In this document: piece by piece, positions 1 through 53,824 of the stretch
Position numbering within the stretch: position 1 is the first letter of the stretch
Layout of the letters: each line of letters begins with the position of its first letter
Assembly (NCBI GenBank): GCA_947481575.1
Contig: CANKGV010000016.1
Coordinates: forward strand, 1-53,824
Length of the DNA stretch: 53,824 nucleotides
Origin: Alphaproteobacteria bacterium
Lineage (GTDB): Bacteria; Pseudomonadota; Alphaproteobacteria; UBA2966; CAIVPW01
Direction: 5' to 3'
The notes under the pieces: generated by a model
The model's database searches: none
What the model saw: only the letters and a program-made list of their open reading frames with translations
What the model was told of the DNA's origin: nothing
Made by a program: the position numbers and the translations under genes

Positions 1-2
1 CT

Positions 3-42
3 GCCCGCGCCGCAGACCTTCCCGACAGCCCGCCCGAGCAAT
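3..42 (+). CDS. Possible last codons of the IS transposition gene (partial)
   Basis: One open frame runs in from the left edge and ends at the TAA at 40-42, just before a strong hairpin and the IS terminal repeats. In IS21-like elements the helper ATPase gene (istB) ends next to the right terminus, so these 12 codons could be its end. They are too few to recognise, and a chance frame is quite possible. Confidence 0.2.
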
Positions 43-53
43 AAACGGTCACG

Positions 54-83
54 CAGTAAGGCCCCCCTCGGGGGGCCTTACTG
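54..83 (+). terminator. Perfect 14-bp hairpin inside the IS end
   Basis: CAGTAAGGCCCCCC at 54-67 and its exact complement at 70-83 enclose a two-base TC loop, so the folded form is about 13 bp with a four-base loop. No T-run follows on the plus strand. The position just after a candidate stop codon suggests it ends transposase transcription or shields the element from outside transcription. Confidence 0.5.
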
Positions 84-144
84 CCATCAGCAGTGATGCA
101 CTTTTGCTCCGGCCGACTGATGCATTTTTACTCCGGCGTTGACA

Positions 145-541
145 GATCGCGGATCGCATCGGTGACCGGCACCGCCCACGGTGCGAATTTGTCTTCGAGG
201 GAGCCCGGAAAGAACCCTAATGAGCGCCCGACGGGCACGTTGGGGCGGGTGAGGATGATCTTTTCGATTGCGCCGCGGCGGTAGAGATCGGCGGCGTAGG
301 TGGCGGCGACCCAGGTTTTTCCGGTGCCGGCAGGTCCCAACACGATCACCTGCGGGCTGGTGCGAAGGGCTTCGATGTACTCGGCCTGGGCGTCGTTCAG
401 GGCGCGGAGCGGAGGCGGCTCGCGTTGCCGCTCAGGTTCGTGGAGCGGGCTTTGGAAGTCGATGATCTCGGCGGTTCCGAACGAGCGGGCCATGCGGCGG
501 CGTTTGCGGTTGGACTGCTTGGTATTGGCGCGCTTACTCAA
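145..541 (-). pseudogene. phoH-like ATPase gene, 3' end lost to an IS insertion
   Basis: The remaining 132 residues resemble the N-terminal half of short PhoH-family ATPases. Residues 1-48 are basic then proline-rich, the Walker A motif GPAGTGKT is at 69-76, and the family stretch EKIILTRPNVPVGRSLGFF begins near 93. The frame runs into the IS at ...VTDAIRD and stops 18 bases inside it. In the family VTDAIRD is normally followed by more residues carrying Walker B and the sensor region, which are missing here. The start is taken as TTG at 541-539 because AAGGAGA lies about 7 bases upstream. An in-frame ATG further upstream (625) has no such site. The loss of Walker B implies a non-functional ATPase. 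PhoH-like proteins are linked to RNA metabolism and stress, but no partner is seen here. Confidence 0.75.
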
Positions 542-775
542 TTGCAGTTCTCCTTCGGCTACGACCACGCGAATAGGGGCGTCCGGGGCGGCAGAGGCGC
601 CGCACCGGCACGAAGAAACCAACAATGGGGAAAGGCGATCGACGAGAGCCGAGCGGACTGGGCGTATGCAACTCGACGCAATGCCACCGAAACCCTACCG
701 GTTGCCATCGATCCCCAACAGAATACTACGGATAGTGGGTTTTGGTGACGGTTTCGTGTAGGCGCGGAATCCTGC

Positions 776-816
776 GGAATCCTTGGATTCCCCGGTGGAA
801 CGTGAAGTACGTCACG
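776..816. promoter_or_regulatory. Two short inverted repeats between phoH-like and the next gene
   Basis: GGAATCC (776-782) and GGATTCC (785-791) form a perfect 7-bp inverted repeat. CGTGA (801-805) and TCACG (812-816) form a second one with a 6-base centre. A direct repeat of GCGGAATCC also starts near 764. The pair sits in the 300-base space between divergent genes, where an operator would be expected. There is no recognised regulator match. The rest of 542-843 shows nothing else. Confidence 0.25.
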
Positions 817-843
817 GTTCCGCAACCCTGAACCGGCAAAGTT

Positions 844-1221
844 ATGCCCATGAGAAACCGAGAGCCCCCGGCCCCGCAGCGGCACACTGCCGTTGTAGTG
901 ATACCCACGAGTAGCTTCCCACGCTTGGCACCCCCGGCGCGGCCGCAACGCCCATTTGCGGCGCCGGTGCAGCATCAACCATCAGCGGCGGAATCCGCGC
1001 GGCTCACTGCGCTCGAGTGGGATCTGGAAGTGATGATCGAGGGAGCGCGGTTAGTGGTGGACCGGTACGACGTGCCGTACCACGACGCCCGTGACATCTA
1101 TCGCGCCCAAGGCAACGAGATCGCGGCGGAACGCATGCGGGCATTGATGAGGCAGATCGTTCTGATCCGCTCCGGTGTATCGGAGGCGGACGCAGCCGAG
1201 CCCTGGTTCGCCACGATGTAG
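844..1221 (+). CDS. Hypothetical protein, 125 aa
   Basis: Family not recognised. The first 50 residues are proline- and arginine-rich and probably disordered. Residues 50-125 look like a small helical domain with a good mix of charged and hydrophobic residues (ALEWDLEVMIEGARLVVD, then a second helix ending AERMRALMRQIVLI). A second in-frame ATG at 850 is an equally good start, since no clear ribosome binding site separates them. Codon use is GC-rich like the neighbours. No other frame of this stretch gives a better protein. A hairpin at 1231-1250 follows the stop. It could be a local gene of unknown role or a chance frame. Confidence 0.4.
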   Translation: MPMRNREPPAPQRHTAVVVIPTSSFPRLAPPARPQRPFAAPVQHQPSAAESARLTALEWDLEVMIEGARLVVDRYDVPYHDARDIYRAQGNEIAAERMRALMRQIVLIRSGVSEADAAEPWFATM

Positions 1222-1230
1222 GGTGTGTCG

Positions 1231-1250
1231 CGGGTCCCGGATTGGACCCG
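1231..1250 (+). terminator. Hairpin between two unknown genes
   Basis: CGGGTCC (1231-1237) and GGACCCG (1244-1250) form a 7-bp stem with a 6-base loop, 10 bases after the stop of the preceding gene. There is no T-run, so it may be an RNA-stabilising hairpin and not a terminator. Confidence 0.3.
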
Positions 1251-1279
1251 ACCCGGCTGGGGCGATAGAACTGCGTTCC

Positions 1280-2245
1280 ATGAAAACACCATGGACGTTC
1301 TGGCGCCGCGCCGCGCGCGTGGTTGCGGCCCTGATTGGGGCGACGCTGCTGGGGTTGGGCCCGGCACCCAAGGCGCAGGTGGTACCGCCGCCGATCGACG
1401 ACCAGCGGCTGGAGCAGTACTGCGCGCCCCACATGGGCGCCGAGCCCACTACCAGCAACGGCAGCATCCGGCGCTTCGGCGATTACGAAGTTTTTCTGTG
1501 CCCGCAAGGGTTCACCCAACTCTACCTAATCGCGGTGCACGGCGTGGTGCTGGAGATCAACGACCAGCAAGAGGTGAAGGTCGACTACTTCGGCGACGAC
1601 GCCACCGGCACCGGCATGCCGGTGCTGATCCTGACCGTGCGCACCGGCGCGGCGTGCTGCAGCGTGGCGCTGGTGTATGAGATTTCGCCGCGCCGGTTCC
1701 GGCCCCTAGGCACCATCGACGGCGGCTTCGGCGCAATCCGCTGGGACCACGTGCCGGGCAGGCCGAGTGTGGTGGCGACGGTGGGCGATTCGACCTTCGC
1801 ATATTGGCGCACCGATGCGGCCGACATCGCGATTCCGCAGGTGCGGCTGGAGTATCATCCGTTCGCCGACGAGTTCCGCTTGTCCCCGGCGCTGATGACC
1901 ATGGGGCGGCCGAGCGACGCCGAGTTGCAGGCGGAAGCGGCGCTGCTGAAACCGAAGATCGACATCACTGCCCACAGCGGCCAGCGCAGCGTGTCCTACG
2001 ACGTGCCGCCCGCCCTGTGGGACCGCATGCTGCGCCTGATCTATGCCGGGCAGGGCAACCTCGCGAAGCAGTTCCTCGAATGGGCGTGGCCCGACGACGC
2101 CGCCAGCCGGACGATCTTTTGGCACGAACTGGCCGAGTGCAACCTGGCCCACAGCCCGTACTTCGAGGACGTGTACTACCTGAACCACTGGCCGGTTTCG
2201 CGCACCCCGCCAGCCGGCTGCCAGAACTGGAGCGACCTGTTCTAG
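1280..2245 (+). CDS. Secreted protein of unknown function, 321 aa
   Basis: The start at 1280 (MKTPWTFWRR) gives a basic n-region followed by a hydrophobic stretch (VVAALIGATLLGLG) and a likely cleavage site near residue 32, so export to the periplasm is likely. The longer upstream frame lacks this signal. The middle part alternates beta-like segments. It contains GTGMPVLILTVRTGAACC near residues 110-127 and DSTFAYW near 170, similar in style to secreted VCBS or FG-GAP-like proteins that carry a GAHCC motif. The C-terminal 90 residues are helical and end with CQNWSDLF. No enzyme motif is visible. It stands alone, followed by a strong hairpin shared with the convergent dienelactone hydrolase gene. 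The repeat-fold link is only a resemblance. Confidence 0.7.
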   Translation: MKTPWTFWRRAARVVAALIGATLLGLGPAPKAQVVPPPIDDQRLEQYCAPHMGAEPTTSNGSIRRFGDYEVFLCPQGFTQLYLIAVHGVVLEINDQQEVKVDYFGDDATGTGMPVLILTVRTGAACCSVALVYEISPRRFRPLGTIDGGFGAIRWDHVPGRPSVVATVGDSTFAYWRTDAADIAIPQVRLEYHPFADEFRLSPALMTMGRPSDAELQAEAALLKPKIDITAHSGQRSVSYDVPPALWDRMLRLIYAGQGNLAKQFLEWAWPDDAASRTIFWHELAECNLAHSPYFEDVYYLNHWPVSRTPPAGCQNWSDLF

Positions 2246-2262
2246 CGGCGCCACAAACAAAA

Positions 2263-2285
2263 GGGGCGGTGCATAGCACCGCCCC
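2263..2285. terminator. Bidirectional terminator between convergent genes
   Basis: GGGGCGGTGC (2263-2272) and GCACCGCCCC (2276-2285) form a perfect 10-bp stem with an ATA loop. On the minus strand the stem is followed by a T-rich run (TTTTGTTTG), so it best serves the hydrolase gene ending at 2313. It also lies 18 bases past the stop of the plus-strand gene. Confidence 0.8.
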
Positions 2286-2312
2286 AAGTTTGCGTACGAC
2301 GGATGCGAAGGG

Positions 2313-3203
2313 CTAGGCCTTCAGCGTCTCCTTGAAGAAGTTGACCGTGCGGGTCCACGATTCCTTGGCCGCCGCTTCGTTGAAGCGCGCAGCGTTGGTG
2401 TCGTTGTTGAACGCGTGGTTGGCGCCTTCGTACATGAAGTTTTGGACCTTTACGCCGGCCGCCTTGAGGGCATCGATGTAGGCCGGGTAGGGCGCGTTGG
2501 TGTTGGTATCCAGCCCGCCGTTGTGGAGCATGATGGCCGCCTTGACGTTGCCGGCGTTGGCCGGCTGGCCCGCCGGGGCGCCGTAGTAGGACACCGCCGC
2601 GGTGATGAGGGTGCCGGTCTTGGCGTCCGTGACGAGGGCGTTGGTGGTGCCGCCGCCCCAGCAGAAGCCGACCACGCCGAGCTTGCCGTTGGAATCGGCG
2701 CGGGCGGCGATCAGCTTGCCGATGTCCTGCAACTCGGCGACGGCCTTCGGCACTTGCACTTCGCGGAATTTGGCGCCGGCTTCTTCGTCGGTGGCGGGGG
2801 TGCCGCCGATCATGCTCATCAGATCGACGGTGACGACGAGGAAGCCTTCCAAGGCCATGCGCCGGCCGATGTCCTTGATGTGCGGGTTGAGGCCGCGGTT
2901 CTCGTGGATGACGATGACGGTCGGCAGCTTGCCAGTGGCATTGGCCGCCTTCACGACATAGGCCTTTACGCCCACGCCATCGGTGGCGGGGAAGGTCTCG
3001 TCGGTGGCCTTGATGCGCGGGTCGTTGGCCGGAATGGTCTCGGCGTTGGCGTAGTTGTTTTCCAGCAGTGGCAACAGCGCGTAGGCGGCCGCCGAACTGC
3101 CCGCCAATACGGTCAGCCGCTCCAGGAATACGCGGCGCGGCATGCGCGGCGACATCGAGTGGGTGTACTCCTCGAACAACTCAATGAATTTCTGTTCAAC
3201 CAT
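2313..3203 (-). CDS. Dienelactone hydrolase family protein (Tat-type export signal)
   Basis: This is an alpha/beta hydrolase of the carboxymethylenebutenolidase (dienelactone hydrolase) family, 296 aa. The Cys-Asp-His catalytic set is visible: Cys181 in GFCWGGG, Asp232 in GGLDTN and His263 in GANHAF, with the supporting Glu101 in VIHENRG. The N-terminus is unusual for cytosolic members: about 20 residues precede RRVFLERLTVLAGSSAAA, a twin-arginine-like motif and hydrophobic stretch, as in YghX-type homologues, so periplasmic action is likely. The start at 3203 is chosen because GGGAG lies about 8 bases upstream. The gene stands alone between two terminators. The natural substrate cannot be read from the sequence; family members hydrolyse lactones and related esters. 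Confidence 0.85.
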   Translation of the reverse strand: MVEQKFIELFEEYTHSMSPRMPRRVFLERLTVLAGSSAAAYALLPLLENNYANAETIPANDPRIKATDETFPATDGVGVKAYVVKAANATGKLPTVIVIHENRGLNPHIKDIGRRMALEGFLVVTVDLMSMIGGTPATDEEAGAKFREVQVPKAVAELQDIGKLIAARADSNGKLGVVGFCWGGGTTNALVTDAKTGTLITAAVSYYGAPAGQPANAGNVKAAIMLHNGGLDTNTNAPYPAYIDALKAAGVKVQNFMYEGANHAFNNDTNAARFNEAAAKESWTRTVNFFKETLKA

Positions 3204-3302
3204 GGCAAATCTCCCAATCAAACCGGTTGTGGTGGCGCGAAAGGCTAGCAATTGAGCGGGTGCGCCGCCCAATCACGAACACAGGAGCGATGGGTGCCTG
3301 GG

Positions 3303-3355
3303 AAAAAAAGGCGCGCCGGGCCCTGTTGGGCAGAGGCGCGGCGCGCCAGTTTTTC
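3303..3355 (-). terminator. Rho-independent terminator of the nrdJ transcript
   Basis: GGCGCGCCG (3310-3318) pairs with CGGCGCGCC (3339-3347), with an inner GCCC/GGGC hairpin. On the minus strand the stem is followed by seven T residues (A7 at 3303-3309), which suits the genes ending at 3484 and 3743. The plus strand also has a five-T run. The remaining intergenic bases 3204-3302 and 3356-3483 show nothing further. Confidence 0.8.
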
Positions 3356-3483
3356 AGGGAGGGAACTAAGCAACTACGCGTCGCCGGAGCGGGCGGGCTC
3401 CCCCTGCGTGGACTGGGGATCCGGCATCCGTCCCTTCCCCGCACGGCCCAATAGCCGCACGGAGCCTGAAGCACCCAAGCGGC

Positions 3484-3720
3484 TTACGCCGCTCGGGCGG
3501 TAACCAGGCCGCGGCACAACTGGGCGCGGCGCTCGTCCAACTGGGCAATGCGTTCCCGCACCGTCGGTGCACTGATCAAGTCGGATGGCGTCAGGGCGCC
3601 GTTGGTGAGCGGCCCTATGGCCTGATGGTCTTCGGCACTCAGCCGTGCGATCTCGGCGCCCAGTTCCACGACCTCGGCAAAGAAGGCCCGCAATTCCGCG
3701 ACCAATGGCTCCTGGTCCAT
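3484..3720 (-). CDS. Small protein downstream of nrdJ, 78 aa
   Basis: This is a short acidic helical protein (MDQEPLVAELRAFFAEVV...) with heptad-like spacing of leucines, so a small coiled coil or helical hairpin is likely. The start is 22 bases after the nrdJ stop on the same strand, and the shared terminator lies just beyond, so the two are probably co-transcribed. The ribosome binding site is weak. The family is not recognised, and a function in nucleotide reduction is suggested only by position. No signal peptide or cysteine pair is present. Confidence 0.55.
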   Translation of the reverse strand: MDQEPLVAELRAFFAEVVELGAEIARLSAEDHQAIGPLTNGALTPSDLISAPTVRERIAQLDERRAQLCRGLVTARAA

Positions 3721-3742
3721 CGCTACGATCTCGGCGTGGATC

Positions 3743-6700
3743 TCACGAGCACCCGCTGGTGCCGCCGCACGTCATGCACTTCATGCAGGTGCCGTTGCGG
3801 ACCAGGGTAAAGTTGCCGCATTCGCCGCACGCATCGCCCTCGTAGCCCTTTACGCGGGCTTCGCGGACACGGCGCACGGTCACGTCGACTTCTTCCATCT
3901 CCATCACGGTGACGCCGCCGCCACCGGCCACGGCAGCGGTGCGGACTTCGGCCGAGCGGGCTTCCGCCTTGGGGCGGTGCCGTTCGGCGCCGCCGGCGAC
4001 GACATGGAGCTTGCCGCGCACGAAGCCCGACGAAGCCGCGACGACTTCCGGCATTGCGGCGCGGGCGCCGGCGACGGCGACTTCACGCTCCGGCTGGCCG
4101 TCGCCCATGGAATCGGGGCGCAGGTCGTCGAGTTGCACGTGGGCTAGGTCGGTGCGGTCGAGGTAGGACACCGCCAGTTCACGGAACACGTAGTCGATGA
4201 TGGACGTGGCCATTTTGATGGCGTCGTTGCCTTCGACCATGCCGTTCGGTTCGAATCGGGTGAACGTGAACGCTTCGACGAACTCGTCGAGCGGCACGCC
4301 GTACTGCAGGCCGATCGAGATCGCGATCGCGAAGTTGTTCATCAGGCTGCGGAAGGCGGCGCCTTCCTTGTGCATGTCGATGAACACCTCCCCCAAGGTG
4401 CCGTCGTCGTACTCGCCAGTGCGCAGGTACACCTTGTGGCCGCCGACGGTGGCCTTTTGCGTGTAGCCCTTGCGGCGGGCCGGCAGGCGGCGGCGCGAGG
4501 CTATGAACTTCGCCAGCTTCTCGGCGACTTCGGCGGCGCGCGCAGCCGGGGTGGCCATGGTCATGGCCAGCGGCGCGGCGTTTTCCTCGTCGTCATCGGC
4601 AATGTCGGCTTCCGCTACCGTGGACGCCAACGGCTGCGACAGCTTGGAGCCGTCGCGGTACAGCGCGTTGGCCTTCAATGCCAACCGCCACGAGAGGAGG
4701 TATGCCTCGCGGCAATCGGCGACGGACGCCGAATTCGGCATATTGATGGTCTTGGAGATCGCGCCGGAGACGAACGGCTGGGCCGCCGCCATGGTGTGGA
4801 TGTGGCTGGCCCACGACAGCGAACGCACGCCGGTGGCGCCGCACGGGCTGGCGCAATCGAACACCGCCAAGTGCTCGGGCTTCAGGCCCGGGGCGCCTTC
4901 GACGGTCATGGTGCCGCACACGTACAGGTTGGCGGCGGCGATGTCTTTCGCCGTGTAGCCGAGGGCGGTCAGCATGTCGAACGCGGGATCGCTGAGCTGC
5001 GCGGCCGTGAAGCCGAGAGTCTTGGTGCAGAACTCTTCGCCCAGGGTGAACCGGTTGAACGCGAAGCGGATGTCGAACGCGTTGGCCAACGCGCCTTCCA
5101 GCACGGCGAGCTTGTCCGGCGTGAAGCCCTTGGCGCCGAGCGTCTCGAAGTTGATCCCGGGGGCGCCGGCCAACGTGCCGTGGCCCGCCGCATAGGCGAC
5201 GATCGAGGCAACCAGCTCGGGCGCGTACCCCAGGGTTTCCAGCGCCATCGGCACGCAGCCGTTGATGATGCGGAAGTAGCCGCCGCCGGCGAGCTTCTTG
5301 AACTTCACCAGGGCGAAGTCGGGCTCGATGCCGGTGGTGTCGCAATCCATGATCAGGCCGATCGTGCCGGTCGGCGCGATGCAGGTCGCCTGGGCGTTGC
5401 GGAAGCCGTGCTTGCCGCCCAAGTGGATGACGTTCTTCCATGCGCCGCGGGCGGCATCGACCAGTTCCGGGTCGGTGCAGTGTTCGGCGTCCATGGGGAC
5501 CGGGTCGACGTGCAGGCCTTCGTAGGCGCCGCCAAGCGCGCCGGCGGCCCGTGCGTGGTTGCGCATGACGCGCAGCATCGACGCACGGTTTTCCTCGTAG
5601 CCGGCGAACGGGCCGATCTCGGACGCCATTTCGGCGGACGTGGAGTAGGACACGCCGGTCATCAGCGCGGTGATCGCGCCGCACAGGGCGCGGCCCTCGG
5701 CGCTGTCATAGGGGACGGCCGACGCCATCAGGTAACCGCCGAAGTTGGCGTAGCCCAGGCCCAGGGTGCGGTAGCGGTACGACAGCTCGGCAACTTTGCG
5801 CGACGGGAACTGCGCCATCATCACGGAGATTTCCAAGACGATGGTCCACAGGCGCGTCGCGTGTTCGAACGAGATCACGTCGACCGTGCCGTCCTGCTTC
5901 CGGAACGCCATCAGGTTGAGCGAGGCGAGATTGCACGCCGTGTCGTCGAGGAACATGTATTCCGAGCACGGGTTGCTCGCGCGGATTTCTCCGCCTTCGG
6001 GGCAGGTGTGCCAGTCGTTGATGGTGGTGTGGAACTGCAGTCCCGGATCGGCAGAGCCCCAGGCGGCTTCCGCCACTTGGTCCCACAGCGCGCGGGCGGG
6101 CAGGGTCTTGTGGACCTTGCCGTCGCCGCGGCGGGTGAGGTGCCAATCGGCGCCGGATTCCACCGCGTGGATGAAGTCGTCAGTCACGCGCACGGTGTTG
6201 TTGGCGTTCTGGCCGGAGACGGTGAAGTACGCCTCGCCGTCCCAGTCGGTGTCGAACACCGGGAACTCGATGGTCTTGTAGCCCTGTTTGGCGAAGTCGA
6301 CGGTGCGCTGGACGTAGTTTTCCGGCACTGAGGCCTTACGCGCGGCGCGAATCGCCTTTTTCAGCTCGGGGTTGTCGGAGGGCGTGAACCGGCCGTCGCC
6401 CTGGCCGGCGTGGCACGCCTTGAGGATCGCGTTGAGGTGTTTGTTGTTGATGCGCGAACCGGTGACGAGGCTCGCGACCTTTTGCTCTTCCCGGACCTTC
6501 CAGCCGATGAAGTTCTCGACATCGGGGTGATCGATGTCGACCACCACCATCTTGGCGGCGCGGCGCGTGGTGCCGCCGGATTTGATGGCGCCCGCCGCGC
6601 GGTCGCCGATCTTCAGGAAGCTCATCAGGCCGCTTGAGCGGCCACCGCCGGAGAGCTTTTCGCCTTCGCCGCGCAGGCGGGAGAAGTTGCTGCCAGTGCC

Positions 6701-7387
6701 GGAGCCGTACTTGAACAGGCGGGCTTCGCGCAGCCACAAGTCCATGATGCCGCCGTCTTCGACCAGATTATCTTCGATGCCCTGGATGAAGCATGCGTGG
6801 GGCTGCGGGTGTTCGTAGGCGTTCTCCGACTTGCGCAACTCACCGCTGCGGAAATCGACGTAGTAGTGCCCCTGGGCCGGGCCTTCGATGCCATAGGCCC
6901 AGTGGATGCCGGTGTTAAACCATTGCGGTGAATTGGGCGCGCCCATTTGCGCGGCGAGCATGTAGCGGCACTCGTCGAAGAACGCTTGGGCGTCTTCTTC
7001 CGACTCGAAATAGCTGCCCTTCCAGCCCCAATAGGTCCATGCGCCGGCAAGACGGTCGAACACCTGGCGGGCGTCGTTCTCGCCGTGGCTGCGCTCACCT
7101 TCCGGCAAGGACTCGATCGCCGCCTTGTCGGCGGTCGAACGCCACAGCCAGGAGGGGACTTCCTCTTCCTCGACGCGCCTAAGCTCCGAGGGGACGCCGG
7201 CGCGGCGGAAGTACTTTTGCGCGAGGATGTCGCACGCTACCTGGGACCACGCTTCCGGCGCCTGGAACGCCGCGTTGCGAAACACCACCGATCCATCCGG
7301 ATTGCGGATTTCGCTGGAGGCGGTTCGGAACGGGACGCGGGCATACGGAGACTTGCCGGCTTCCGTGTAGAGACGCTGAATACGCAT
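3743..7387 (-). CDS. nrdJ: Vitamin B12-dependent (class II) ribonucleotide reductase
   Basis: It reduces ribonucleotides to deoxyribonucleotides using adenosylcobalamin as radical source, with no oxygen requirement and no separate radical subunit. At 1214 aa it matches the long alphaproteobacterial NrdJ type. [19 protein letters not shown] near residue 470 is the conserved active-site region, and [20 protein letters not shown] follows later. A TSCPD-type domain lies near 940-1050 ([20 protein letters not shown]). The C-terminus is a cysteine-rich tail (CGECGNF, then CMKCMTCGG), which in this family carries reducing equivalents to the active site. A promoter is visible upstream and a strong terminator ends the unit. 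The cobalamin riboswitch and TonB receptor at 16.4 kb fit a need for B12. No other ribonucleotide reductase is in the window. Confidence 0.95.
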
Positions 7388-7475
7388 GACTTCCCCCTAA
7401 CCGGTACAGACGCGCCTTCTGATGGGCGCTCGGACGACCACTACATGTGGGACTAATGACTACGCGAAGACGCAA

Positions 7476-7505
7476 AATCTAGACCTCGCGTTTCGATAGG
7501 GTCAA
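7476..7505 (-). promoter_or_regulatory. Sigma-70-like promoter for nrdJ
   Basis: On the minus strand TTGACC (7505-7500) and TAGATT (7481-7476) are separated by 18 bases, and the -10 lies about 90 bases upstream of the nrdJ ATG. A near-palindrome CCAC-TACAT-GTGG lies between promoter and gene (7438-7450), and ACACAATAT lies upstream at 7537-7545. Both slightly resemble NrdR-type boxes but do not fit the 16-base consensus. No cobalamin riboswitch is present in 7388-7647. Confidence 0.5.
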
Positions 7506-7647
7506 TCCACATTTTGCGATCGTCGGTGTTAGGGACACACAATATGGTGGACACAGAAACGCCGCGTGTGTGCTAGACGCTGGTCGCCAGACGGTGCGAT
7601 AGTCCGTTGCGTTAACCGGTTGGGTAACCAGAAAGAGTCACAGCGGC

Positions 7648-8055
7648 ATGGGCTTTGGTGCGCGTTTGTTCACGTGGTGGAAGAACGAGCCGTTTGGCAC
7701 GACTTTGTTCACGCGCTGGCGCGGCGAATCGGTCGGCAGCGACGCGCAGGGCAACCGCTATTTTCGTGAGCGCGTGACCCCGGCGGGGGAACCGCAGCGC
7801 CGCTGGGTGCTCTATTCCGGGGATGTCGAGGCCTCGAAAGTGCCCGCCGAGTGGCACGCGTGGCTGCACCACACCACAGATTCCCTGCCGGACCCCGGCC
7901 GCAAGCGCCACGCTTGGGAACAGCCGCACCTGGCGAACCGTACGGGCACGGCTGACGCCTGGCGGCCCCAGGGCGCGATCTCGATGGGCGGCAAGCGCCC
8001 CCGCGGGACCGGCGACTATGATGCATGGCAGCCGCCCGCCGGGCCCGCTGCTTAA
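7648..8055 (+). CDS. NADH dehydrogenase accessory subunit, NDUFA12 family
   Basis: This 135-aa protein matches the 17.2-kDa complex I subunit family (NDUFA12/B17.2). Visible family features are the N-terminal WWKNEPFGTTLFTRWRGE stretch, GNRYFRE, RRWVLYSG, and PAEWHAWLHHTTD near residues 67-79. The bacterial form is typical of alphaproteobacteria and binds the peripheral arm of respiratory complex I on the cytoplasmic side. No signal or membrane segment is present. It leads a set with mlaD and a DUF2155 gene, an order that recurs in alphaproteobacteria. The rest of complex I is not in the window. Confidence 0.9.
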   Translation: MGFGARLFTWWKNEPFGTTLFTRWRGESVGSDAQGNRYFRERVTPAGEPQRRWVLYSGDVEASKVPAEWHAWLHHTTDSLPDPGRKRHAWEQPHLANRTGTADAWRPQGAISMGGKRPRGTGDYDAWQPPAGPAA

Positions 8056-8086
8056 TCGAATTACTAGCTTTAGGAAGGCGGCCTAA

Positions 8087-8542
8087 GTGCCTGGAACTGC
8101 TCTAGATACACTGCTCGGCGCTGTCGTCGTAGTGATCGCTGCGGCGTTCCTTACGTTCGCCTTTGCCCAGTCTGACCTGGGCGCAGTCAAGGGCTACGAA
8201 CTGGTCGCCAAGTTCGAGCGCGCCGACGGAATTTCGGTCGGCACCGACGTCCGGATCGGCGGCATCAAGGTCGGCACGGTCACCAAGCAAGACCTGGACC
8301 CGGTCAGCTACCTCGCCGTCTTGCACCTGTCGATCGCGAGTTCGGTCAAGCTGCCGACCGATTCGCTGACGCAGGTCTCCACCGAAGGGCTGCTGGGCGG
8401 CAAGTACTTGGCGATCGTTCCTGGGGTGGAGGAGAAGATGCTCCGGCCCGGCGAGGAGATCCGCTACACGCAGTCGGCGGTCAGCCTGGAAGAATTGCTC
8501 GGCAAGTTCGCGCTGGGCGGCGCCGGCGGCGCGACGAAGTAA
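8087..8542 (+). CDS. mlaD: MlaD-like MCE protein of the lipid-asymmetry ABC system
   Basis: This 151-aa protein has one N-terminal membrane anchor (about residues 8-28) followed by a single MCE domain (about 38-115), with VGTDVRIGGIKVGTV and TEGLLGGKYLAI as typical strands. MlaD forms a ring on the periplasmic side of the inner membrane and passes phospholipids between the MlaFE transporter and the soluble carrier MlaC. The start is GTG at 8087, 31 bases after the NDUFA12 stop. The other mla genes are not nearby, so the permease and ATPase must be encoded elsewhere. Length agrees with the short alphaproteobacterial form. Confidence 0.9.
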   Translation: MPGTALDTLLGAVVVVIAAAFLTFAFAQSDLGAVKGYELVAKFERADGISVGTDVRIGGIKVGTVTKQDLDPVSYLAVLHLSIASSVKLPTDSLTQVSTEGLLGGKYLAIVPGVEEKMLRPGEEIRYTQSAVSLEELLGKFALGGAGGATK

Positions 8543-8550
8543 GGCCTGCG

Positions 8551-8967
8551 GTGCGCAAGCTCGCGGGCGTCGGCCTCGCCGCAGCGGCGCTTATTTGCCT
8601 TTCCGGCCAAGCAGGGGCCCAGGCGCTGCCCCAGGCGGGCGGCCAGGGGCAGGTCGCGGTACTCCAAGGCCTGGACAAGGTTACTGCCCAGATTTCCAGC
8701 ATTAGGGCGCCGATCGGGTTCGCGGTGCGGTTCGGCACCCTGCAGATCACCGCGCGGGCGTGCGTGAAGCGCCCGCCCGAGGAGCCACCGGAATCGAGCG
8801 CGTTCCTGGAGATCTACGACTTCCGCCAGGGTGGCACCCCGCAATTGGTGTATTCGGGCTGGATGTTCGCCTCCAGCCCCGCGCTGGCGGCGATGGAGCA
8901 CCCGGTCTACGACGTCTGGGTGTTGGACTGCGCCGCTTCCAGCACCACGCCGGGCGGCGCGCCCTGA
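8551..8967 (+). CDS. DUF2155 exported protein
   Basis: This 138-aa protein has a signal peptide (MRKLAGVGLAAAALICLSG, cleavage near AGAQA). The mature part matches the alphaproteobacterial DUF2155 family, with RFGTLQITARACVKRP, EIYDF, YSGWMFASSPAL and HPVYDVWVLDC. Its two cysteines, in ARACVK and VLDCAA, probably form a disulphide in the periplasm. The start is GTG, 8 bases after mlaD, so translation is likely coupled. The family function is unknown; its constant place next to mlaD and the complex I accessory subunit suggests an envelope role. Its last 61 bases overlap the convergent aat gene. Confidence 0.85.
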   Translation: MRKLAGVGLAAAALICLSGQAGAQALPQAGGQGQVAVLQGLDKVTAQISSIRAPIGFAVRFGTLQITARACVKRPPEEPPESSAFLEIYDFRQGGTPQLVYSGWMFASSPALAAMEHPVYDVWVLDCAASSTTPGGAP

Positions 8968-9566
8968 TCGAGCGCCAGCCAGTCGGCTTCCATCGCCACC
9001 GCGGTTTGCAGGCGGCGCAGGTAGTCGGCGCGGGTGATCTCGTGGGCGCCGAAGTGCTCCAGGTGCGCAGTCACGAACTGGGTATCCAACAGGCGGAACC
9101 CGCCATAGCGCAGCCGTGCCACCAGATACACGAGCGCAATCTTGCTGGCGTCGACCTGGACGCTGAACATGCTTTCGCCGAAGAACGCCGCCCCCAGCGA
9201 CACGCCATAGAGCCCGCCGATCAGCTTTTCGCCGCTCCAGCATTCGACGCTGTGGGCGTGGCCGATGGAATAGAGGCCGGTGAACATGTCGATGATCGAG
9301 TCGTTGATCCACGTGGTCCAGCGGCCCGGACGCGGCGAGGCGCAGCCTTCGACGACTTCCTTGAACGCCGTGTCGATGCGGACCTCGTAGGGCTGCCGCC
9401 GCACGGTCTTCGCCAGGGAGCGCGGGATGTGGAACTTGTTGAGCGGCAACACGCCGCGTTTGTGCGGGTCGAACCAGCTGATGCGGGTGTCGTGGCGGCT
9501 CTCCGACATCGGGAAGATGCCGTGGGCGTAGGCCCGCAGGAGCATGTCGAGGGTAATCCGGGACAT
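8907..9566 (-). CDS. aat: Leucyl/phenylalanyl-tRNA-protein transferase
   Basis: It transfers Leu or Phe from charged tRNA to N-terminal Arg or Lys of proteins, marking them for ClpS-ClpAP degradation. The 219-aa sequence shows family blocks: LLRAYAHGIFPMSE near the N-terminus, ISWFDPHKRGVLPL, WINDSIIDMFTGLYSIGHAHSVECW, GGLYGVSLGAAFFGESMF and DTQFVTAHLEHFGA. It is the last gene of the aroQ-accB-accC-aat unit, starting 24 bases after accC. The C-terminal 20 codons overlap the DUF2155 gene on the other strand. Confidence 0.95.
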   Translation of the reverse strand: MSRITLDMLLRAYAHGIFPMSESRHDTRISWFDPHKRGVLPLNKFHIPRSLAKTVRRQPYEVRIDTAFKEVVEGCASPRPGRWTTWINDSIIDMFTGLYSIGHAHSVECWSGEKLIGGLYGVSLGAAFFGESMFSVQVDASKIALVYLVARLRYGGFRLLDTQFVTAHLEHFGAHEITRADYLRRLQTAVAMEADWLALDQGAPPGVVLEAAQSNTQTS

Positions 9567-9590
9567 GGTCGGTGCGGACCCTAGGACGTA

Positions 9591-10934
9591 CTACCGGCGC
9601 GCCGCCATGGTTCGTTCGAGCCAATGGACGTCGTACGCGCCCTTTTTGATGTCGGGGTCCTTGAGCAGGGAGCGATGCAGATCGATGGTCGTGTCGATCC
9701 CGCCGATCACGTATTCCTCAAGGGCGCGGTCCAGCCGGCGCATGCACTCTTCGCGGGTGGCACCGTGGGCGATCAGCTTGGCGATCAGGCTGTCGTAGTA
9801 GGGCGGCACGACGTAGCCGGAATACAGCGCCGAATCGACGCGCACGCCGGGACCGCCCGGCGGGTGATAGCTGGTGACGCGGCCGGGTGACGGCGCGAAC
9901 GTGACGGAATTCTCGGCGTTGATCCGGCACTCGATGGCGTGGCCCTTAAAGGCGATGTCTTTCTGGGTGTAGCCGAGCGGCTCGCCGGCCGCGACGCGGA
10001 TCTGCTCGCGCACCAGATCGATGCCGGTGACCAGTTCGGTCACGGGATGTTCGACCTGGATGCGGGTGTTCATCTCGATGAAGTTGAACGAGCCGTTTTC
10101 ATAAAGGAACTCGACCGTCCCGGCGCCGAGGTACTTGAGCGTGGTCATGGCCTTGACCACCACGCCGCCGATTTCCTCGCGCTCTTTTGCCGTGAGCACC
10201 GGGGATGGGGACTCTTCGAGCACCTTTTGGTGGCGGCGCTGCAGCGAGCATTCGCGCTCGCCCAGGTGCACCACGTTGCCGTACATGTCGCCCAGCACCT
10301 GCACCTCGATATGGCGCGGGGTGGCTAGGTAGCGCTCAATGTAAACGACGTCGCTGCCGAACGAGGCGCCGGCCTCGGAGCGGGCGGTGGACAGGGCTTC
10401 GGCCAATTGCTCGGCGGAGTTCGCGACCTTCATGCCGCGTCCGCCGCCACCGGCGGCAGCCTTGATCAGCACCGGGAAGCCGATTTCCTTGGCAACCCGG
10501 CGCGCCTCTTCGTCGTTCGAAATCGGGCCATCGGAGCCCGGCACGACGGGAATCCCGAGGCGCTTGGCAGCGTCCTTGGCGGCAATCTTGTCGCCCATGA
10601 GCCGGATGTGCTCGGCGGTCGGACCGATAAAGGTGATGCCGTGCTCGGCGACGATGTCGGCGAACCGTGCGCGCTCGGACAGGAACCCGTAGCCCGGGTG
10701 AATCGCGTCGGCGCCGGTTATTTCGGCGGCGGAAATGATCGCCGGGATGTTCAGATAGCTTTCCGACGCGGGCGGCGGGCCGATGCACACGGCTTCATCG
10801 GCCAGGCGAACGTGCATGGCGTCGGCGTCGGCGGTGGAGTGGACCGCGACGGTGCGAATGCCCATGTCGTGGCAGGCACGATGGATCCGCAGCGCAATCT
10901 CGCCGCGGTTGGCGATCAGGACTTTTTCAAACAT
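9591..10934 (-). CDS. accC: Acetyl-CoA carboxylase, biotin carboxylase subunit
   Basis: It carboxylates the biotin on AccB using ATP and bicarbonate, the first half of malonyl-CoA formation for fatty acid synthesis. The 447 aa match the family length. The N-terminal biotin-carboxylase domain begins [16 protein letters not shown]. The ATP-grasp glycine loop [12 protein letters not shown] is at 159-170, and the catalytic region near the middle includes [14 protein letters not shown]. It follows accB by 23 bases in one operon. The carboxyltransferase genes accA and accD are elsewhere, as is usual. Confidence 0.97.
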
Positions 10935-10957
10935 CGGGTGGCCGGCCGGGTCGGCGG

Positions 10958-11416
10958 CTATTCGATGATCATCAGCACCTGGCCGTATTCGACGGGGGTG
11001 CCGTCGGCGGTCAGGATGCTGCGAACCACACCGGCGCGCGTCGCCGGGATTGGGTTCATGGTCTTCATCGCTTCGATGATCAGAAGGGTTTGCCCGGCAC
11101 TGACCCGGTCGCCGATCTGCACGAACGGCTTCGCGCCAGGTTCCGGCGCGGTATAGGCGGTACCGACCATTGGCGAGCGCACGGCGCCGGGGTGGTCGAC
11201 GGCAGGGGCCTCAGCCGCAACCGGAGCGGGAGCGGGCGGCAGCGCGGCCATACTGGGCATCGGCGCCGCGTGGCCGGTCACGAAGTGCGTGGCTGCGGGT
11301 GAGCGCACCACGCGGACGCTGTGGTCGCCTTCACTCCATTCGATCTCGGTGAGATCGTTTTCGTTGAGAAGCGCGGCGAGTTCCCGGATCAGGTCGGGAT
11401 CGACCTTGGAGGTCAT
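10958..11416 (-). CDS. accB: Biotin carboxyl carrier protein of acetyl-CoA carboxylase
   Basis: The 152-aa protein has an N-terminal domain (1-40), an Ala/Pro-rich linker (about 50-78, [15 protein letters not shown]) and a C-terminal biotinyl domain. Lys118 in EAMKTMN is the biotinylation site. The start at 11416 overlaps the aroQ stop by four bases (ATGA), so translation is coupled. Longer upstream forms would run into aroQ and are rejected. The protein shuttles carboxybiotin between AccC and the carboxyltransferase in the cytoplasm. Confidence 0.97.
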
Positions 11417-11880
11417 CGGTGTGCCCGTTTGGCTGGCGTGGAAGATTTGAGGGTGTGGGCCATCGCGTCGATCGCCAGAACGTAACTCTGGGCGCCGAAG
11501 CCGCACACCAGCCCGACCGCGGCCTTGCTGATGTACGAGTGATGCCGGAAGTCCTCGCGGCGGAAGATGTTCGACAAATGCACCTCGATGACCGGCAGGC
11601 CGACGGCCTGCAACGCGTCGAGAATAGCGACCGACGTGTGGGTATACGCGCCGGCGTTGATGATGATGCCCTGCGCCGTGCCGCGCGCACCTTGAATCCA
11701 GCCCACCAGCTCGTGCTCGGCGTTGCTCTGGCGGAAGTCGGCCTTCAGCCCGCGTTCGCGCGCCCGGGTTTCCACCTCGGCGCGGATCGAATCGAGCGTG
11801 TCGGTGCCGTAAATCTCGGGCTCGCGCGTACCCAGCAGATTGAGATTGGGGCCGTTCAGGACCAGGACGGTGGGGTCCAT
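11413..11880 (-). CDS. aroQ: 3-dehydroquinate dehydratase, type II
   Basis: It converts 3-dehydroquinate to 3-dehydroshikimate in the shikimate pathway. The 155-aa length fits the dodecameric type II enzyme. LNGPNLNLLGTREPEIYG holds Asn12, Arg19 and the catalytic Tyr24. IINAGAYTHTS holds Asn76, and VIEVHLSN holds the catalytic His101. The start at 11880 (MDPTVLVLNGPN) matches the family N-terminus; a longer form from 11925 would add 15 atypical residues. First gene of the aroQ-accB-accC-aat operon, an order often seen in alphaproteobacteria. Confidence 0.96.
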   Translation of the reverse strand: MDPTVLVLNGPNLNLLGTREPEIYGTDTLDSIRAEVETRARERGLKADFRQSNAEHELVGWIQGARGTAQGIIINAGAYTHTSVAILDALQAVGLPVIEVHLSNIFRREDFRHHSYISKAAVGLVCGFGAQSYVLAIDAMAHTLKSSTPAKRAHR

Positions 11881-12050
11881 GGGTCTCGCAAGGTTGCGCA
11901 CAGGCAGGCCCACCCGAGGGGCCAAGCGCCCTTATAGCATGAGGGTTCGCTGGCGCAACGCGGGGGTGCGGCGTGCCACGGGCCTACCCGGTCCGGTTGA
12001 ACCTGCCGGTGCCAGCCACCATACTGCGGCCAGGCAATCCAAGGACCGAC

Positions 12051-13052
12051 ATGCGGCTGACCATTAACGGCGAGGCGCGGGAGTTTCCGGGCCCGCTCAA
12101 CGTCGATTCCCTGTTGCGGGCGCTGGAGATCGATCCGCGCCGGGTGGCGTTCGAGCGCAACCTGGAGATCGTGCCGAAGTCTTCGTACCCGGCCACGGTG
12201 CTGGCGGACGGCGACCGGGTGGAGATCGTGCATTTCATCGGCGGCGGCAGCGGTCCGGCGACGGCCGAGGCGTTGGCCGGCAACGACGATCCGCTGGTAG
12301 TGGCGGGGCGCATCTTCCGCTCGCGCCTGATCGTCGGCACAGGCAAGTACCGCGACTTCGAACAGACGCGTGCCGCGGTGGAAGCCGCCGGCAGCGATGT
12401 GGTGACGGTGGCGGTACGACGGGTGAATATCTCGGAGCCGGGCCAGCCGATGCTGTCCGACTACCTCTCGCCACGGACCTACACCTATTTGCCCAACACC
12501 GCCGGGTGCTACACGGCGGACGAAGCGGTGCGCACCTTGCGCTTGGCGCGCGAGGCGGGCGGCTGGACATTGGTGAAGCTCGAAGTACTGGGCGACAAGC
12601 GCACGCTGTACCCCGACATGATGGAAACCCTGAAGGCGGCCAAGTCGCTGGTCGATGATGGCTTCGATGTGATGGTGTACTGCACCGACGATCCGTTGTT
12701 CGCGCGTAAACTGGAAGACGTGGGCTGTGCCGCGATCATGCCGCTGGCGGCGCCGATCGGCTCCGGCCTAGGAATTCAGAACCCGATCAACATCCGCTTG
12801 ATCATCGAAGCCGCGCGGGTGCCGGTGATCGTTGACGCCGGGGTCGGCACCGCGTCGGACGCCGCCATTGCGATGGAACTGGGCTGCGACGGCGTGTTGA
12901 TGAACACCGCCATCGCCGAGGCGCGCGACCCAATCCGCATGGCGCACGCGATGCGCCTGGCGGTGGAGGCCGGCCGGGCGGCGTATTTGGCCGGCCGCAT
13001 GCCGAAGAAGCGCTACGCCGACCCGTCCTCGCCCCTGTCCGGCTTGATCTGA
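12051..13052 (+). CDS. thiSG: ThiS-ThiG fusion, thiazole synthase
   Basis: One 333-aa protein joins ThiS (residues 1-66, a ubiquitin-like sulphur carrier ending FIGGG) to ThiG (about 80-333). ThiG builds the thiazole phosphate of thiamine from 1-deoxyxylulose 5-phosphate, dehydroglycine and ThiS-bound sulphur. The Schiff-base lysine is Lys176 in [10 protein letters not shown], and [14 protein letters not shown] is the phosphate-binding region. In separate ThiS proteins the C-terminal Gly-Gly must be free to be adenylated; here it runs on into a linker ([14 protein letters not shown]). The start at 12051 has AAGGA about 6 bases upstream. No other thiamine gene is adjacent. The leader has a faint THI-box resemblance, reported separately. 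Confidence 0.93.
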
Positions 13053-13060
13053 GGCCCATC

Positions 13061-14881
13061 ATGAAACGCTGTATTCTTTCGGCCGCCGTGGCGGTGGCGC
13101 TGGGGCTGGCGTGGGCCGCACCGGCCCAGGAGCCGGACGCCGCCGCAATCGCCAAGTTCGCCGACCAATACTTCCAGCAGGGCATCGCCAAGGGTGCCGC
13201 GCCGGGCGCGGTAGTGGCGGTAACGGTGGGCGGCAAGGTGCTGTTCACCGGCGCCTATGGCGTGACCGACCGCGACTCCAAACGACCCATGGATGCGGAT
13301 GCGACCGCGATGCGGGCGGGGCAGGTTTCGCAGTTCGTCACGGCGCTGGCGGTGATGCGTGCCGCCGATTTCGGCCGGGTCGATCTGGACGCGGACGTGC
13401 AGGGCCTGTGGGCCGCAGACGCGATCAAGCTGGATACCCGCGAGCCGGTAACGCTGCGGCAGTTGTTAACCCACACCGCCGGCGTGGGCGACCGCCTGCT
13501 CGGGCAGATGCTCGCTCCGGGCAGGCCGTTGCCGGCGCTCGGCTCGTTCCTGGCCAGCCGCCCAATCGCCATGGAGGCGCGGCCGGGCCAGGTGGTGATC
13601 GAGTCCAACCTCGGCATGGCGCTGGCCGGATTGGCGCTGGAGCGGTCGAGCGCGCCGCAGAACTTTGCCGATCTTGCCGATGCCCTGGTGTTCAGGCCGG
13701 CCGGAATGACTCACACAACCTTTGCCGCTTCACAGCCCAGTGCGCTGGCCCGGCCGTACCGCTGGGACGGCACCACGCTGGTGCCGATGGACGACGCGCA
13801 ACCACTTGCCACGCCCGCCCTGGGAATGGTGACCACCGCGCACGATATGGCGGTATTGCTGGCGCTGGTGACGGGAGGCGGTGACCCGCTGTGGTCCAAG
13901 CCATCGTTGGACCGGCTGACCACCCGCCAGTTCGCGGTGATGCGGCCGATGACCGGCGAAAGCTTTGGGCTTGCCGAGGCGACGGTGGCCGGGCGCGCTG
14001 CCTGGACCCGGGCCGGTGGCAATCCGGGATCGAGCGCGGCGGTAGCGCTGGTCCCCGAACTGCGCTTGGGCGTGTTCGTGGCTGCCAATGCCAGCTCCTA
14101 CTACGGCATGGAGCCCGACAGCCCGACGGCGGCGCTGGTACGCGGCTTTGCCAACGCCCTTGTCAGTGCGGCCTGGCCGGCAGTGGCGGCCGCGACACCG
14201 GAAGTTGCGCCGTACCAGCCGGACGACGCCATTGAATACGGCGGCGCGTATCGCAATGCGGCGATTGAGACGGATACGGCGGCCAAGCTGCTGTCGTTGG
14301 TCAGCCAGAAGCGCGTTCACGTATTGGACGACATCGACGTGGACGTAAACGGAGTGCACCTGCGCAAGGTTGCGCTCGACCTGTTTCAGGGGCCGAACGG
14401 CGAGTACCTGCGGTTCATCCGCCCGGCAGGCGAGGATTCAACCCATATCGCTTACCCCACCGGAGCCTATGCAGTCACATCGCTGTGGGAAGCGCACTGG
14501 GTCCAAGCTACGGCGAGCGGCGCGGGGTTCTTCCTGCTGTTGGTGGGAGGATTGGTTTCCGCGGCCGGTTTGATTCGCCCAGCGGGGCGCCTGGCCAATG
14601 CGATCGGCGCGGTGGCCGGGTTCGGCGGAGCGGCGCTACTGGGGTGGACGGTCTACGTGCTTGGTTCAGCAAGCATGGATCTGGTGGTCACTCGCGGCCT
14701 TGCCGGCGTTCCGTACCCGTTGGTGGTGTGGCTGCCGCTGGTGGCGATTGCGCCGTTCGCCCTGTTGTTGGGGCTATTTGGCCGCGGCCTACCGACCGCG
14801 AACCGGTTGACGTTGGCGGGGGTTACCCTCGGCTGGGGTCTGCTGTATCCGGTACTGACCGCCTGGAATTTGGCTGGCTAG
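13061..14881 (+). CDS. Serine beta-lactamase-fold protein lacking catalytic residues, with membrane tail
   Basis: The protein has 606 aa with a signal peptide (cleavage near APAQ|E). Residues 25-370 follow the class C beta-lactamase/DD-peptidase (PF00144) pattern: PGAVVAVTVGGKVLFTGAYGV, LRQLLTHTAGV and a late GGNPGSSAAV. The active-site positions are changed. The SxxK motif (normally GSVSK) reads GQVSQ at 87-91, the YxN motif reads ESN at 181-183, and the final H/K-x-G motif reads AGG. Residues 375-480 form a second, beta-rich domain. Four hydrophobic segments (about 485-606) anchor the C-terminus in the inner membrane. It starts 8 bases after thiSG and its stop overlaps the convergent Nudix gene. 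A binding or sensing role is more likely than hydrolysis. Confidence 0.8.
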   Translation: MKRCILSAAVAVALGLAWAAPAQEPDAAAIAKFADQYFQQGIAKGAAPGAVVAVTVGGKVLFTGAYGVTDRDSKRPMDADATAMRAGQVSQFVTALAVMRAADFGRVDLDADVQGLWAADAIKLDTREPVTLRQLLTHTAGVGDRLLGQMLAPGRPLPALGSFLASRPIAMEARPGQVVIESNLGMALAGLALERSSAPQNFADLADALVFRPAGMTHTTFAASQPSALARPYRWDGTTLVPMDDAQPLATPALGMVTTAHDMAVLLALVTGGGDPLWSKPSLDRLTTRQFAVMRPMTGESFGLAEATVAGRAAWTRAGGNPGSSAAVALVPELRLGVFVAANASSYYGMEPDSPTAALVRGFANALVSAAWPAVAAATPEVAPYQPDDAIEYGGAYRNAAIETDTAAKLLSLVSQKRVHVLDDIDVDVNGVHLRKVALDLFQGPNGEYLRFIRPAGEDSTHIAYPTGAYAVTSLWEAHWVQATASGAGFFLLLVGGLVSAAGLIRPAGRLANAIGAVAGFGGAALLGWTVYVLGSASMDLVVTRGLAGVPYPLVVWLPLVAIAPFALLLGLFGRGLPTANRLTLAGVTLGWGLLYPVLTAWNLAG

Positions 14882-15492
14882 TCGCGCCAGCGGCGGCGCA
14901 ATTCGCCGCGCCGGGCCGCCAGCCAGGCCAAGGCGGCGTAGGCCGGCGCGGTGCGGATGCGCCCGGCCCAAAGCTCGGCCAGGGCCTGCTCGGCCGGTAG
15001 CACCATGACCCGGATGTCTTCGCCTTCGTGAACTAAGCCGTGGATGCCCCCGGCGGCCGCGGCATCGCAGCGGCCGATAAACATGTGGACGTATTCGCTC
15101 ATCGCGCCGGCGGACAGGTACATGCCACCGATCGGCTCCAACGCGGTGAACGGGACCGCGGCTTCCTCCATGGCCTCGCGGTGGGCCACGCCCTCCGGCG
15201 TTTCACCGCCACCGATGATGCCGGCGACGATTTCGACTAGCCACGGGTGCGGGTCACCGGCGGCAAAGGCGCCGGGGCGGAACTGTTCGATCAGCACCAC
15301 TTCGTCGCGGATCGGGTCATAAGGCAACACCGCGGCGGCCGCGCCGCGCTCGAACACTTCCCGCAGCAAGGGTTCGGTCCAGCCGCCCGCGTACGTGCGG
15401 TGGCGCAGGCGGTAGCGGTCGACCTGGAAATAACCGTCATAGACTCGGTCGCGGACTAGGACGTCGACGTCGGTATGCCGGAAGGTCGTCAT
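14878..15492 (-). CDS. nudF: Nudix hydrolase, ADP-ribose pyrophosphatase type
   Basis: This 204-aa enzyme probably cleaves ADP-ribose and related nucleoside diphosphate sugars to AMP and a sugar phosphate. The Nudix box is visible as GGGETPEGVAHREAMEEAA in the middle of the protein; the usual glycine after EE is alanine. VVLIEQFRPGAF just before it and EYVHMFIGRCD after it are typical of the NudF branch. The start at 15492 (MTTFRHTDVDV) is preferred to a longer form from 15555, which adds a basic, atypical leader. Its stop overlaps the preceding convergent gene by four bases. It is divergent from the coiled-coil gene across a palindrome. Confidence 0.88.
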   Translation of the reverse strand: MTTFRHTDVDVLVRDRVYDGYFQVDRYRLRHRTYAGGWTEPLLREVFERGAAAAVLPYDPIRDEVVLIEQFRPGAFAAGDPHPWLVEIVAGIIGGGETPEGVAHREAMEEAAVPFTALEPIGGMYLSAGAMSEYVHMFIGRCDAAAAGGIHGLVHEGEDIRVMVLPAEQALAELWAGRIRTAPAYAALAWLAARRGELRRRWRD

Positions 15493-15593
15493 CTTGCCGC
15501 CTCGCTTTGGCCATGCGCCGCGGCGATAAACACGTGCGCGGCACAATTTCGTCAAGCGCCGTTTCGGAGGGCACAGGCCGCTTCCCGGTGGGG

Positions 15594-15607
15594 TAACCCA
15601 TGGGTTA
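15594..15607. promoter_or_regulatory. Perfect 14-bp palindrome between divergent genes
   Basis: TAACCCATGGGTTA is a perfect dyad 15 bases before the plus-strand start at 15622 and about 100 bases upstream of the minus-strand Nudix start. Its placement over the translation or promoter region suggests an operator for an unknown dimeric regulator. The match is to symmetry only. Confidence 0.35.
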
Positions 15608-15621
15608 GGGTGGCGGTGCGT

Positions 15622-16365
15622 ATGACGCTGAGCAACAACAACTATTACGGCAACAAGCGGCGCAAGGGCCCCCCGATTACGCGGCGGGTCGTGGGCTGGA
15701 CGTTTGCCATGATTCTGATTCTGGGCGCCGGCTGGTACGCCTATCGCACCGGATCGTCACTGGCCGCGCGCGAGGCAGGGGACCTGCGCGAAGAGATCGT
15801 GCGGGTGCAGGACCAACTGCAATCCTTGGAGCAGCAGAACGCGGGGTTGCAGCGGGCACTGGAAGAACAGCGTGTGCGCGGCGACGACGTTGGCGCGCAG
15901 TTGGCGCGGCTTGCACCGACGCCGGAGGCGCGCAAGCTGCTTGATCTGGTGCGCGCCCGCGTCGATGCCGGGGTCAACGCCGACCGCTTGAGCGAGGTGA
16001 TCACCGCGATCGGGCCGCAGTGGAAGTGCACCGGCGATCCGGTCACCAAGCGCTTCCTGCTGAACACGCCGATCATGAACAACGAAGCCAACGGCGCGGT
16101 AACCTTTGCCAACAACGCCATCACCGTGACCGGCACGGGGGTGTCCATGGTTGGCGAAAACCGCCAGCCGGTCGCCGTGTTCGATCCGGGCCAGCCGGTG
16201 ACGATTACGTTCTCGCGGCTCGGCGGGCAGTCCAACCAGGTTTCGGGGAAGCTGCCGATCCACGGCTCGGTGCAGGCCGACAACAACACCATCTACCGGT
16301 TCACGGTGGTTGCGGGCGACCGCGCGTTCGTCAGTGTGACCGGCCAGCCCTGTGCGTTCCCTTAG
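15622..16365 (+). CDS. Membrane-anchored coiled-coil protein of unknown function
   Basis: This is a 247-aa protein. A basic cytoplasmic N-terminus (NKRRKGPPITRR) precedes one membrane segment (about 22-43). A coiled coil follows at about 50-95 (EEIVRVQDQLQSLEQQNAGL) and then a folded C-terminal domain with many beta-like strands (FLLNTPIMNNEANGAVTFANNAITVTG). It ends in VTGQPCAF; with Cys in WKCTGDP there may be one disulphide. The topology suggests an inner-membrane protein facing the periplasm. The start is taken as ATG at 15622; GTG codons just upstream are possible. Family not recognised. Followed directly by the cobalamin riboswitch of the next unit, so it appears to be a single-gene transcript. 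Confidence 0.75.
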   Translation: MTLSNNNYYGNKRRKGPPITRRVVGWTFAMILILGAGWYAYRTGSSLAAREAGDLREEIVRVQDQLQSLEQQNAGLQRALEEQRVRGDDVGAQLARLAPTPEARKLLDLVRARVDAGVNADRLSEVITAIGPQWKCTGDPVTKRFLLNTPIMNNEANGAVTFANNAITVTGTGVSMVGENRQPVAVFDPGQPVTITFSRLGGQSNQVSGKLPIHGSVQADNNTIYRFTVVAGDRAFVSVTGQPCAFP

Positions 16366-16429
16366 GGTCGCACACTTCCTGTCGCGGCACGTCGCCGTTG
16401 CCCCGACCAAATCCCTCGGCTATCGTCCG

Positions 16430-16622
16430 CCGTGCGACGGTTCCTCGAAAGAGGGAGCAAAAGGGAACGCGGTGCGGCGCGCCCGGGAGTGATCCCGAAC
16501 GCCCCAGAGCCGCGGCTGCCCCCGCAACTGTAAGCGGTTAGCCTGCGTTCAGTTTGCCACTGGGTGTTTCCCGGGAAGGCGAGCGTCAGGCCGAGACCCG
16601 CGAGCCAGGAGACCTGCCGCCG
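16430..16622 (+). ncRNA. Cobalamin (adenosylcobalamin-type) riboswitch
   Basis: The conserved blocks appear in order: GACGGTTCC at the 5' side, AAAAGGGAA at 16459-16467, GCCGCGGCTGCCCCCGCAAC from 16509 continuing TGTAAGC, GCCACTGGG at 16556-16564, GGGAAGGCG, and the B12 box AGCCAGGAGACCTGCC at 16603-16618. This is the class I cobalamin aptamer. It precedes a TonB-dependent receptor gene by nearly 200 bases. That leader holds a candidate intrinsic terminator and a hairpin next to the ribosome binding site, so high B12 should lower receptor expression. Confidence 0.95.
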
Positions 16623-16724
16623 CGGCGTCACCCAACCGTGGAGCGGGGTGCTCAACGGTCCGGAACCTCCGTGCGTGGTGACGCACATCGTTGCGGAGGA
16701 CACCGGGGTGGGGACCAAGCTCTC

Positions 16725-16750
16725 CGTGCCGAATGCGGCACGTTATTCTT
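16725..16750 (+). terminator. Candidate riboswitch-controlled terminator
   Basis: CGTGCCG (16725-16731) and CGGCACG (16736-16742) form a 7-bp stem with an AATG loop, followed by TTATTCTT. It lies between the B12 aptamer and the receptor gene, where an expression platform is expected. The T-run is interrupted, so termination may be partial. Confidence 0.5.
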
Positions 16751-16785
16751 CCAGATGGGGCGCACGTCACGCCCGGCCGTCCTGC

Positions 16786-16802
16786 GCGTGTCACTCACAC
16801 GC
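16786..16802 (+). promoter_or_regulatory. Hairpin directly before the receptor's ribosome binding site
   Basis: GCGTGT (16786-16791) and ACACGC (16797-16802) form a 6-bp stem with a 5-base loop. The Shine-Dalgarno sequence TAGGAGA (16803-16809) follows at once and the ATG is at 16817. It could serve translational control by the upstream riboswitch or simply set the leader structure. Confidence 0.35.
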
Positions 16803-16816
16803 TAGGAGACCGGACC

Positions 16817-18883
16817 ATGTTGTTTCGTCATGCTTTCACGCTCAGCTGCGGCACTTTGATCGGGCTCGCCGCTGCGACACCATCGCTGGCCCAGGACGCC
16901 GGATCACCGGCTGAGCCGGGCCGCCGGCCGCTGGAGATCACCGTCACCCGCCCGCACATCGAGGGCGGCGTGCCGGGGACTGCGACCACCGCGATCGATG
17001 CGGCCGACATCGCCAAGGCGCCGGCACTGTCGTTGCCCGAACTGCTGGCCCAGGAGCCGGGGTTCCAATACCGCGATCTGTTCGGCGCGAACGATGGCGC
17101 CCGCACGACCCTGGACTTGCGAGGGTTCGGCGCCACTGGCACCCAGAACACGCTGATCCTGCGTAACGGCCGCCGCCTCAACGACATCGATGAGGCCGGC
17201 GTGGAATTCACGAACATTCCCCTGGAGACGATCCGGCGCGTCGAAGTGCTGCGTGGCAATTCGGCGGCGGTGCTGTATGGCGATGGCGCGGTCGGCGGCG
17301 CGGTCAACATCATCACCGGCCCGCGGCGCCCCAATGGCGGCCAAGTGGGCGTGGCCGCAGGAGCCTACAGGCTACGCGAGGGACTGCTGTCGGCCGCCAA
17401 GTCGTCGGGCAACATCGACGTGAGCGTGGACGCCAACACCAAGAGCGGCGTGGGCTTCCGACAGAACAACGCGTTCACCCAGCGCGGCGTGGACGCCGAG
17501 CTGCACCGCTACGGCAACGGTGGCGAGTGGTACATCTCCGCCGGCATCGACAAGCAGCACCTTGGCCTGCCGGGTGCGCGCAAGGTGACCGCAACCTCGT
17601 CGCTGCTGGAGACCGACCCGCACGGCGCCACCACACCGGACGATTTCGCGGACCAAAAGGGCTTCCATGGTGTCACCGGCGTCACGCGGACGCTCGACAA
17701 CGGCGGTGAGGGGGTTATCGACGCCGGCTACCGCACCAAGACACAGCACTCGATCGTTATCAGCGCGTCGGGCCCGGCATACGACACTACGACCGACACA
17801 CAGTTGGGCACGGTCTCGTTTACGCCACGCGTGACCTACGACCGCACCGCGGGCGGACGTGCGGCGAGCATCGTTGGCGGGTTGGACCTCTACTATTCCG
17901 ACTACCACCAGACCGCCTACGAGGGCACCAATGCGATGCCCAAGCACCAGTACGACCTGAAGCAGAGCAGCTTGGCCGCTTATGGACAGCGTCAGTTCTG
18001 GGTCGGTGCGGCGACCGAGATGTCGGCCGGCATCCGGTTGCAACGGATCGACTTTACCGGCGGCGACATCCTTGATCCGACAGCCGAGGTCTCCTACGAC
18101 GGTACGCCCTATGACGGCCACCGCGAGAGCGAGCAGCTAAGCGACACCCAATGGGCAGGCAATCTCGGCTTGGACCAGCATGTGAGCGATCGCGTCACGC
18201 TGTTCGGGCGGCTGGGGCGCAGCTTCCGCATGCCCACGGTGGACGAGCGGATCCTGTCGAGCGCAACGTATGACTCGTTCCGGATGAACGCCCAGACATC
18301 GTGGGACGCGGAAGCCGGCGCACGCTGGAACGGGGACAAGCTGAGTTACAGCGTCAGCGTGTTTCAGATGACGCTGCGAAACGAAATCCACTTCAATTCG
18401 ACGACGTTCCTGAACGAGAACATGGACCCGACCCGCCGCAGCGGTGTCGAGGCTGGGGCTGGCGTGAGCCTTGCACCGCGGTTGAGCCTAAAGCTGTCGG
18501 GAACTTGGATGCAGGCGCGCTTCCGGTCCGGCGCCAACCGGGGCAACAGCGTGCCGCTGGTGGCGGAGTGGAGTGGGTCGGCGGCGCTCACTTGGGCGGT
18601 GCGCACCAACGTTGCGCTCACTACCACCGTTACCGGCACCGCGGAGCGGTGGATGGAAAACGACGACGCTAACGTTGGCGCGCACATCCCAGGGTACGGA
18701 ATCGTTGATGTGAAGCTCAGCACCCGGCAGCAAGGCTGGACACTGTCCGGCCAAGTGAACAATGCGCTCAATCGTACCAACACCTTCAACTACGCGGTGC
18801 GGAGCACGACGACGATCACGACCTACAACGCCTACCCTCTGCCAGGCCGGACCATGCGCGTGGCGGCGAGCGTGCAGTTCTAG
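16817..18883 (+). CDS. TonB-dependent outer membrane receptor, probable cobalamin (BtuB-like) transporter
   Basis: This 688-aa protein has a signal peptide (cleavage near SLAQ|D), a plug domain (about 38-150, with LPELLAQEPGFQYRD, LDLRGFG and RRVEVLRGNSAAVLYGDGA) and a 22-strand-type barrel to the C-terminus. The last residue is Phe (VAASVQF), as expected for outer membrane proteins. A cobalamin riboswitch controls it, which is the main evidence for B12 or a corrinoid as ligand; the protein itself resembles many TonB receptors. The start at 16817 has AGGAGA 7 bases upstream. No btuF, btuCD or other cobalamin gene adjoins it, so the inner-membrane part is elsewhere. The gene ends in a strong bidirectional terminator. 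Confidence 0.88.
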   Translation: MLFRHAFTLSCGTLIGLAAATPSLAQDAGSPAEPGRRPLEITVTRPHIEGGVPGTATTAIDAADIAKAPALSLPELLAQEPGFQYRDLFGANDGARTTLDLRGFGATGTQNTLILRNGRRLNDIDEAGVEFTNIPLETIRRVEVLRGNSAAVLYGDGAVGGAVNIITGPRRPNGGQVGVAAGAYRLREGLLSAAKSSGNIDVSVDANTKSGVGFRQNNAFTQRGVDAELHRYGNGGEWYISAGIDKQHLGLPGARKVTATSSLLETDPHGATTPDDFADQKGFHGVTGVTRTLDNGGEGVIDAGYRTKTQHSIVISASGPAYDTTTDTQLGTVSFTPRVTYDRTAGGRAASIVGGLDLYYSDYHQTAYEGTNAMPKHQYDLKQSSLAAYGQRQFWVGAATEMSAGIRLQRIDFTGGDILDPTAEVSYDGTPYDGHRESEQLSDTQWAGNLGLDQHVSDRVTLFGRLGRSFRMPTVDERILSSATYDSFRMNAQTSWDAEAGARWNGDKLSYSVSVFQMTLRNEIHFNSTTFLNENMDPTRRSGVEAGAGVSLAPRLSLKLSGTWMQARFRSGANRGNSVPLVAEWSGSAALTWAVRTNVALTTTVTGTAERWMENDDANVGAHIPGYGIVDVKLSTRQQGWTLSGQVNNALNRTNTFNYAVRSTTTITTYNAYPLPGRTMRVAASVQF

Positions 18884-18890
18884 GGCGGGA

Positions 18891-18921
18891 GTAGGGCGGC
18901 AGGAACCACCTGCCGCCCTAC
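18891..18921. terminator. Bidirectional hairpin between convergent genes
   Basis: GTAGGGCGGCAGG (18891-18903) and CCTGCCGCCCTAC (18909-18921) form a perfect 13-bp stem with an AACCA loop. It lies 7 bases after the receptor stop and 14 bases from the stop of the TPR gene on the other strand. There is no real T-run, but length and placement argue for a shared terminator. Confidence 0.7.
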
Positions 18922-18935
18922 TTGCCGCGCGCTGT

Positions 18936-19793
18936 TTACGGCGTAATGCCGAGTTGGATGAGCTTGGCACGGAGCTGGCGATTGGTCGGGTCGAGGCGGT
19001 AGGCGGCGGTGAAGTCGGCCGCAGCCTCATCCCTACGGCCCAGCGATTCCAGCAAAAAGCCACGGTTGTTGAACGCTTCGGGGTATGCCGGCAGGAGCCG
19101 GATCGCCTCGCCGTAGTCCGCTAAGGCGCCGAAGGTGTCGCCAAGGCCGGTCCGCGCCAAACCGCGATTGTAATAGACCAGGGCAAATTGCGGTGCGAGC
19201 CGCGCGGCTGTGTCGAGGTCCGCATTGGCGTCGGCCGGTCTTCGCAGGAACAGGTACGAGACACCGCGGTTGTACCAAGGCATCGGCGAATCCGCTTCGA
19301 GCTCAATGGCTCGGGACAGACTCGCGACGGCGCCTGCGAAGTCGCCTGCCCGGCCTTGCTGAACACCTTGGTACAGGTACACGAACGCCGATTGCGGATT
19401 GTACGTGCGCGCCTGCTGATAGAGTACGGCCTGCAATTGTTCATCGGCGACCGCGCGCTGTTGTACTTGTTGTGCCAAGGCCTCGCGATAGGCAGCGGCG
19501 GCGTCGGTGTCGCCGATCGCGCGGGCGGCATTGCCCTTGCCGGCATATGCGGCGGCGCGCTGGTCCAGCACCCAGGCCATGGCTTCCACCGGGATGCGGC
19601 CTTCGCGAATCACCTTCGAGCAGTAGTGGATCGCCAGGTCGTAGGTTTGGTAGCGGAGCGCTTGCACGCCCTTGATGCAATCGCCGTAGTCGGGATCTTG
19701 CGCGATAGCGGGGGCGGCCGTGAGCAGCGCGACGGAGACGGCAATTCCCAGCGCCAGGGTTCGTGCGAGGAGAGGCCGCGGGCGTGCGTTCAC
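18936..19793 (-). CDS. Secreted TPR-repeat protein linked to an ABC exporter
   Basis: This 285-aa protein has a signal peptide ([17 protein letters not shown], cleavage near AIAQ|D). Tetratricopeptide repeats fill residues 100-285; the clearest are [40 protein letters not shown] and [23 protein letters not shown] arrays bind proteins, so a periplasmic adaptor role is likely. The start is GTG at 19793, overlapping the TGA of the ABC permease (GTGA), so translation is coupled. The longer open frame upstream of this GTG lies within the permease gene and is discarded. Third gene of an ATPase-permease-TPR unit. Confidence 0.82.
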
Positions 19794-20551
19794 GTCTTGA
19801 GGCGATACCCGGTCTTGAAGATCCAGGCGATGACGGCGAGGCATACCGCCAGGAATGCGAGGGTCATGCCGAGGCTCACGGCCACGCTGAGGTCGGCGAT
19901 CCCATAGAAGCTCCAGCGGAACCCGCTGACCAAGTACAACACCGGGTTCACCAGCGCGACCTTCTGCCAGGCCGGTGGGAGCATTTGCACGGAATAGAAC
20001 GTTCCGCCCAAAAAGGTGAGCGGTGTGATCACCAGGAGCGGCACCAGCTGCAGCTTCTCGAAGCCATCGGCCCATACGCCGATGATGAACCCGAGCAGAC
20101 TGAAGGTGGCGGCGGTGAGCACCAGGAAGCCGATCATCCAGAACGGGTGCAGAATGTGCACGGGCACGAACAGGCCCGCGGTCGCCAGAATGATCAGTCC
20201 GAGGATGATGGACTTGGTGGCGGCGGCGCCGACGTAGCCGAGCACGATCTCCAGGTATGAGACCGGCGCCGACAACAACTCGTAGATCGTACCCGTGAAG
20301 CGCGGGAAATAGATGCCGAACGAGGCGTTGGCGACGCTTTGCGTGAGCAGCATCAGCATGATCAGGCCGGGCACGATGAATGAGCCGTAGCCGATTCCGC
20401 CAACATCGGAGAAGCGTGAGCCGATCGCAGCCCCGAAGACGACGAAGTACAGCGTCGTCGAGATCACCGGCGACAGGATGCTCTGCAGCACGGTGCGGAA
20501 CCAACGCGACATCTCGAACACGTAGATCGAGCGGATGGCGATGAGGTTCAT
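19790..20551 (-). CDS. ABC-2 type transporter permease
   Basis: This 253-aa inner-membrane protein has six hydrophobic segments and the ABC-2 family pattern. [26 protein letters not shown] begins the first segment, [12 protein letters not shown] and [21 protein letters not shown] follow, and [22 protein letters not shown] ends it. With the ATPase encoded just upstream (four-base ATGA overlap) it forms an exporter. Members of this branch export drugs, polysaccharides or lipids, and nothing here identifies the substrate. The next gene in the unit encodes a secreted TPR protein. Confidence 0.93.
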
Positions 20552-21489
20552 GAGCGCTTGCTCACCAAGCTGACGAAGATTTCCTCCAAGGAGCTTTCCT
20601 TGGTCTGCAGGTCGGTGAAGCGAATTCCGGCGGCGCCCACATCTTGCAGCAACGCGGCTATGCCGGAACGATCCGTGTTGGTGTCGTAGGTGTACACCAA
20701 GTCCTGTCCGCCCGGACGCAGTTCGAGTGCGTGAGCGCCGAGGGCAGCGGGAATGCTTTCGATCCGTTGGTGCAGATGCAGCGTCAGTTGCTTGCGCCCA
20801 AGCTTGCGCATGAGCGTCGTCTTATCTTCCACCACGATCAAGGCGCCGGCGCTGATAACGCCCACGCGGTCGGCCATCTCTTCGGCTTCCTGGATGTAGT
20901 GGGTGGTGAGGACGATGGTGACGCCGCTGTCGCGCAGGCGCCGCACCAGCGCCCACATATCGCGGCGCAGTTCGACATCGACGCCGGCAGTAGGTTCGTC
21001 CAGGAACAGAATCTGCGGCTCGTGGGCGAGCGCCTTGGCGATCATGACGCGGCGCTTCATGCCGCCCGACAGCGTCATGATGCGATTGTCTTTCTTTTCC
21101 CACAGCGAGAGATCCTTGAGGATCTTCTCGATGAATGCGGGATTGGCAGGCTTGCCCCACAGGCCGCGGCTGAAGCTTACGGTCTTCCATACCGTCTCGA
21201 ATGCGTCGGTGTGGAGTTCTTGGGGCACCAGCCCGATGCGCGATCGCGCGGCGCGGAACTCCGCAACGTTGTCATGCCCATCCACCAGCACCGTGCCGCT
21301 CGTTGCCGTGACGATGCCGCAGACGATGTTGATCAGCGTGGTTTTGCCCGCGCCGTTGGGGCCGAGCAGGGCAAAGATCTCACCGCGACGAACATCGAGA
21401 TCGATGCTCTTCAGCGCCTCGAACGCGCCCATCGGTGGGCGCGGCGCGTAGGTCTTGGCGAGACCGGCGATGGCGATGATCGACTGCAT
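20548..21489 (-). CDS. ABC transporter ATP-binding protein
   Basis: This 313-aa ATPase is the partner of the ABC-2 permease. Walker A GPNGAGKT is at 43-50, the Q-loop region [15 protein letters not shown] near 88-101, the signature LSGGMKRR at 140-147, Walker [13 protein letters not shown] at 160-171, and the switch histidine in [17 protein letters not shown]. The C-terminal 90 residues form the extra domain usual in ABC-2 drug-type ATPases. ATG at 21489 is preferred over a TTG five codons upstream; neither has a strong ribosome binding site. The intergenic 21490-21543 toward gltD is short and holds no clear terminator. Confidence 0.93.
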
Positions 21490-21543
21490 GGTCACGTCTC
21501 GCAAATCCGGAAGTGGGCGGCCGGGTGGGGGTGAACGTTCCGC

Positions 21544-22983
21544 TTACCGCGGCAGATCGGACCGGCCCATTAGGAATTCGTCCACCGCGCGGGCGCACTG
21601 GCGGCCTTCGCGGATCGCCCAGACCACCAGCGACTGGCCGCGGCGCATATCACCGGCGGCGAACACCTTGGACTGCGACGCCTTGTAGTCCTGGGTATTG
21701 GCTTGCACGTTGCCGCGGCCGTCTTTCGCCACGCCCAGCTCGTCGATCATGCCGGCGTGCACGGGCGAAACGAAGCCCATGGCGAGCAATACGAGGTCGG
21801 CTGGGATGTCGAATTCCGTGCCGGCAATGGGCTCCATTTTCGGAGTGATGCGTTGGGCGCGCAGAGCGGCGACGTGGCCATCCTTGCCGTCGAAGCGAAC
21901 CGTGGCGATGCTCCAGTCGCGCGCGGCGCCTTCTTCCTGCGACGAAGACGTACGGAACTTCAACGGCCAGTCCGGCCACACCAGCGGCTTGTTCTCGTGG
22001 TCCGGTGCGCGCGGCATGATTTCGAGCTGAGTCACGGAAGTAGCGCCCTGACGGAACGACGTGCCGATGCAGTCGGAACCCGTGTCGCCGCCGCCGATCA
22101 CGACGACGCGCTTGGCGGTGGCGAGGATCTCGCGGGGCTTACCGAGCGGCTCATTGCTCACGCGCCGGTTCTGTTGCGGCAGGAACTCCATCGCAAAATG
22201 AATGCCGTCCAACTCACGGCCGGGGACCTTAAGGTCGCGCGCGTTCTCGGCGCCGCCCGAAAGCACCACGGCATCAAACTTCGCCAGCAGTTCTTTGGCG
22301 GTGATGTCCTTGCCGACGTGGGTGTTGGTGCGGAACGTGACGCCTTCGGCCTGCATCTGGCCGACGCGGCGGTCGATGCCGCCCTTTTCCATCTTGAAGT
22401 CGGGAATGCCGTAGCGCAGCAAGCCGCCCGCCTTGGCGTTTTTCTCGAACAGGGTGACCGAATGGCCGGCGCGGGCAAGCTGTTGCGAACAGGCCATGCC
22501 GGCCGGGCCCGACCCGATCACCGCCACGGTCTTGCCGGTGCGGCGTTCTGGGACCTTTGGCTTTACCCAGCCTTCGGCCCACGCGCGATCGATGATCGCG
22601 CACTCGATCGACTTGATCGTCACCGGGTCGTTGTCGATGTTCAGCGTACACGACTCTTCGCACGGCGCCGGGCAGATGCGGCCGGTGAATTCCGGGAAGT
22701 TGTTGGTGGAATCCAACACCGTGAACGCTTCGCGCCAACGGCCGCGATACACCAGATCGTTCCAGTCGGGGATAATGTTGTTGACGGGGCAGCCCTGGGT
22801 GCCCTGGCTCTTGTCGCCGTGGCAGAACGGGATGCCGCAGTCCATGCAGCGCGCGCCCTGCTTGCGCAGTTCCGCTTCCGGCACAGGGACCACGAACTCC
22901 TGGTAGTGCTGCACCCGCTCGGCGACAGGTTCGTATTCGCGATCCTTACTGGGGATCTCAAGGAAACCGGTGATTTTGCCCAT
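21544..22983 (-). CDS. gltD: Glutamate synthase (NADPH) small subunit
   Basis: This 479-aa subunit passes electrons from NADPH through FAD and Fe-S clusters to GltB, which makes glutamate from glutamine and 2-oxoglutarate. The N-terminal iron-sulphur cysteines are visible at 46, 49, 54 and 65 ([10 protein letters not shown]...GC) and at 104, 108 and 112 (CPAPCEESC). The FAD-binding GSGPAG is at 157-162 and the second nucleotide site is [13 protein letters not shown]. The gene starts 3 bases after gltB. Length and motifs are complete. Confidence 0.97.
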
Positions 22984-22986
22984 GGA

Positions 22987-25900
22987 TCAGTGCGCCGCAG
23001 CGCGGACGGGTGCCGCTTCGGCCTCTTTGGCGCGCAACTGTTCCAACGCCTTGCGGTAATCGACAGGCATGACCTTGATGAACCGGGGCAGCGTCTCGCC
23101 CCAGTCGCGCAAGATCTCCTGTGCGCGCCGGCTGTTGGTGTAGCGCGCGTGGTTGCGCAGCAGAGTTTGCAGGCGGGCTGCGTCGTCGCCCAGCATGTCG
23201 CGGGTCACCGCGGCCAGGCCATCGGTGGGGGAGGCCGCGCCGGCGGGACGCCGGTCCTCGATGCGTTCCATCGTGACCATCTCGGTGTTGCACTTCAGAT
23301 CGAAATTGCCGTCTTCGTCGAGTACGTACGCAATGCCGCCGCTCATGCCCGCCGCAAAGTTGCGGCCGGTACGGCCGATCACGACAACCACGCCGCCCGT
23401 CATGTATTCGCAGCCGTGATCGCCCACGCCTTCGACCACCGCCCAGGCACCGGAGTTGCGTACTGCGAAGCGCTCCGCCGCGAACCCGCGAAAGTACGCC
23501 TCGCCAGCGATAGCGCCGTACAACGCGACGTTGCCGGTGATCATGCTGTCTTCCGGAACGATGCCGGACTTGGCGTTCGGGTACACGATTAGGCGTCCGC
23601 CCGAGAGGCCCTTGCCGGCGTAGTCGTTGGTTTCACCGGAAAGTTCCAGGGTAACTCCGCGGGCGACCCACGCGCCGAAGCTTTGGCCGGCCGTCCCGGT
23701 CATCTTCACGTGGACGGTGTCGTCCGGCAAACCGGCGTGGCCGTACCGCATGGCTACTTCGCCCGAAAGCATCGCGCCGATGGTGCGGTCGGTGTTGCGT
23801 ACCTGCGCCTCGATCTGCACCGGCTTGCGGTGTTCGAGGGCAGGCTGTGCTTCCGCAATCAAGCGGCGATCGAGCACGTTGTCGATCAGGTGCACTTGGC
23901 TCTCGGTGTGCCGGATGGCCACACCAGGGCCGGCCTTCGGCGTGGCAAGCAGCCGCGCGAGGTCCAGCCCCTTGGCCTTGTAGTGGGCGATACCCTTGCG
24001 CATGTCGAGGCGCTCGGAGTGCCCGACCATTTCGTCGAACGTGCGGAAGCCGAGGGAAGCCATGATCTCGCGTACTTCCTCAGCGACGAAGAAGAAGAAG
24101 TTGATGACGTGCTCCGGCAAGCCGGTGAACCGCTTGCGCAGCACCGGGTTCTGCGTGGCAACACCAACCGGGCAGGTGTTCAGGTGACACTTGCGCATCA
24201 TGATGCAACCGGCGGCGATCAGTGGCGCGGTAGCAAAGCCGAACTCGTCGGCGCCCAACAGCGCGCCGATGACCACGTCGCGCCCGGTGCGCACACCGCC
24301 GTCGACCTGCACGGCGATGCGGCCGCGCAAGCGGTTCAGCACCAGCGTCTGGTGCGTCTCGGCGAGGCCGATTTCCCACGGGCTGCCCGCGTGCTTGATC
24401 GACGTGAGCGGGCTCGCCCCGGTACCACCGACTTCGCCCGCGATGGTGACGTGGTCGGCGCGCGCCTTGGCGACGCCGGCGGCAACGGTGCCGACGCCGA
24501 TTTCCGCCACGAGCTTCACGCTAACCAAGCCCCGCGGGTTCACGTTCTTCAGATCGAAGATCAACTGCGCGAGGTCTTCGATCGAATAAATGTCGTGGTG
24601 CGGCGGGGGCGAGATGAGACCGACGCCCGGCGTCGAGTGGCGCACCTTGGCGATGGTGGCGTCGACCTTATGGCCGGGCAGCTGGCCGCCTTCGCCAGGC
24701 TTGGCGCCCTGGGCGATCTTAATCTGCATCATATCGGAGTTGACTAGATACTCCGTCGTCACGCCGAAGCGCCCGGAGGCGACCTGCTTGATCGATGATC
24801 GCATCGAGTCGCCGTTTGGCAGCGGCACGAAGCGATCCGCTTCCTCGCCACCCTCGCCGGTGTTGGAACGGCCGCCGATGCGGTTCATGGCGATGGCGAG
24901 GGTCGTGTGCGCTTCGCGCGAGATCGAGCCATAGGACATTGCGCCGGTCGAGAACCGCTTGACGATTTCCACCGCCGGTTCGACTTCTGCGAGCGGCACC
25001 GGTGCGCCCGCCTTGAATTCGAACAGGCCACGCGGAGTCATCATGTTCGCGCTCTGATCGTTGATCAGCGCGGCGTACTGACGGTACTGGTCCTGGGCGT
25101 TGCCGCGCACCGCGTGCTGCAGGAACGATACTGTCTGCGGCGTCCAGTAATGACGCTCGCCGCGGATGCGGTACGCGTAGTCGCCGCCGACATCGAGCAT
25201 GGTTTCCAGTTGCGGTGCTGGGCCGAACGCTTCCGCGTGACGGCGTACGGTTTCTTCGGCGATCTCGGCCAAGCCGACGCCCTCGATGGCCGTGCCGGTG
25301 CCGTAGAAGTAGCGGTCGACGAATTCCTTGCGCAGGCCGATGGCGTCGAAGATCTGGCCGCCGCAGTACGACTGGTATGTGGAGATGCCCATTTTGGACA
25401 TCACCTTGAGGATACCCTTGCCGGACGCCTTCACGTAGTTGGCGAGCGCCTTCTTCACCGTCACGCCTTCGGGCAACAGCCCTTGGGCGTGCATGTCTTC
25501 GATGGTTTCGAGCGCCACGTACGGGTTGACGGCTTCGGCACCGTATCCGGCGAGGGCACAGAAGTGATGCACCTCGCGCGCCTCGCCCGTCTCAACGACC
25601 AAGCCCACGCGGGTGCGCAGGCCGGCACGGATCAGGTGATGATGCACGGCGCCGGTAGCGAGTAGGGCAGGGATTGCCACACGCGCCGACGACAGCGCGC
25701 GATCCGATAGGACGACGATGTTGTTGCCCTTGGTGATCGCGTTTTCGGCGGCGGCGCACAGCGCGTCCAACGCCGCTTCCATGCCGGCGGCGCCTTGGGC
25801 CGAGGGATAGGTAATGTCGAGCGTTGCGGCGCGGAACGGACCGGCCGACAGTGCGGCGATCCCGCGAATTTTCTCCAGCTCGTGGTTGGTAAGGATCGGC

Positions 25901-27603
25901 TCCTTGACTTCCAAACGCATGTGCGAATCTTGCACGCGCAGATCGAGCAGGTTCGGGCGCGGGCCGACCAGCGACACCAGCGACATCACGAGGCTTTCGC
26001 GGATCGGATCGATCGGCGGGTTGGTGACCTGGGCGAAGTTCTGGCGGAAGTACGAGTAGAGCACCTTGGACTTGTCCGACATCGCCGCGATCGGCGCATC
26101 GTTGCCCATGGAGCCGACTGCTTCCTGGCCTTCGCCGGCCATCGGCGTCATCAGGAACTTCAAGTCTTCCTGCGTGTAGCCAAACGCCTGCTGGCGATCC
26201 AACAGCGATGCGTTGACCGACGGGTGCGACGGCGCTACCTCGGCCAAGTCTTCCAAGTGAATCTGTGTACGATCCAGGATGCCCTGGTAGTCGTGGGCAC
26301 GGCTGAGCTCGGCCTTGATCTCGTCGTCGTCGATGATGCGGCCCTGCTCGGTGTCGATGAGCAGCATCTTGCCGGGCTGCAGGCGCCACTTCTTGACGAT
26401 GCGTTCTTCCGGGATCGGCAGCACGCCAATCTCGCTCGCCAGCACCACCATGCCGTCGTCGGTCACAAGATAGCGCGCCGGGCGCAGACCATTGCGGTCG
26501 AGCGTCGCGCCGATCTGGCGTCCGTCGGTGAATGCCATCGCGGCGGGGCCGTCCCACGGCTCCATCAGCGCGGCGTGGTACTCGTAAAATGCGCGGCGCT
26601 GCGGATCCATCAAGACGTTGCCTTCCCAAGCTTCGGGAACCAGCATCATCATGGCGTGGGCGAGCGAGTAGCCGCTATGCACCAGCAACTCGAGTGCGTT
26701 GTCGAAGCACGCCGTGTCGCTCTGGCCTTCGGCGATCAGCGGCCACAGCTTCGCCAAATCCGGTCCGATCACTTCCGATGATAGGGCCTGGCGGCGCGCC
26801 GCCATCCAGTTGACGTTGCCGCGCAGCGTGTTGATCTCGCCGTTGTGGCAGATCATGCGGTACGGGTGAGCGAGCCGCCACTTCGGGAACGTATTGGTCG
26901 AGAACCGCTGGTGCACCAGCGCGATTGCACTCACTAGGCGCTCGTCCGACAGGTCGTGGTAGTATGGGCCGAGGTCCTGCGACAGCAGCATCCCCTTGTA
27001 GACGACCACGCGCGACGAGAACGATGGCACGTAGAAATCTGCGTGGGCGGCGCTGAGCTTGGCGACCGCGGTTTCGACCTGCTTGCGGATGACAAAGAGC
27101 TTCCGCTCAAACGCGTCCTGGTCGGCGCAGTTATTGCCGCGCGCGACAAACACTTGGCGCATGAACGGTTCAGCATCGCGGGTCGCGGGTCCGAGCAGCG
27201 AGCTGTTAACGGGCAAGTCGCGCCATCCGATCAGCGTCTGGCCCTCGGCCGCGACAAACTTCTCGATCAACGCCTCGCATGCTTTGCGCGCCGCCGCGTC
27301 CTTTGGCAGGAACACCTGACCGACGCCGTAGGAGCCGGCCGCGGGCAGCCGCACGCCGATCTTGCCGCACACCGCGGCAAAGAACTCGTGCGGAACTTGA
27401 ATCATGATCCCTGCGCCGTCGCCCATGGTCGGATCGGCGCCAACGGCACCGCGGTGGGCGAGGTTGATCAGAATCTGCAGACCGTCGCGCACGATCTTGT
27501 GGCTGCGCTCGCCGCGAATGTTCGCAACGAAGCCGATGCCGCACGAGTCGTGCTCGTTGTTAGGGTCGTACAGTCCTTGCGCCGGGGGAAATCCGTCGCT
27601 CAT
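22987..27603 (-). CDS. gltB: Glutamate synthase (NADPH) large subunit
   Basis: The 1538-aa protein has the expected order: glutaminase (Ntn) domain, central domain, FMN-binding synthase domain and C-terminal beta-helix. The nucleophile is the cysteine in [11 protein letters not shown] near residue 22, exposed after removal of the short propeptide. The FMN domain shows [22 protein letters not shown] and [19 protein letters not shown]. The Fe-S cysteines lie in [15 protein letters not shown]. The C-terminal part has repeated glycine motifs ([21 protein letters not shown]). The start at 27603 ([10 protein letters not shown]) is chosen over one five codons upstream. The leader 27604-27787 contains GCCCGGC/GCCGGGC at 27638-27657, but no recognised riboswitch. 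Confidence 0.97.
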
Positions 27604-27787
27604 GCCAGTAACTCTCAACTACCGAAGAAATGCCTGCGCCCGGCTGCGATGCCGGGCTAAAGCGCCGTCATCGCCCCGGCACGCGCCAGGCAGTGCGCGC
27701 GCGGACCTGTAAATATGGCGCGTCCGAGGGGATTTTTCACGTAAATCATTGGCCGTGGGGGAGGGAAATTGTCGCAGGCGGCTGGGC

Positions 27788-28261
27788 TTAGTTGACCTTG
27801 GGCTTCCAGGCGTCGGCGAGCTTCTGGCCCTCCGCCTTCTGCTCGGGGGTCATCGATGCTTGTAGGTAAGGGATCAGTTCGCGGATATCCGGGTCGCCCT
27901 GCTTCTGGCACAGCATGGCCCATTTCCAGGCCTGGATGGCATCGACAGGCACCCCATCGCCGGCGCCGAAAGCGACCGCCATGTAGAACATGCTCGGCTG
28001 TACGCCCTGTTCCGCCGCCGCCGCATGGTATTTCGCCGCGATCACGTGGTCTTCGATCACGCCGATGCCGCGCGCATACATCTGCCCCAGGTTGGTCTGG
28101 GCGCCGGCATTGCCTTCTTCGGCCAGCGGTACCCATTCCTTGAGGGCCGTGGCCCAGTCTTCGGCCTCAGCGGCAAGGAAGCCGGTGTAGAAGTCGGCCG
28201 CACCGGCCGGCGCGGCGACTGTCGCGGCCAGAGCGCAGGCAAGCGCGAATCGACGAATCAT
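27788..28261 (-). CDS. Small exported Sel1-repeat protein
   Basis: This 157-aa protein has a signal peptide (MIRRFALACALAATVAAPAG, cleavage near GAA|D). Two or three Sel1-like repeats follow, the clearest being AGAQTNLGQMYARGIGVIED and AWKWAMLCQKQGDPDIRELI. The tail SMTPEQKAEGQKLADAWKPK is the usual ending of short Sel1 proteins, and the interrupted gene at 53.4 kb shares it. The start at 28261 has GGAGGAA 6 bases upstream, which rules out the longer form. Sel1 repeats bind proteins; the partner is unknown. Confidence 0.85.
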   Translation of the reverse strand: MIRRFALACALAATVAAPAGAADFYTGFLAAEAEDWATALKEWVPLAEEGNAGAQTNLGQMYARGIGVIEDHVIAAKYHAAAAEQGVQPSMFYMAVAFGAGDGVPVDAIQAWKWAMLCQKQGDPDIRELIPYLQASMTPEQKAEGQKLADAWKPKVN

Positions 28262-28369
28262 TGGCGTTCCTCCCAGCGTCCCGTATCGCCAAGGCAACGG
28301 GCGCGGGGCACCTTATCCGCCGCTGCCAGGGTGCGGCAAGCAGGGCCGCCGGAGGTTCTGATGCGGGCT

Positions 28370-29626
28370 CTACGAGGCCGTGCGCATGCTTTCCGGCAGA
28401 ATCGTGTCCGTCAGCCGGGCGTCGCGCAGGTCGGCGCTGGCCATGGTCGCACCGTCCAGGTTGGCGCGGGTCAGGTCGGCACCGCGCAGGTTGGCGCCAT
28501 CCAACGCCGCGCCGCGCAGGTCGGCATCCGCGAGGTCGGCGCCGGCAAGGTTGGCGCCGATGATGGTGGTGGGCCACATGCGGGTCGTGGTTTTGCCGTC
28601 GGCGCCGCGAATGGGCGCGGAGCTAAGCAGCGCATGACGCAGTTTGGCTGCTTCCAGTATCGCGCCGTGGAGGTTGGCACCGCGTAGGTCGCAGCCGGTG
28701 AAGTCGGCCTTTGTCAGGTTCGCGCGCGACAGGTCGACGAACATCAGCGCGGCCTTGGCCGCGACGGCGCCGCTCAGATTGGCGCCGTGCAGATCGGCGG
28801 CATTGAGTACCATTCCGCTCATGTCCACATCGCGCAGATCAAGGCCGGACAGGTTCGCCCGGCGGCCCTCGCGCCCCCCCGAATTGGCCCACGCAAGATG
28901 GCTGCGGACCATCTCCTGGACACCGGCCGGGAACGATTCGATGCGCTTGGCGACCTGGGTGTTGTGCACTTCCGCACCGGCGAAATCGACGCGGTCCATC
29001 GCCACGCCCTTGAGGTTCACCTGCGCAAGCGTGGCGGACTTGAACTTGGCCTGGGCGAGCGTGGCGCCCGAGAAATCGGCGCCTTGCACCAGGGCGCCTT
29101 CCAGGTTGGCGCCGGTGAGGTCCGCGCCGCTGAGATTGGTGCGGATGACCTGGGCGCGCTTCATTTCGGCGCCCGCCATGGCGGCACCGGCGAGAATCGC
29201 GTCGGTCATGTTGGCGCCGTTGAGTTTTGCGCGCTCGAGATTGGTGTCGGACAGGTCGGCACTGGCGGGCCGCGGATCGCCGCCGGCCAGGGTACCGGGG
29301 CGCAAATCCGCCTCGCTTAGGTTGGCGCCGCGGAGTTTGGCGCCGTGCAACTGTGCACCGCGCAGATCGGCGCGATAAAAGTTTGCGCCTTCGGAATCGT
29401 TGTCCTGCATGTTGGCGCAGAACAGATCGGCAAAGCTCAGATCAGCTTCGTGTAGCGTGCTGCGGCTCAAGTTGATGCCGGTCAGGATCGCGCCCGACAA
29501 GTTGATGCGTGGGAAGCGCAAACCCGATAGGTCGATGAACCGCAACTCAGCGCGTTTGCCCCCGGGCTTCCCCTGGACAAAGCGCTGATGCTGCAAGACT
29601 TGGTTTGCAAATTCCTGTGGCGTCAT
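28370..29626 (-). CDS. Pentapeptide-repeat protein, 418 aa
   Basis: Nearly the whole protein is A(D/N)LxX pentapeptide repeats, for example GANLSEADLRPG, LSGADLTGANLEGALVQGAD, and a last run LAGADLADADLRGAALDGAN. A short N-terminal segment (MTPQEFANQVLQHQRF) and a break near 245-280 (KRIESFPAGVQEMVRSHLAW) separate two right-handed beta-helix blocks. There is no signal peptide or membrane segment, so it is probably cytoplasmic. Some family members mimic DNA and bind gyrase, but most have no assigned role. The start at 29626 is the first methionine after a basic, atypical leader; the ribosome binding site is weak. Confidence 0.8.
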   Translation of the reverse strand: MTPQEFANQVLQHQRFVQGKPGGKRAELRFIDLSGLRFPRINLSGAILTGINLSRSTLHEADLSFADLFCANMQDNDSEGANFYRADLRGAQLHGAKLRGANLSEADLRPGTLAGGDPRPASADLSDTNLERAKLNGANMTDAILAGAAMAGAEMKRAQVIRTNLSGADLTGANLEGALVQGADFSGATLAQAKFKSATLAQVNLKGVAMDRVDFAGAEVHNTQVAKRIESFPAGVQEMVRSHLAWANSGGREGRRANLSGLDLRDVDMSGMVLNAADLHGANLSGAVAAKAALMFVDLSRANLTKADFTGCDLRGANLHGAILEAAKLRHALLSSAPIRGADGKTTTRMWPTTIIGANLAGADLADADLRGAALDGANLRGADLTRANLDGATMASADLRDARLTDTILPESMRTAS

Positions 29627-29729
29627 CCGCGCGCAGCCCGTTCGACGTTGGTTGCCCCGACCGCACCCCCGGTCTTTGGACGCGGTCAATTTACCATTGT
29701 CTGGCGCACGGCGCATGGCGCAACGTCAC

Positions 29730-29765
29730 AAAAAAACGGCCGCCCCCACAAGGAGGACGGCCGTT
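29730..29765 (-). terminator. Rho-independent terminator of the cold-shock gene
   Basis: On the minus strand AACGGCCG (29765-29758) and CGGCCGTT (29742-29735) form an 8-bp stem extended by inner C/G pairs, followed by a T6 run (A6 at 29731-29736). It lies about 30 bases after the csp stop. The stretch 29627-29729 up to the pentapeptide gene holds nothing else. Confidence 0.85.
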
Positions 29766-29792
29766 CAGCGCGCGGAGGTATTGCCGGGGTGC

Positions 29793-30005
29793 CTAAGCAG
29801 CCACGGCAGGCGACAAATTGGTCGCCCGAGTTACTCCACCATCTTTGGAAATATCAAAAGAAATGCGCTGTCCCGGACCTAATGCCTTGAGCCCCGCACT
29901 ATCGAGTGCGGTGAAATGTACGAATATCTCAGGCGAACCATCGGCTGGGGAGATGTAGCCGTACCCGAGTGCGGAATCGAACCACTTCACAATGCCAGAG
30001 GCCAT
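29793..30005 (-). CDS. Cold-shock domain protein (CspA family)
   Basis: This 70-aa single cold-shock domain binds single-stranded RNA or DNA and acts as an RNA chaperone. RNP1 is changed from the usual KGFGFI to LGYGYI (13-18), keeping aromatic side chains; RNP2 reads IFVHF (27-31). The N-terminus MASGIVKWFDSALGYGYI and the ending RATNLSP fit the family. A TTGACA hexamer at 30081-30076 (minus strand) is a good -35 candidate, leaving a leader of about 45-70 bases. A terminator follows the gene, so it is a single-gene transcript. Confidence 0.93.
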   Translation of the reverse strand: MASGIVKWFDSALGYGYISPADGSPEIFVHFTALDSAGLKALGPGQRISFDISKDGGVTRATNLSPAVAA

Positions 30006-30287
30006 TTTTCACGCTCTGCGAGAACCAAAACCGGCGGTTCCGGACACAACCAGAAAGCAACGTCCGTGCCATGGTTGTCAACCCAGGAGATCGGCCGGCG
30101 CGGCGGGTCAGCCCGTGCAATTCGGGGTGCCATGGTGGTTGCGCCAACCACCAGGGGCAATTGGGGGGCGGCTACGGCCACCCAGAGTTGAACACCAGCG
30201 CCGGTTGCGTTAATCGTCTGCGTCCTGCCTTGGGACTCTGCCGCCGGATGGGCGGCCCGTTACGCCACCCTGATAGGTTCAGCTTCT
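30006..30287. promoter_or_regulatory. Divergent control region with a perfect hairpin
   Basis: This 282-base space separates the cold-shock gene from the first membrane/synthase-fusion gene. TGGTGGTTG (30133-30141) and CAACCACCA (30145-30153) form a perfect 9-bp inverted repeat with a CGC centre, and it has no T-run. The TTGACA at 30076-30081 faces the cold-shock gene. No clear -10/-35 pair for the plus-strand gene is recognised. Confidence 0.35.
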
Positions 30288-32792
30288 ATGTCCACCACCG
30301 CAGTCCCCGGCCGAACCGCACGGGCCGTTTCGCCGATCCTTGTGCTGTACGCGGCTACGCTGTTCCTCAGCGCGTTCGTGCTGTTCTCGGTGCAGCCGAT
30401 GTTCACCAAGATGCTTCTGCCGCGCGTCGGCGGATCGCCGGCGGTGTGGAACACGGCCGTGGTGTTCTTTCAGGCGGCGTTGCAGCTAGGCTACCTGTAC
30501 GCCCACCTCAGCACCAAGTTCCTAGGGCTGAAGAAGCAGACGATCCTGCACGCGGTGGTGCTGCTCGTGGCAGCGATTTCGCTGCCCATCGGCATCGAGG
30601 CGGGGTCGTATCCGCCCAACGGGGAGTCGCCGATTCCTTGGCTGCTGGGCGTGCTGACACTATCGGTCGGCCTGCCGTTCTTTGCGGTTTCGGCCACCGC
30701 CCCGCTGCTCCAGAAGTGGTTCTCCCATACCGATGACGCTTGGGCGGGCGATCCGTACTTCCTGTACGGCGCCAGCAACATCGGCAGCCTCCTCGCGTTG
30801 CTCGCCTATCCGGTGTTTATCGAGCGCGAGCTGGGCTTGCGCGACCAGGGCTATGCGTGGGCCGGCGCCTACGCGCTGCTGGTCCTGGCGATCGGCACTT
30901 GCGGCGTCGTGCTGTGGAAGCGGTACCGCGATCAACCCGCCCAGGAAGTGGGCGGCGAGGAAACTTCGCTGGTGAGCGACATTACTCCGGGCCTGCGCCT
31001 GCGGTGGTTGTTGCTGTCGCTTACTCCCTCCGCGTTGCTGATGGGTACTACCCTTCACATCGGCACCGACATCGCCGCCGCGCCCTTCCTGTGGGTGCTG
31101 CCGCTCTCGCTCTACCTGTTGACGTTCGTGTTCGTGTTCGCGCGGCGCCCGCTGTTGCGGCAGTCGTGGATGCTGCCGGTCCAGGTTGTCGTGGTGTCGG
31201 TGGTCGCGGCGTTCTTCTCGACGTCCGAGATCTACGTGCTGCTGGTGCTGCACTTGGCCGGACTGTTCGTGACCGCGATGGTCTGCCACGGCGAATTGGC
31301 GCGCCTTCGCCCGCGTGCGTCGCACCTCACCGAATTCTACTTCTGGATGTCGCTGGGCGGCGTAATGGGCGGCTTCTTGGCCGCGATCGTGGCGCCGGTG
31401 ATCTTCAATGGTGTCTATGAATACCCGATCGCCCTGTTGATCGCGTTGCTGCTGCGGCCGATGCCGGCCGTGGCTTCGGACCGTCTCTATCGCTGGCTCG
31501 GCAAGATCCCCGCGCTCAACCGTGTCGGGGCAAGCGTGCTCGAAAGCTTCCCGGTGATTGCACGCAACCGGCTGCACCTGTGGGCGCTCGACCTCGCGCT
31601 GCCCGCGGTGTTGTGGTTCCTACTCAGCGAAAACCACATGAGCCGGGCGATCAATTCGGTCGTCACGAGCTTTGGCGAGGAGTTCGGCACCCTCACGGCA
31701 AAGAACGTCACCAGCGCAATCTTCACGCTCTTGCTGCTGGCATTCCTGATTCTGCTGGGCCGCCGTCCGCTGCGGTTCGCGCTCGGCATCGGCGTCACTC
31801 TATCGGTGCTGACCCCGGCGGTTCTGGGCCTCGACATCGGCAAGGGCAGCGACCGCTTGGAACGTGTGCGAACCTTCTTCGGCGTCTACACGGTCTACCG
31901 CAACAGCGTCGGCCTTTCGGGGACCGAGTTCCACTACATCACCCACGGCAACACGATCCATGGTGTGGAATACATGGACTTACCGATGTTGCCGGTCTCG
32001 TACTACACGCAGCAGGGCCCGGTCGGTCGCTTCTTCCAGACGTTCTCGGCGGCGCCGTATCCGTATCCGGCCCGGCGCATCAGTGTGCTCGGTCTCGGCA
32101 TCGGCGGGTTCGCCTGCTACATGCGCCCCGACCAGCAACTCACCTACTTCGAGATCGATCCCGAAGTGGAGCGGCTCGCGCGCACGCCCGAGTACTTCAA
32201 GTACATGGAACTGTGCGGCAAGAATCTGACCACCAAGATCGGTGACGGCCGCTTGGAGATGCTGGCGGAGAAGGATGCGTCGTTCGACGTAATCGTACTC
32301 GACGCGTTCAGCGGCGACGGCATTCCGGTCCACCTGCTGACTCGCGAGGCGATCCAGATCTACCTTAAGAAGCTGGCGCCCCACGGCAAGATTCTGGTCC
32401 ATATCACCAACACGTTCGTAGACCTGTTGCCGGTGGTGTCGCGGCTGGCGTTGGACGCCAATCTTGCGGCACTTCACGTTGAGTATCAGCCGTATCCTGC
32501 GACGTTCTTTGCGCTGCCGACCAATTGGGTGGTGATGGCGCGGGACCCGGCCGATATCGCTGCACTGACGGAGGGCGATGCTCCGTGGATGCCGACCCAG
32601 CCGGACAAGAAGGCGCGCGTGTGGAGCGACGACTACTCCGACGTGTTCGCCGCGCTGCGTTGGGGCAACCTCGGACTGTTCCCGGAAGGCGTTCAGGTCG
32701 TGACCTCGGTGAAGATCGAGATCGCGGCTCCCGCGGCTCCTGACGCGCCCGCAGCGCCCGAGGCTCCGGCCGCACCGCCCGTGCCCAAATAG
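30288..32792 (+). CDS. Membrane protein fused to a spermidine-synthase-like domain (copy 1)
   Basis: This 834-aa fused protein has a first membrane block at about 20-230 (LYAATLFLSAFVLFSVQPMF, then FFAVSATAPLLQKWF) and a second at about 245-530. A soluble C-terminal domain at about 590-800 has the spermidine synthase/methyltransferase fold. The nucleotide-binding-like loop is VLGLGIGGFACY near 599, the acidic strand is TYFEIDPEV, and LDAFSGDGIPVHLL near 671 replaces the usual DSTDP motif of true aminopropyltransferases. The last 25 residues are Ala/Pro repeats. It fits the MFS/spermidine-synthase fusion family of unknown product. A close paralogue lies 101 bases downstream, with a terminator between them. 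Confidence 0.85.
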   Translation: MSTTAVPGRTARAVSPILVLYAATLFLSAFVLFSVQPMFTKMLLPRVGGSPAVWNTAVVFFQAALQLGYLYAHLSTKFLGLKKQTILHAVVLLVAAISLPIGIEAGSYPPNGESPIPWLLGVLTLSVGLPFFAVSATAPLLQKWFSHTDDAWAGDPYFLYGASNIGSLLALLAYPVFIERELGLRDQGYAWAGAYALLVLAIGTCGVVLWKRYRDQPAQEVGGEETSLVSDITPGLRLRWLLLSLTPSALLMGTTLHIGTDIAAAPFLWVLPLSLYLLTFVFVFARRPLLRQSWMLPVQVVVVSVVAAFFSTSEIYVLLVLHLAGLFVTAMVCHGELARLRPRASHLTEFYFWMSLGGVMGGFLAAIVAPVIFNGVYEYPIALLIALLLRPMPAVASDRLYRWLGKIPALNRVGASVLESFPVIARNRLHLWALDLALPAVLWFLLSENHMSRAINSVVTSFGEEFGTLTAKNVTSAIFTLLLLAFLILLGRRPLRFALGIGVTLSVLTPAVLGLDIGKGSDRLERVRTFFGVYTVYRNSVGLSGTEFHYITHGNTIHGVEYMDLPMLPVSYYTQQGPVGRFFQTFSAAPYPYPARRISVLGLGIGGFACYMRPDQQLTYFEIDPEVERLARTPEYFKYMELCGKNLTTKIGDGRLEMLAEKDASFDVIVLDAFSGDGIPVHLLTREAIQIYLKKLAPHGKILVHITNTFVDLLPVVSRLALDANLAALHVEYQPYPATFFALPTNWVVMARDPADIAALTEGDAPWMPTQPDKKARVWSDDYSDVFAALRWGNLGLFPEGVQVVTSVKIEIAAPAAPDAPAAPEAPAAPPVPK

Positions 32793-32810
32793 GCCCGGCC
32801 AGTTCCCAAC

Positions 32811-32850
32811 AAAAGGCCCCGCCGGTGCAAAACTGGCGGGGCTTTTGTTT
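32811..32850 (+). terminator. Rho-independent terminator between the tandem paralogues
   Basis: GCCCCGCC (32816-32823) and GGCGGGGC (32835-32842) form the core stem, extended by A-T pairs, and are followed by TTTTGTTT. It lies about 20 bases after the first gene's stop, so the second gene probably has its own promoter in 32843-32893. Confidence 0.85.
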
Positions 32851-32893
32851 GTGCCATGCCGCAGGCGATGCGCCTTTGCTATAACCGGCGCCG

Positions 32894-35293
32894 ATGACGG
32901 ACGCCGGAGTTGCCGCTCCCAGTCGCCTTGCCGCCGCGGGCGTCGTGACGCTGTTTGCCGCGACTCTGTTCGGCAGCGCATTCCTGCTGTTCGCGGTGCA
33001 GCCGATGTTCACGAAGATGGTGCTGCCGATGCTCGGCGGCTCACCGTCCGTGTGGAACACCGCGCTGGTGTTCTTCCAGGCGACACTGCTGGCCGGCTAC
33101 ACCTACGCCCACCTCAGCACGAAATGGCTCGGTATCCGGCGCCAGACTCTGGTGCACGGCGTCGTGTTGCTCGGTGCGGCGCTGGCGCTTCCCATCGGTG
33201 TCGCTGCCGGTTGGACGCCGCCCACCGATGGCCGCGAGGTCGTGCCGTGGCTGCTGGGCCTGTTGGCCGTCTCGATCGGCCTGCCGTTCTTCGCGGTCTC
33301 GGCGACCGCGCCGCTGCTGCAGAAGTGGTTTTCGCACACCGCTCACACGTGGTCCGAGGACCCGTACTTCCTGTACGCCGCAAGCAACCTGGGGAGCCTG
33401 CTGGCGTTGCTGGCCTACCCGGTGGTGATCGAGCCGACCCTGGGGCTGGGGCAGCAGAGCGCCGCTTGGACCGCGGGATATGCCGTACTGGTTGCCGCCA
33501 TCGGTGGGTGTGCCCTGGTCCTGTGGCGCCGCTTCCGTGTGCCGCCCGCCGGCGCCGGAGCGGGGGAGGGCACCCTGGTTACGACGATCACCGCGGCCGT
33601 GCGCGTCCGGTGGGTGCTGCTGGCAATGGCGCCTTCAGCATTGCTGCTGGGCGTGACCCTGCATATCACCACCGACATCGCATCGGCGCCGTTCCTGTGG
33701 GTTGCGCCACTGTCGCTGTACCTGCTCAGCTTCGTCTTCACGTTCGCCCGCCGGCCGATCTTCAAGCTCGAATGGATGCTGGCGGCGCAAGTCGTGGTCA
33801 TGGCCGTTACGGTCGTGATCTTTGGCGTGGCGCAAATCTGGGTCGTGCTGGGCGTACACCTGCTGGCGATGTTCGTCACGGCGATGGTGTGTCACGGCAT
33901 GCTGGCTAGGCTGCGTCCGGTCGCGGAGCGGCTCACCGAGTTCTACTTCTGGCAGTCGCTCGGTGGCGTGCTGGGCGGGTTGCTCGTGGCGGTCATCGCA
34001 CCGCAGATCTTCAACGGCGTCTACGAATACCCGCTCGCGCTGTTCGCCGCCCTGGCGTTGCGGCCAATGCCCCGGCAACCAAACTCTCGGGTCTACGCCT
34101 GGATCAGCGGGCGCACTGGGCTCGCGGCGCTCGGCACGCGTATCGCTACGGCGGCACCATGGGCGGTGCGGTGGAACCTGCAGCGCTGGGCGATGGATTT
34201 GGCGCTCCCGGCACTCCTGTTCTGGCTGGCCGCCGACAACCGGTGGGCCAAGGCATTCGCCCGCGCCACTACGTGGGTGGTGGAACACGGGACCTCAACT
34301 GCCGCGGATATCCGGACCGTACCGCTCGACCAGTTGGGCATCATCGTTGGCGGCGCGGTGATGGCGTTGGTGCTCATGCTGATGGGCCGCCGCCCGCTTC
34401 GGTTCGCTCTGGCCGTGGCGGCGGTATTGTCGGCCCTTGCGCCGGATGTGTTTGGCCACCCGGCGTACCAACTGGAACGTCTGCGTACGTTCTTTGGTGT
34501 CTACACAGTGAACTTTATCCGCTTCGAGAATTCGCAGTTCAACATCCTGGTAAACGGCACCACCAACCACGGCGCCGAATACCGTGCCGAACCCAATATG
34601 CCGGTGACGTACTACGCCCTCGAGGGGCCGGTAGGCGCGTTCTTCTCCGGCGCGCGCATGGCATGGGACGTGAAGCGCATCGGCGTGATCGGGCTCGGCG
34701 TCGGTTCGTTCGCCTGTTATGCGAACCGTGACCAGCAAATGACGTACTACGAGATCGATCCGGCAGTGGAGGCGATCGCCCGCGACGAGCGGTACTTCGA
34801 CTACTTGCGGCACTGCGGTCAGAATCTGACGGTTGTGGTGGGCGACGGCCGCCGCTCGTTGGCGAAGGAGCCGGACGGCGGATTCGACGTCCTGATCCTG
34901 GATGCATTCAGCGGCGATGCGATCCCGATCCACCTGCTGACCAAGGAGTCGGTCGCCCTCTACATGCAGAAGCTCGGGCCGCGCGGGCGCCTGCTGGTGC
35001 ACATCACCAACACCTATGTGAACTTGCTGCCGGTGGTCGCCAATATCGCCGCGGATGCCGGGCTCTACGGGCTGTCGATCAGCTACACGCCGCAAAACGG
35101 CGGCGATCTGTTCGACCTGCCGTCCGACTGGGTTGCGTTGGCGCGCGATGCGGCGGATCTGACCACGCTGACGTGGGGTCCGCTGGTGTGGACGCCGCTC
35201 ACACCCGATCCGTCACGGCGCCTGTGGACGGACGACTACTCGGACCTGTTCCGCTCGCTGAACTGGACCAACATCGGCCTGTTTCAGTACTAG
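32894..35293 (+). CDS. Membrane protein fused to a spermidine-synthase-like domain (copy 2)
   Basis: This 799-aa paralogue of the preceding gene has the same plan: membrane blocks at about 15-230 and 240-500, then the synthase-like domain with VIGLGVGSFACYA near 596, YYEIDPAVEAI, and LDAFSGDAIPIHLLT near 669. The ending DDYSDLFRSLNWTNIGLF parallels DDYSDVFAALRWGNLGLF of copy 1. It lacks copy 1's Ala/Pro tail. True aminopropyltransferase residues (DSTDP) are absent here too. Strong similarity along the whole length shows a tandem duplication, diverged enough to suggest retained separate roles. The start is ATG at 32894. Confidence 0.85.
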   Translation: MTDAGVAAPSRLAAAGVVTLFAATLFGSAFLLFAVQPMFTKMVLPMLGGSPSVWNTALVFFQATLLAGYTYAHLSTKWLGIRRQTLVHGVVLLGAALALPIGVAAGWTPPTDGREVVPWLLGLLAVSIGLPFFAVSATAPLLQKWFSHTAHTWSEDPYFLYAASNLGSLLALLAYPVVIEPTLGLGQQSAAWTAGYAVLVAAIGGCALVLWRRFRVPPAGAGAGEGTLVTTITAAVRVRWVLLAMAPSALLLGVTLHITTDIASAPFLWVAPLSLYLLSFVFTFARRPIFKLEWMLAAQVVVMAVTVVIFGVAQIWVVLGVHLLAMFVTAMVCHGMLARLRPVAERLTEFYFWQSLGGVLGGLLVAVIAPQIFNGVYEYPLALFAALALRPMPRQPNSRVYAWISGRTGLAALGTRIATAAPWAVRWNLQRWAMDLALPALLFWLAADNRWAKAFARATTWVVEHGTSTAADIRTVPLDQLGIIVGGAVMALVLMLMGRRPLRFALAVAAVLSALAPDVFGHPAYQLERLRTFFGVYTVNFIRFENSQFNILVNGTTNHGAEYRAEPNMPVTYYALEGPVGAFFSGARMAWDVKRIGVIGLGVGSFACYANRDQQMTYYEIDPAVEAIARDERYFDYLRHCGQNLTVVVGDGRRSLAKEPDGGFDVLILDAFSGDAIPIHLLTKESVALYMQKLGPRGRLLVHITNTYVNLLPVVANIAADAGLYGLSISYTPQNGGDLFDLPSDWVALARDAADLTTLTWGPLVWTPLTPDPSRRLWTDDYSDLFRSLNWTNIGLFQY

Positions 35294-35333
35294 GCGCTAG
35301 TCGACGTCGCGCGAGGTCTTGCCGATCGCTTCC

Positions 35334-35852
35334 TTAGCGCTTTTTGGGCTTGGCCTTGGCAGCGGGTTTCTTCGGTGCGGGCTTTTTCGCCGGAGCCTTC
35401 TTGACCGCAGGCTTTGCTGCGGCCTTTCTCGCCGGAGCTTTGGCGGCCGGTTTCGCTGCCGGCTTCGCGGCGGTAGCGGGTGGGCGTGGCCGGCCCTTCG
35501 GCGGCTGCAACACGCCGAACATGTTGCCGGACGTGTCGACGAAGTAGGCGTGGCGGCCGACGTTCGGGATTTCGTGCGGGCCGTTCAGGAGCTTGCCGCC
35601 GGCGGCAACGATCTTCGCCTGCACTTTTTCAAACGACGGCACTTCGATGGTGTTGATGACGCTCTGGCCGAACATGCGGCCCATGATGGCGCCGTTGATA
35701 CCTGCCTCCGACTCGGGCCCGGTCGCAACCAGCCAGTATGCCGGACCCGGCATGTCCATCTTGCTTGGCTTCCAGCCCAAGGCTTCCTGGTAGAAGCGCG
35801 CAAGTGCTTCGGGGTTGTCGCTAAGGACTTCGAAGTGGATAACCCGGGCCAT
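35334..35852 (-). CDS. VOC-domain protein with a histone-H1-like lysine/alanine tail
   Basis: Residues 1-118 are one vicinal-oxygen-chelate (glyoxalase-like) module (VIHFEVLSDNPEALARFYQE, then GRHAYFVDTSGNMFGVLQP). From 119 to 172 the protein becomes a repetitive Lys/Ala/Pro tail with about 16 lysines (for example AAKPAVKKAPAKKPAPKK), like bacterial histone-H1-like or AlgP-type DNA-binding tails. The VOC part usually binds a metal and a small ligand; the tail should bind nucleic acid or an acidic partner. The join lies inside one open frame without a break. It is convergent with the tandem membrane genes and has no operon partner. The space 35853-36027 shows only a near-palindrome (GAATTCCGCGGATTC). 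Confidence 0.85.
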   Translation of the reverse strand: MARVIHFEVLSDNPEALARFYQEALGWKPSKMDMPGPAYWLVATGPESEAGINGAIMGRMFGQSVINTIEVPSFEKVQAKIVAAGGKLLNGPHEIPNVGRHAYFVDTSGNMFGVLQPPKGRPRPPATAAKPAAKPAAKAPARKAAAKPAVKKAPAKKPAPKKPAAKAKPKKR

Positions 35853-36027
35853 CGTGGTCTCCTGAGAAGACGCTACGCCGGGCAGAATACTCGCGCGCGA
35901 TGCACCTGACTACTTGTGTTGAACTGCTGGCGCCGTCTGCCCAAGTGCCCAGTCCCCCAAGAATTCCGCGGATTCTGGCGGAAAACTTACGGCTACCGAA
36001 TGGTAGCGGCAGGCGAGCGCCGCGCCG

Positions 36028-36999
36028 CTACTCCGTGACCTGAATCACGATTTTGCCGCGCGTTTTGCCGAGCGCCAGCAGCTCGTGGGCGCGGCGTGCT
36101 TCGGCCAGCGGGATTACTTCGGATACCGCAACCCGCACCTTGCGGTCGTCGATCAGCCGGGCGATTTCCGCCAGGTGTTCTCCGTTCGGTTGCGCCCGTA
36201 CGGCGATCGCGTGCATGCCCCGTTTGCGCCCGTCCTCGTAGGTGATCGGTGCCACGGTGGAAGCCAGCGACGAGCCCGGCTTCAGCACGTCCCACAACTC
36301 GTCGAGACCCGGTCCGCCGACTAGATCCAGCACCGCGTCCGCGCCTTTGACCACGTCCTTGGCGCGCAAGCGGCCCTCTTCGATCACGATGTCCGCCCCG
36401 AGTTCGCGGGCAAACTTGGCCTGTTCGGGGAGTACGACCGCGGCAACCCGCGCGCCGCGCAACTTGGCAAACTGCACCGCAAAGCTGCCGACGCCGCCCG
36501 CCGCGCCGCGAATCACGATGGTCTGCCCGGAGGCGAGACGCAGCGAGCGCTCGTAGCGGTCGAGCGAGATTGCCTGCCACGCCGTAAGGGCCGCGAGCGG
36601 TACCGCTGCGGCGCGCGTGTGGTCAAGGAACCGCGGCCGAATTGCCAAGGCGGCCGGCTTGGCGATCGCGTATTCGGCGAAGCTGCCGTTGCCGGTGATT
36701 TCGCACCGGCCGAATACTTCGTCGCCCACCACGTAGGTCGGAGTATCGGGCCCCACCGCTTCGACCACGCCGGAAACGTCCCAGCCGGGAATGAGCGGCA
36801 ACGTGTGCGGGATCATCTCCTTGAGCATGCCGGAGCGGATCATGAGATCGACGGGGTTAACGCTAGCCGCGTAAACCTGTACCAGCAACTCGCCGGGACC
36901 GGGCACCGGCTTTGGCGCGTCCTCATAGACCAGGACTTCCGGCCCGCCGTAGTCGTGGAACCGGATCGCCTTCATCGTCGCAGGCTTATTGGCCGCCAT
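36028..36999 (-). CDS. Zinc-free NADPH:quinone oxidoreductase (MDR superfamily)
   Basis: This 323-aa medium-chain reductase has the quinone oxidoreductase layout: an N-terminal GroES-like domain (VYAASVNPVDLMIRSG, PGWDVSGVVEAVG) and a Rossmann domain whose cofactor loop is GAAGGVGSFAVQFAK (165-179). The structural-zinc cysteines of alcohol dehydrogenases are absent. It probably reduces quinones or enones with NADPH in the cytoplasm. The start at 36999 (MAANKPATMKAIRF) matches the family N-terminus. An open frame continues upstream but overlaps the next gene and is discarded. Two bases separate it from the upstream small membrane protein, so they are co-transcribed. Confidence 0.9.
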   Translation of the reverse strand: MAANKPATMKAIRFHDYGGPEVLVYEDAPKPVPGPGELLVQVYAASVNPVDLMIRSGMLKEMIPHTLPLIPGWDVSGVVEAVGPDTPTYVVGDEVFGRCEITGNGSFAEYAIAKPAALAIRPRFLDHTRAAAVPLAALTAWQAISLDRYERSLRLASGQTIVIRGAAGGVGSFAVQFAKLRGARVAAVVLPEQAKFARELGADIVIEEGRLRAKDVVKGADAVLDLVGGPGLDELWDVLKPGSSLASTVAPITYEDGRKRGMHAIAVRAQPNGEHLAEIARLIDDRKVRVAVSEVIPLAEARRAHELLALGKTRGKIVIQVTE

Positions 37000-37001
37000 C
37001 G

Positions 37002-37373
37002 TCACTCCCAAACCACTACCGCGAGCGCCGTGAGGACGGCGGCGCTGGCCAGCGCCTTGCGCTGCACCAGGCGCGCCTGCTGCCGCACGCGCTCCAATTC
37101 CTGCCCACCGTCGATCGCCTCGGTGCCGTGATCCAGGTTGCGCTGGCCGCGGGCCGCGAGGGCGATGCACGTCCGCTCGTAGGCCTGGAAATACCCCAAG
37201 CCAGCGCCGTATAGCGGCAGGAATAGCGCAAGGCGCCACCACCTGCCAGCGCCGGTGGCGAGGAGGGCGGCAAACACGGCCACGGCCATTGCCGACATCA
37301 CGATTCCGCCGATGATCCGGCGCCGCCGTTGTTTGGGGCCGATGTTGGGTATGCAGGTGGTCCCGGGCTTCAT
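37002..37373 (-). CDS. Small membrane protein of a conserved unknown family
   Basis: This 123-aa protein opens with TTCIPNIGPKQRRRRIIGG, followed by two adjacent membrane segments (about 25-45 and 50-65), a conserved middle (YFQAYERTCIALAARGQRNLD) and a third C-terminal hydrophobic segment. I recall this arrangement from small proteobacterial proteins without a function. The start is ATG at 37373; a start 10 codons upstream is possible. It overlaps nothing and sits 2 bases before the quinone oxidoreductase gene. Confidence 0.75.
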   Translation of the reverse strand: MKPGTTCIPNIGPKQRRRRIIGGIVMSAMAVAVFAALLATGAGRWWRLALFLPLYGAGLGYFQAYERTCIALAARGQRNLDHGTEAIDGGQELERVRQQARLVQRKALASAAVLTALAVVVWE

Positions 37374-37418
37374 CCGGCGCCTGCCGGTCCGGATCAGCGC
37401 CAACGCGCCGCCCAGGCC

Positions 37419-38366
37419 CTAGAAGCTGCGGGCGACGCGGAAGCCCAGCGTGTACTTGCGGTTGCCCGCCAGATCCCAGTTGCGCAGTGCAATGCGCACA
37501 TCCGGCGCGTCCGACAGCCACGCTCCGCCGCGCGTGACGCGCTGGGTGCAGTCGCCGGTCACCGCGGGCAATCCATCGGTCGGCGTAAGGTTGTAGTTCT
37601 GCTGGTAGCAGTCAAACACCCGTTCCCACACGTTGCCGAGTACATCGTGCAGGCCGAAGCCGTTGGCCGCAAACGTACCGGCCGGCGAGGTGCCCTTGGC
37701 ATCGAACGGCGTGCCGCAGCCGTCGCAATTGGCAGTGCCCTTGCCGATCGCATCGCCCCACGGGCGCGCGGTCTTGGTGCCGCCGCGGGCAGCGAATTCC
37801 CATTCGGCCTCGCTCGGCAGGCGGTAGGACGCACCGGTCGTGGTGCTGAGCCATTTCACGTACGCGTCCATCTCTTGCATGTTCAGGCACACCACCGGAT
37901 CGCGGTCGGTCTGCGTGTACCCGGGCTTTTCCCAGTTGCGGGCCGGGTCGGCGACCAGCTTGGTGCCGTCGAAGAAGTAGCAGCCCTCACCGGGGTGCTG
38001 GCCGGTCTTGGCGACGAACTCGGCATACTCGCCGCGGGTCACCTCGAACTTGCCGAGCGCAAACGGCTTGGCGAACGTCACCGTGTGGAGCGGATCCTCG
38101 TCGGCCGCGCGGCCGGTCTCGCCCTTGGGCGAACCCATCGCGAACTTGCCCGGCGGGATCACCACCAGCTCCGGGCAATTGGCGCAGTCGCGGAACGTCT
38201 CCAGCGCCTTCACGGTCTTGCCGGAAGCAACGGTGACAGTCGCGTCGCGATTGATTTGGGTGTCCGCGCCGGTGTCCGACTTGCCGCACGCGGCCAGCGC
38301 CAATCCCATCACCGCCGCCACGAAAGCGACGCGGAACGGCTGTCTGCACTCTGAACGCATCGACAT
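37419..38366 (-). CDS. FGE/SUMF1-fold lipoprotein without the catalytic cysteines
   Basis: This 315-aa protein is exported as a lipoprotein: MSMRSECRQPFRVAFVAAVM leads to the lipobox LALAAC, with Cys27 as lipid anchor. The mature part is a formylglycine-generating-enzyme-like domain (VVIPPGKFAMGSPKGE, FALGKFEVTRGEYAEFV, YRLPSEAEWEFAARGG, GNVWERVFDCY, RVTRGGAWLSDAPDVRIALR, GFRVAR). In true FGE the segment after RGGS/A carries the reactive cysteines; here it reads WLSDAPDV with none, so oxidation of sulphatase cysteine is unlikely. Several other cysteine pairs (FRDCANC, CDGCG) may form disulphides. No sulphatase gene is nearby. A ligand-binding or structural role is likelier. Confidence 0.82.
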   Translation of the reverse strand: MSMRSECRQPFRVAFVAAVMGLALAACGKSDTGADTQINRDATVTVASGKTVKALETFRDCANCPELVVIPPGKFAMGSPKGETGRAADEDPLHTVTFAKPFALGKFEVTRGEYAEFVAKTGQHPGEGCYFFDGTKLVADPARNWEKPGYTQTDRDPVVCLNMQEMDAYVKWLSTTTGASYRLPSEAEWEFAARGGTKTARPWGDAIGKGTANCDGCGTPFDAKGTSPAGTFAANGFGLHDVLGNVWERVFDCYQQNYNLTPTDGLPAVTGDCTQRVTRGGAWLSDAPDVRIALRNWDLAGNRKYTLGFRVARSF

Positions 38367-38427
38367 CGGTGTCCGTCCTCGGGGCGGTGGGAGCAGTATT
38401 GGCGGCGTTCACGCCGCGCTGGGGAAA

Positions 38428-38502
38428 TGGCTCCTTGGGAGGGATTCGAACCCCCGACCTAGTGGTTAACAGCCACCCGCTCTGCCGCTGAGCTACCAAG
38501 GA
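38428..38502 (-). tRNA. tRNA-Asn (anticodon GTT)
   Basis: The minus strand folds as a standard tRNA: acceptor TCCTTGG pairs with CCAAGGA, the anticodon loop is CTGTTAA with GTT, and the T-loop is TTCGAAT. The terminal CCA is encoded (38430-38428). There is no variable-arm expansion. Confidence 0.95.
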
Positions 38503-38629
38503 TCAGAAGGGCCGGACGCGATCTGCGGCACGGCCCTTATGGGAAGGGCCGCTATATAGCAAACCGCGCCGTCCTGCGCCAACCCTCGCGGCGCGGAAGA
38601 TTTCGCGCCGCAAGGCCGCGACGGCGATC

Positions 38630-38703
38630 TGGAGGCCAGGACCGGATTTGAACCGGTGTACACGGCTTTGCAGGCCGCTGCGTAGCCACTCCGCCACCTG
38701 GCC
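38630..38703 (-). tRNA. tRNA-Cys (anticodon GCA)
   Basis: The minus strand runs from GGCCAGG (acceptor) through a D-arm, anticodon loop CTGCAAA with GCA, and T-loop TTCAAAT to CCTGGCC, a discriminator base and an encoded CCA. It lies 127 bases upstream of tRNA-Asn on the same strand, so they could share a transcript. The space between holds nothing else recognised. Confidence 0.95.
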
Positions 38704-38853
38704 CCAGGTCGCTGGCACGTCGCGGCGGTGTATAGGACTCGCCCGCCCACCCGGCAAGTGCGCTCGTGCGTATGGCGCCCCGCAGGTGCAGCGTTGTCTA
38801 AGCACGCGCTCCCGCCCTATAACGCAGTAGATGCGAATTCCGGAGCCCCGCGC

Positions 38854-39513
38854 ATGATGGCCTTTGATACCGCTGCCGCCCGCCGCCGCATGGTCGACAG
38901 CCAGTTGCGTCCGAACCGCGTGCTCGATCCGCGCATCGTCGCCGCTATGCTGGAAATCCCCCGCGAGGCGTTTGTGCCGCCGCACCTAGCCGATGTCGCC
39001 TACGCCGACGAGGACCTGCCGGTGGCGCCGGGCCGGTATCTGATGGAGCCGATGGTGTTCGGCCGTATGCTGCAAGAAGTTGGCATCGGCCCGAGCGACC
39101 GCGTCTTGGATGTCGGTTGCGGCCCGGGCTACTCGTCGGCCGTGTTGAGCCGTTTGGCCGCCCGTGTGGTTGCGGTGGAATCCTCGCCGGAATTGCTCGC
39201 CCAGGCGCGCGGGAACCTGATTCGCCTCGGCGCCGCCTCGGTTACGCTGATCAACGGCCAGGCCGCCGCGGGTGCGCCGGAACACGCGCCGTTCGATATC
39301 ATCATCGTCGGCGGGTCCGTTGAGCACATTCCCGACGCACTGCAGAGCCAGTTGGGCGACGGCGGGCGGCTGGTGGCGGTGGTCCAAGGCCGGGCCATCG
39401 GCAAGGCGACCATCATCGAGCGTCACGGCAGTGCCTTCGGCACTCGCCAAGTGTTCGACGCGGCGACCCCGGCCCTGCCGGGATTCGAACGGCCGAAACG
39501 CTTCGTGTTCTAA
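38854..39513 (+). CDS. pcm: Protein-L-isoaspartate O-methyltransferase
   Basis: This 219-aa cytosolic methyltransferase repairs isoaspartyl residues in ageing proteins using S-adenosylmethionine. The SAM site is motif I VLDVGCGPGYSSAV (84-97), with the acidic residue after VVAVES. N-terminal MVDSQLRPNRVLDPRIV and EIPREAFVPP are typical of the alphaproteobacterial form. The first ATG (38854) and the next codon's ATG are both possible; GGAG lies about 9 bases upstream. In related genomes tolC usually follows, but here popZ comes next. Confidence 0.92.
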   Translation: MMAFDTAAARRRMVDSQLRPNRVLDPRIVAAMLEIPREAFVPPHLADVAYADEDLPVAPGRYLMEPMVFGRMLQEVGIGPSDRVLDVGCGPGYSSAVLSRLAARVVAVESSPELLAQARGNLIRLGAASVTLINGQAAAGAPEHAPFDIIIVGGSVEHIPDALQSQLGDGGRLVAVVQGRAIGKATIIERHGSAFGTRQVFDAATPALPGFERPKRFVF

Positions 39514-39529
39514 GGTGTTCTCGGCCACC

Positions 39530-39545
39530 AGGGGTTGATTCCCCT
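39530..39545 (+). terminator. Short hairpin after pcm
   Basis: AGGGG (39530-39534) and CCCCT (39541-39545) enclose TTGATT, with no T-run. The loop includes a GATTC (GANTC) site, the CcrM methylation target in many alphaproteobacteria. Termination here is doubtful. Confidence 0.25.
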
Positions 39546-39622
39546 GTAAGAATACGGTCTATTGTGTGGTAAGTGCGAGTACAGCTACTAGAGCTTGTCT
39601 CGCCCTCGGGGTATCCGAGCGG

Positions 39623-39631
39623 TTATCCACA
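39623..39631 (+). promoter_or_regulatory. Perfect DnaA box upstream of popZ
   Basis: TTATCCACA matches the consensus DnaA box exactly and ends 21 bases before the popZ GTG. This short leader (39514-39652) otherwise holds only a small hairpin and a GANTC site. A role in cell-cycle control of popZ is plausible but a single box can occur by chance. Confidence 0.5.
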
Positions 39632-39652
39632 GGGGGTTTGCAGCGCTGATCC

Positions 39653-40456
39653 GTGGCTGAGGAAGAAGCCCAGCACGAACCGACAATGGAGGAGATTCTC
39701 TCTTCCATTCGCCGGATCATTTCCGAAGACGGTGAACCGGCTGCCGAAGCCGCCGCCGCGGCGGAACCTGCCAAGGCCAAGCCTGCCAAGCCGACCCTTG
39801 TTCCCAAGGACATGGCTCCCGCGGCACCGCCGCCCAGTCCTACAGTGACTGCCCCGCCGCCCATGGCGGAGACGCCCATGAGCAAAGCCGAACCGGTCCT
39901 TGACCTCACCGATATGGTGCAGGAAGACGGCACCGTGGTGAGCCTCAACCAGCGCGCCGCGCCACCCAAGCCGCGGCCCGCGCCGATGGCGATGCCCGAG
40001 CCGGACCCGGACCCGGACCACGACGACGATCCGGAACCGATGCCGCTCGCCGCGATGATGAAGGCGTTCCAGGACGACGCGATGCCGGAACCCCCTCCCA
40101 TGCCCGCACCGGCGCCAATGATGCCGCAGCCCCAACCACAGCCGCCGCCCCCGATGGCGCGCCAGTTCGCGCCGCCGCCGATGCAGCCCGCGCCGGCGCC
40201 CCAAACCCGCGAAGAGGGTCTGGTGTCGCGCGACACGGCGATGGCGGCCACCGAGGCCTTCACCAATTTCGTCGGCGCCGTATCGAGCGCCAAGGGCGTG
40301 CCGCTCGGCAACAGCAACCGGACCTTGGAAGACCTGGTCCGCGAACTGCTGCGGCCGATGCTGCGCGAATGGCTCGACCGCAACCTGCGCCCGATCGTGT
40401 CCCGTGCCGTCGAACGCGAGATCACCAAGCTCGCGGGCCGCGCCGAAAAAGAATAG
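39653..40456 (+). CDS. popZ: PopZ-like polar organising protein (DUF2497)
   Basis: This 267-aa protein has three parts: an N-terminal helix with the family motif EEILSSIRRIISEDGE (13-28), a long acidic and Pro-rich disordered middle (about 30-190, for example PEPDPDPDHDDDPEP), and a C-terminal oligomerisation region (TLEDLVRELLRPMLREWLD then IVSRAVEREITKLAGR). In Caulobacter PopZ forms a network at the poles that anchors the chromosome origin. The start is GTG at 39653. In alphaproteobacteria this gene usually sits between tolC and valS. Here valS follows after one small gene. Confidence 0.88.
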   Translation: MAEEEAQHEPTMEEILSSIRRIISEDGEPAAEAAAAAEPAKAKPAKPTLVPKDMAPAAPPPSPTVTAPPPMAETPMSKAEPVLDLTDMVQEDGTVVSLNQRAAPPKPRPAPMAMPEPDPDPDHDDDPEPMPLAAMMKAFQDDAMPEPPPMPAPAPMMPQPQPQPPPPMARQFAPPPMQPAPAPQTREEGLVSRDTAMAATEAFTNFVGAVSSAKGVPLGNSNRTLEDLVRELLRPMLREWLDRNLRPIVSRAVEREITKLAGRAEKE

Positions 40457-40480
40457 CGCCGCTGCTTTTCGGAGAGAGTG

Positions 40481-40879
40481 ATGGGTGACGTGCTTAAGGC
40501 AGTGCGCGGCGCGTCCGCCGTTGTACTGATCGGCCTCAGCCTGGGCGCGTGCGCCGGGGACGGTGCATCCACGGCGCCCGCGGCACCCGCCGCCGTGGAA
40601 GTCGCCCGCGTGATCCGCATGACCGCTGACGGCCAGTTCTCGCCCGCCGAAGTCCGCGTGCGGCAGGGCCAGGCGGTCGAGTGGCAAAACACCTCGCCCA
40701 ACATTCGTTCGGTCAAGACCACCGGCACGCCAACTGACGGCCAGCCGTTTGATTCTGGACGCCTCAACAGCGGCGCCACCTTTCGCCATACGTTCACTGT
40801 GCCCGGCATCTACCGCTATGTCAGCGAGCCGGGCGAGCGCGACGGCATGGCCGGGATCGTCACGGTCGATCCGCGCTAG
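40481..40879 (+). CDS. Cupredoxin-like lipoprotein lacking copper ligands
   Basis: This 132-aa protein carries a lipobox LSLGACAG with Cys24 and an Ala/Pro spacer. The mature domain is cupredoxin-like (QFSPAEVRVRQGQAVEWQN, FTVPGIYRYVSEPGE, GMAGIVTVDP). The type-1 copper ligands are missing. The first histidine site (usually VPHTV or similar) reads NIRSVK, and the Cys-x-His-Met loop reads YVSEPGERDGM, with Ser for Cys and no histidine. It is probably a structural or binding protein. ATG at 40481 is chosen (GGAGAG upstream); a GTG one codon earlier is also possible. It lies between popZ and valS. Confidence 0.75.
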   Translation: MGDVLKAVRGASAVVLIGLSLGACAGDGASTAPAAPAAVEVARVIRMTADGQFSPAEVRVRQGQAVEWQNTSPNIRSVKTTGTPTDGQPFDSGRLNSGATFRHTFTVPGIYRYVSEPGERDGMAGIVTVDPR

Positions 40880-40895
40880 CACTGCCGCGGCAGTG
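40880..40895 (+). terminator. Perfect 16-bp palindrome after the cupredoxin gene
   Basis: CACTGCCG followed by CGGCAGTG makes a continuous dyad starting one base after the stop codon. It may fold as a short hairpin or act as a protein site for the valS leader 40896-40993. It has no T-run. Confidence 0.3.
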
Positions 40896-40993
40896 CGCCC
40901 TGCACCGGTTGCCCCGGTCCGGGCTTCGCACTAGGTTGACGCCCTTGCGCGGGGCCGCTTCCCGCGCCGAACACCTAGCGAAATCGACAGTCC

Positions 40994-43678
40994 ATGGCGC
41001 TTGATAAGCTGTACCGGCCCGGTGAGGTCGAAACCCGCCAGTATCAGCGGTGGGAAGACGCGGGCGCGTTCCGCGCCGGCCAGAGTAATGGCCGCCCCGG
41101 CACGAACGCCATGCCCTACACGATCGTCATTCCGCCGCCCAACGTCACCGGCAGTCTGCACATCGGCCACGCGCTCAACAACACGCTGCAGGACATCCTG
41201 ATCCGGTTCCAGCGCATGCGCGGCCGCGACACGCTGTGGCAGCCCGGCACCGACCACGCGGGTATCGCCACCCAGATGGTGGTGGAGCGCAAGCTCGAAG
41301 CCCAGGGCAAGAAGCGCGCCGACTTGGGCCGCGACGCGTTCATCCAGCGCATCTGGGAATGGAAGAAGGAATCCGGCGGCACCATCATCAGCCAGCTGCG
41401 GCGTTTGGGCGCCAGCGCCGACTGGTCGCGCGAACGCTTCACGATGGACGAAGGTCTGTCGGAAGCGGTGCGCACGGTGTTCGTCGCGCTGCACAAGCAG
41501 GGGTTGATCTATCGCGACAAGCGCCTGGTGAACTGGGACCCGCGCCTGCACACCGCGATCTCCGATCTGGAAGTCGAGCCGCGCGAGACCAAGGGCTTCC
41601 TGTGGCACTTGCGCTATCCGGTGGAAGGCGTTGAAAACGTTACCATAACGGTGGCGACAACTCGCCCGGAAACGATGCTCGGCGATACCGCCGTGGCGGT
41701 GCACCCGGACGACCCGCGCTACCAGGCACTGATCGGCAAGATGGTGAACCTGCCGCTCACCGGCCGCCGCATTCCGATCGTCGCCGACGAGCACGCGGAC
41801 CCCGAAGCCGGTACCGGCGCGGTGAAGATCACCCCGGCCCACGACTTCAACGACTTCGAAGTCGGCAAGCGTCACGGCCTGCCGATGATCAACATCTTCG
41901 ACAAAGACGCGAAGCTGAACGAGAACGCGCCGCCCGCCTATCGCGGCATGGACCGGTTCGACGCGCGCAAGAAGATCGTCGAAGACATGGAAACCCTCGG
42001 CCTGCTCGCCGAGGTGAAGGACCACGTGCTCGCGATCCCCTACGGCGACCGCTCCGGCGTGGTCATCGAGCCGTGGCTCACCGACCAGTGGTACGTGGAC
42101 GCCAAGACGCTCTCGGCGCCCGCCGTGGCCGCGGTGGAATCCGGCCAGGTCGCGTTCGTGCCCAAGCAGTGGGAGAAGACCTACTTCGAGTGGATGCGGA
42201 ACATCCAACCGTGGTGCATCTCGCGCCAAATCTGGTGGGGTCACCAGATTCCGGCGTGGTACGGCCCCGACGGCCATGTGTTCGTCGAAATGACCGAAGA
42301 CGCGGCGCTGACCACCGCCAAGCTGCACTACGGCAAGGAGACGTCGCTCAAGCGCGAGACCGACGTGCTCGACACGTGGTTCTCGTCGGCGCTGTGGCCG
42401 TTCTCGACCTTGGGCTGGCCGGAGAAGACGCCGGAACTCGCGCGCTACTACCCGACCGATACCCTGGTCACGAGCTTCGACATCATCTTCTTCTGGGTCG
42501 CCCGGATGATGATGATGGGCATTCACTTCCTCGGCGAAGTGCCGTTCAAGACCGTCTACATCCACCCGCTGGTCCGCGACGAGAAGGGCCAGAAGATGTC
42601 GAAGTCCAAGGGGAACGTGATCGACCCCTTGGAGTTCATCGATAAGTACGGCGCCGATGCGCTGCGCTTCACGCTAACCGCGATGGCGGCCCAGGGCCGC
42701 GAGATCAAACTCTCGGTCCAGCGCGTCGAGGGCTACCGCAACTTCGCCACCAAGCTGTGGAACGCCGCGCGCTTCCTCGAAATGAACGTGTGCGTGCCGA
42801 AGAAGGACTTCGCGCCCGGCGCCGTGCGCCAAACCGCCAACCGCTGGATCGTCGGCGCCACCGCGCGCGCCGCCGCGGAAGTCACGGTGGCGCTGGAGAC
42901 GTTCAAGTTCAACGAAGCCGCGAGTGCCATCTACCAGTTCACCTGGGGTACTTTCTGCGACTGGTACCTGGAATTCATCAAGCCGCTGCTGATGGGTGGC
43001 GATGAACTCGCCAAGGAAGAAACCCGCGCCACCACCGCCTGGGTGCTGTCGCAGATACTGCATTTGCTGCACCCGATGATGCCGTTCCTGACCGAAGAGA
43101 TTTGGGAGCGTTTGGCAGGGCCCGAAGGCGGGATGCTCATCACCAATCCCTGGCCCGATCCGCTGACCCTGCACCTGACCGGCGTGGGCACGGCGGACGA
43201 AGCGATCGCCGAAATGGATTGGACCATTCGGCTGATCAGCGAAATCCGCGCCGTGCGGTCGGAGATGAACGTTCCCGCCGCCGCCAAGATTCCGATGGTG
43301 CTGCGCGGCCCCAACGCCGAATCCCAGCGCCGGCTGAAGGCCAATCACGACGAAATCGTGCGCCTCGCGCGCTTGGACACCATCGCCGTCGAGCCGGCCT
43401 CCGCCCACGTGCCTAAGGGCGCCGCGCAAATCGTCCACTTCGAGGCCATCGCAGTGCTGCCGCTGGCCGGCGTCATCGACCTTGACGCCGAACGCGCGCG
43501 CCTGACCAAAGACCTCGACAAGGTCGACAAGGACATCAACGGCATCGATCGCAAGCTCGGCAACGCCGAATTCGTCGCCAAGGCGCCGGAAGACGTGGTG
43601 ATCGAGCAGCGCGAACGCCGCGACGCGCTGGTGGAAACCAAACAGCGCCTGAACGAAGCACTCAAGCGGGTAGGGTAG
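40994..43678 (+). CDS. valS: Valyl-tRNA synthetase
   Basis: This 894-aa class I enzyme charges tRNA-Val. The HIGH motif appears as GSLHIGHALNN (50-60) and KMSKS as GQKMSKSKGN near 531-540. The editing domain lies between them (about 195-340, with TTRPETMLGDTAVAVHP and VKITPAHDFNDFEVG). The C-terminal coiled-coil arm (about 826-894, LDAERARLTKDLDKVDKDI) binds tRNA. Length is complete. It is followed 11 bases later by a small hydrolase gene, probably in one transcript. Confidence 0.97.
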   Translation: MALDKLYRPGEVETRQYQRWEDAGAFRAGQSNGRPGTNAMPYTIVIPPPNVTGSLHIGHALNNTLQDILIRFQRMRGRDTLWQPGTDHAGIATQMVVERKLEAQGKKRADLGRDAFIQRIWEWKKESGGTIISQLRRLGASADWSRERFTMDEGLSEAVRTVFVALHKQGLIYRDKRLVNWDPRLHTAISDLEVEPRETKGFLWHLRYPVEGVENVTITVATTRPETMLGDTAVAVHPDDPRYQALIGKMVNLPLTGRRIPIVADEHADPEAGTGAVKITPAHDFNDFEVGKRHGLPMINIFDKDAKLNENAPPAYRGMDRFDARKKIVEDMETLGLLAEVKDHVLAIPYGDRSGVVIEPWLTDQWYVDAKTLSAPAVAAVESGQVAFVPKQWEKTYFEWMRNIQPWCISRQIWWGHQIPAWYGPDGHVFVEMTEDAALTTAKLHYGKETSLKRETDVLDTWFSSALWPFSTLGWPEKTPELARYYPTDTLVTSFDIIFFWVARMMMMGIHFLGEVPFKTVYIHPLVRDEKGQKMSKSKGNVIDPLEFIDKYGADALRFTLTAMAAQGREIKLSVQRVEGYRNFATKLWNAARFLEMNVCVPKKDFAPGAVRQTANRWIVGATARAAAEVTVALETFKFNEAASAIYQFTWGTFCDWYLEFIKPLLMGGDELAKEETRATTAWVLSQILHLLHPMMPFLTEEIWERLAGPEGGMLITNPWPDPLTLHLTGVGTADEAIAEMDWTIRLISEIRAVRSEMNVPAAAKIPMVLRGPNAESQRRLKANHDEIVRLARLDTIAVEPASAHVPKGAAQIVHFEAIAVLPLAGVIDLDAERARLTKDLDKVDKDINGIDRKLGNAEFVAKAPEDVVIEQRERRDALVETKQRLNEALKRVG

Positions 43679-43689
43679 GGGAACCAACG

Positions 43690-44268
43690 ATGGCAGGCCT
43701 TCGGCTCATTCTCATTCCGCGCTACGGCGTCGACGAAAGCGCCGATTGGTACGGCTGGCTGCGCACGCAGCTCAACGCGAAGAAGAAGGAGCTCAACCTC
43801 GACGAGCTGATCTTCGTGAAGCCAGAACCATCGCTGCACGCGCCCGAAATCGGCCCGTCCGTCGCTGCGCTGCGCAAAGTGCTCGGCGCCGGCGATGCCG
43901 CCAACACCGGCATCATCGGCCACAGCCTTGGCGCGCAGATCGCGCTGCGCATGCTGGCGGAAAAGCAGGGCGGCCCGATCAAGGCGCTTCTGTGCGTCGG
44001 CGGCTGGCTCAAGCTCGACCAGAAGGCCAAGATGCTGAAGACGTTCCTCGAGCAGCCGTTCGATGAAGCGGCAGCCAAGACCCACGCCGGCCGCATCGTG
44101 AACCTCTTCTCGAAGAGCGACCCCAACCAGATGATGTGGGAAGACGTCCGCAAGGAATGGGAAAAGCGCCTCGGCGCCGAAATGCGCTTCGTGCCGACGC
44201 CCGGGCACTTCTCAGAGAAGGAAGAGCCCGACGTGCTGCAGGCGGTTCTGGACGTCTTCGGGAAATAA
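43690..44268 (+). CDS. Small serine hydrolase, RBBP9/YdeN-like
   Basis: This 192-aa alpha/beta hydrolase has its nucleophile Ser79 in the elbow GHSLGAQ, the acid Asp144 in SKSDPNQ and the base His173 in PGHFSEKEE. The ending SEKEEPDVLQAVLDVF is typical of the small RBBP9-like hydrolases. There is no signal peptide. The N-terminus MAGLRLILIPRYGVDESADW fits. It follows valS closely; no natural substrate can be inferred. A G/C-rich repeat unit begins 3 bases after its stop. Confidence 0.85.
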   Translation: MAGLRLILIPRYGVDESADWYGWLRTQLNAKKKELNLDELIFVKPEPSLHAPEIGPSVAALRKVLGAGDAANTGIIGHSLGAQIALRMLAEKQGGPIKALLCVGGWLKLDQKAKMLKTFLEQPFDEAAAKTHAGRIVNLFSKSDPNQMMWEDVRKEWEKRLGAEMRFVPTPGHFSEKEEPDVLQAVLDVFGK

Positions 44269-44270
44269 CG

Positions 44271-44301
44271 CTCCCCCCTCGGGGGAGGGCAGGGTGGGGG
44301 C
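44271..44301 (+). repeat. 31-bp G/C-rich repeat, left copy
   Basis: The unit starts CTCCCCCCTCGGGGGAG, a 7-bp hairpin with a CTC loop, and continues with a G-rich run ending GTGGGGGC. The identical 31 bases recur at 44730-44760, and a near-complementary copy lies at 44664-44694. It ends 5 bases before the DUF559 ATG, and its G-run probably supplies that gene's ribosome binding site. Confidence 0.85.
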
Positions 44302-44306
44302 TGCAA

Positions 44307-44702
44307 ATGCACCGCCAACCAGGACCAAAGTCTCCGTCCGCCACTGCCACCGCGAAGCGCCTGCGGCGCACCATGACCGATGCCGAGCGCCGCCTCTGGT
44401 CCCACCTCCGCCAGGACCAACTCAACGGGCTGCGCTTCCGCCGCCAGGAGCCGGTCGGTCCTTACGTTGCCGATTTCCTGTGTTGGCCAGCGCGGCTGGT
44501 CATCGAGGTCGACGGCGGTCAGCACGCCTCATCCAACAGTGACGTGACTCGCGATGCGTACTTCGCAGAGAACGCATTCCGCGTCCTCCGGTTCTGGAAC
44601 AACGAAGTCTTGTCGAACACGGAGGGTGTGCTGGCAGCCATCGTGGCGGCGTTGGCCCCATCAGCCCCCACCCAACCCTCCCCCAAGATGGGAGGGCGTT
44701 AG
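44307..44702 (+). CDS. DUF559 (Vsr-like) endonuclease-domain protein in a repeat-flanked unit
   Basis: This 131-aa protein has the DUF559 pattern, related to very-short-patch endonucleases: an N-terminal basic helix (AKRLRRTMTDAERRLWSHLR), then GLRFRRQEPVGPYVADFLC and the PD-(D/E)xK core LVIEVDGGQH, with FRVLRFWNNEVLSN after it. The aspartate in VADF, the glutamate in IEVDG and the GQH pair are the expected catalytic residues. The start is ATG at 44307. The last codons are translated repeat sequence (PTQPSPKMGGR). The gene is enclosed by inverted copies of a G/C-rich repeat, a setting that suggests mobility. The biological target is unknown. Confidence 0.8.
   Translation: MHRQPGPKSPSATATAKRLRRTMTDAERRLWSHLRQDQLNGLRFRRQEPVGPYVADFLCWPARLVIEVDGGQHASSNSDVTRDAYFAENAFRVLRFWNNEVLSNTEGVLAAIVAALAPSAPTQPSPKMGGR
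44664..44694 (-). repeat. Inverted, diverged copy of the 31-bp repeat
   Basis: GCCCCCACCCAACCCTCCCC and the following bases match the complement of the left copy at about 26 of 31 positions. It overlaps the last codons of the DUF559 gene, so the protein's C-terminus is repeat-derived. Together with 44271-44301 it makes terminal inverted repeats around the gene. Confidence 0.75.
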
Positions 44703-44729
44703 TTCAGCGCCACGTCCGAATCCCTCTCC

Positions 44730-44760
44730 CTCCCCCCTCGGGGGAGGGCAGGGTGGGGGC
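44730..44760 (+). repeat. 31-bp repeat, right direct copy
   Basis: Identical to 44271-44301 in the same orientation and preceded by CCCTCTCCC. It lies in the 75-base gap between the DUF559 gene and the convergent transporter gene, with no other feature there. The internal 7-bp hairpin may also end transcription from either side. Confidence 0.85.
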
Positions 44761-44777
44761 CCGCTGAGCCCGGTGCG

Positions 44778-45476
44778 CTACTCCCCCAGCGCCAGCGGAT
44801 TGAACCGCGTGTCGCGGTCGAACGTGTCGATCCCCTCGGCGCGCTTCAGCCAGCCCACCACCGCGTAGGTCACCGGCGTCGCCAGCGCTTCGTAGGCGGT
44901 CTTCACCAGCCACTGCGTCACCACCGCGGTTACCAAGCCCTGGCTCGGAATGATCCCGGCGAAGGCGATGGTGATGAAGATCGCCGAATCGAGGCCTTCG
45001 CCGATCACGCTGGAGCCGATCGTGCGCAGCCACAGGGCGCGGCCGTGGGTCGCCACCTTGAGCCGCGCCAGGATGTAGGCGTTGGCGAATTCGCCCACCA
45101 AGTACGCGGCGAACGACGCGATCAAGATGCGCGGCGTTTGCCCCAGGATCGTGGTCCACGCGTCCTGGCCCTGCCAGAAGCCCGCCGCCGGCAAAAGGCC
45201 GCCGAGCCAGATCGCCAGCACGGCGGCGAGATTGCATACGAACCCCAGCCAGATCACCCGGCGCGCAGCGCGGTAGCCGTACACTTCCGTCAGTACGTCG
45301 CCGAGGATGTAGCTGACCGGGAACACGATCACCGCCGCCGGCAGCACCAGCGAGCCGAACGCAAACAGCTTCACCGCCATGATGTTGGAGGTGACCAAGG
45401 CGGTCACGAACAGCGCCACCAGCACCACGAAGCGGGTGGAGTGGTCGGCGTTGCTGGCGGAAAGGGAACGGTTCAT
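44778..45476 (-). CDS. yhhQ: Queuosine precursor transporter (YhhQ/VUT family)
   Basis: This 232-aa inner-membrane protein has about six membrane segments. Family blocks are visible: VTALVTSNIMAVKLFAFG, VLPAAVIVFPVSYILGDVLTEVYGYRAARRVIW, and RTIGSSVIGEGLDSAIFITIAF. YhhQ-type proteins import 7-deazaguanine precursors (preQ0, preQ1) for tRNA queuosine. It is divergent from queF with only 30 bases between start codons, so the promoters must overlap. The long upstream frame lies inside other genes and is not part of it. The start at 45476 gives the family N-terminus. Confidence 0.9.
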   Translation of the reverse strand: MNRSLSASNADHSTRFVVLVALFVTALVTSNIMAVKLFAFGSLVLPAAVIVFPVSYILGDVLTEVYGYRAARRVIWLGFVCNLAAVLAIWLGGLLPAAGFWQGQDAWTTILGQTPRILIASFAAYLVGEFANAYILARLKVATHGRALWLRTIGSSVIGEGLDSAIFITIAFAGIIPSQGLVTAVVTQWLVKTAYEALATPVTYAVVGWLKRAEGIDTFDRDTRFNPLALGE

Positions 45477-45506
45477 GTAGGGCCCCGGTTGGTTTAGGTT
45501 GCGGCG

Positions 45507-45974
45507 ATGGCGCAGACACGCAAGACCGCTCAACTGAAGCAACTGGGGCGCAAGGTCAAGGCTCCGGCCTCGCCGCGCGCGGCCAAGCTGGACCGCATCG
45601 CCAATCCGCACCCCGGCACAGACTACCTGGTGCGGTTCACGGCACCGGAATTCACCAGCCTGTGTCCGGTCACCGCCCAGCCCGATTTCGCGCACTTGGT
45701 GATCGACTACGTGCCCGGCGATTGGCTGGTCGAAAGCAAGTCGTTGAAGTTCTATCTCAGCTCGTTCCGCAATCAGGGCGCGTTCCACGAGGACTGCACC
45801 GTGGCGATTGCCAAACGCCTCGAGAAGGAACTGAAGCCCAAGTACCTGCGCATCGGCGGCTACTGGTACCCGCGCGGCGGCATGCCGATCGACGTGTTCT
45901 ATCAATCGGGCCAGCCGCTTAGCGGCGTCTGGCTGCCCGACACCGGCGTTGCGCCATACCGCGGCAGGGGCTAG
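45507..45974 (+). CDS. queF: NADPH-dependent 7-cyano-7-deazaguanine reductase
   Basis: It reduces the nitrile of preQ0 to the amine preQ1 for queuosine. The 155-aa size indicates the unimodular YkvM-like type. The catalytic cysteine is Cys53 in [11 protein letters not shown], and the catalytic aspartate is Asp60. [16 protein letters not shown] and GAFHEDCT are the other family motifs, and [13 protein letters not shown] carries the C-terminal signature. It is divergent from the precursor transporter, so the cell can both import and process precursors. Confidence 0.96.
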
Positions 45975-46010
45975 GTTTCCAACACCCTCTGCCCCCCTCC
46001 CGGGTTGCCA

Positions 46011-46919
46011 ATGGACTTGAACGATCTGCTCTCCAACCTCCAGTACTGGCACTGGGGTGTGCTTGCCATTGCCATGTTCTTCTTTGAGTCGCTGGTCTCC
46101 GGCGGCTTCTTCCTCGGCGCGGGCGGTGCCGCGGTAGCAGTCGGCGGTGTCGTCCTGCTGGCGCAAAAAGTGGGCGGCGCCGATGTCGATCCGCAGATGC
46201 AGATCGGCTCGTGGCTGGTGCTGTCGCTGCTGTTCACTGTTATGTCGCGCCTGCGCACCGCGGGCCGCACCGATGTCGCGTCGGCAACACCCAAGGTTCC
46301 GCCGGAAGAACCGGCGCCGGAACCACCCGCGCCCACGCTGGCCGCGCCCCAGCCGGTCGCCATGGCTGCGCCGGCACCAGCGGTTGCTCCCGCTCCGGCG
46401 CCGCGGGCCGGAACTGCCACGGTCGTTGCCGCCTCCGTTGTGCCCAAGCCCGCGGTGGCGGCCAAGCCCGCCGCACCGCCGCCGCCCGCGCGTCCCGCGG
46501 CGCCGCAGCCGATCGTGCTGACACCGCGCCCCGTCGTCCAGGCGATGAAGCCAGCGGCACCGGCGCCCGTACCGCGCCCGGCGCCAGTCGCTGCCGCACC
46601 GGCCGCGCCCAAGGTTTCGATCCCCACCGGTCCGCGCGCGGTCCCGCCCGTGCCGAAGGTTGTTTCCGCTGCGCCGAAGCCTGTCGCCGCGGCACCGGCG
46701 CCGAAGCCGGCGGCGCCACCGGCCGCTCCGGCGAAGTCCGGCCCGGGCGACTTGGTCGGCCGCGTGTTTACGCTGTGGAAGCCGCTCGCCGGGGGCAATG
46801 GCACCCTGCGCATCGAAGGCTCCGATTGGCGCATCACCGGTGCCGATCTGCCGGCCGGCTCCCGGGTGCGCGTTACCGGCAGTGTCGGCGGCGCCCTCAA
46901 GGTCGAACGCGCGAGCTAG
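46011..46919 (+). CDS. NfeD-like membrane protein with a long Ala/Pro linker
   Basis: This 302-aa protein has two to three N-terminal membrane segments (about 12-80, WHWGVLAIAMFFFESLVSGG and LLAQKVGG...GSWLVLSLLFTVMSRL). An extremely Ala/Pro-rich linker follows (about 85-235), and an OB-fold domain (about 240-302) begins PGDLVGRVFTLWKPLAGGNG. The short NfeD type works with membrane SPFH (stomatin-like) proteins; no SPFH gene is adjacent. The ATG at 46011 is preferred over a TTG two codons upstream. A GyrI-like gene follows after 2 bases. Confidence 0.82.
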   Translation: MDLNDLLSNLQYWHWGVLAIAMFFFESLVSGGFFLGAGGAAVAVGGVVLLAQKVGGADVDPQMQIGSWLVLSLLFTVMSRLRTAGRTDVASATPKVPPEEPAPEPPAPTLAAPQPVAMAAPAPAVAPAPAPRAGTATVVAASVVPKPAVAAKPAAPPPPARPAAPQPIVLTPRPVVQAMKPAAPAPVPRPAPVAAAPAAPKVSIPTGPRAVPPVPKVVSAAPKPVAAAPAPKPAAPPAAPAKSGPGDLVGRVFTLWKPLAGGNGTLRIEGSDWRITGADLPAGSRVRVTGSVGGALKVERAS

Positions 46920-46921
46920 TC

Positions 46922-47560
46922 GTGGCTCCCCGCGCTGCCAAGACCCCGGTACCGGCAAAGGTCGATCTCAAGCGGGACCGCAAAGCCCAGTACTCGGCGC
47001 GCGCCGGTAAGCTCACGCTCGTTACTGTCGGCGCGACACGGATGCTCGCCATCGATGGGCGCGGCCATCCGATGGAAGGTACAGGTTACGCCGACGCCAT
47101 TGGCGCGCTGTACGGCGTGGCCTACGGCCTGAAGTTCGCCCGCAAGCGCGCCAAGCAGTTGCCGGACTTCGCCATGATGCCGCTCGAATGCCTCTGGTGG
47201 GTGGCCGGCGGCAAGCCGATGACCGCCAAGACCAAGCTCAAGGACTGGCGCTGGACCCTGTTGATGGCGGTGCCGGGCTTCATCACCGCCAAGGCGCTCA
47301 CTGCAATGCAGCATCAGGTTGCCGAAGGAACGCCGCTCGCCGCCAAGATCGAGCTACGGACCCTCAACGAAGGCAAATGCGGGCAGATGCTGCACGTCGG
47401 CCCGTACGAAAAGCTGGGCGAGGGGTACGCGGCACTGTTTGCGGCCGTTAAGGAGCAGGGTCTCAAGCTGCGCGGCCTCCACCACGAGATCTATCTCAAC
47501 GATCCCAGTAGAGCGGCTCCGGCCAAGCTCCGGACGATCCTGCGCTACCCGGTCGCCTAG
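46922..47560 (+). CDS. GyrI-like small-molecule-binding protein
   Basis: This 212-aa protein resembles the GyrI-like (AraC effector-binding) family: VTVGATRMLAIDGRGHP, FARKRAKQLPDFAMMPLECLWW, KLKDWRWTLLMAVPGF, then a C-terminal HHEIYLNDPSRA. It has no DNA-binding domain, so it is the stand-alone type, which binds or hydrolyses small hydrophobic molecules. The start is GTG at 46922, 2 bases after the NfeD-like gene. The following 120 bases to ilvD show no recognised leader peptide or riboswitch. Confidence 0.8.
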   Translation: MAPRAAKTPVPAKVDLKRDRKAQYSARAGKLTLVTVGATRMLAIDGRGHPMEGTGYADAIGALYGVAYGLKFARKRAKQLPDFAMMPLECLWWVAGGKPMTAKTKLKDWRWTLLMAVPGFITAKALTAMQHQVAEGTPLAAKIELRTLNEGKCGQMLHVGPYEKLGEGYAALFAAVKEQGLKLRGLHHEIYLNDPSRAAPAKLRTILRYPVA

Positions 47561-47680
47561 GCGCATCCGGGCCCGGCAGGGCGGCTCGGGCGCTCACGTT
47601 GCAGCGCCGATTCGTGTCGCCTTGAACCCGGTGCGGGAAAGGGCCTAGATACAAACCAATCCTCAGTCACAGCGTGAGCC

Positions 47681-49405
47681 ATGCCTGACCGCAAGTTCGA
47701 CAAGTCGCGGCTGCCCAGCCGCCATGTTTCCGTTGGCCCCGACCGTGCCCCGCACCGCTCGTACCTTTACGCGATGGGCCTCGACGAGGGCGAGATCGCC
47801 AAGCCGTTTGTCGGCGTCGCCACCACGTGGAACGAAGCCGCGCCGTGCAACATCACGCTGATGCGCCAGGCGCAGGCGGTGAAGCGCGGGGTTGCCGCCG
47901 CCGGCGGCATGGCGCGCGAGTTCACCACCATCACTGTGACCGATGGCATCGCCATGGGCCACGCGGGGATGAAATCCTCGCTGGCGAGCCGCGACTTGAT
48001 CGCGGATTCGGTCGAACTGACCATCCGCGGCCACTCGTATGACGCGCTGGTCGGCCTAGCCGGATGTGACAAGTCGCTGCCGGGCCTGATGATGGCGATG
48101 GTGCGTCTGAATGTGCCTTCCGTGTTCATGTACGGCGGTTCGATCCTGCCCGGCCGGTTCAAGGGCAAGGACGTCACCGTGGTCGACGTGTTCGAAGCGG
48201 TCGGCAAGCACTCGGCCGGCACCATGGATCTGCAGACGCTGACCGACCTGGAAGCGGTCGCGTGCCCGTCGGCCGGCTCGTGCGGCGGTCAATTCACCGC
48301 CAACACGATGGCCTGCGTGTCGGAAGCGATCGGCTTGGCGTTGCCCGGTTCGTCCGGTGCGCCGGCTCCCTACGAGTCGCGCGACCAGTTCGCCGAGGCG
48401 TCTGGCCGTGCCGTTATGGACCTGCTCGCGAGCGGTCTGCGCCCGCGCATGATCGTGACGCGCCAGGCGCTGGAAAACGCCGCCACGGTCGTTGCCGCGT
48501 CGGGCGGCTCCACCAACGCCGCATTGCACCTGCCGGCACTGGCCAATGAGGTCGGGATCGACTTCGACCTGCACGAAGTGGCGCGCATCTTCCGGCGCAC
48601 GCCGTACATCGCCGATCTGAAGCCCGGCGGACGCTACGTAGCCAAAGACATGTACGACGTCGGCGGCATGCCGGTGCTGATGCGGACCCTGCTCGATGCG
48701 GGCTTCCTGCACGGCGACTGCATCACGGTGACCGGTAAGACCATTGCCGAGAATCTCAATGGCGTGGTGTTCCCGGCCAACCAAGACGTGATCCGCCCCG
48801 CAACCGCGCCGCTGTCGACTACCGGCGGTGTTGTCGGCCTGCGCGGCAATCTCGCGCCCCAAGGCGCGATCGTGAAGATCGCCGGTCTGAAGCACCAGGT
48901 CCACGTTGGGCCGGCCCGCGTGTTCGATTGCGAAAAGGACTGCTTCGACGCGGTTCAGGCGCGCCACTACAAAGACGGCGACGTTCTCGTGATCCGCTAC
49001 GAAGGCCCCCGCGGCGGTCCCGGTATGCCGGAGATGCTGTCCACCACCGCAGCGTTGTATGGCCAGGGAGCCGGCGAGACCCTGGCACTCATCACCGATG
49101 GCCGGTTTTCCGGCGGCACCCGCGGCCTGTGCATCGGCCATGTCGGCCCCGAAGCGGCGGTCGGCGGGCCGATCGCGTTGCTGAAGGATGGCGACATCAT
49201 CCGCATCAACGCGCCCGAAGGCACGATCAGCGTCGATCTCAGCGATGCGGAACTGGCCAAGCGCCGGGCCGAGTGGCGGCCCCGCACGACCGATTACAAC
49301 TCCGGCGCGCTGTGGCGCTATGCCCAGACCGTCGGTGACGCGGAAAAGGGTGCCGTGACGCACCCCGGTTCGCGCGCCGAAACCCACGTGTACGCCGACA
49401 TCTAA
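47681..49405 (+). CDS. ilvD: Dihydroxy-acid dehydratase
   Basis: It dehydrates 2,3-dihydroxy-isovalerate and its isoleucine counterpart in branched-chain amino acid synthesis. The 574-aa sequence carries Fe-S cysteine motifs [20 protein letters not shown] and [15 protein letters not shown], and the C-terminal [19 protein letters not shown]. The IlvD/Edd family also contains sugar-acid dehydratases; the N-terminus and overall fit favour IlvD, but a sugar acid role is not excluded. The next gene starts on the base after its stop. Confidence 0.9.
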
Positions 49406-49942
49406 GTGCTGCGGGATAGCGCAGACCAGTCCACCCTGTGGTTCCGCGCGGAACAAGCGCGGAGCGCGTGGTGGAACCGGCTTGTGCGCCTGTTCCGTCA
49501 GCGCGTCCTGCCCAATCGTGGAGTGCGGGTACGGGCGCGGCTCGCCTACCCGATCGGCATGGCGACTCTCGCCATTGGCGACGGTCCCAACGACTTCCAA
49601 GGCTTGCATGCCCGCAAAGTGGCAGCGCCCGGCCTGTGCATTGAAGTATTCAATGGCAGCGAAGACGTCATCACGATCACCGAGGTCGGCCTGACCAAGG
49701 GCGTCGAAGGCGCGCAGATCGCCTTGCGTGAGCCGCTATTGCACGACAACGGCCCGTGGCCGCGGCGTTTGGCCCCGGGGCAGGCGGTGATCGCTCACTT
49801 CGGCTCGATGCTGGCCGGTCACCGTATTCTCGGCGAGGTAAGGCGTTCCTACGCCGTCACCATGGAAGGGCGCCACTATCTCGGGCCCGCCCACGCCCTG
49901 CGCCACTACCGCAACCTGATGGGCGGCAACCGGGCCGCCTAG
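49406..49942 (+). CDS. Hypothetical protein co-transcribed with ilvD
   Basis: This 178-aa protein has no signal or membrane segment. GTG at 49406 follows the ilvD stop without a gap. The sequence alternates strands and turns (VRARLAYPIGMATLAIGDGP, CIEVFNGSEDVITITEVGL, RRSYAVTMEGRHYLGPAHAL), so a small beta-sandwich is likely. Basic residues are frequent near the N-terminus. Family not recognised. It is convergent with the next gene, five bases away. Its junction with ilvD suggests regulated co-expression and not necessarily a shared pathway. Confidence 0.65.
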   Translation: MLRDSADQSTLWFRAEQARSAWWNRLVRLFRQRVLPNRGVRVRARLAYPIGMATLAIGDGPNDFQGLHARKVAAPGLCIEVFNGSEDVITITEVGLTKGVEGAQIALREPLLHDNGPWPRRLAPGQAVIAHFGSMLAGHRILGEVRRSYAVTMEGRHYLGPAHALRHYRNLMGGNRAA

Positions 49943-49947
49943 CGGAG

Positions 49948-50505
49948 CTACGGCCGATTGTACTCGAACCGTACCGTCAACGAGTCCGCCACCGCCTGTG
50001 GTGTTACATCAAGGTAGTGGTAGAACGTTATGATCGTACTCGGAAAATTCCACTCCAACTTCCACTCGACGCGCCGCGAAGTTGCGTCTGCCCGGTGGAC
50101 ATCCACCAACACCCCAGGTGTTCCGTATTGTCTACGCAGCGCGGCCTCTACCGCGTCCGCCTCCGCATCCCGCGCCGTTGCGGTGAAGCCCGATCCCACC
50201 AGCGCCCGCACCAGCCCGCTGCGGCCGTTCATCTGCAGTTGCACCGGAAAAGCCACCGCGCCGACCTTGTAGTCATCGACGAAGTACTGGGCGATACCGA
50301 TGGCGTTGACCTCGGTCCGCAAGCGGGGCCCGAGTGCCTTTTGCAGTTCGTCGCCGAGCATCCCCCAGCGGGCGCCTTCCCAACCGGCGACATCCGTGAC
50401 CTGCAGGCCTTGCGGCCACGCGGGCAGCGGCAGCAGCGCCGCGGCGATGCCGGCCAGCACCGCCCGGCGCGCTACCACGGTTGCGGCTCCGGGCCGAGTT
50501 CGCAC
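49948..50505 (-). CDS. Exported hypothetical protein, Tat-like leader
   Basis: This 185-aa protein has a leader VVARRAVLAGIAAALLPLPA, twin-arginine-like, with cleavage near AWPQ. The mature domain holds GWEGARWGMLGDELQKALG, YFVDDYKVGAVAFPVQLQ and a WKLEWNFPSTIITFYHY segment, similar in type to small periplasmic proteins with a WGMS-like motif. ATG at 50505 overlaps xthA by 34 bases. An in-frame GTG at 50478, with GAG upstream, would reduce the overlap and suits the leader better; both are possible. Function not recognised. Confidence 0.65.
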   Translation of the reverse strand: MRTRPGAATVVARRAVLAGIAAALLPLPAWPQGLQVTDVAGWEGARWGMLGDELQKALGPRLRTEVNAIGIAQYFVDDYKVGAVAFPVQLQMNGRSGLVRALVGSGFTATARDAEADAVEAALRRQYGTPGVLVDVHRADATSRRVEWKLEWNFPSTIITFYHYLDVTPQAVADSLTVRFEYNRP

Positions 50506-51260
50506 CAGATCGGGGTGTGGTCGGACGCCTTCGCCTGAGCGCGCGGTTTGCGGTCGACGTCGCAGGCGACCAAACGGTCGGCGAGGGCAGGGGAGAGCAG
50601 GATGTGGTCGATGCGCACGCCCTGGCCCTTGCGGTGCGCGCCAGCCTGGTAGCTCCAGTAGGTGTAAGCGTTGGCCTCGGCCGGGTGCAGAGCGCGGAAG
50701 GCGTCCGTCAGACCCAGGTACATCAGTTCACGGTAGCGGGCCCGGCTTTCCGGCTGACACAGGGCGTCGCCCGCGAATTCCGCCGGGCTGAACACGTCCT
50801 GATCCTCGGGACACAGGTTGTAGTCGCCGGCCAATACGAACGGCTCCTCGGACTCCAGCAGTTCGGTTGCGTGGTCGGTCAGCCGCTCCATCCAACGCAG
50901 CTTGTAGGGGAACTTGTCGGTATTGATCGGGTTCCCGTTCGGCAGATACAGCGACGCGACCCGGATCCCGCCGATCTCTGCCTCGATATAGCGGGCATGG
51001 TCGTCGTCCTGGTCGCCGGGCAGACCGCGCTTCACGTCGGAAATCGGCAGCTTCGATAGGATCGCAACCCCGTTGTAGGTCTGCTGGCCCCACACCGCGG
51101 TGTTGTACCCGGCATCGCCAATCTCCAAGTCGGGGAACGAGTTCTCCACGACCTTGAGTTCCTGCAGCAGCACCACATCCGGACTAGCTTCCTTGAGCCA
51201 CTCCAGCAGGTTCGGCAGCCGCATCTTGATGGAGTTGACGTTCCACGTGGCAATCTTCAC
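50472..51260 (-). CDS. xthA: Exodeoxyribonuclease III / AP endonuclease
   Basis: This 262-aa enzyme nicks DNA at abasic sites and degrades duplex DNA from 3' ends during base excision repair. Family motifs are KIATWNVNSIKMRLPNLLEW at the start, VVLLQELKVV, TYNGVAILSK, RVASLYLPNGNPI, LAGDYNLCPEDQDV, VRIDHILLS and KASDHTPIWCEL. The start is GTG at 51260 because the family begins at KIATWNVNS; a longer form would add six unusual residues. No operon partner lies upstream. Confidence 0.95.
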   Translation of the reverse strand: MKIATWNVNSIKMRLPNLLEWLKEASPDVVLLQELKVVENSFPDLEIGDAGYNTAVWGQQTYNGVAILSKLPISDVKRGLPGDQDDDHARYIEAEIGGIRVASLYLPNGNPINTDKFPYKLRWMERLTDHATELLESEEPFVLAGDYNLCPEDQDVFSPAEFAGDALCQPESRARYRELMYLGLTDAFRALHPAEANAYTYWSYQAGAHRKGQGVRIDHILLSPALADRLVACDVDRKPRAQAKASDHTPIWCELGPEPQPW

Positions 51261-51311
51261 GAGACAACAATTCCACACATAAACAAGGCGATAGGATTCG
51301 CTAGTACCTTG

Positions 51312-51333
51312 TGGCTACACATCTGGCTACACA
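51312..51333 (+). repeat. Short tandem repeat TGGCTACACA x2
   Basis: TGGCTACACA occurs at 51312-51321 and 51324-51333, a 12-base period. It lies upstream of the small membrane protein gene, about 50 bases before the xthA start on the other strand. The rest of 51261-51498 shows only a mild excess of CTAG sites and no clear promoter. The repeat may be a protein binding site or chance. Confidence 0.3.
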
Positions 51334-51498
51334 AGTTGGGGCTAGTGGACGGCGTTAGGTCCGGTGGCGAATGTGCTCCGCGAGTACCAAGCATATCAGA
51401 CATGCACGAGGTGGCTTCTGCCGACTAGCCCCGGCGTCTTCAAAGGGAGAAGTAGAGTCGGATGATTTTGCAGACGCTCTCGGGGGCCTAGCGATTCG

Positions 51499-51843
51499 AT
51501 GACGACCGCCGTCATTCTTTTTGGGCTCGCTTACGCCATTGGCTTTTGGCGTTTCGTGTTGCGCGGAGCCTACCGGCGCGCGGGCGAGGAAGCCGCAATT
51601 TGGCGGAATGACGCCGGGTGGCGCTATCGGTGGGAGTACTTGATTGAGTTTGCCGCGTCAGCTCTGCTGCGCGCGGCGGCGTACACAGTTGGCTTTGCCG
51701 TTGTGGGCGCGATTGCATTTCTGCTCTGGAGCCGCCTCCAGGAATCGAAGTTCAATGCTGAGGCGTGGACCGTGGGCCTCTTGGCCGCAATCGCCGTCTT
51801 ACTGTTCTTGATCTTGAAAGAGATGGTCGACCGGCGGCGCTAG
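51499..51843 (+). CDS. Small inner-membrane protein, 114 aa
   Basis: This is a small protein with three hydrophobic segments: VILFGLAYAIGFWRFVL, LLRAAAYTVGFAVVGAIAFL and VGLLAAIAVLLFLIL. A basic, tryptophan-rich loop (WRNDAGWRYRWEY) lies between the first two, and the end is positively charged (KEMVDRRR). The ribosome binding site is weak. It stands alone in the accessory strip, with lower-GC DNA around it. Family not recognised; a chance frame is unlikely given the coherent segments. Confidence 0.55.
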   Translation: MTTAVILFGLAYAIGFWRFVLRGAYRRAGEEAAIWRNDAGWRYRWEYLIEFAASALLRAAAYTVGFAVVGAIAFLLWSRLQESKFNAEAWTVGLLAAIAVLLFLILKEMVDRRR

Positions 51844-52427
51844 CACGGGATACTCAGAATACGGGTTGAAGCGCGAGGAGCCGCAATCATTTCTCTGAAC
51901 TGATGAACCGAGGAGCGGAGGAGGCCCGGGGGCACCCCACTGCGTTCCCGTTGCCACTCACCTACCCCGTCAATGCTCCGACCTTAGCGCCGTCTAGTAA
52001 TTGCGGATCGAATATTGTCCAAGATGTTGGCAAAACGCGCGAAAAGCGGCGGAAATATCGAAATACGGCACCGCCGACCGCGAAAATTGAGCGCGGGATA
52101 GTGAGCGTCTAGTGGGAGCCTCCCAACAACGAAACCCGCAGGAATCCTGGTATTTGCGGACCATTGCCAGTGGGACTGGGTAACGAAAGGGAGGTAGTTT
52201 TGTGTGTCTAGCGCCTGTGTTTCCCGCCACCAGCGCGTCTAGTGAGCCGGCCATGCGCTGCATCAGTGATCGCTGATCGACCGATTGGGCCGCGAGGCGA
52301 GGACTTGCCGAATCGGGCGCCGAACTCCCACGGTGCGACGAAGTCCCGATTCACGCCGCTCCCCCTTGTAACGCAGTGATAGGTGCCCAGTTGTGTAAGT
52401 AGTTGGCCCGCCTGGGAGGCATAGATC
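51844..52427. other. Intergenic stretch without a supported gene
   Basis: This stretch has lower GC than the rest and contains several CTAG tetranucleotides (51993, 52109, 52206 and 52238, approximately), including GCGTCTAGTG twice. A near-palindrome ATCAGTGATCGCTGAT lies at 52262-52277. A 69-codon frame at 51903-52112 looks random and is not called. The last 80 bases hold the leader of the following secreted-protein gene. No RNA gene is recognised. Confidence 0.6.
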
Positions 52428-52709
52428 ATGTCCCGTTTCGCTATACTGTTGGCGCTTGCTGTTGCTGTTGCTGTGTCGGGTTGGGTTGGCGGTGCGGAAG
52501 CTGCCGATGTGTACGTCAATGGGTACACGACCAAGAACGGCACTGTGGTTCAGCCTTACGTTCGTTCTGCACCGGACAACCAGTACAACAACAACTATTC
52601 GGTGAAGCCGAACGTTAACCCCTACACCGGGGTGCCGGGCACGTTAGCCCCGACCTATGACAACAAGGCCCCTGCGAAGTCTCCGTTCGGGACATTGCCC
52701 CGCTACTAG
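52428..52709 (+). CDS. Small secreted protein with a tyrosine/asparagine-rich C-terminus
   Basis: This 93-aa protein has a signal peptide (FAILLALAVAVAVSGWVGG, cleavage near AEAA|D). The mature part is DVYVNGYTTKNGTVVQPYVR then DNQYNNNYSVKPNVNPYTG. This NGYTxKNGTxVxPYxRS...NNNYS...NPYTG pattern occurs in small exported proteins and as a tail of larger ones in proteobacteria and phages; its role is unknown. GGGAGG lies 8 bases before the ATG. A hairpin follows the gene. Confidence 0.75.
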   Translation: MSRFAILLALAVAVAVSGWVGGAEAADVYVNGYTTKNGTVVQPYVRSAPDNQYNNNYSVKPNVNPYTGVPGTLAPTYDNKAPAKSPFGTLPRY

Positions 52710-52720
52710 TTCGCGCTCCA

Positions 52721-52754
52721 AGTGGCGGTCGGAGAACATTCTTCGACCGCCGCT
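52721..52754. terminator. Hairpin after the small secreted-protein gene
   Basis: GGCGGTCG (52724-52731) and CGACCGCC (52744-52751) form an 8-bp stem, extended by three outer pairs including one wobble pair. It lies between the plus-strand gene ending at 52709 and the minus-strand nuclease ending at 52769. There is no T-run. Confidence 0.5.
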
Positions 52755-52768
52755 CAAGTGCCGAGGCG

Positions 52769-53266
52769 TCACCTGTGGGCACGCCGCCAGTCCCACGGGG
52801 CAATAAAGTCTCCACGCCACATTCCGATCCGCGCTGTCTGCGCCCGGCGTTCCTGCGGAACGTAGTCCTTGGAAAAAGTGACGTAGGCTAACGCCAATCC
52901 CATGCGTACCAGTTCCGCCCCAAGGTCAGCCCCTCCAACTGAACAGCGTGCAACGGTCCTCCCGTAGCGATCCTTGTTGACGGACTGGCAGGCAATCTCA
53001 CGGCCATCGATCAAGACTGTCAGGGCCGTAGTCGCCGCTGCTCCGCAGTCCCACTTCTCCATCGCACCACCGCAAGTCTGCTTGCGTTCGGGCGCGTCGA
53101 TGCCGAATAGCCGCACTGTGATCGCCGCAACCGCCAGCGTATCTCCGTCGATAATTCGGGCTTTGCCGGATAGGTCTGTTGCGTGGGCACCGCCTGCTGC
53201 CAGCAGCGCGGTCACCAGAACGACTCGCCCAAATACCCGGGCGAGGCAACTCACGGAACCGATCAC
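52769..53266 (-). CDS. Exported staphylococcal-nuclease-like (SNase) protein
   Basis: This 165-aa protein has a signal peptide (FGRVVLVTALLAAGGAHA, cleavage near AHA|T) and one SNase domain. Catalytic positions are visible: Arg52 in VRLFGIDAPE, Glu60 in that same motif, and Arg103 in DRYGRTVARC. The calcium-binding aspartate is in IIDGDTL. Four cysteines (65, 74, 93, 108) may form two disulphides in the periplasm. The start is GTG at 53266 because it overlaps the TGA of the upstream Sel1 gene (GTGA), implying coupled translation. It is probably a secreted nuclease. Confidence 0.85.
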   Translation of the reverse strand: MIGSVSCLARVFGRVVLVTALLAAGGAHATDLSGKARIIDGDTLAVAAITVRLFGIDAPERKQTCGGAMEKWDCGAAATTALTVLIDGREIACQSVNKDRYGRTVARCSVGGADLGAELVRMGLALAYVTFSKDYVPQERRAQTARIGMWRGDFIAPWDWRRAHR

Positions 53267-53609
53267 AATTGTGGAGACTTCGGCTTCCACGCGCTCGCCA
53301 ACCGCTGCGCCTCGGCGATCTGTGCGGGGGTCATCTTGGCGGCGACGAGGTCGCGGTTCTTGACGGCGCTGGCACGTTTCGTGGGGTCGGTGTAACGGGA
53401 TGCGGCTAGGTTCCACCACATGTGCGCTTGGATGTAGTCCTGCGGGACGCCTTGGCCGAGGGCGTACATGTTCCCCAGATTGAACTGGGCGATGGCATAG
53501 CCCTGATCCGCGGCCTTGCGATACCAACTGACGGCCTGAGCATAGTCCTGCGGGACGCCTTGGCCGTCAGTGTACATGACCCCCAGATTGGACTGGGCTT
53601 CGGCATAGC
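53263..53609 (-). pseudogene. Sel1-repeat gene, 5' part cut off by an IS
   Basis: What remains begins inside a Sel1 repeat (YAEAQSNLGVMYTDGQGVPQ), continues with a second (YAIAQFNLGNMYALGQGVPQ) and a final WWNLAAS segment. It ends with the tail MTPAQIAEAQRLASAWKPK. A Sel1 protein normally has a signal peptide and earlier repeats, which must lie beyond the IS. An open frame continues into the IS end but those residues are translated IS repeat, not Sel1. It is translationally coupled to the downstream nuclease. Expression of the pair may be reduced or driven by an IS-borne promoter. Confidence 0.8.
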
Positions 53610-53824
53610 TGTAAGCGCCGGAGCAAAACTCCCTCACTGAAGCGACCGGGTTTGTCCGGTTGCGCCGGAGTAAAAGCGGGGATGTCCCGCCCATTGTTGA
53701 AAATCGTGTGGCAGGCGTCATTGGTTGAGCAGGCTACGCAGCGTTGGCCTGCGGTTCAAGAGTAGCGTCGACCTCGTTCCTGGGGTGGCGGGCAGCCATG
53801 GCGGCGCGCAGGATGTCGAGTTGC
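53610..53824. mobile_element. End of a second IS21-like insertion sequence (rest lies right of the window)
   Basis: The tip reads TGTAAGCGCCGGAGC at 53610 and the element extends to the right edge. Two copies of GCGCCGGAG(C/T)AAAA lie at 53615-53628 and 53662-53675, 47 bases apart. The motif is shared with the left-edge element, but spacing and flanks differ, so this is a different element. It splits a Sel1-repeat gene at its tip. A possible transposition reading frame ends at 53734. The IS21-like label rests on end structure only. Confidence 0.55.
53734..53823 (-). CDS. Possible C-terminal end of the IS transposition protein (partial)
   Basis: An open frame of 29 codons enters from the right edge and stops at 53736-53734, about 124 bases from the IS tip. 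In IS21-like elements the helper gene ends this close to the right terminus. The residues do not match a transposase motif I can recognise, so this is a position-based guess. Confidence 0.25.
   Translation of the reverse strand, partial: QLDILRAAMAARHPRNEVDATLEPQANAA

Follow-up and report, generated by a model that had tools for sequence, protein, structure and literature searches.

A DUF559 gene between G-rich repeats

The window, by which we mean the whole stretch of 53,824 nt that was analysed, contains a DUF559 gene lying between a 31-bp G/C-rich repeat and a diverged inverted copy of it, with an identical copy in direct orientation downstream (Table 1). An earlier note on this DNA had described the arrangement, and all of its parts are present, although the distance from the stop codon to the third copy is 27 bases when measured and not the 29 given there. 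The left end (LE) reads CTCCCCCCTCGGGGGAGGGCAGGGTGGGGGC, and the right end (RE) gave an inverted-repeat score of 47, where control windows reached no more than 30.

Table 1. Positions of the cassette, its repeats and its neighbouring genes in the window.
Feature	Position	Strand	Description
Left neighbour, alpha/beta-hydrolase-like gene	43690..44268	+	Left insertion flank; syntenic in cassette-free relatives
Left end (LE)	44271..44301	+	Hairpin CTCCCCC/GGGGGAG, G/C-rich, with G-rich tail
DUF559 gene	44307..44702	+	131 aa, Vsr-like PD-(D/E)XK nuclease; assigned by Pfam, 3hrl homology and invariant columns
Right end (RE)	44662..44694	-	Inverted copy of LE, diverged (33 nt, 85% complementary)
RE plus third copy	44664..44760	.	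97-nt imperfect inverted repeat; could fold as a single long hairpin
Third copy	44728..44760	+	Direct orientation; 44730..44760 identical to LE (31/31)
Right neighbour, VUT/YhhQ-type transporter gene	44778..45476	-	Right insertion flank; syntenic in cassette-free relatives

The G-run of LE lies five bases before the ATG of the DUF559 gene and can therefore act as a ribosome binding site, a role already proposed for it and for which its position makes it a candidate. At the other end of the gene, the last residues of the protein (...SAPTQPSPKMGGR) are indeed encoded by the inverted copy. In DNA fold computations LE and RE can each form a hairpin, and the 97 nt comprising RE and the third copy fold at -31.8 kcal/mol (z -4.26). 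Rfam matches within the cassette (mir-188 and others) lay far under the cut-offs and were rejected as reflections of the G-rich inverted repeat, and a search for defence-system and phage families found none of note.

Such an arrangement might arise by chance, if the gene simply happened to adjoin G-rich low-complexity DNA. With its simple composition, the repeat does yield chance matches in relaxed searches: across the genome that contains the window, relaxed hits on its core did not rise above a reversed-pattern control (13/9 vs 15/8), no dispersed copies were found above chance outside the cassette, and the cassette matched itself alone in the 2.45 Mb (47 contigs) searched. Within the window, however, the core occurs three times, each time at the cassette, where shuffles lead one to expect 0.32 copies. 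Taken with the comparison of flanks across 113 loci given below, this makes a chance adjacency exceedingly improbable.

The product of the gene matches Pfam DUF559 (PF04480) with E=4.4e-39 and 133.2 bits, against a curated cut-off of 20.6, and shows full-length homology to the crystal structure 3hrl (E=8e-28). It has every residue that is invariant in an 18-sequence family alignment, the putative catalytic set E19, D48, E59, D61 and H65 (alignment numbering) being invariant and present, and the gene is predicted to be catalytically intact. Homology to a solved member and the conserved acidic/His active-site set place the protein among the Vsr-like PD-(D/E)XK nucleases, the superfamily to which YcjD has also been assigned (PMC1189080). 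The nearest structure outside DUF559 is 3r3p, a Vsr-like mobile-intron endonuclease (E=0.006); judged by homology, mismatch nickases and a mobile-intron endonuclease are among the relatives of the DUF559 enzymes. Between paralogous DUF559 copies pN/pS ranges from 0.12 to 0.52, and the protein has therefore been kept functional by purifying selection. The DUF559 product of Neisseria gonorrhoeae (locus L144) appears to be the protein of structure 3hrl itself, and its gene lies between direct repeats with the same hairpin-plus-tail layout.

Repeats and DUF559 genes across bacterial groups

We used the flanks of DUF559 genes, up to 8 kb on each side, to examine how regularly such repeats accompany the gene in 113 loci sampled from Alphaproteobacteria, other Pseudomonadota, Deinococcus and cyanobacteria. 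The 160 bp before the domain were aligned, inverted, with the 160 bp after it, and matches in direct orientation were sought by alignment to 300 bp downstream; for controls, a pair of windows with identical spacing was moved along each locus. Inverted or direct flank matches exceeded every control from their own locus at 88 of the 113 loci, whereas randomly chosen control windows did so at 1 of 113. By group, the inverted match alone topped all controls in 43 of 60 loci from Alphaproteobacteria, 20 of 33 from other Pseudomonadota and all 4 from Deinococcus and cyanobacteria. Hence DUF559 genes of other alphaproteobacteria are flanked by such repeats, a point that the earlier note had proposed to test, and the repeats are tightly linked to the gene; scattered repeats with no such link would, by that note, have told against its reading. 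In the loci compared, the association is a general one that recurs across many bacterial groups.

Searches that did not start from paired flanks gave a similar picture. A generic hairpin-plus-tail pattern had 44 matches in about 0.85 Mb, 39 of them within 200 bp of a DUF559 gene, and hairpins with a repeated arm, sought irrespective of composition, were enriched roughly 15-fold beside the gene (3.17 vs 0.206 per kb). The ends vary among genomes while their layout is constant: a C-arm, a loop, a G-arm and then a second G-arm, the two G-arms being separated by a few bases or by another hairpin (for example CCCTCTCCC..GGGAGAGGG..GGGTGAGGG). A direct copy of LE follows the gene in 38 of the 113 loci, the window among them; this recurring third copy may be an adjacent short unit or the product of recombination between repeats. 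Flank alignment detected no matching ends at 25 of the 113 loci, which may be decayed, domesticated or never have belonged to an element. Klebsiella and Pseudomonas plasmid loci gave no clear paired ends by alignment, and in the Azospirillum megaplasmids the gene is at the same place in all.

In E. coli the DUF559 gene ycjD, flanked by sapF and fabI (L147-L152), is a stable resident, present in 3361 of 5426 genomes. Stable inheritance of this kind is what one would expect if DUF559 were an ordinary host enzyme of VSP repair (Vsr) and the repeats mere terminators or regulatory hairpins, and in Caulobacter the DUF559 protein VsrA has a functional link with a cytosine methyltransferase (PMC12907096). 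We consider this account very unlikely, since it leaves unexplained the inverted ends coupled to each gene and the genome-level correlation, as well as the bounded paralogues, empty sites and short derivatives described below. We rejected ycjD as a clean empty-site case because an MFS/outer-membrane efflux operon adjoins sapF in E. coli without ycjD there (e.g. ATCC 25922 and O157:H7).

Another way to view the association is at the level of whole genomes. At least four strict-pattern repeats were present in 35 of 57 alphaproteobacteria with a full-length DUF559 match but in only 10 of 183 without one (n=240, p=2e-18), and in 22 of 31 against 8 of 182 among other Pseudomonadota (n=213, p=2e-16), although, species not being independent samples, the evidence is weaker than these p-values imply. 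Ten alphaproteobacterial genomes thus have the repeats and no DUF559 by a scan that can miss copies: the control E. coli gave no match, though K-12 has ycjD. Y1 transposases, the RAYT family, showed no relationship with the repeats (odds ratio 1.0, p=1), and Y1_Tnp is absent from the window's own genome; on both counts RAYT was rejected as the driver.

The ends are also specific to the gene that they enclose. Within a genome, an end best matches its own partner in 27 of 34 cases, and similarity of ends tracks similarity of proteins (rho 0.26, 0 of 999 permutations; 0.24 between different genomes). Ten DUF559 matches occur in the single 3.4-Mb chromosome of genome G019, and most of the eight cassettes examined there (L130, L134, L165-L170) have their own distinct ends. 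These comparisons indicate that ends and DUF559 protein evolve together.

Empty sites, paralogues and short units

Relatives from the same family as the window's organism keep the gene order hydrolase-VUT-queF and have other genes, or in genome G002 a 109-bp spacer, at the position of the cassette, with no DUF559 and no repeats at the site. None therefore carries the gene at this place without the repeats, a finding that would have spoken against the reading of the earlier note; the flanks are kept, and gene and repeats are absent together. A near-clean empty site is provided by genome G021, in which a cassette of about 450 bp lies between two genes: G154, of the same genus, has a 56-bp unrelated spacer instead, and apart from that spacer the alignment is unbroken on both flanks. 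Operons are interrupted in Sphingomonas parapaucimobilis (L242; sufB-DUF559-sufC) and in Deinococcus psychrotolerans (paaD-DUF559-paaZ), in each case with relatives that lack the cassette, so that the proposed comparison of empty sites could be made at all of these places. None of the empty-site pairs found represents a recent insertion with flanks still nearly identical; in every pair the flanks are too diverged for a target-site duplication or exact junction to be read.

Copies within a genome delimit the unit from the inside. In G103, G193 and G098, homology between paralogous cassettes extends as far as the two repeats and stops there, the flanks being unrelated. G021 has eleven units of about 120 bp, also in unrelated flanks, with LE and RE arranged as in the cassette around an unrelated interior of 10-30 bp; in its sister G154, DUF559 and strict-pattern repeats are both absent. 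In G155 there are five units of about 310 bp, one with an internal DUF559 fragment. As far as such comparisons of genomes can establish, the repeats are the ends of an element that inserts between genes, and short derivatives of it, internally deleted with both ends kept, are dispersed in some hosts like REPINs or MITEs. Defined ends, empty sites and copies in unrelated flanks are what is generally asked of a mobile element, and mobility of the unit is well supported by them.

The earlier note had suggested either a transposable or a homing unit. Homing by a free-standing endonuclease would require DUF559 to cut a solo repeat or a unit-less allele, the cassette then being copied in by homologous repair. 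The similarity to 3r3p is consistent with this, as is the direct extra copy of LE at a third of the loci, which recombination between dispersed repeats could leave. However, no empty site inspected has a resident G-rich repeat, which disfavours homing, and spread is not confined to the homologous allele because paralogous copies sit in unrelated flanks and short derivatives exist without the gene. The transposable part of the suggestion is thus upheld by the empty site, the bounded paralogues and the short derivatives, and the homing part we judge to be distinctly improbable.

Outside the G-rich palindromes, the short units of G155 (L141, L153-L156) have a further inverted repeat, CTAGGGTCTGTCGACATTC. 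These outer repeats could be ends recognised by something else, as would be the case if the mover of the unit were an IS transposase or a RAYT and DUF559 were cargo that persists for reasons of its own. Against this, no gene but DUF559 recurs in the units, which come from many families and from several phyla, the repeats correlate with it and not with the Y1 transposases that the window's own genome lacks, and the ends track the DUF559 sequence. We regard carriage by another enzyme as unlikely.

A probable one-gene element and its place among known systems

In our view the cassette is likely to be a single copy of an autonomous mobile element of minimal design, about 0.45 kb long and made up of LE, a single DUF559 gene and RE. 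In such an element the Vsr-like nuclease would recognise the structured ends (C-arm, G-arm and second G-arm), most likely folded as hairpins on single-stranded DNA, and would nick or cut at them. To our knowledge the PD-(D/E)XK fold serves hydrolysis of DNA and not strand transfer, and we know of no PD-(D/E)XK nuclease that carries out transposition alone; host enzymes would therefore have to complete the process, and we assume that replication, repair or ligation by the host finishes copying and insertion into intergenic sites. Neighbouring genes would tolerate such insertions, since a ribosome binding site can come from the G-rich end and a transcript boundary from the hairpin. DUF559 is thereby the first enzyme that could plausibly drive these repeats, for which no driver was available before.

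The cassette shares its working logic with the REP/REPIN-RAYT systems (TnpA-REP, REPtrons), in which one nuclease gene is bracketed by short hairpin repeats that are also dispersed elsewhere, in intergenic positions and as paired non-autonomous units, and in which repeat and protein co-vary. The enzymes differ, however: RAYT is an HUH Y1 transposase (PF01797), whereas the cassette encodes DUF559 only, with a Vsr-like PD-(D/E)XK nuclease. The repeats differ as well, being G-rich with a C-arm, a G-arm and a second G-arm and having no association with Y1_Tnp, and the GTAG tag of REP/RAYT is absent from LE and RE. Because the HUH Y1 enzyme and the GTAG tag are both missing, we do not file the cassette as a member of REP/RAYT. 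What the evidence supports is REP/RAYT-like logic with an unrelated nuclease fold, as had been proposed.

Three further kinds of system bear comparison. Vsr-like (EDxHD) homing endonucleases such as I-Bth0305I have a related nuclease fold within a selfish element, but they are located in introns and home to one allele, whereas here there is no intron, the ends are inverted hairpins and the empty sites are free of repeats. The mismatch nickases Vsr and VsrA have the same fold and comparable active-site residues (PMC12907096, PMC1189080) but belong to host repair, and mobile repeats have not been described around their genes. Insertion sequences and MITEs resemble the present units in their terminal inverted repeats, empty sites and internally deleted derivatives; unlike insertion sequences, these units encode no DDE, HUH or serine/tyrosine recombinase, and no target-site duplication was seen in empty-site flanks of such divergence. 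A search of the open-access literature, with subscription papers outside its scope, returned no report linking DUF559 to repeats, and a one-gene mobile element of this kind appears undescribed in the literature so searched.

Short palindromic repeats are scattered in many bacterial genomes, and for some families a mobilising enzyme is lacking; the CGTC palindromes, for example, were reported in a published survey without a dedicated transposase (PMC3733652). A large family of G-rich repeats can now be tied to DUF559, an abundant nuclease family previously without a function, across Pseudomonadota and as far as Deinococcus and cyanobacteria, and what spreads these repeats is now open to direct experiment. 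The tie suggests that a transposable element can have a small hydrolytic nuclease as its driver. Moreover, many genes annotated as DUF559, as endonuclease domain-containing or as very short patch repair probably represent selfish elements instead of repair functions.

The CGTC repeats (PMC3733652) are like the G-rich repeats in being dispersed palindromes with a short tail that are prominent in Alphaproteobacteria, but they have another sequence (CGTCATTCCC..) and were linked to GIY-YIG, not to DUF559, in all 8 loci examined. Here we noticed a second pairing of nuclease and palindrome, parallel to that of DUF559: at each of the eight loci (L286:2070-2750, L288, L289, L290, L291, L292, L293 and L294), a small sample from Azospirillum, Sinorhizobium, Neisseria, Rhizobium, Novosphingobium, Shinella, Sphingobium and Planktothrix, a single-domain GIY-YIG gene lies between matching CGTC-type palindromes. 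Tentatively, and with a little less than even confidence, we propose that DUF559 elements form a separate superfamily of mobile DNA, in which a Vsr-like PD-(D/E)XK nuclease acts on three-arm G-rich hairpins, and that together with the GIY-YIG/CGTC units they belong to a wider nuclease-palindrome class of which RAYT is one of several independent inventions. The junction of sufB and sufC is occupied by a GIY-YIG unit in Azospirillum lipoferum (L286) and by the DUF559 unit in Sphingomonas parapaucimobilis.
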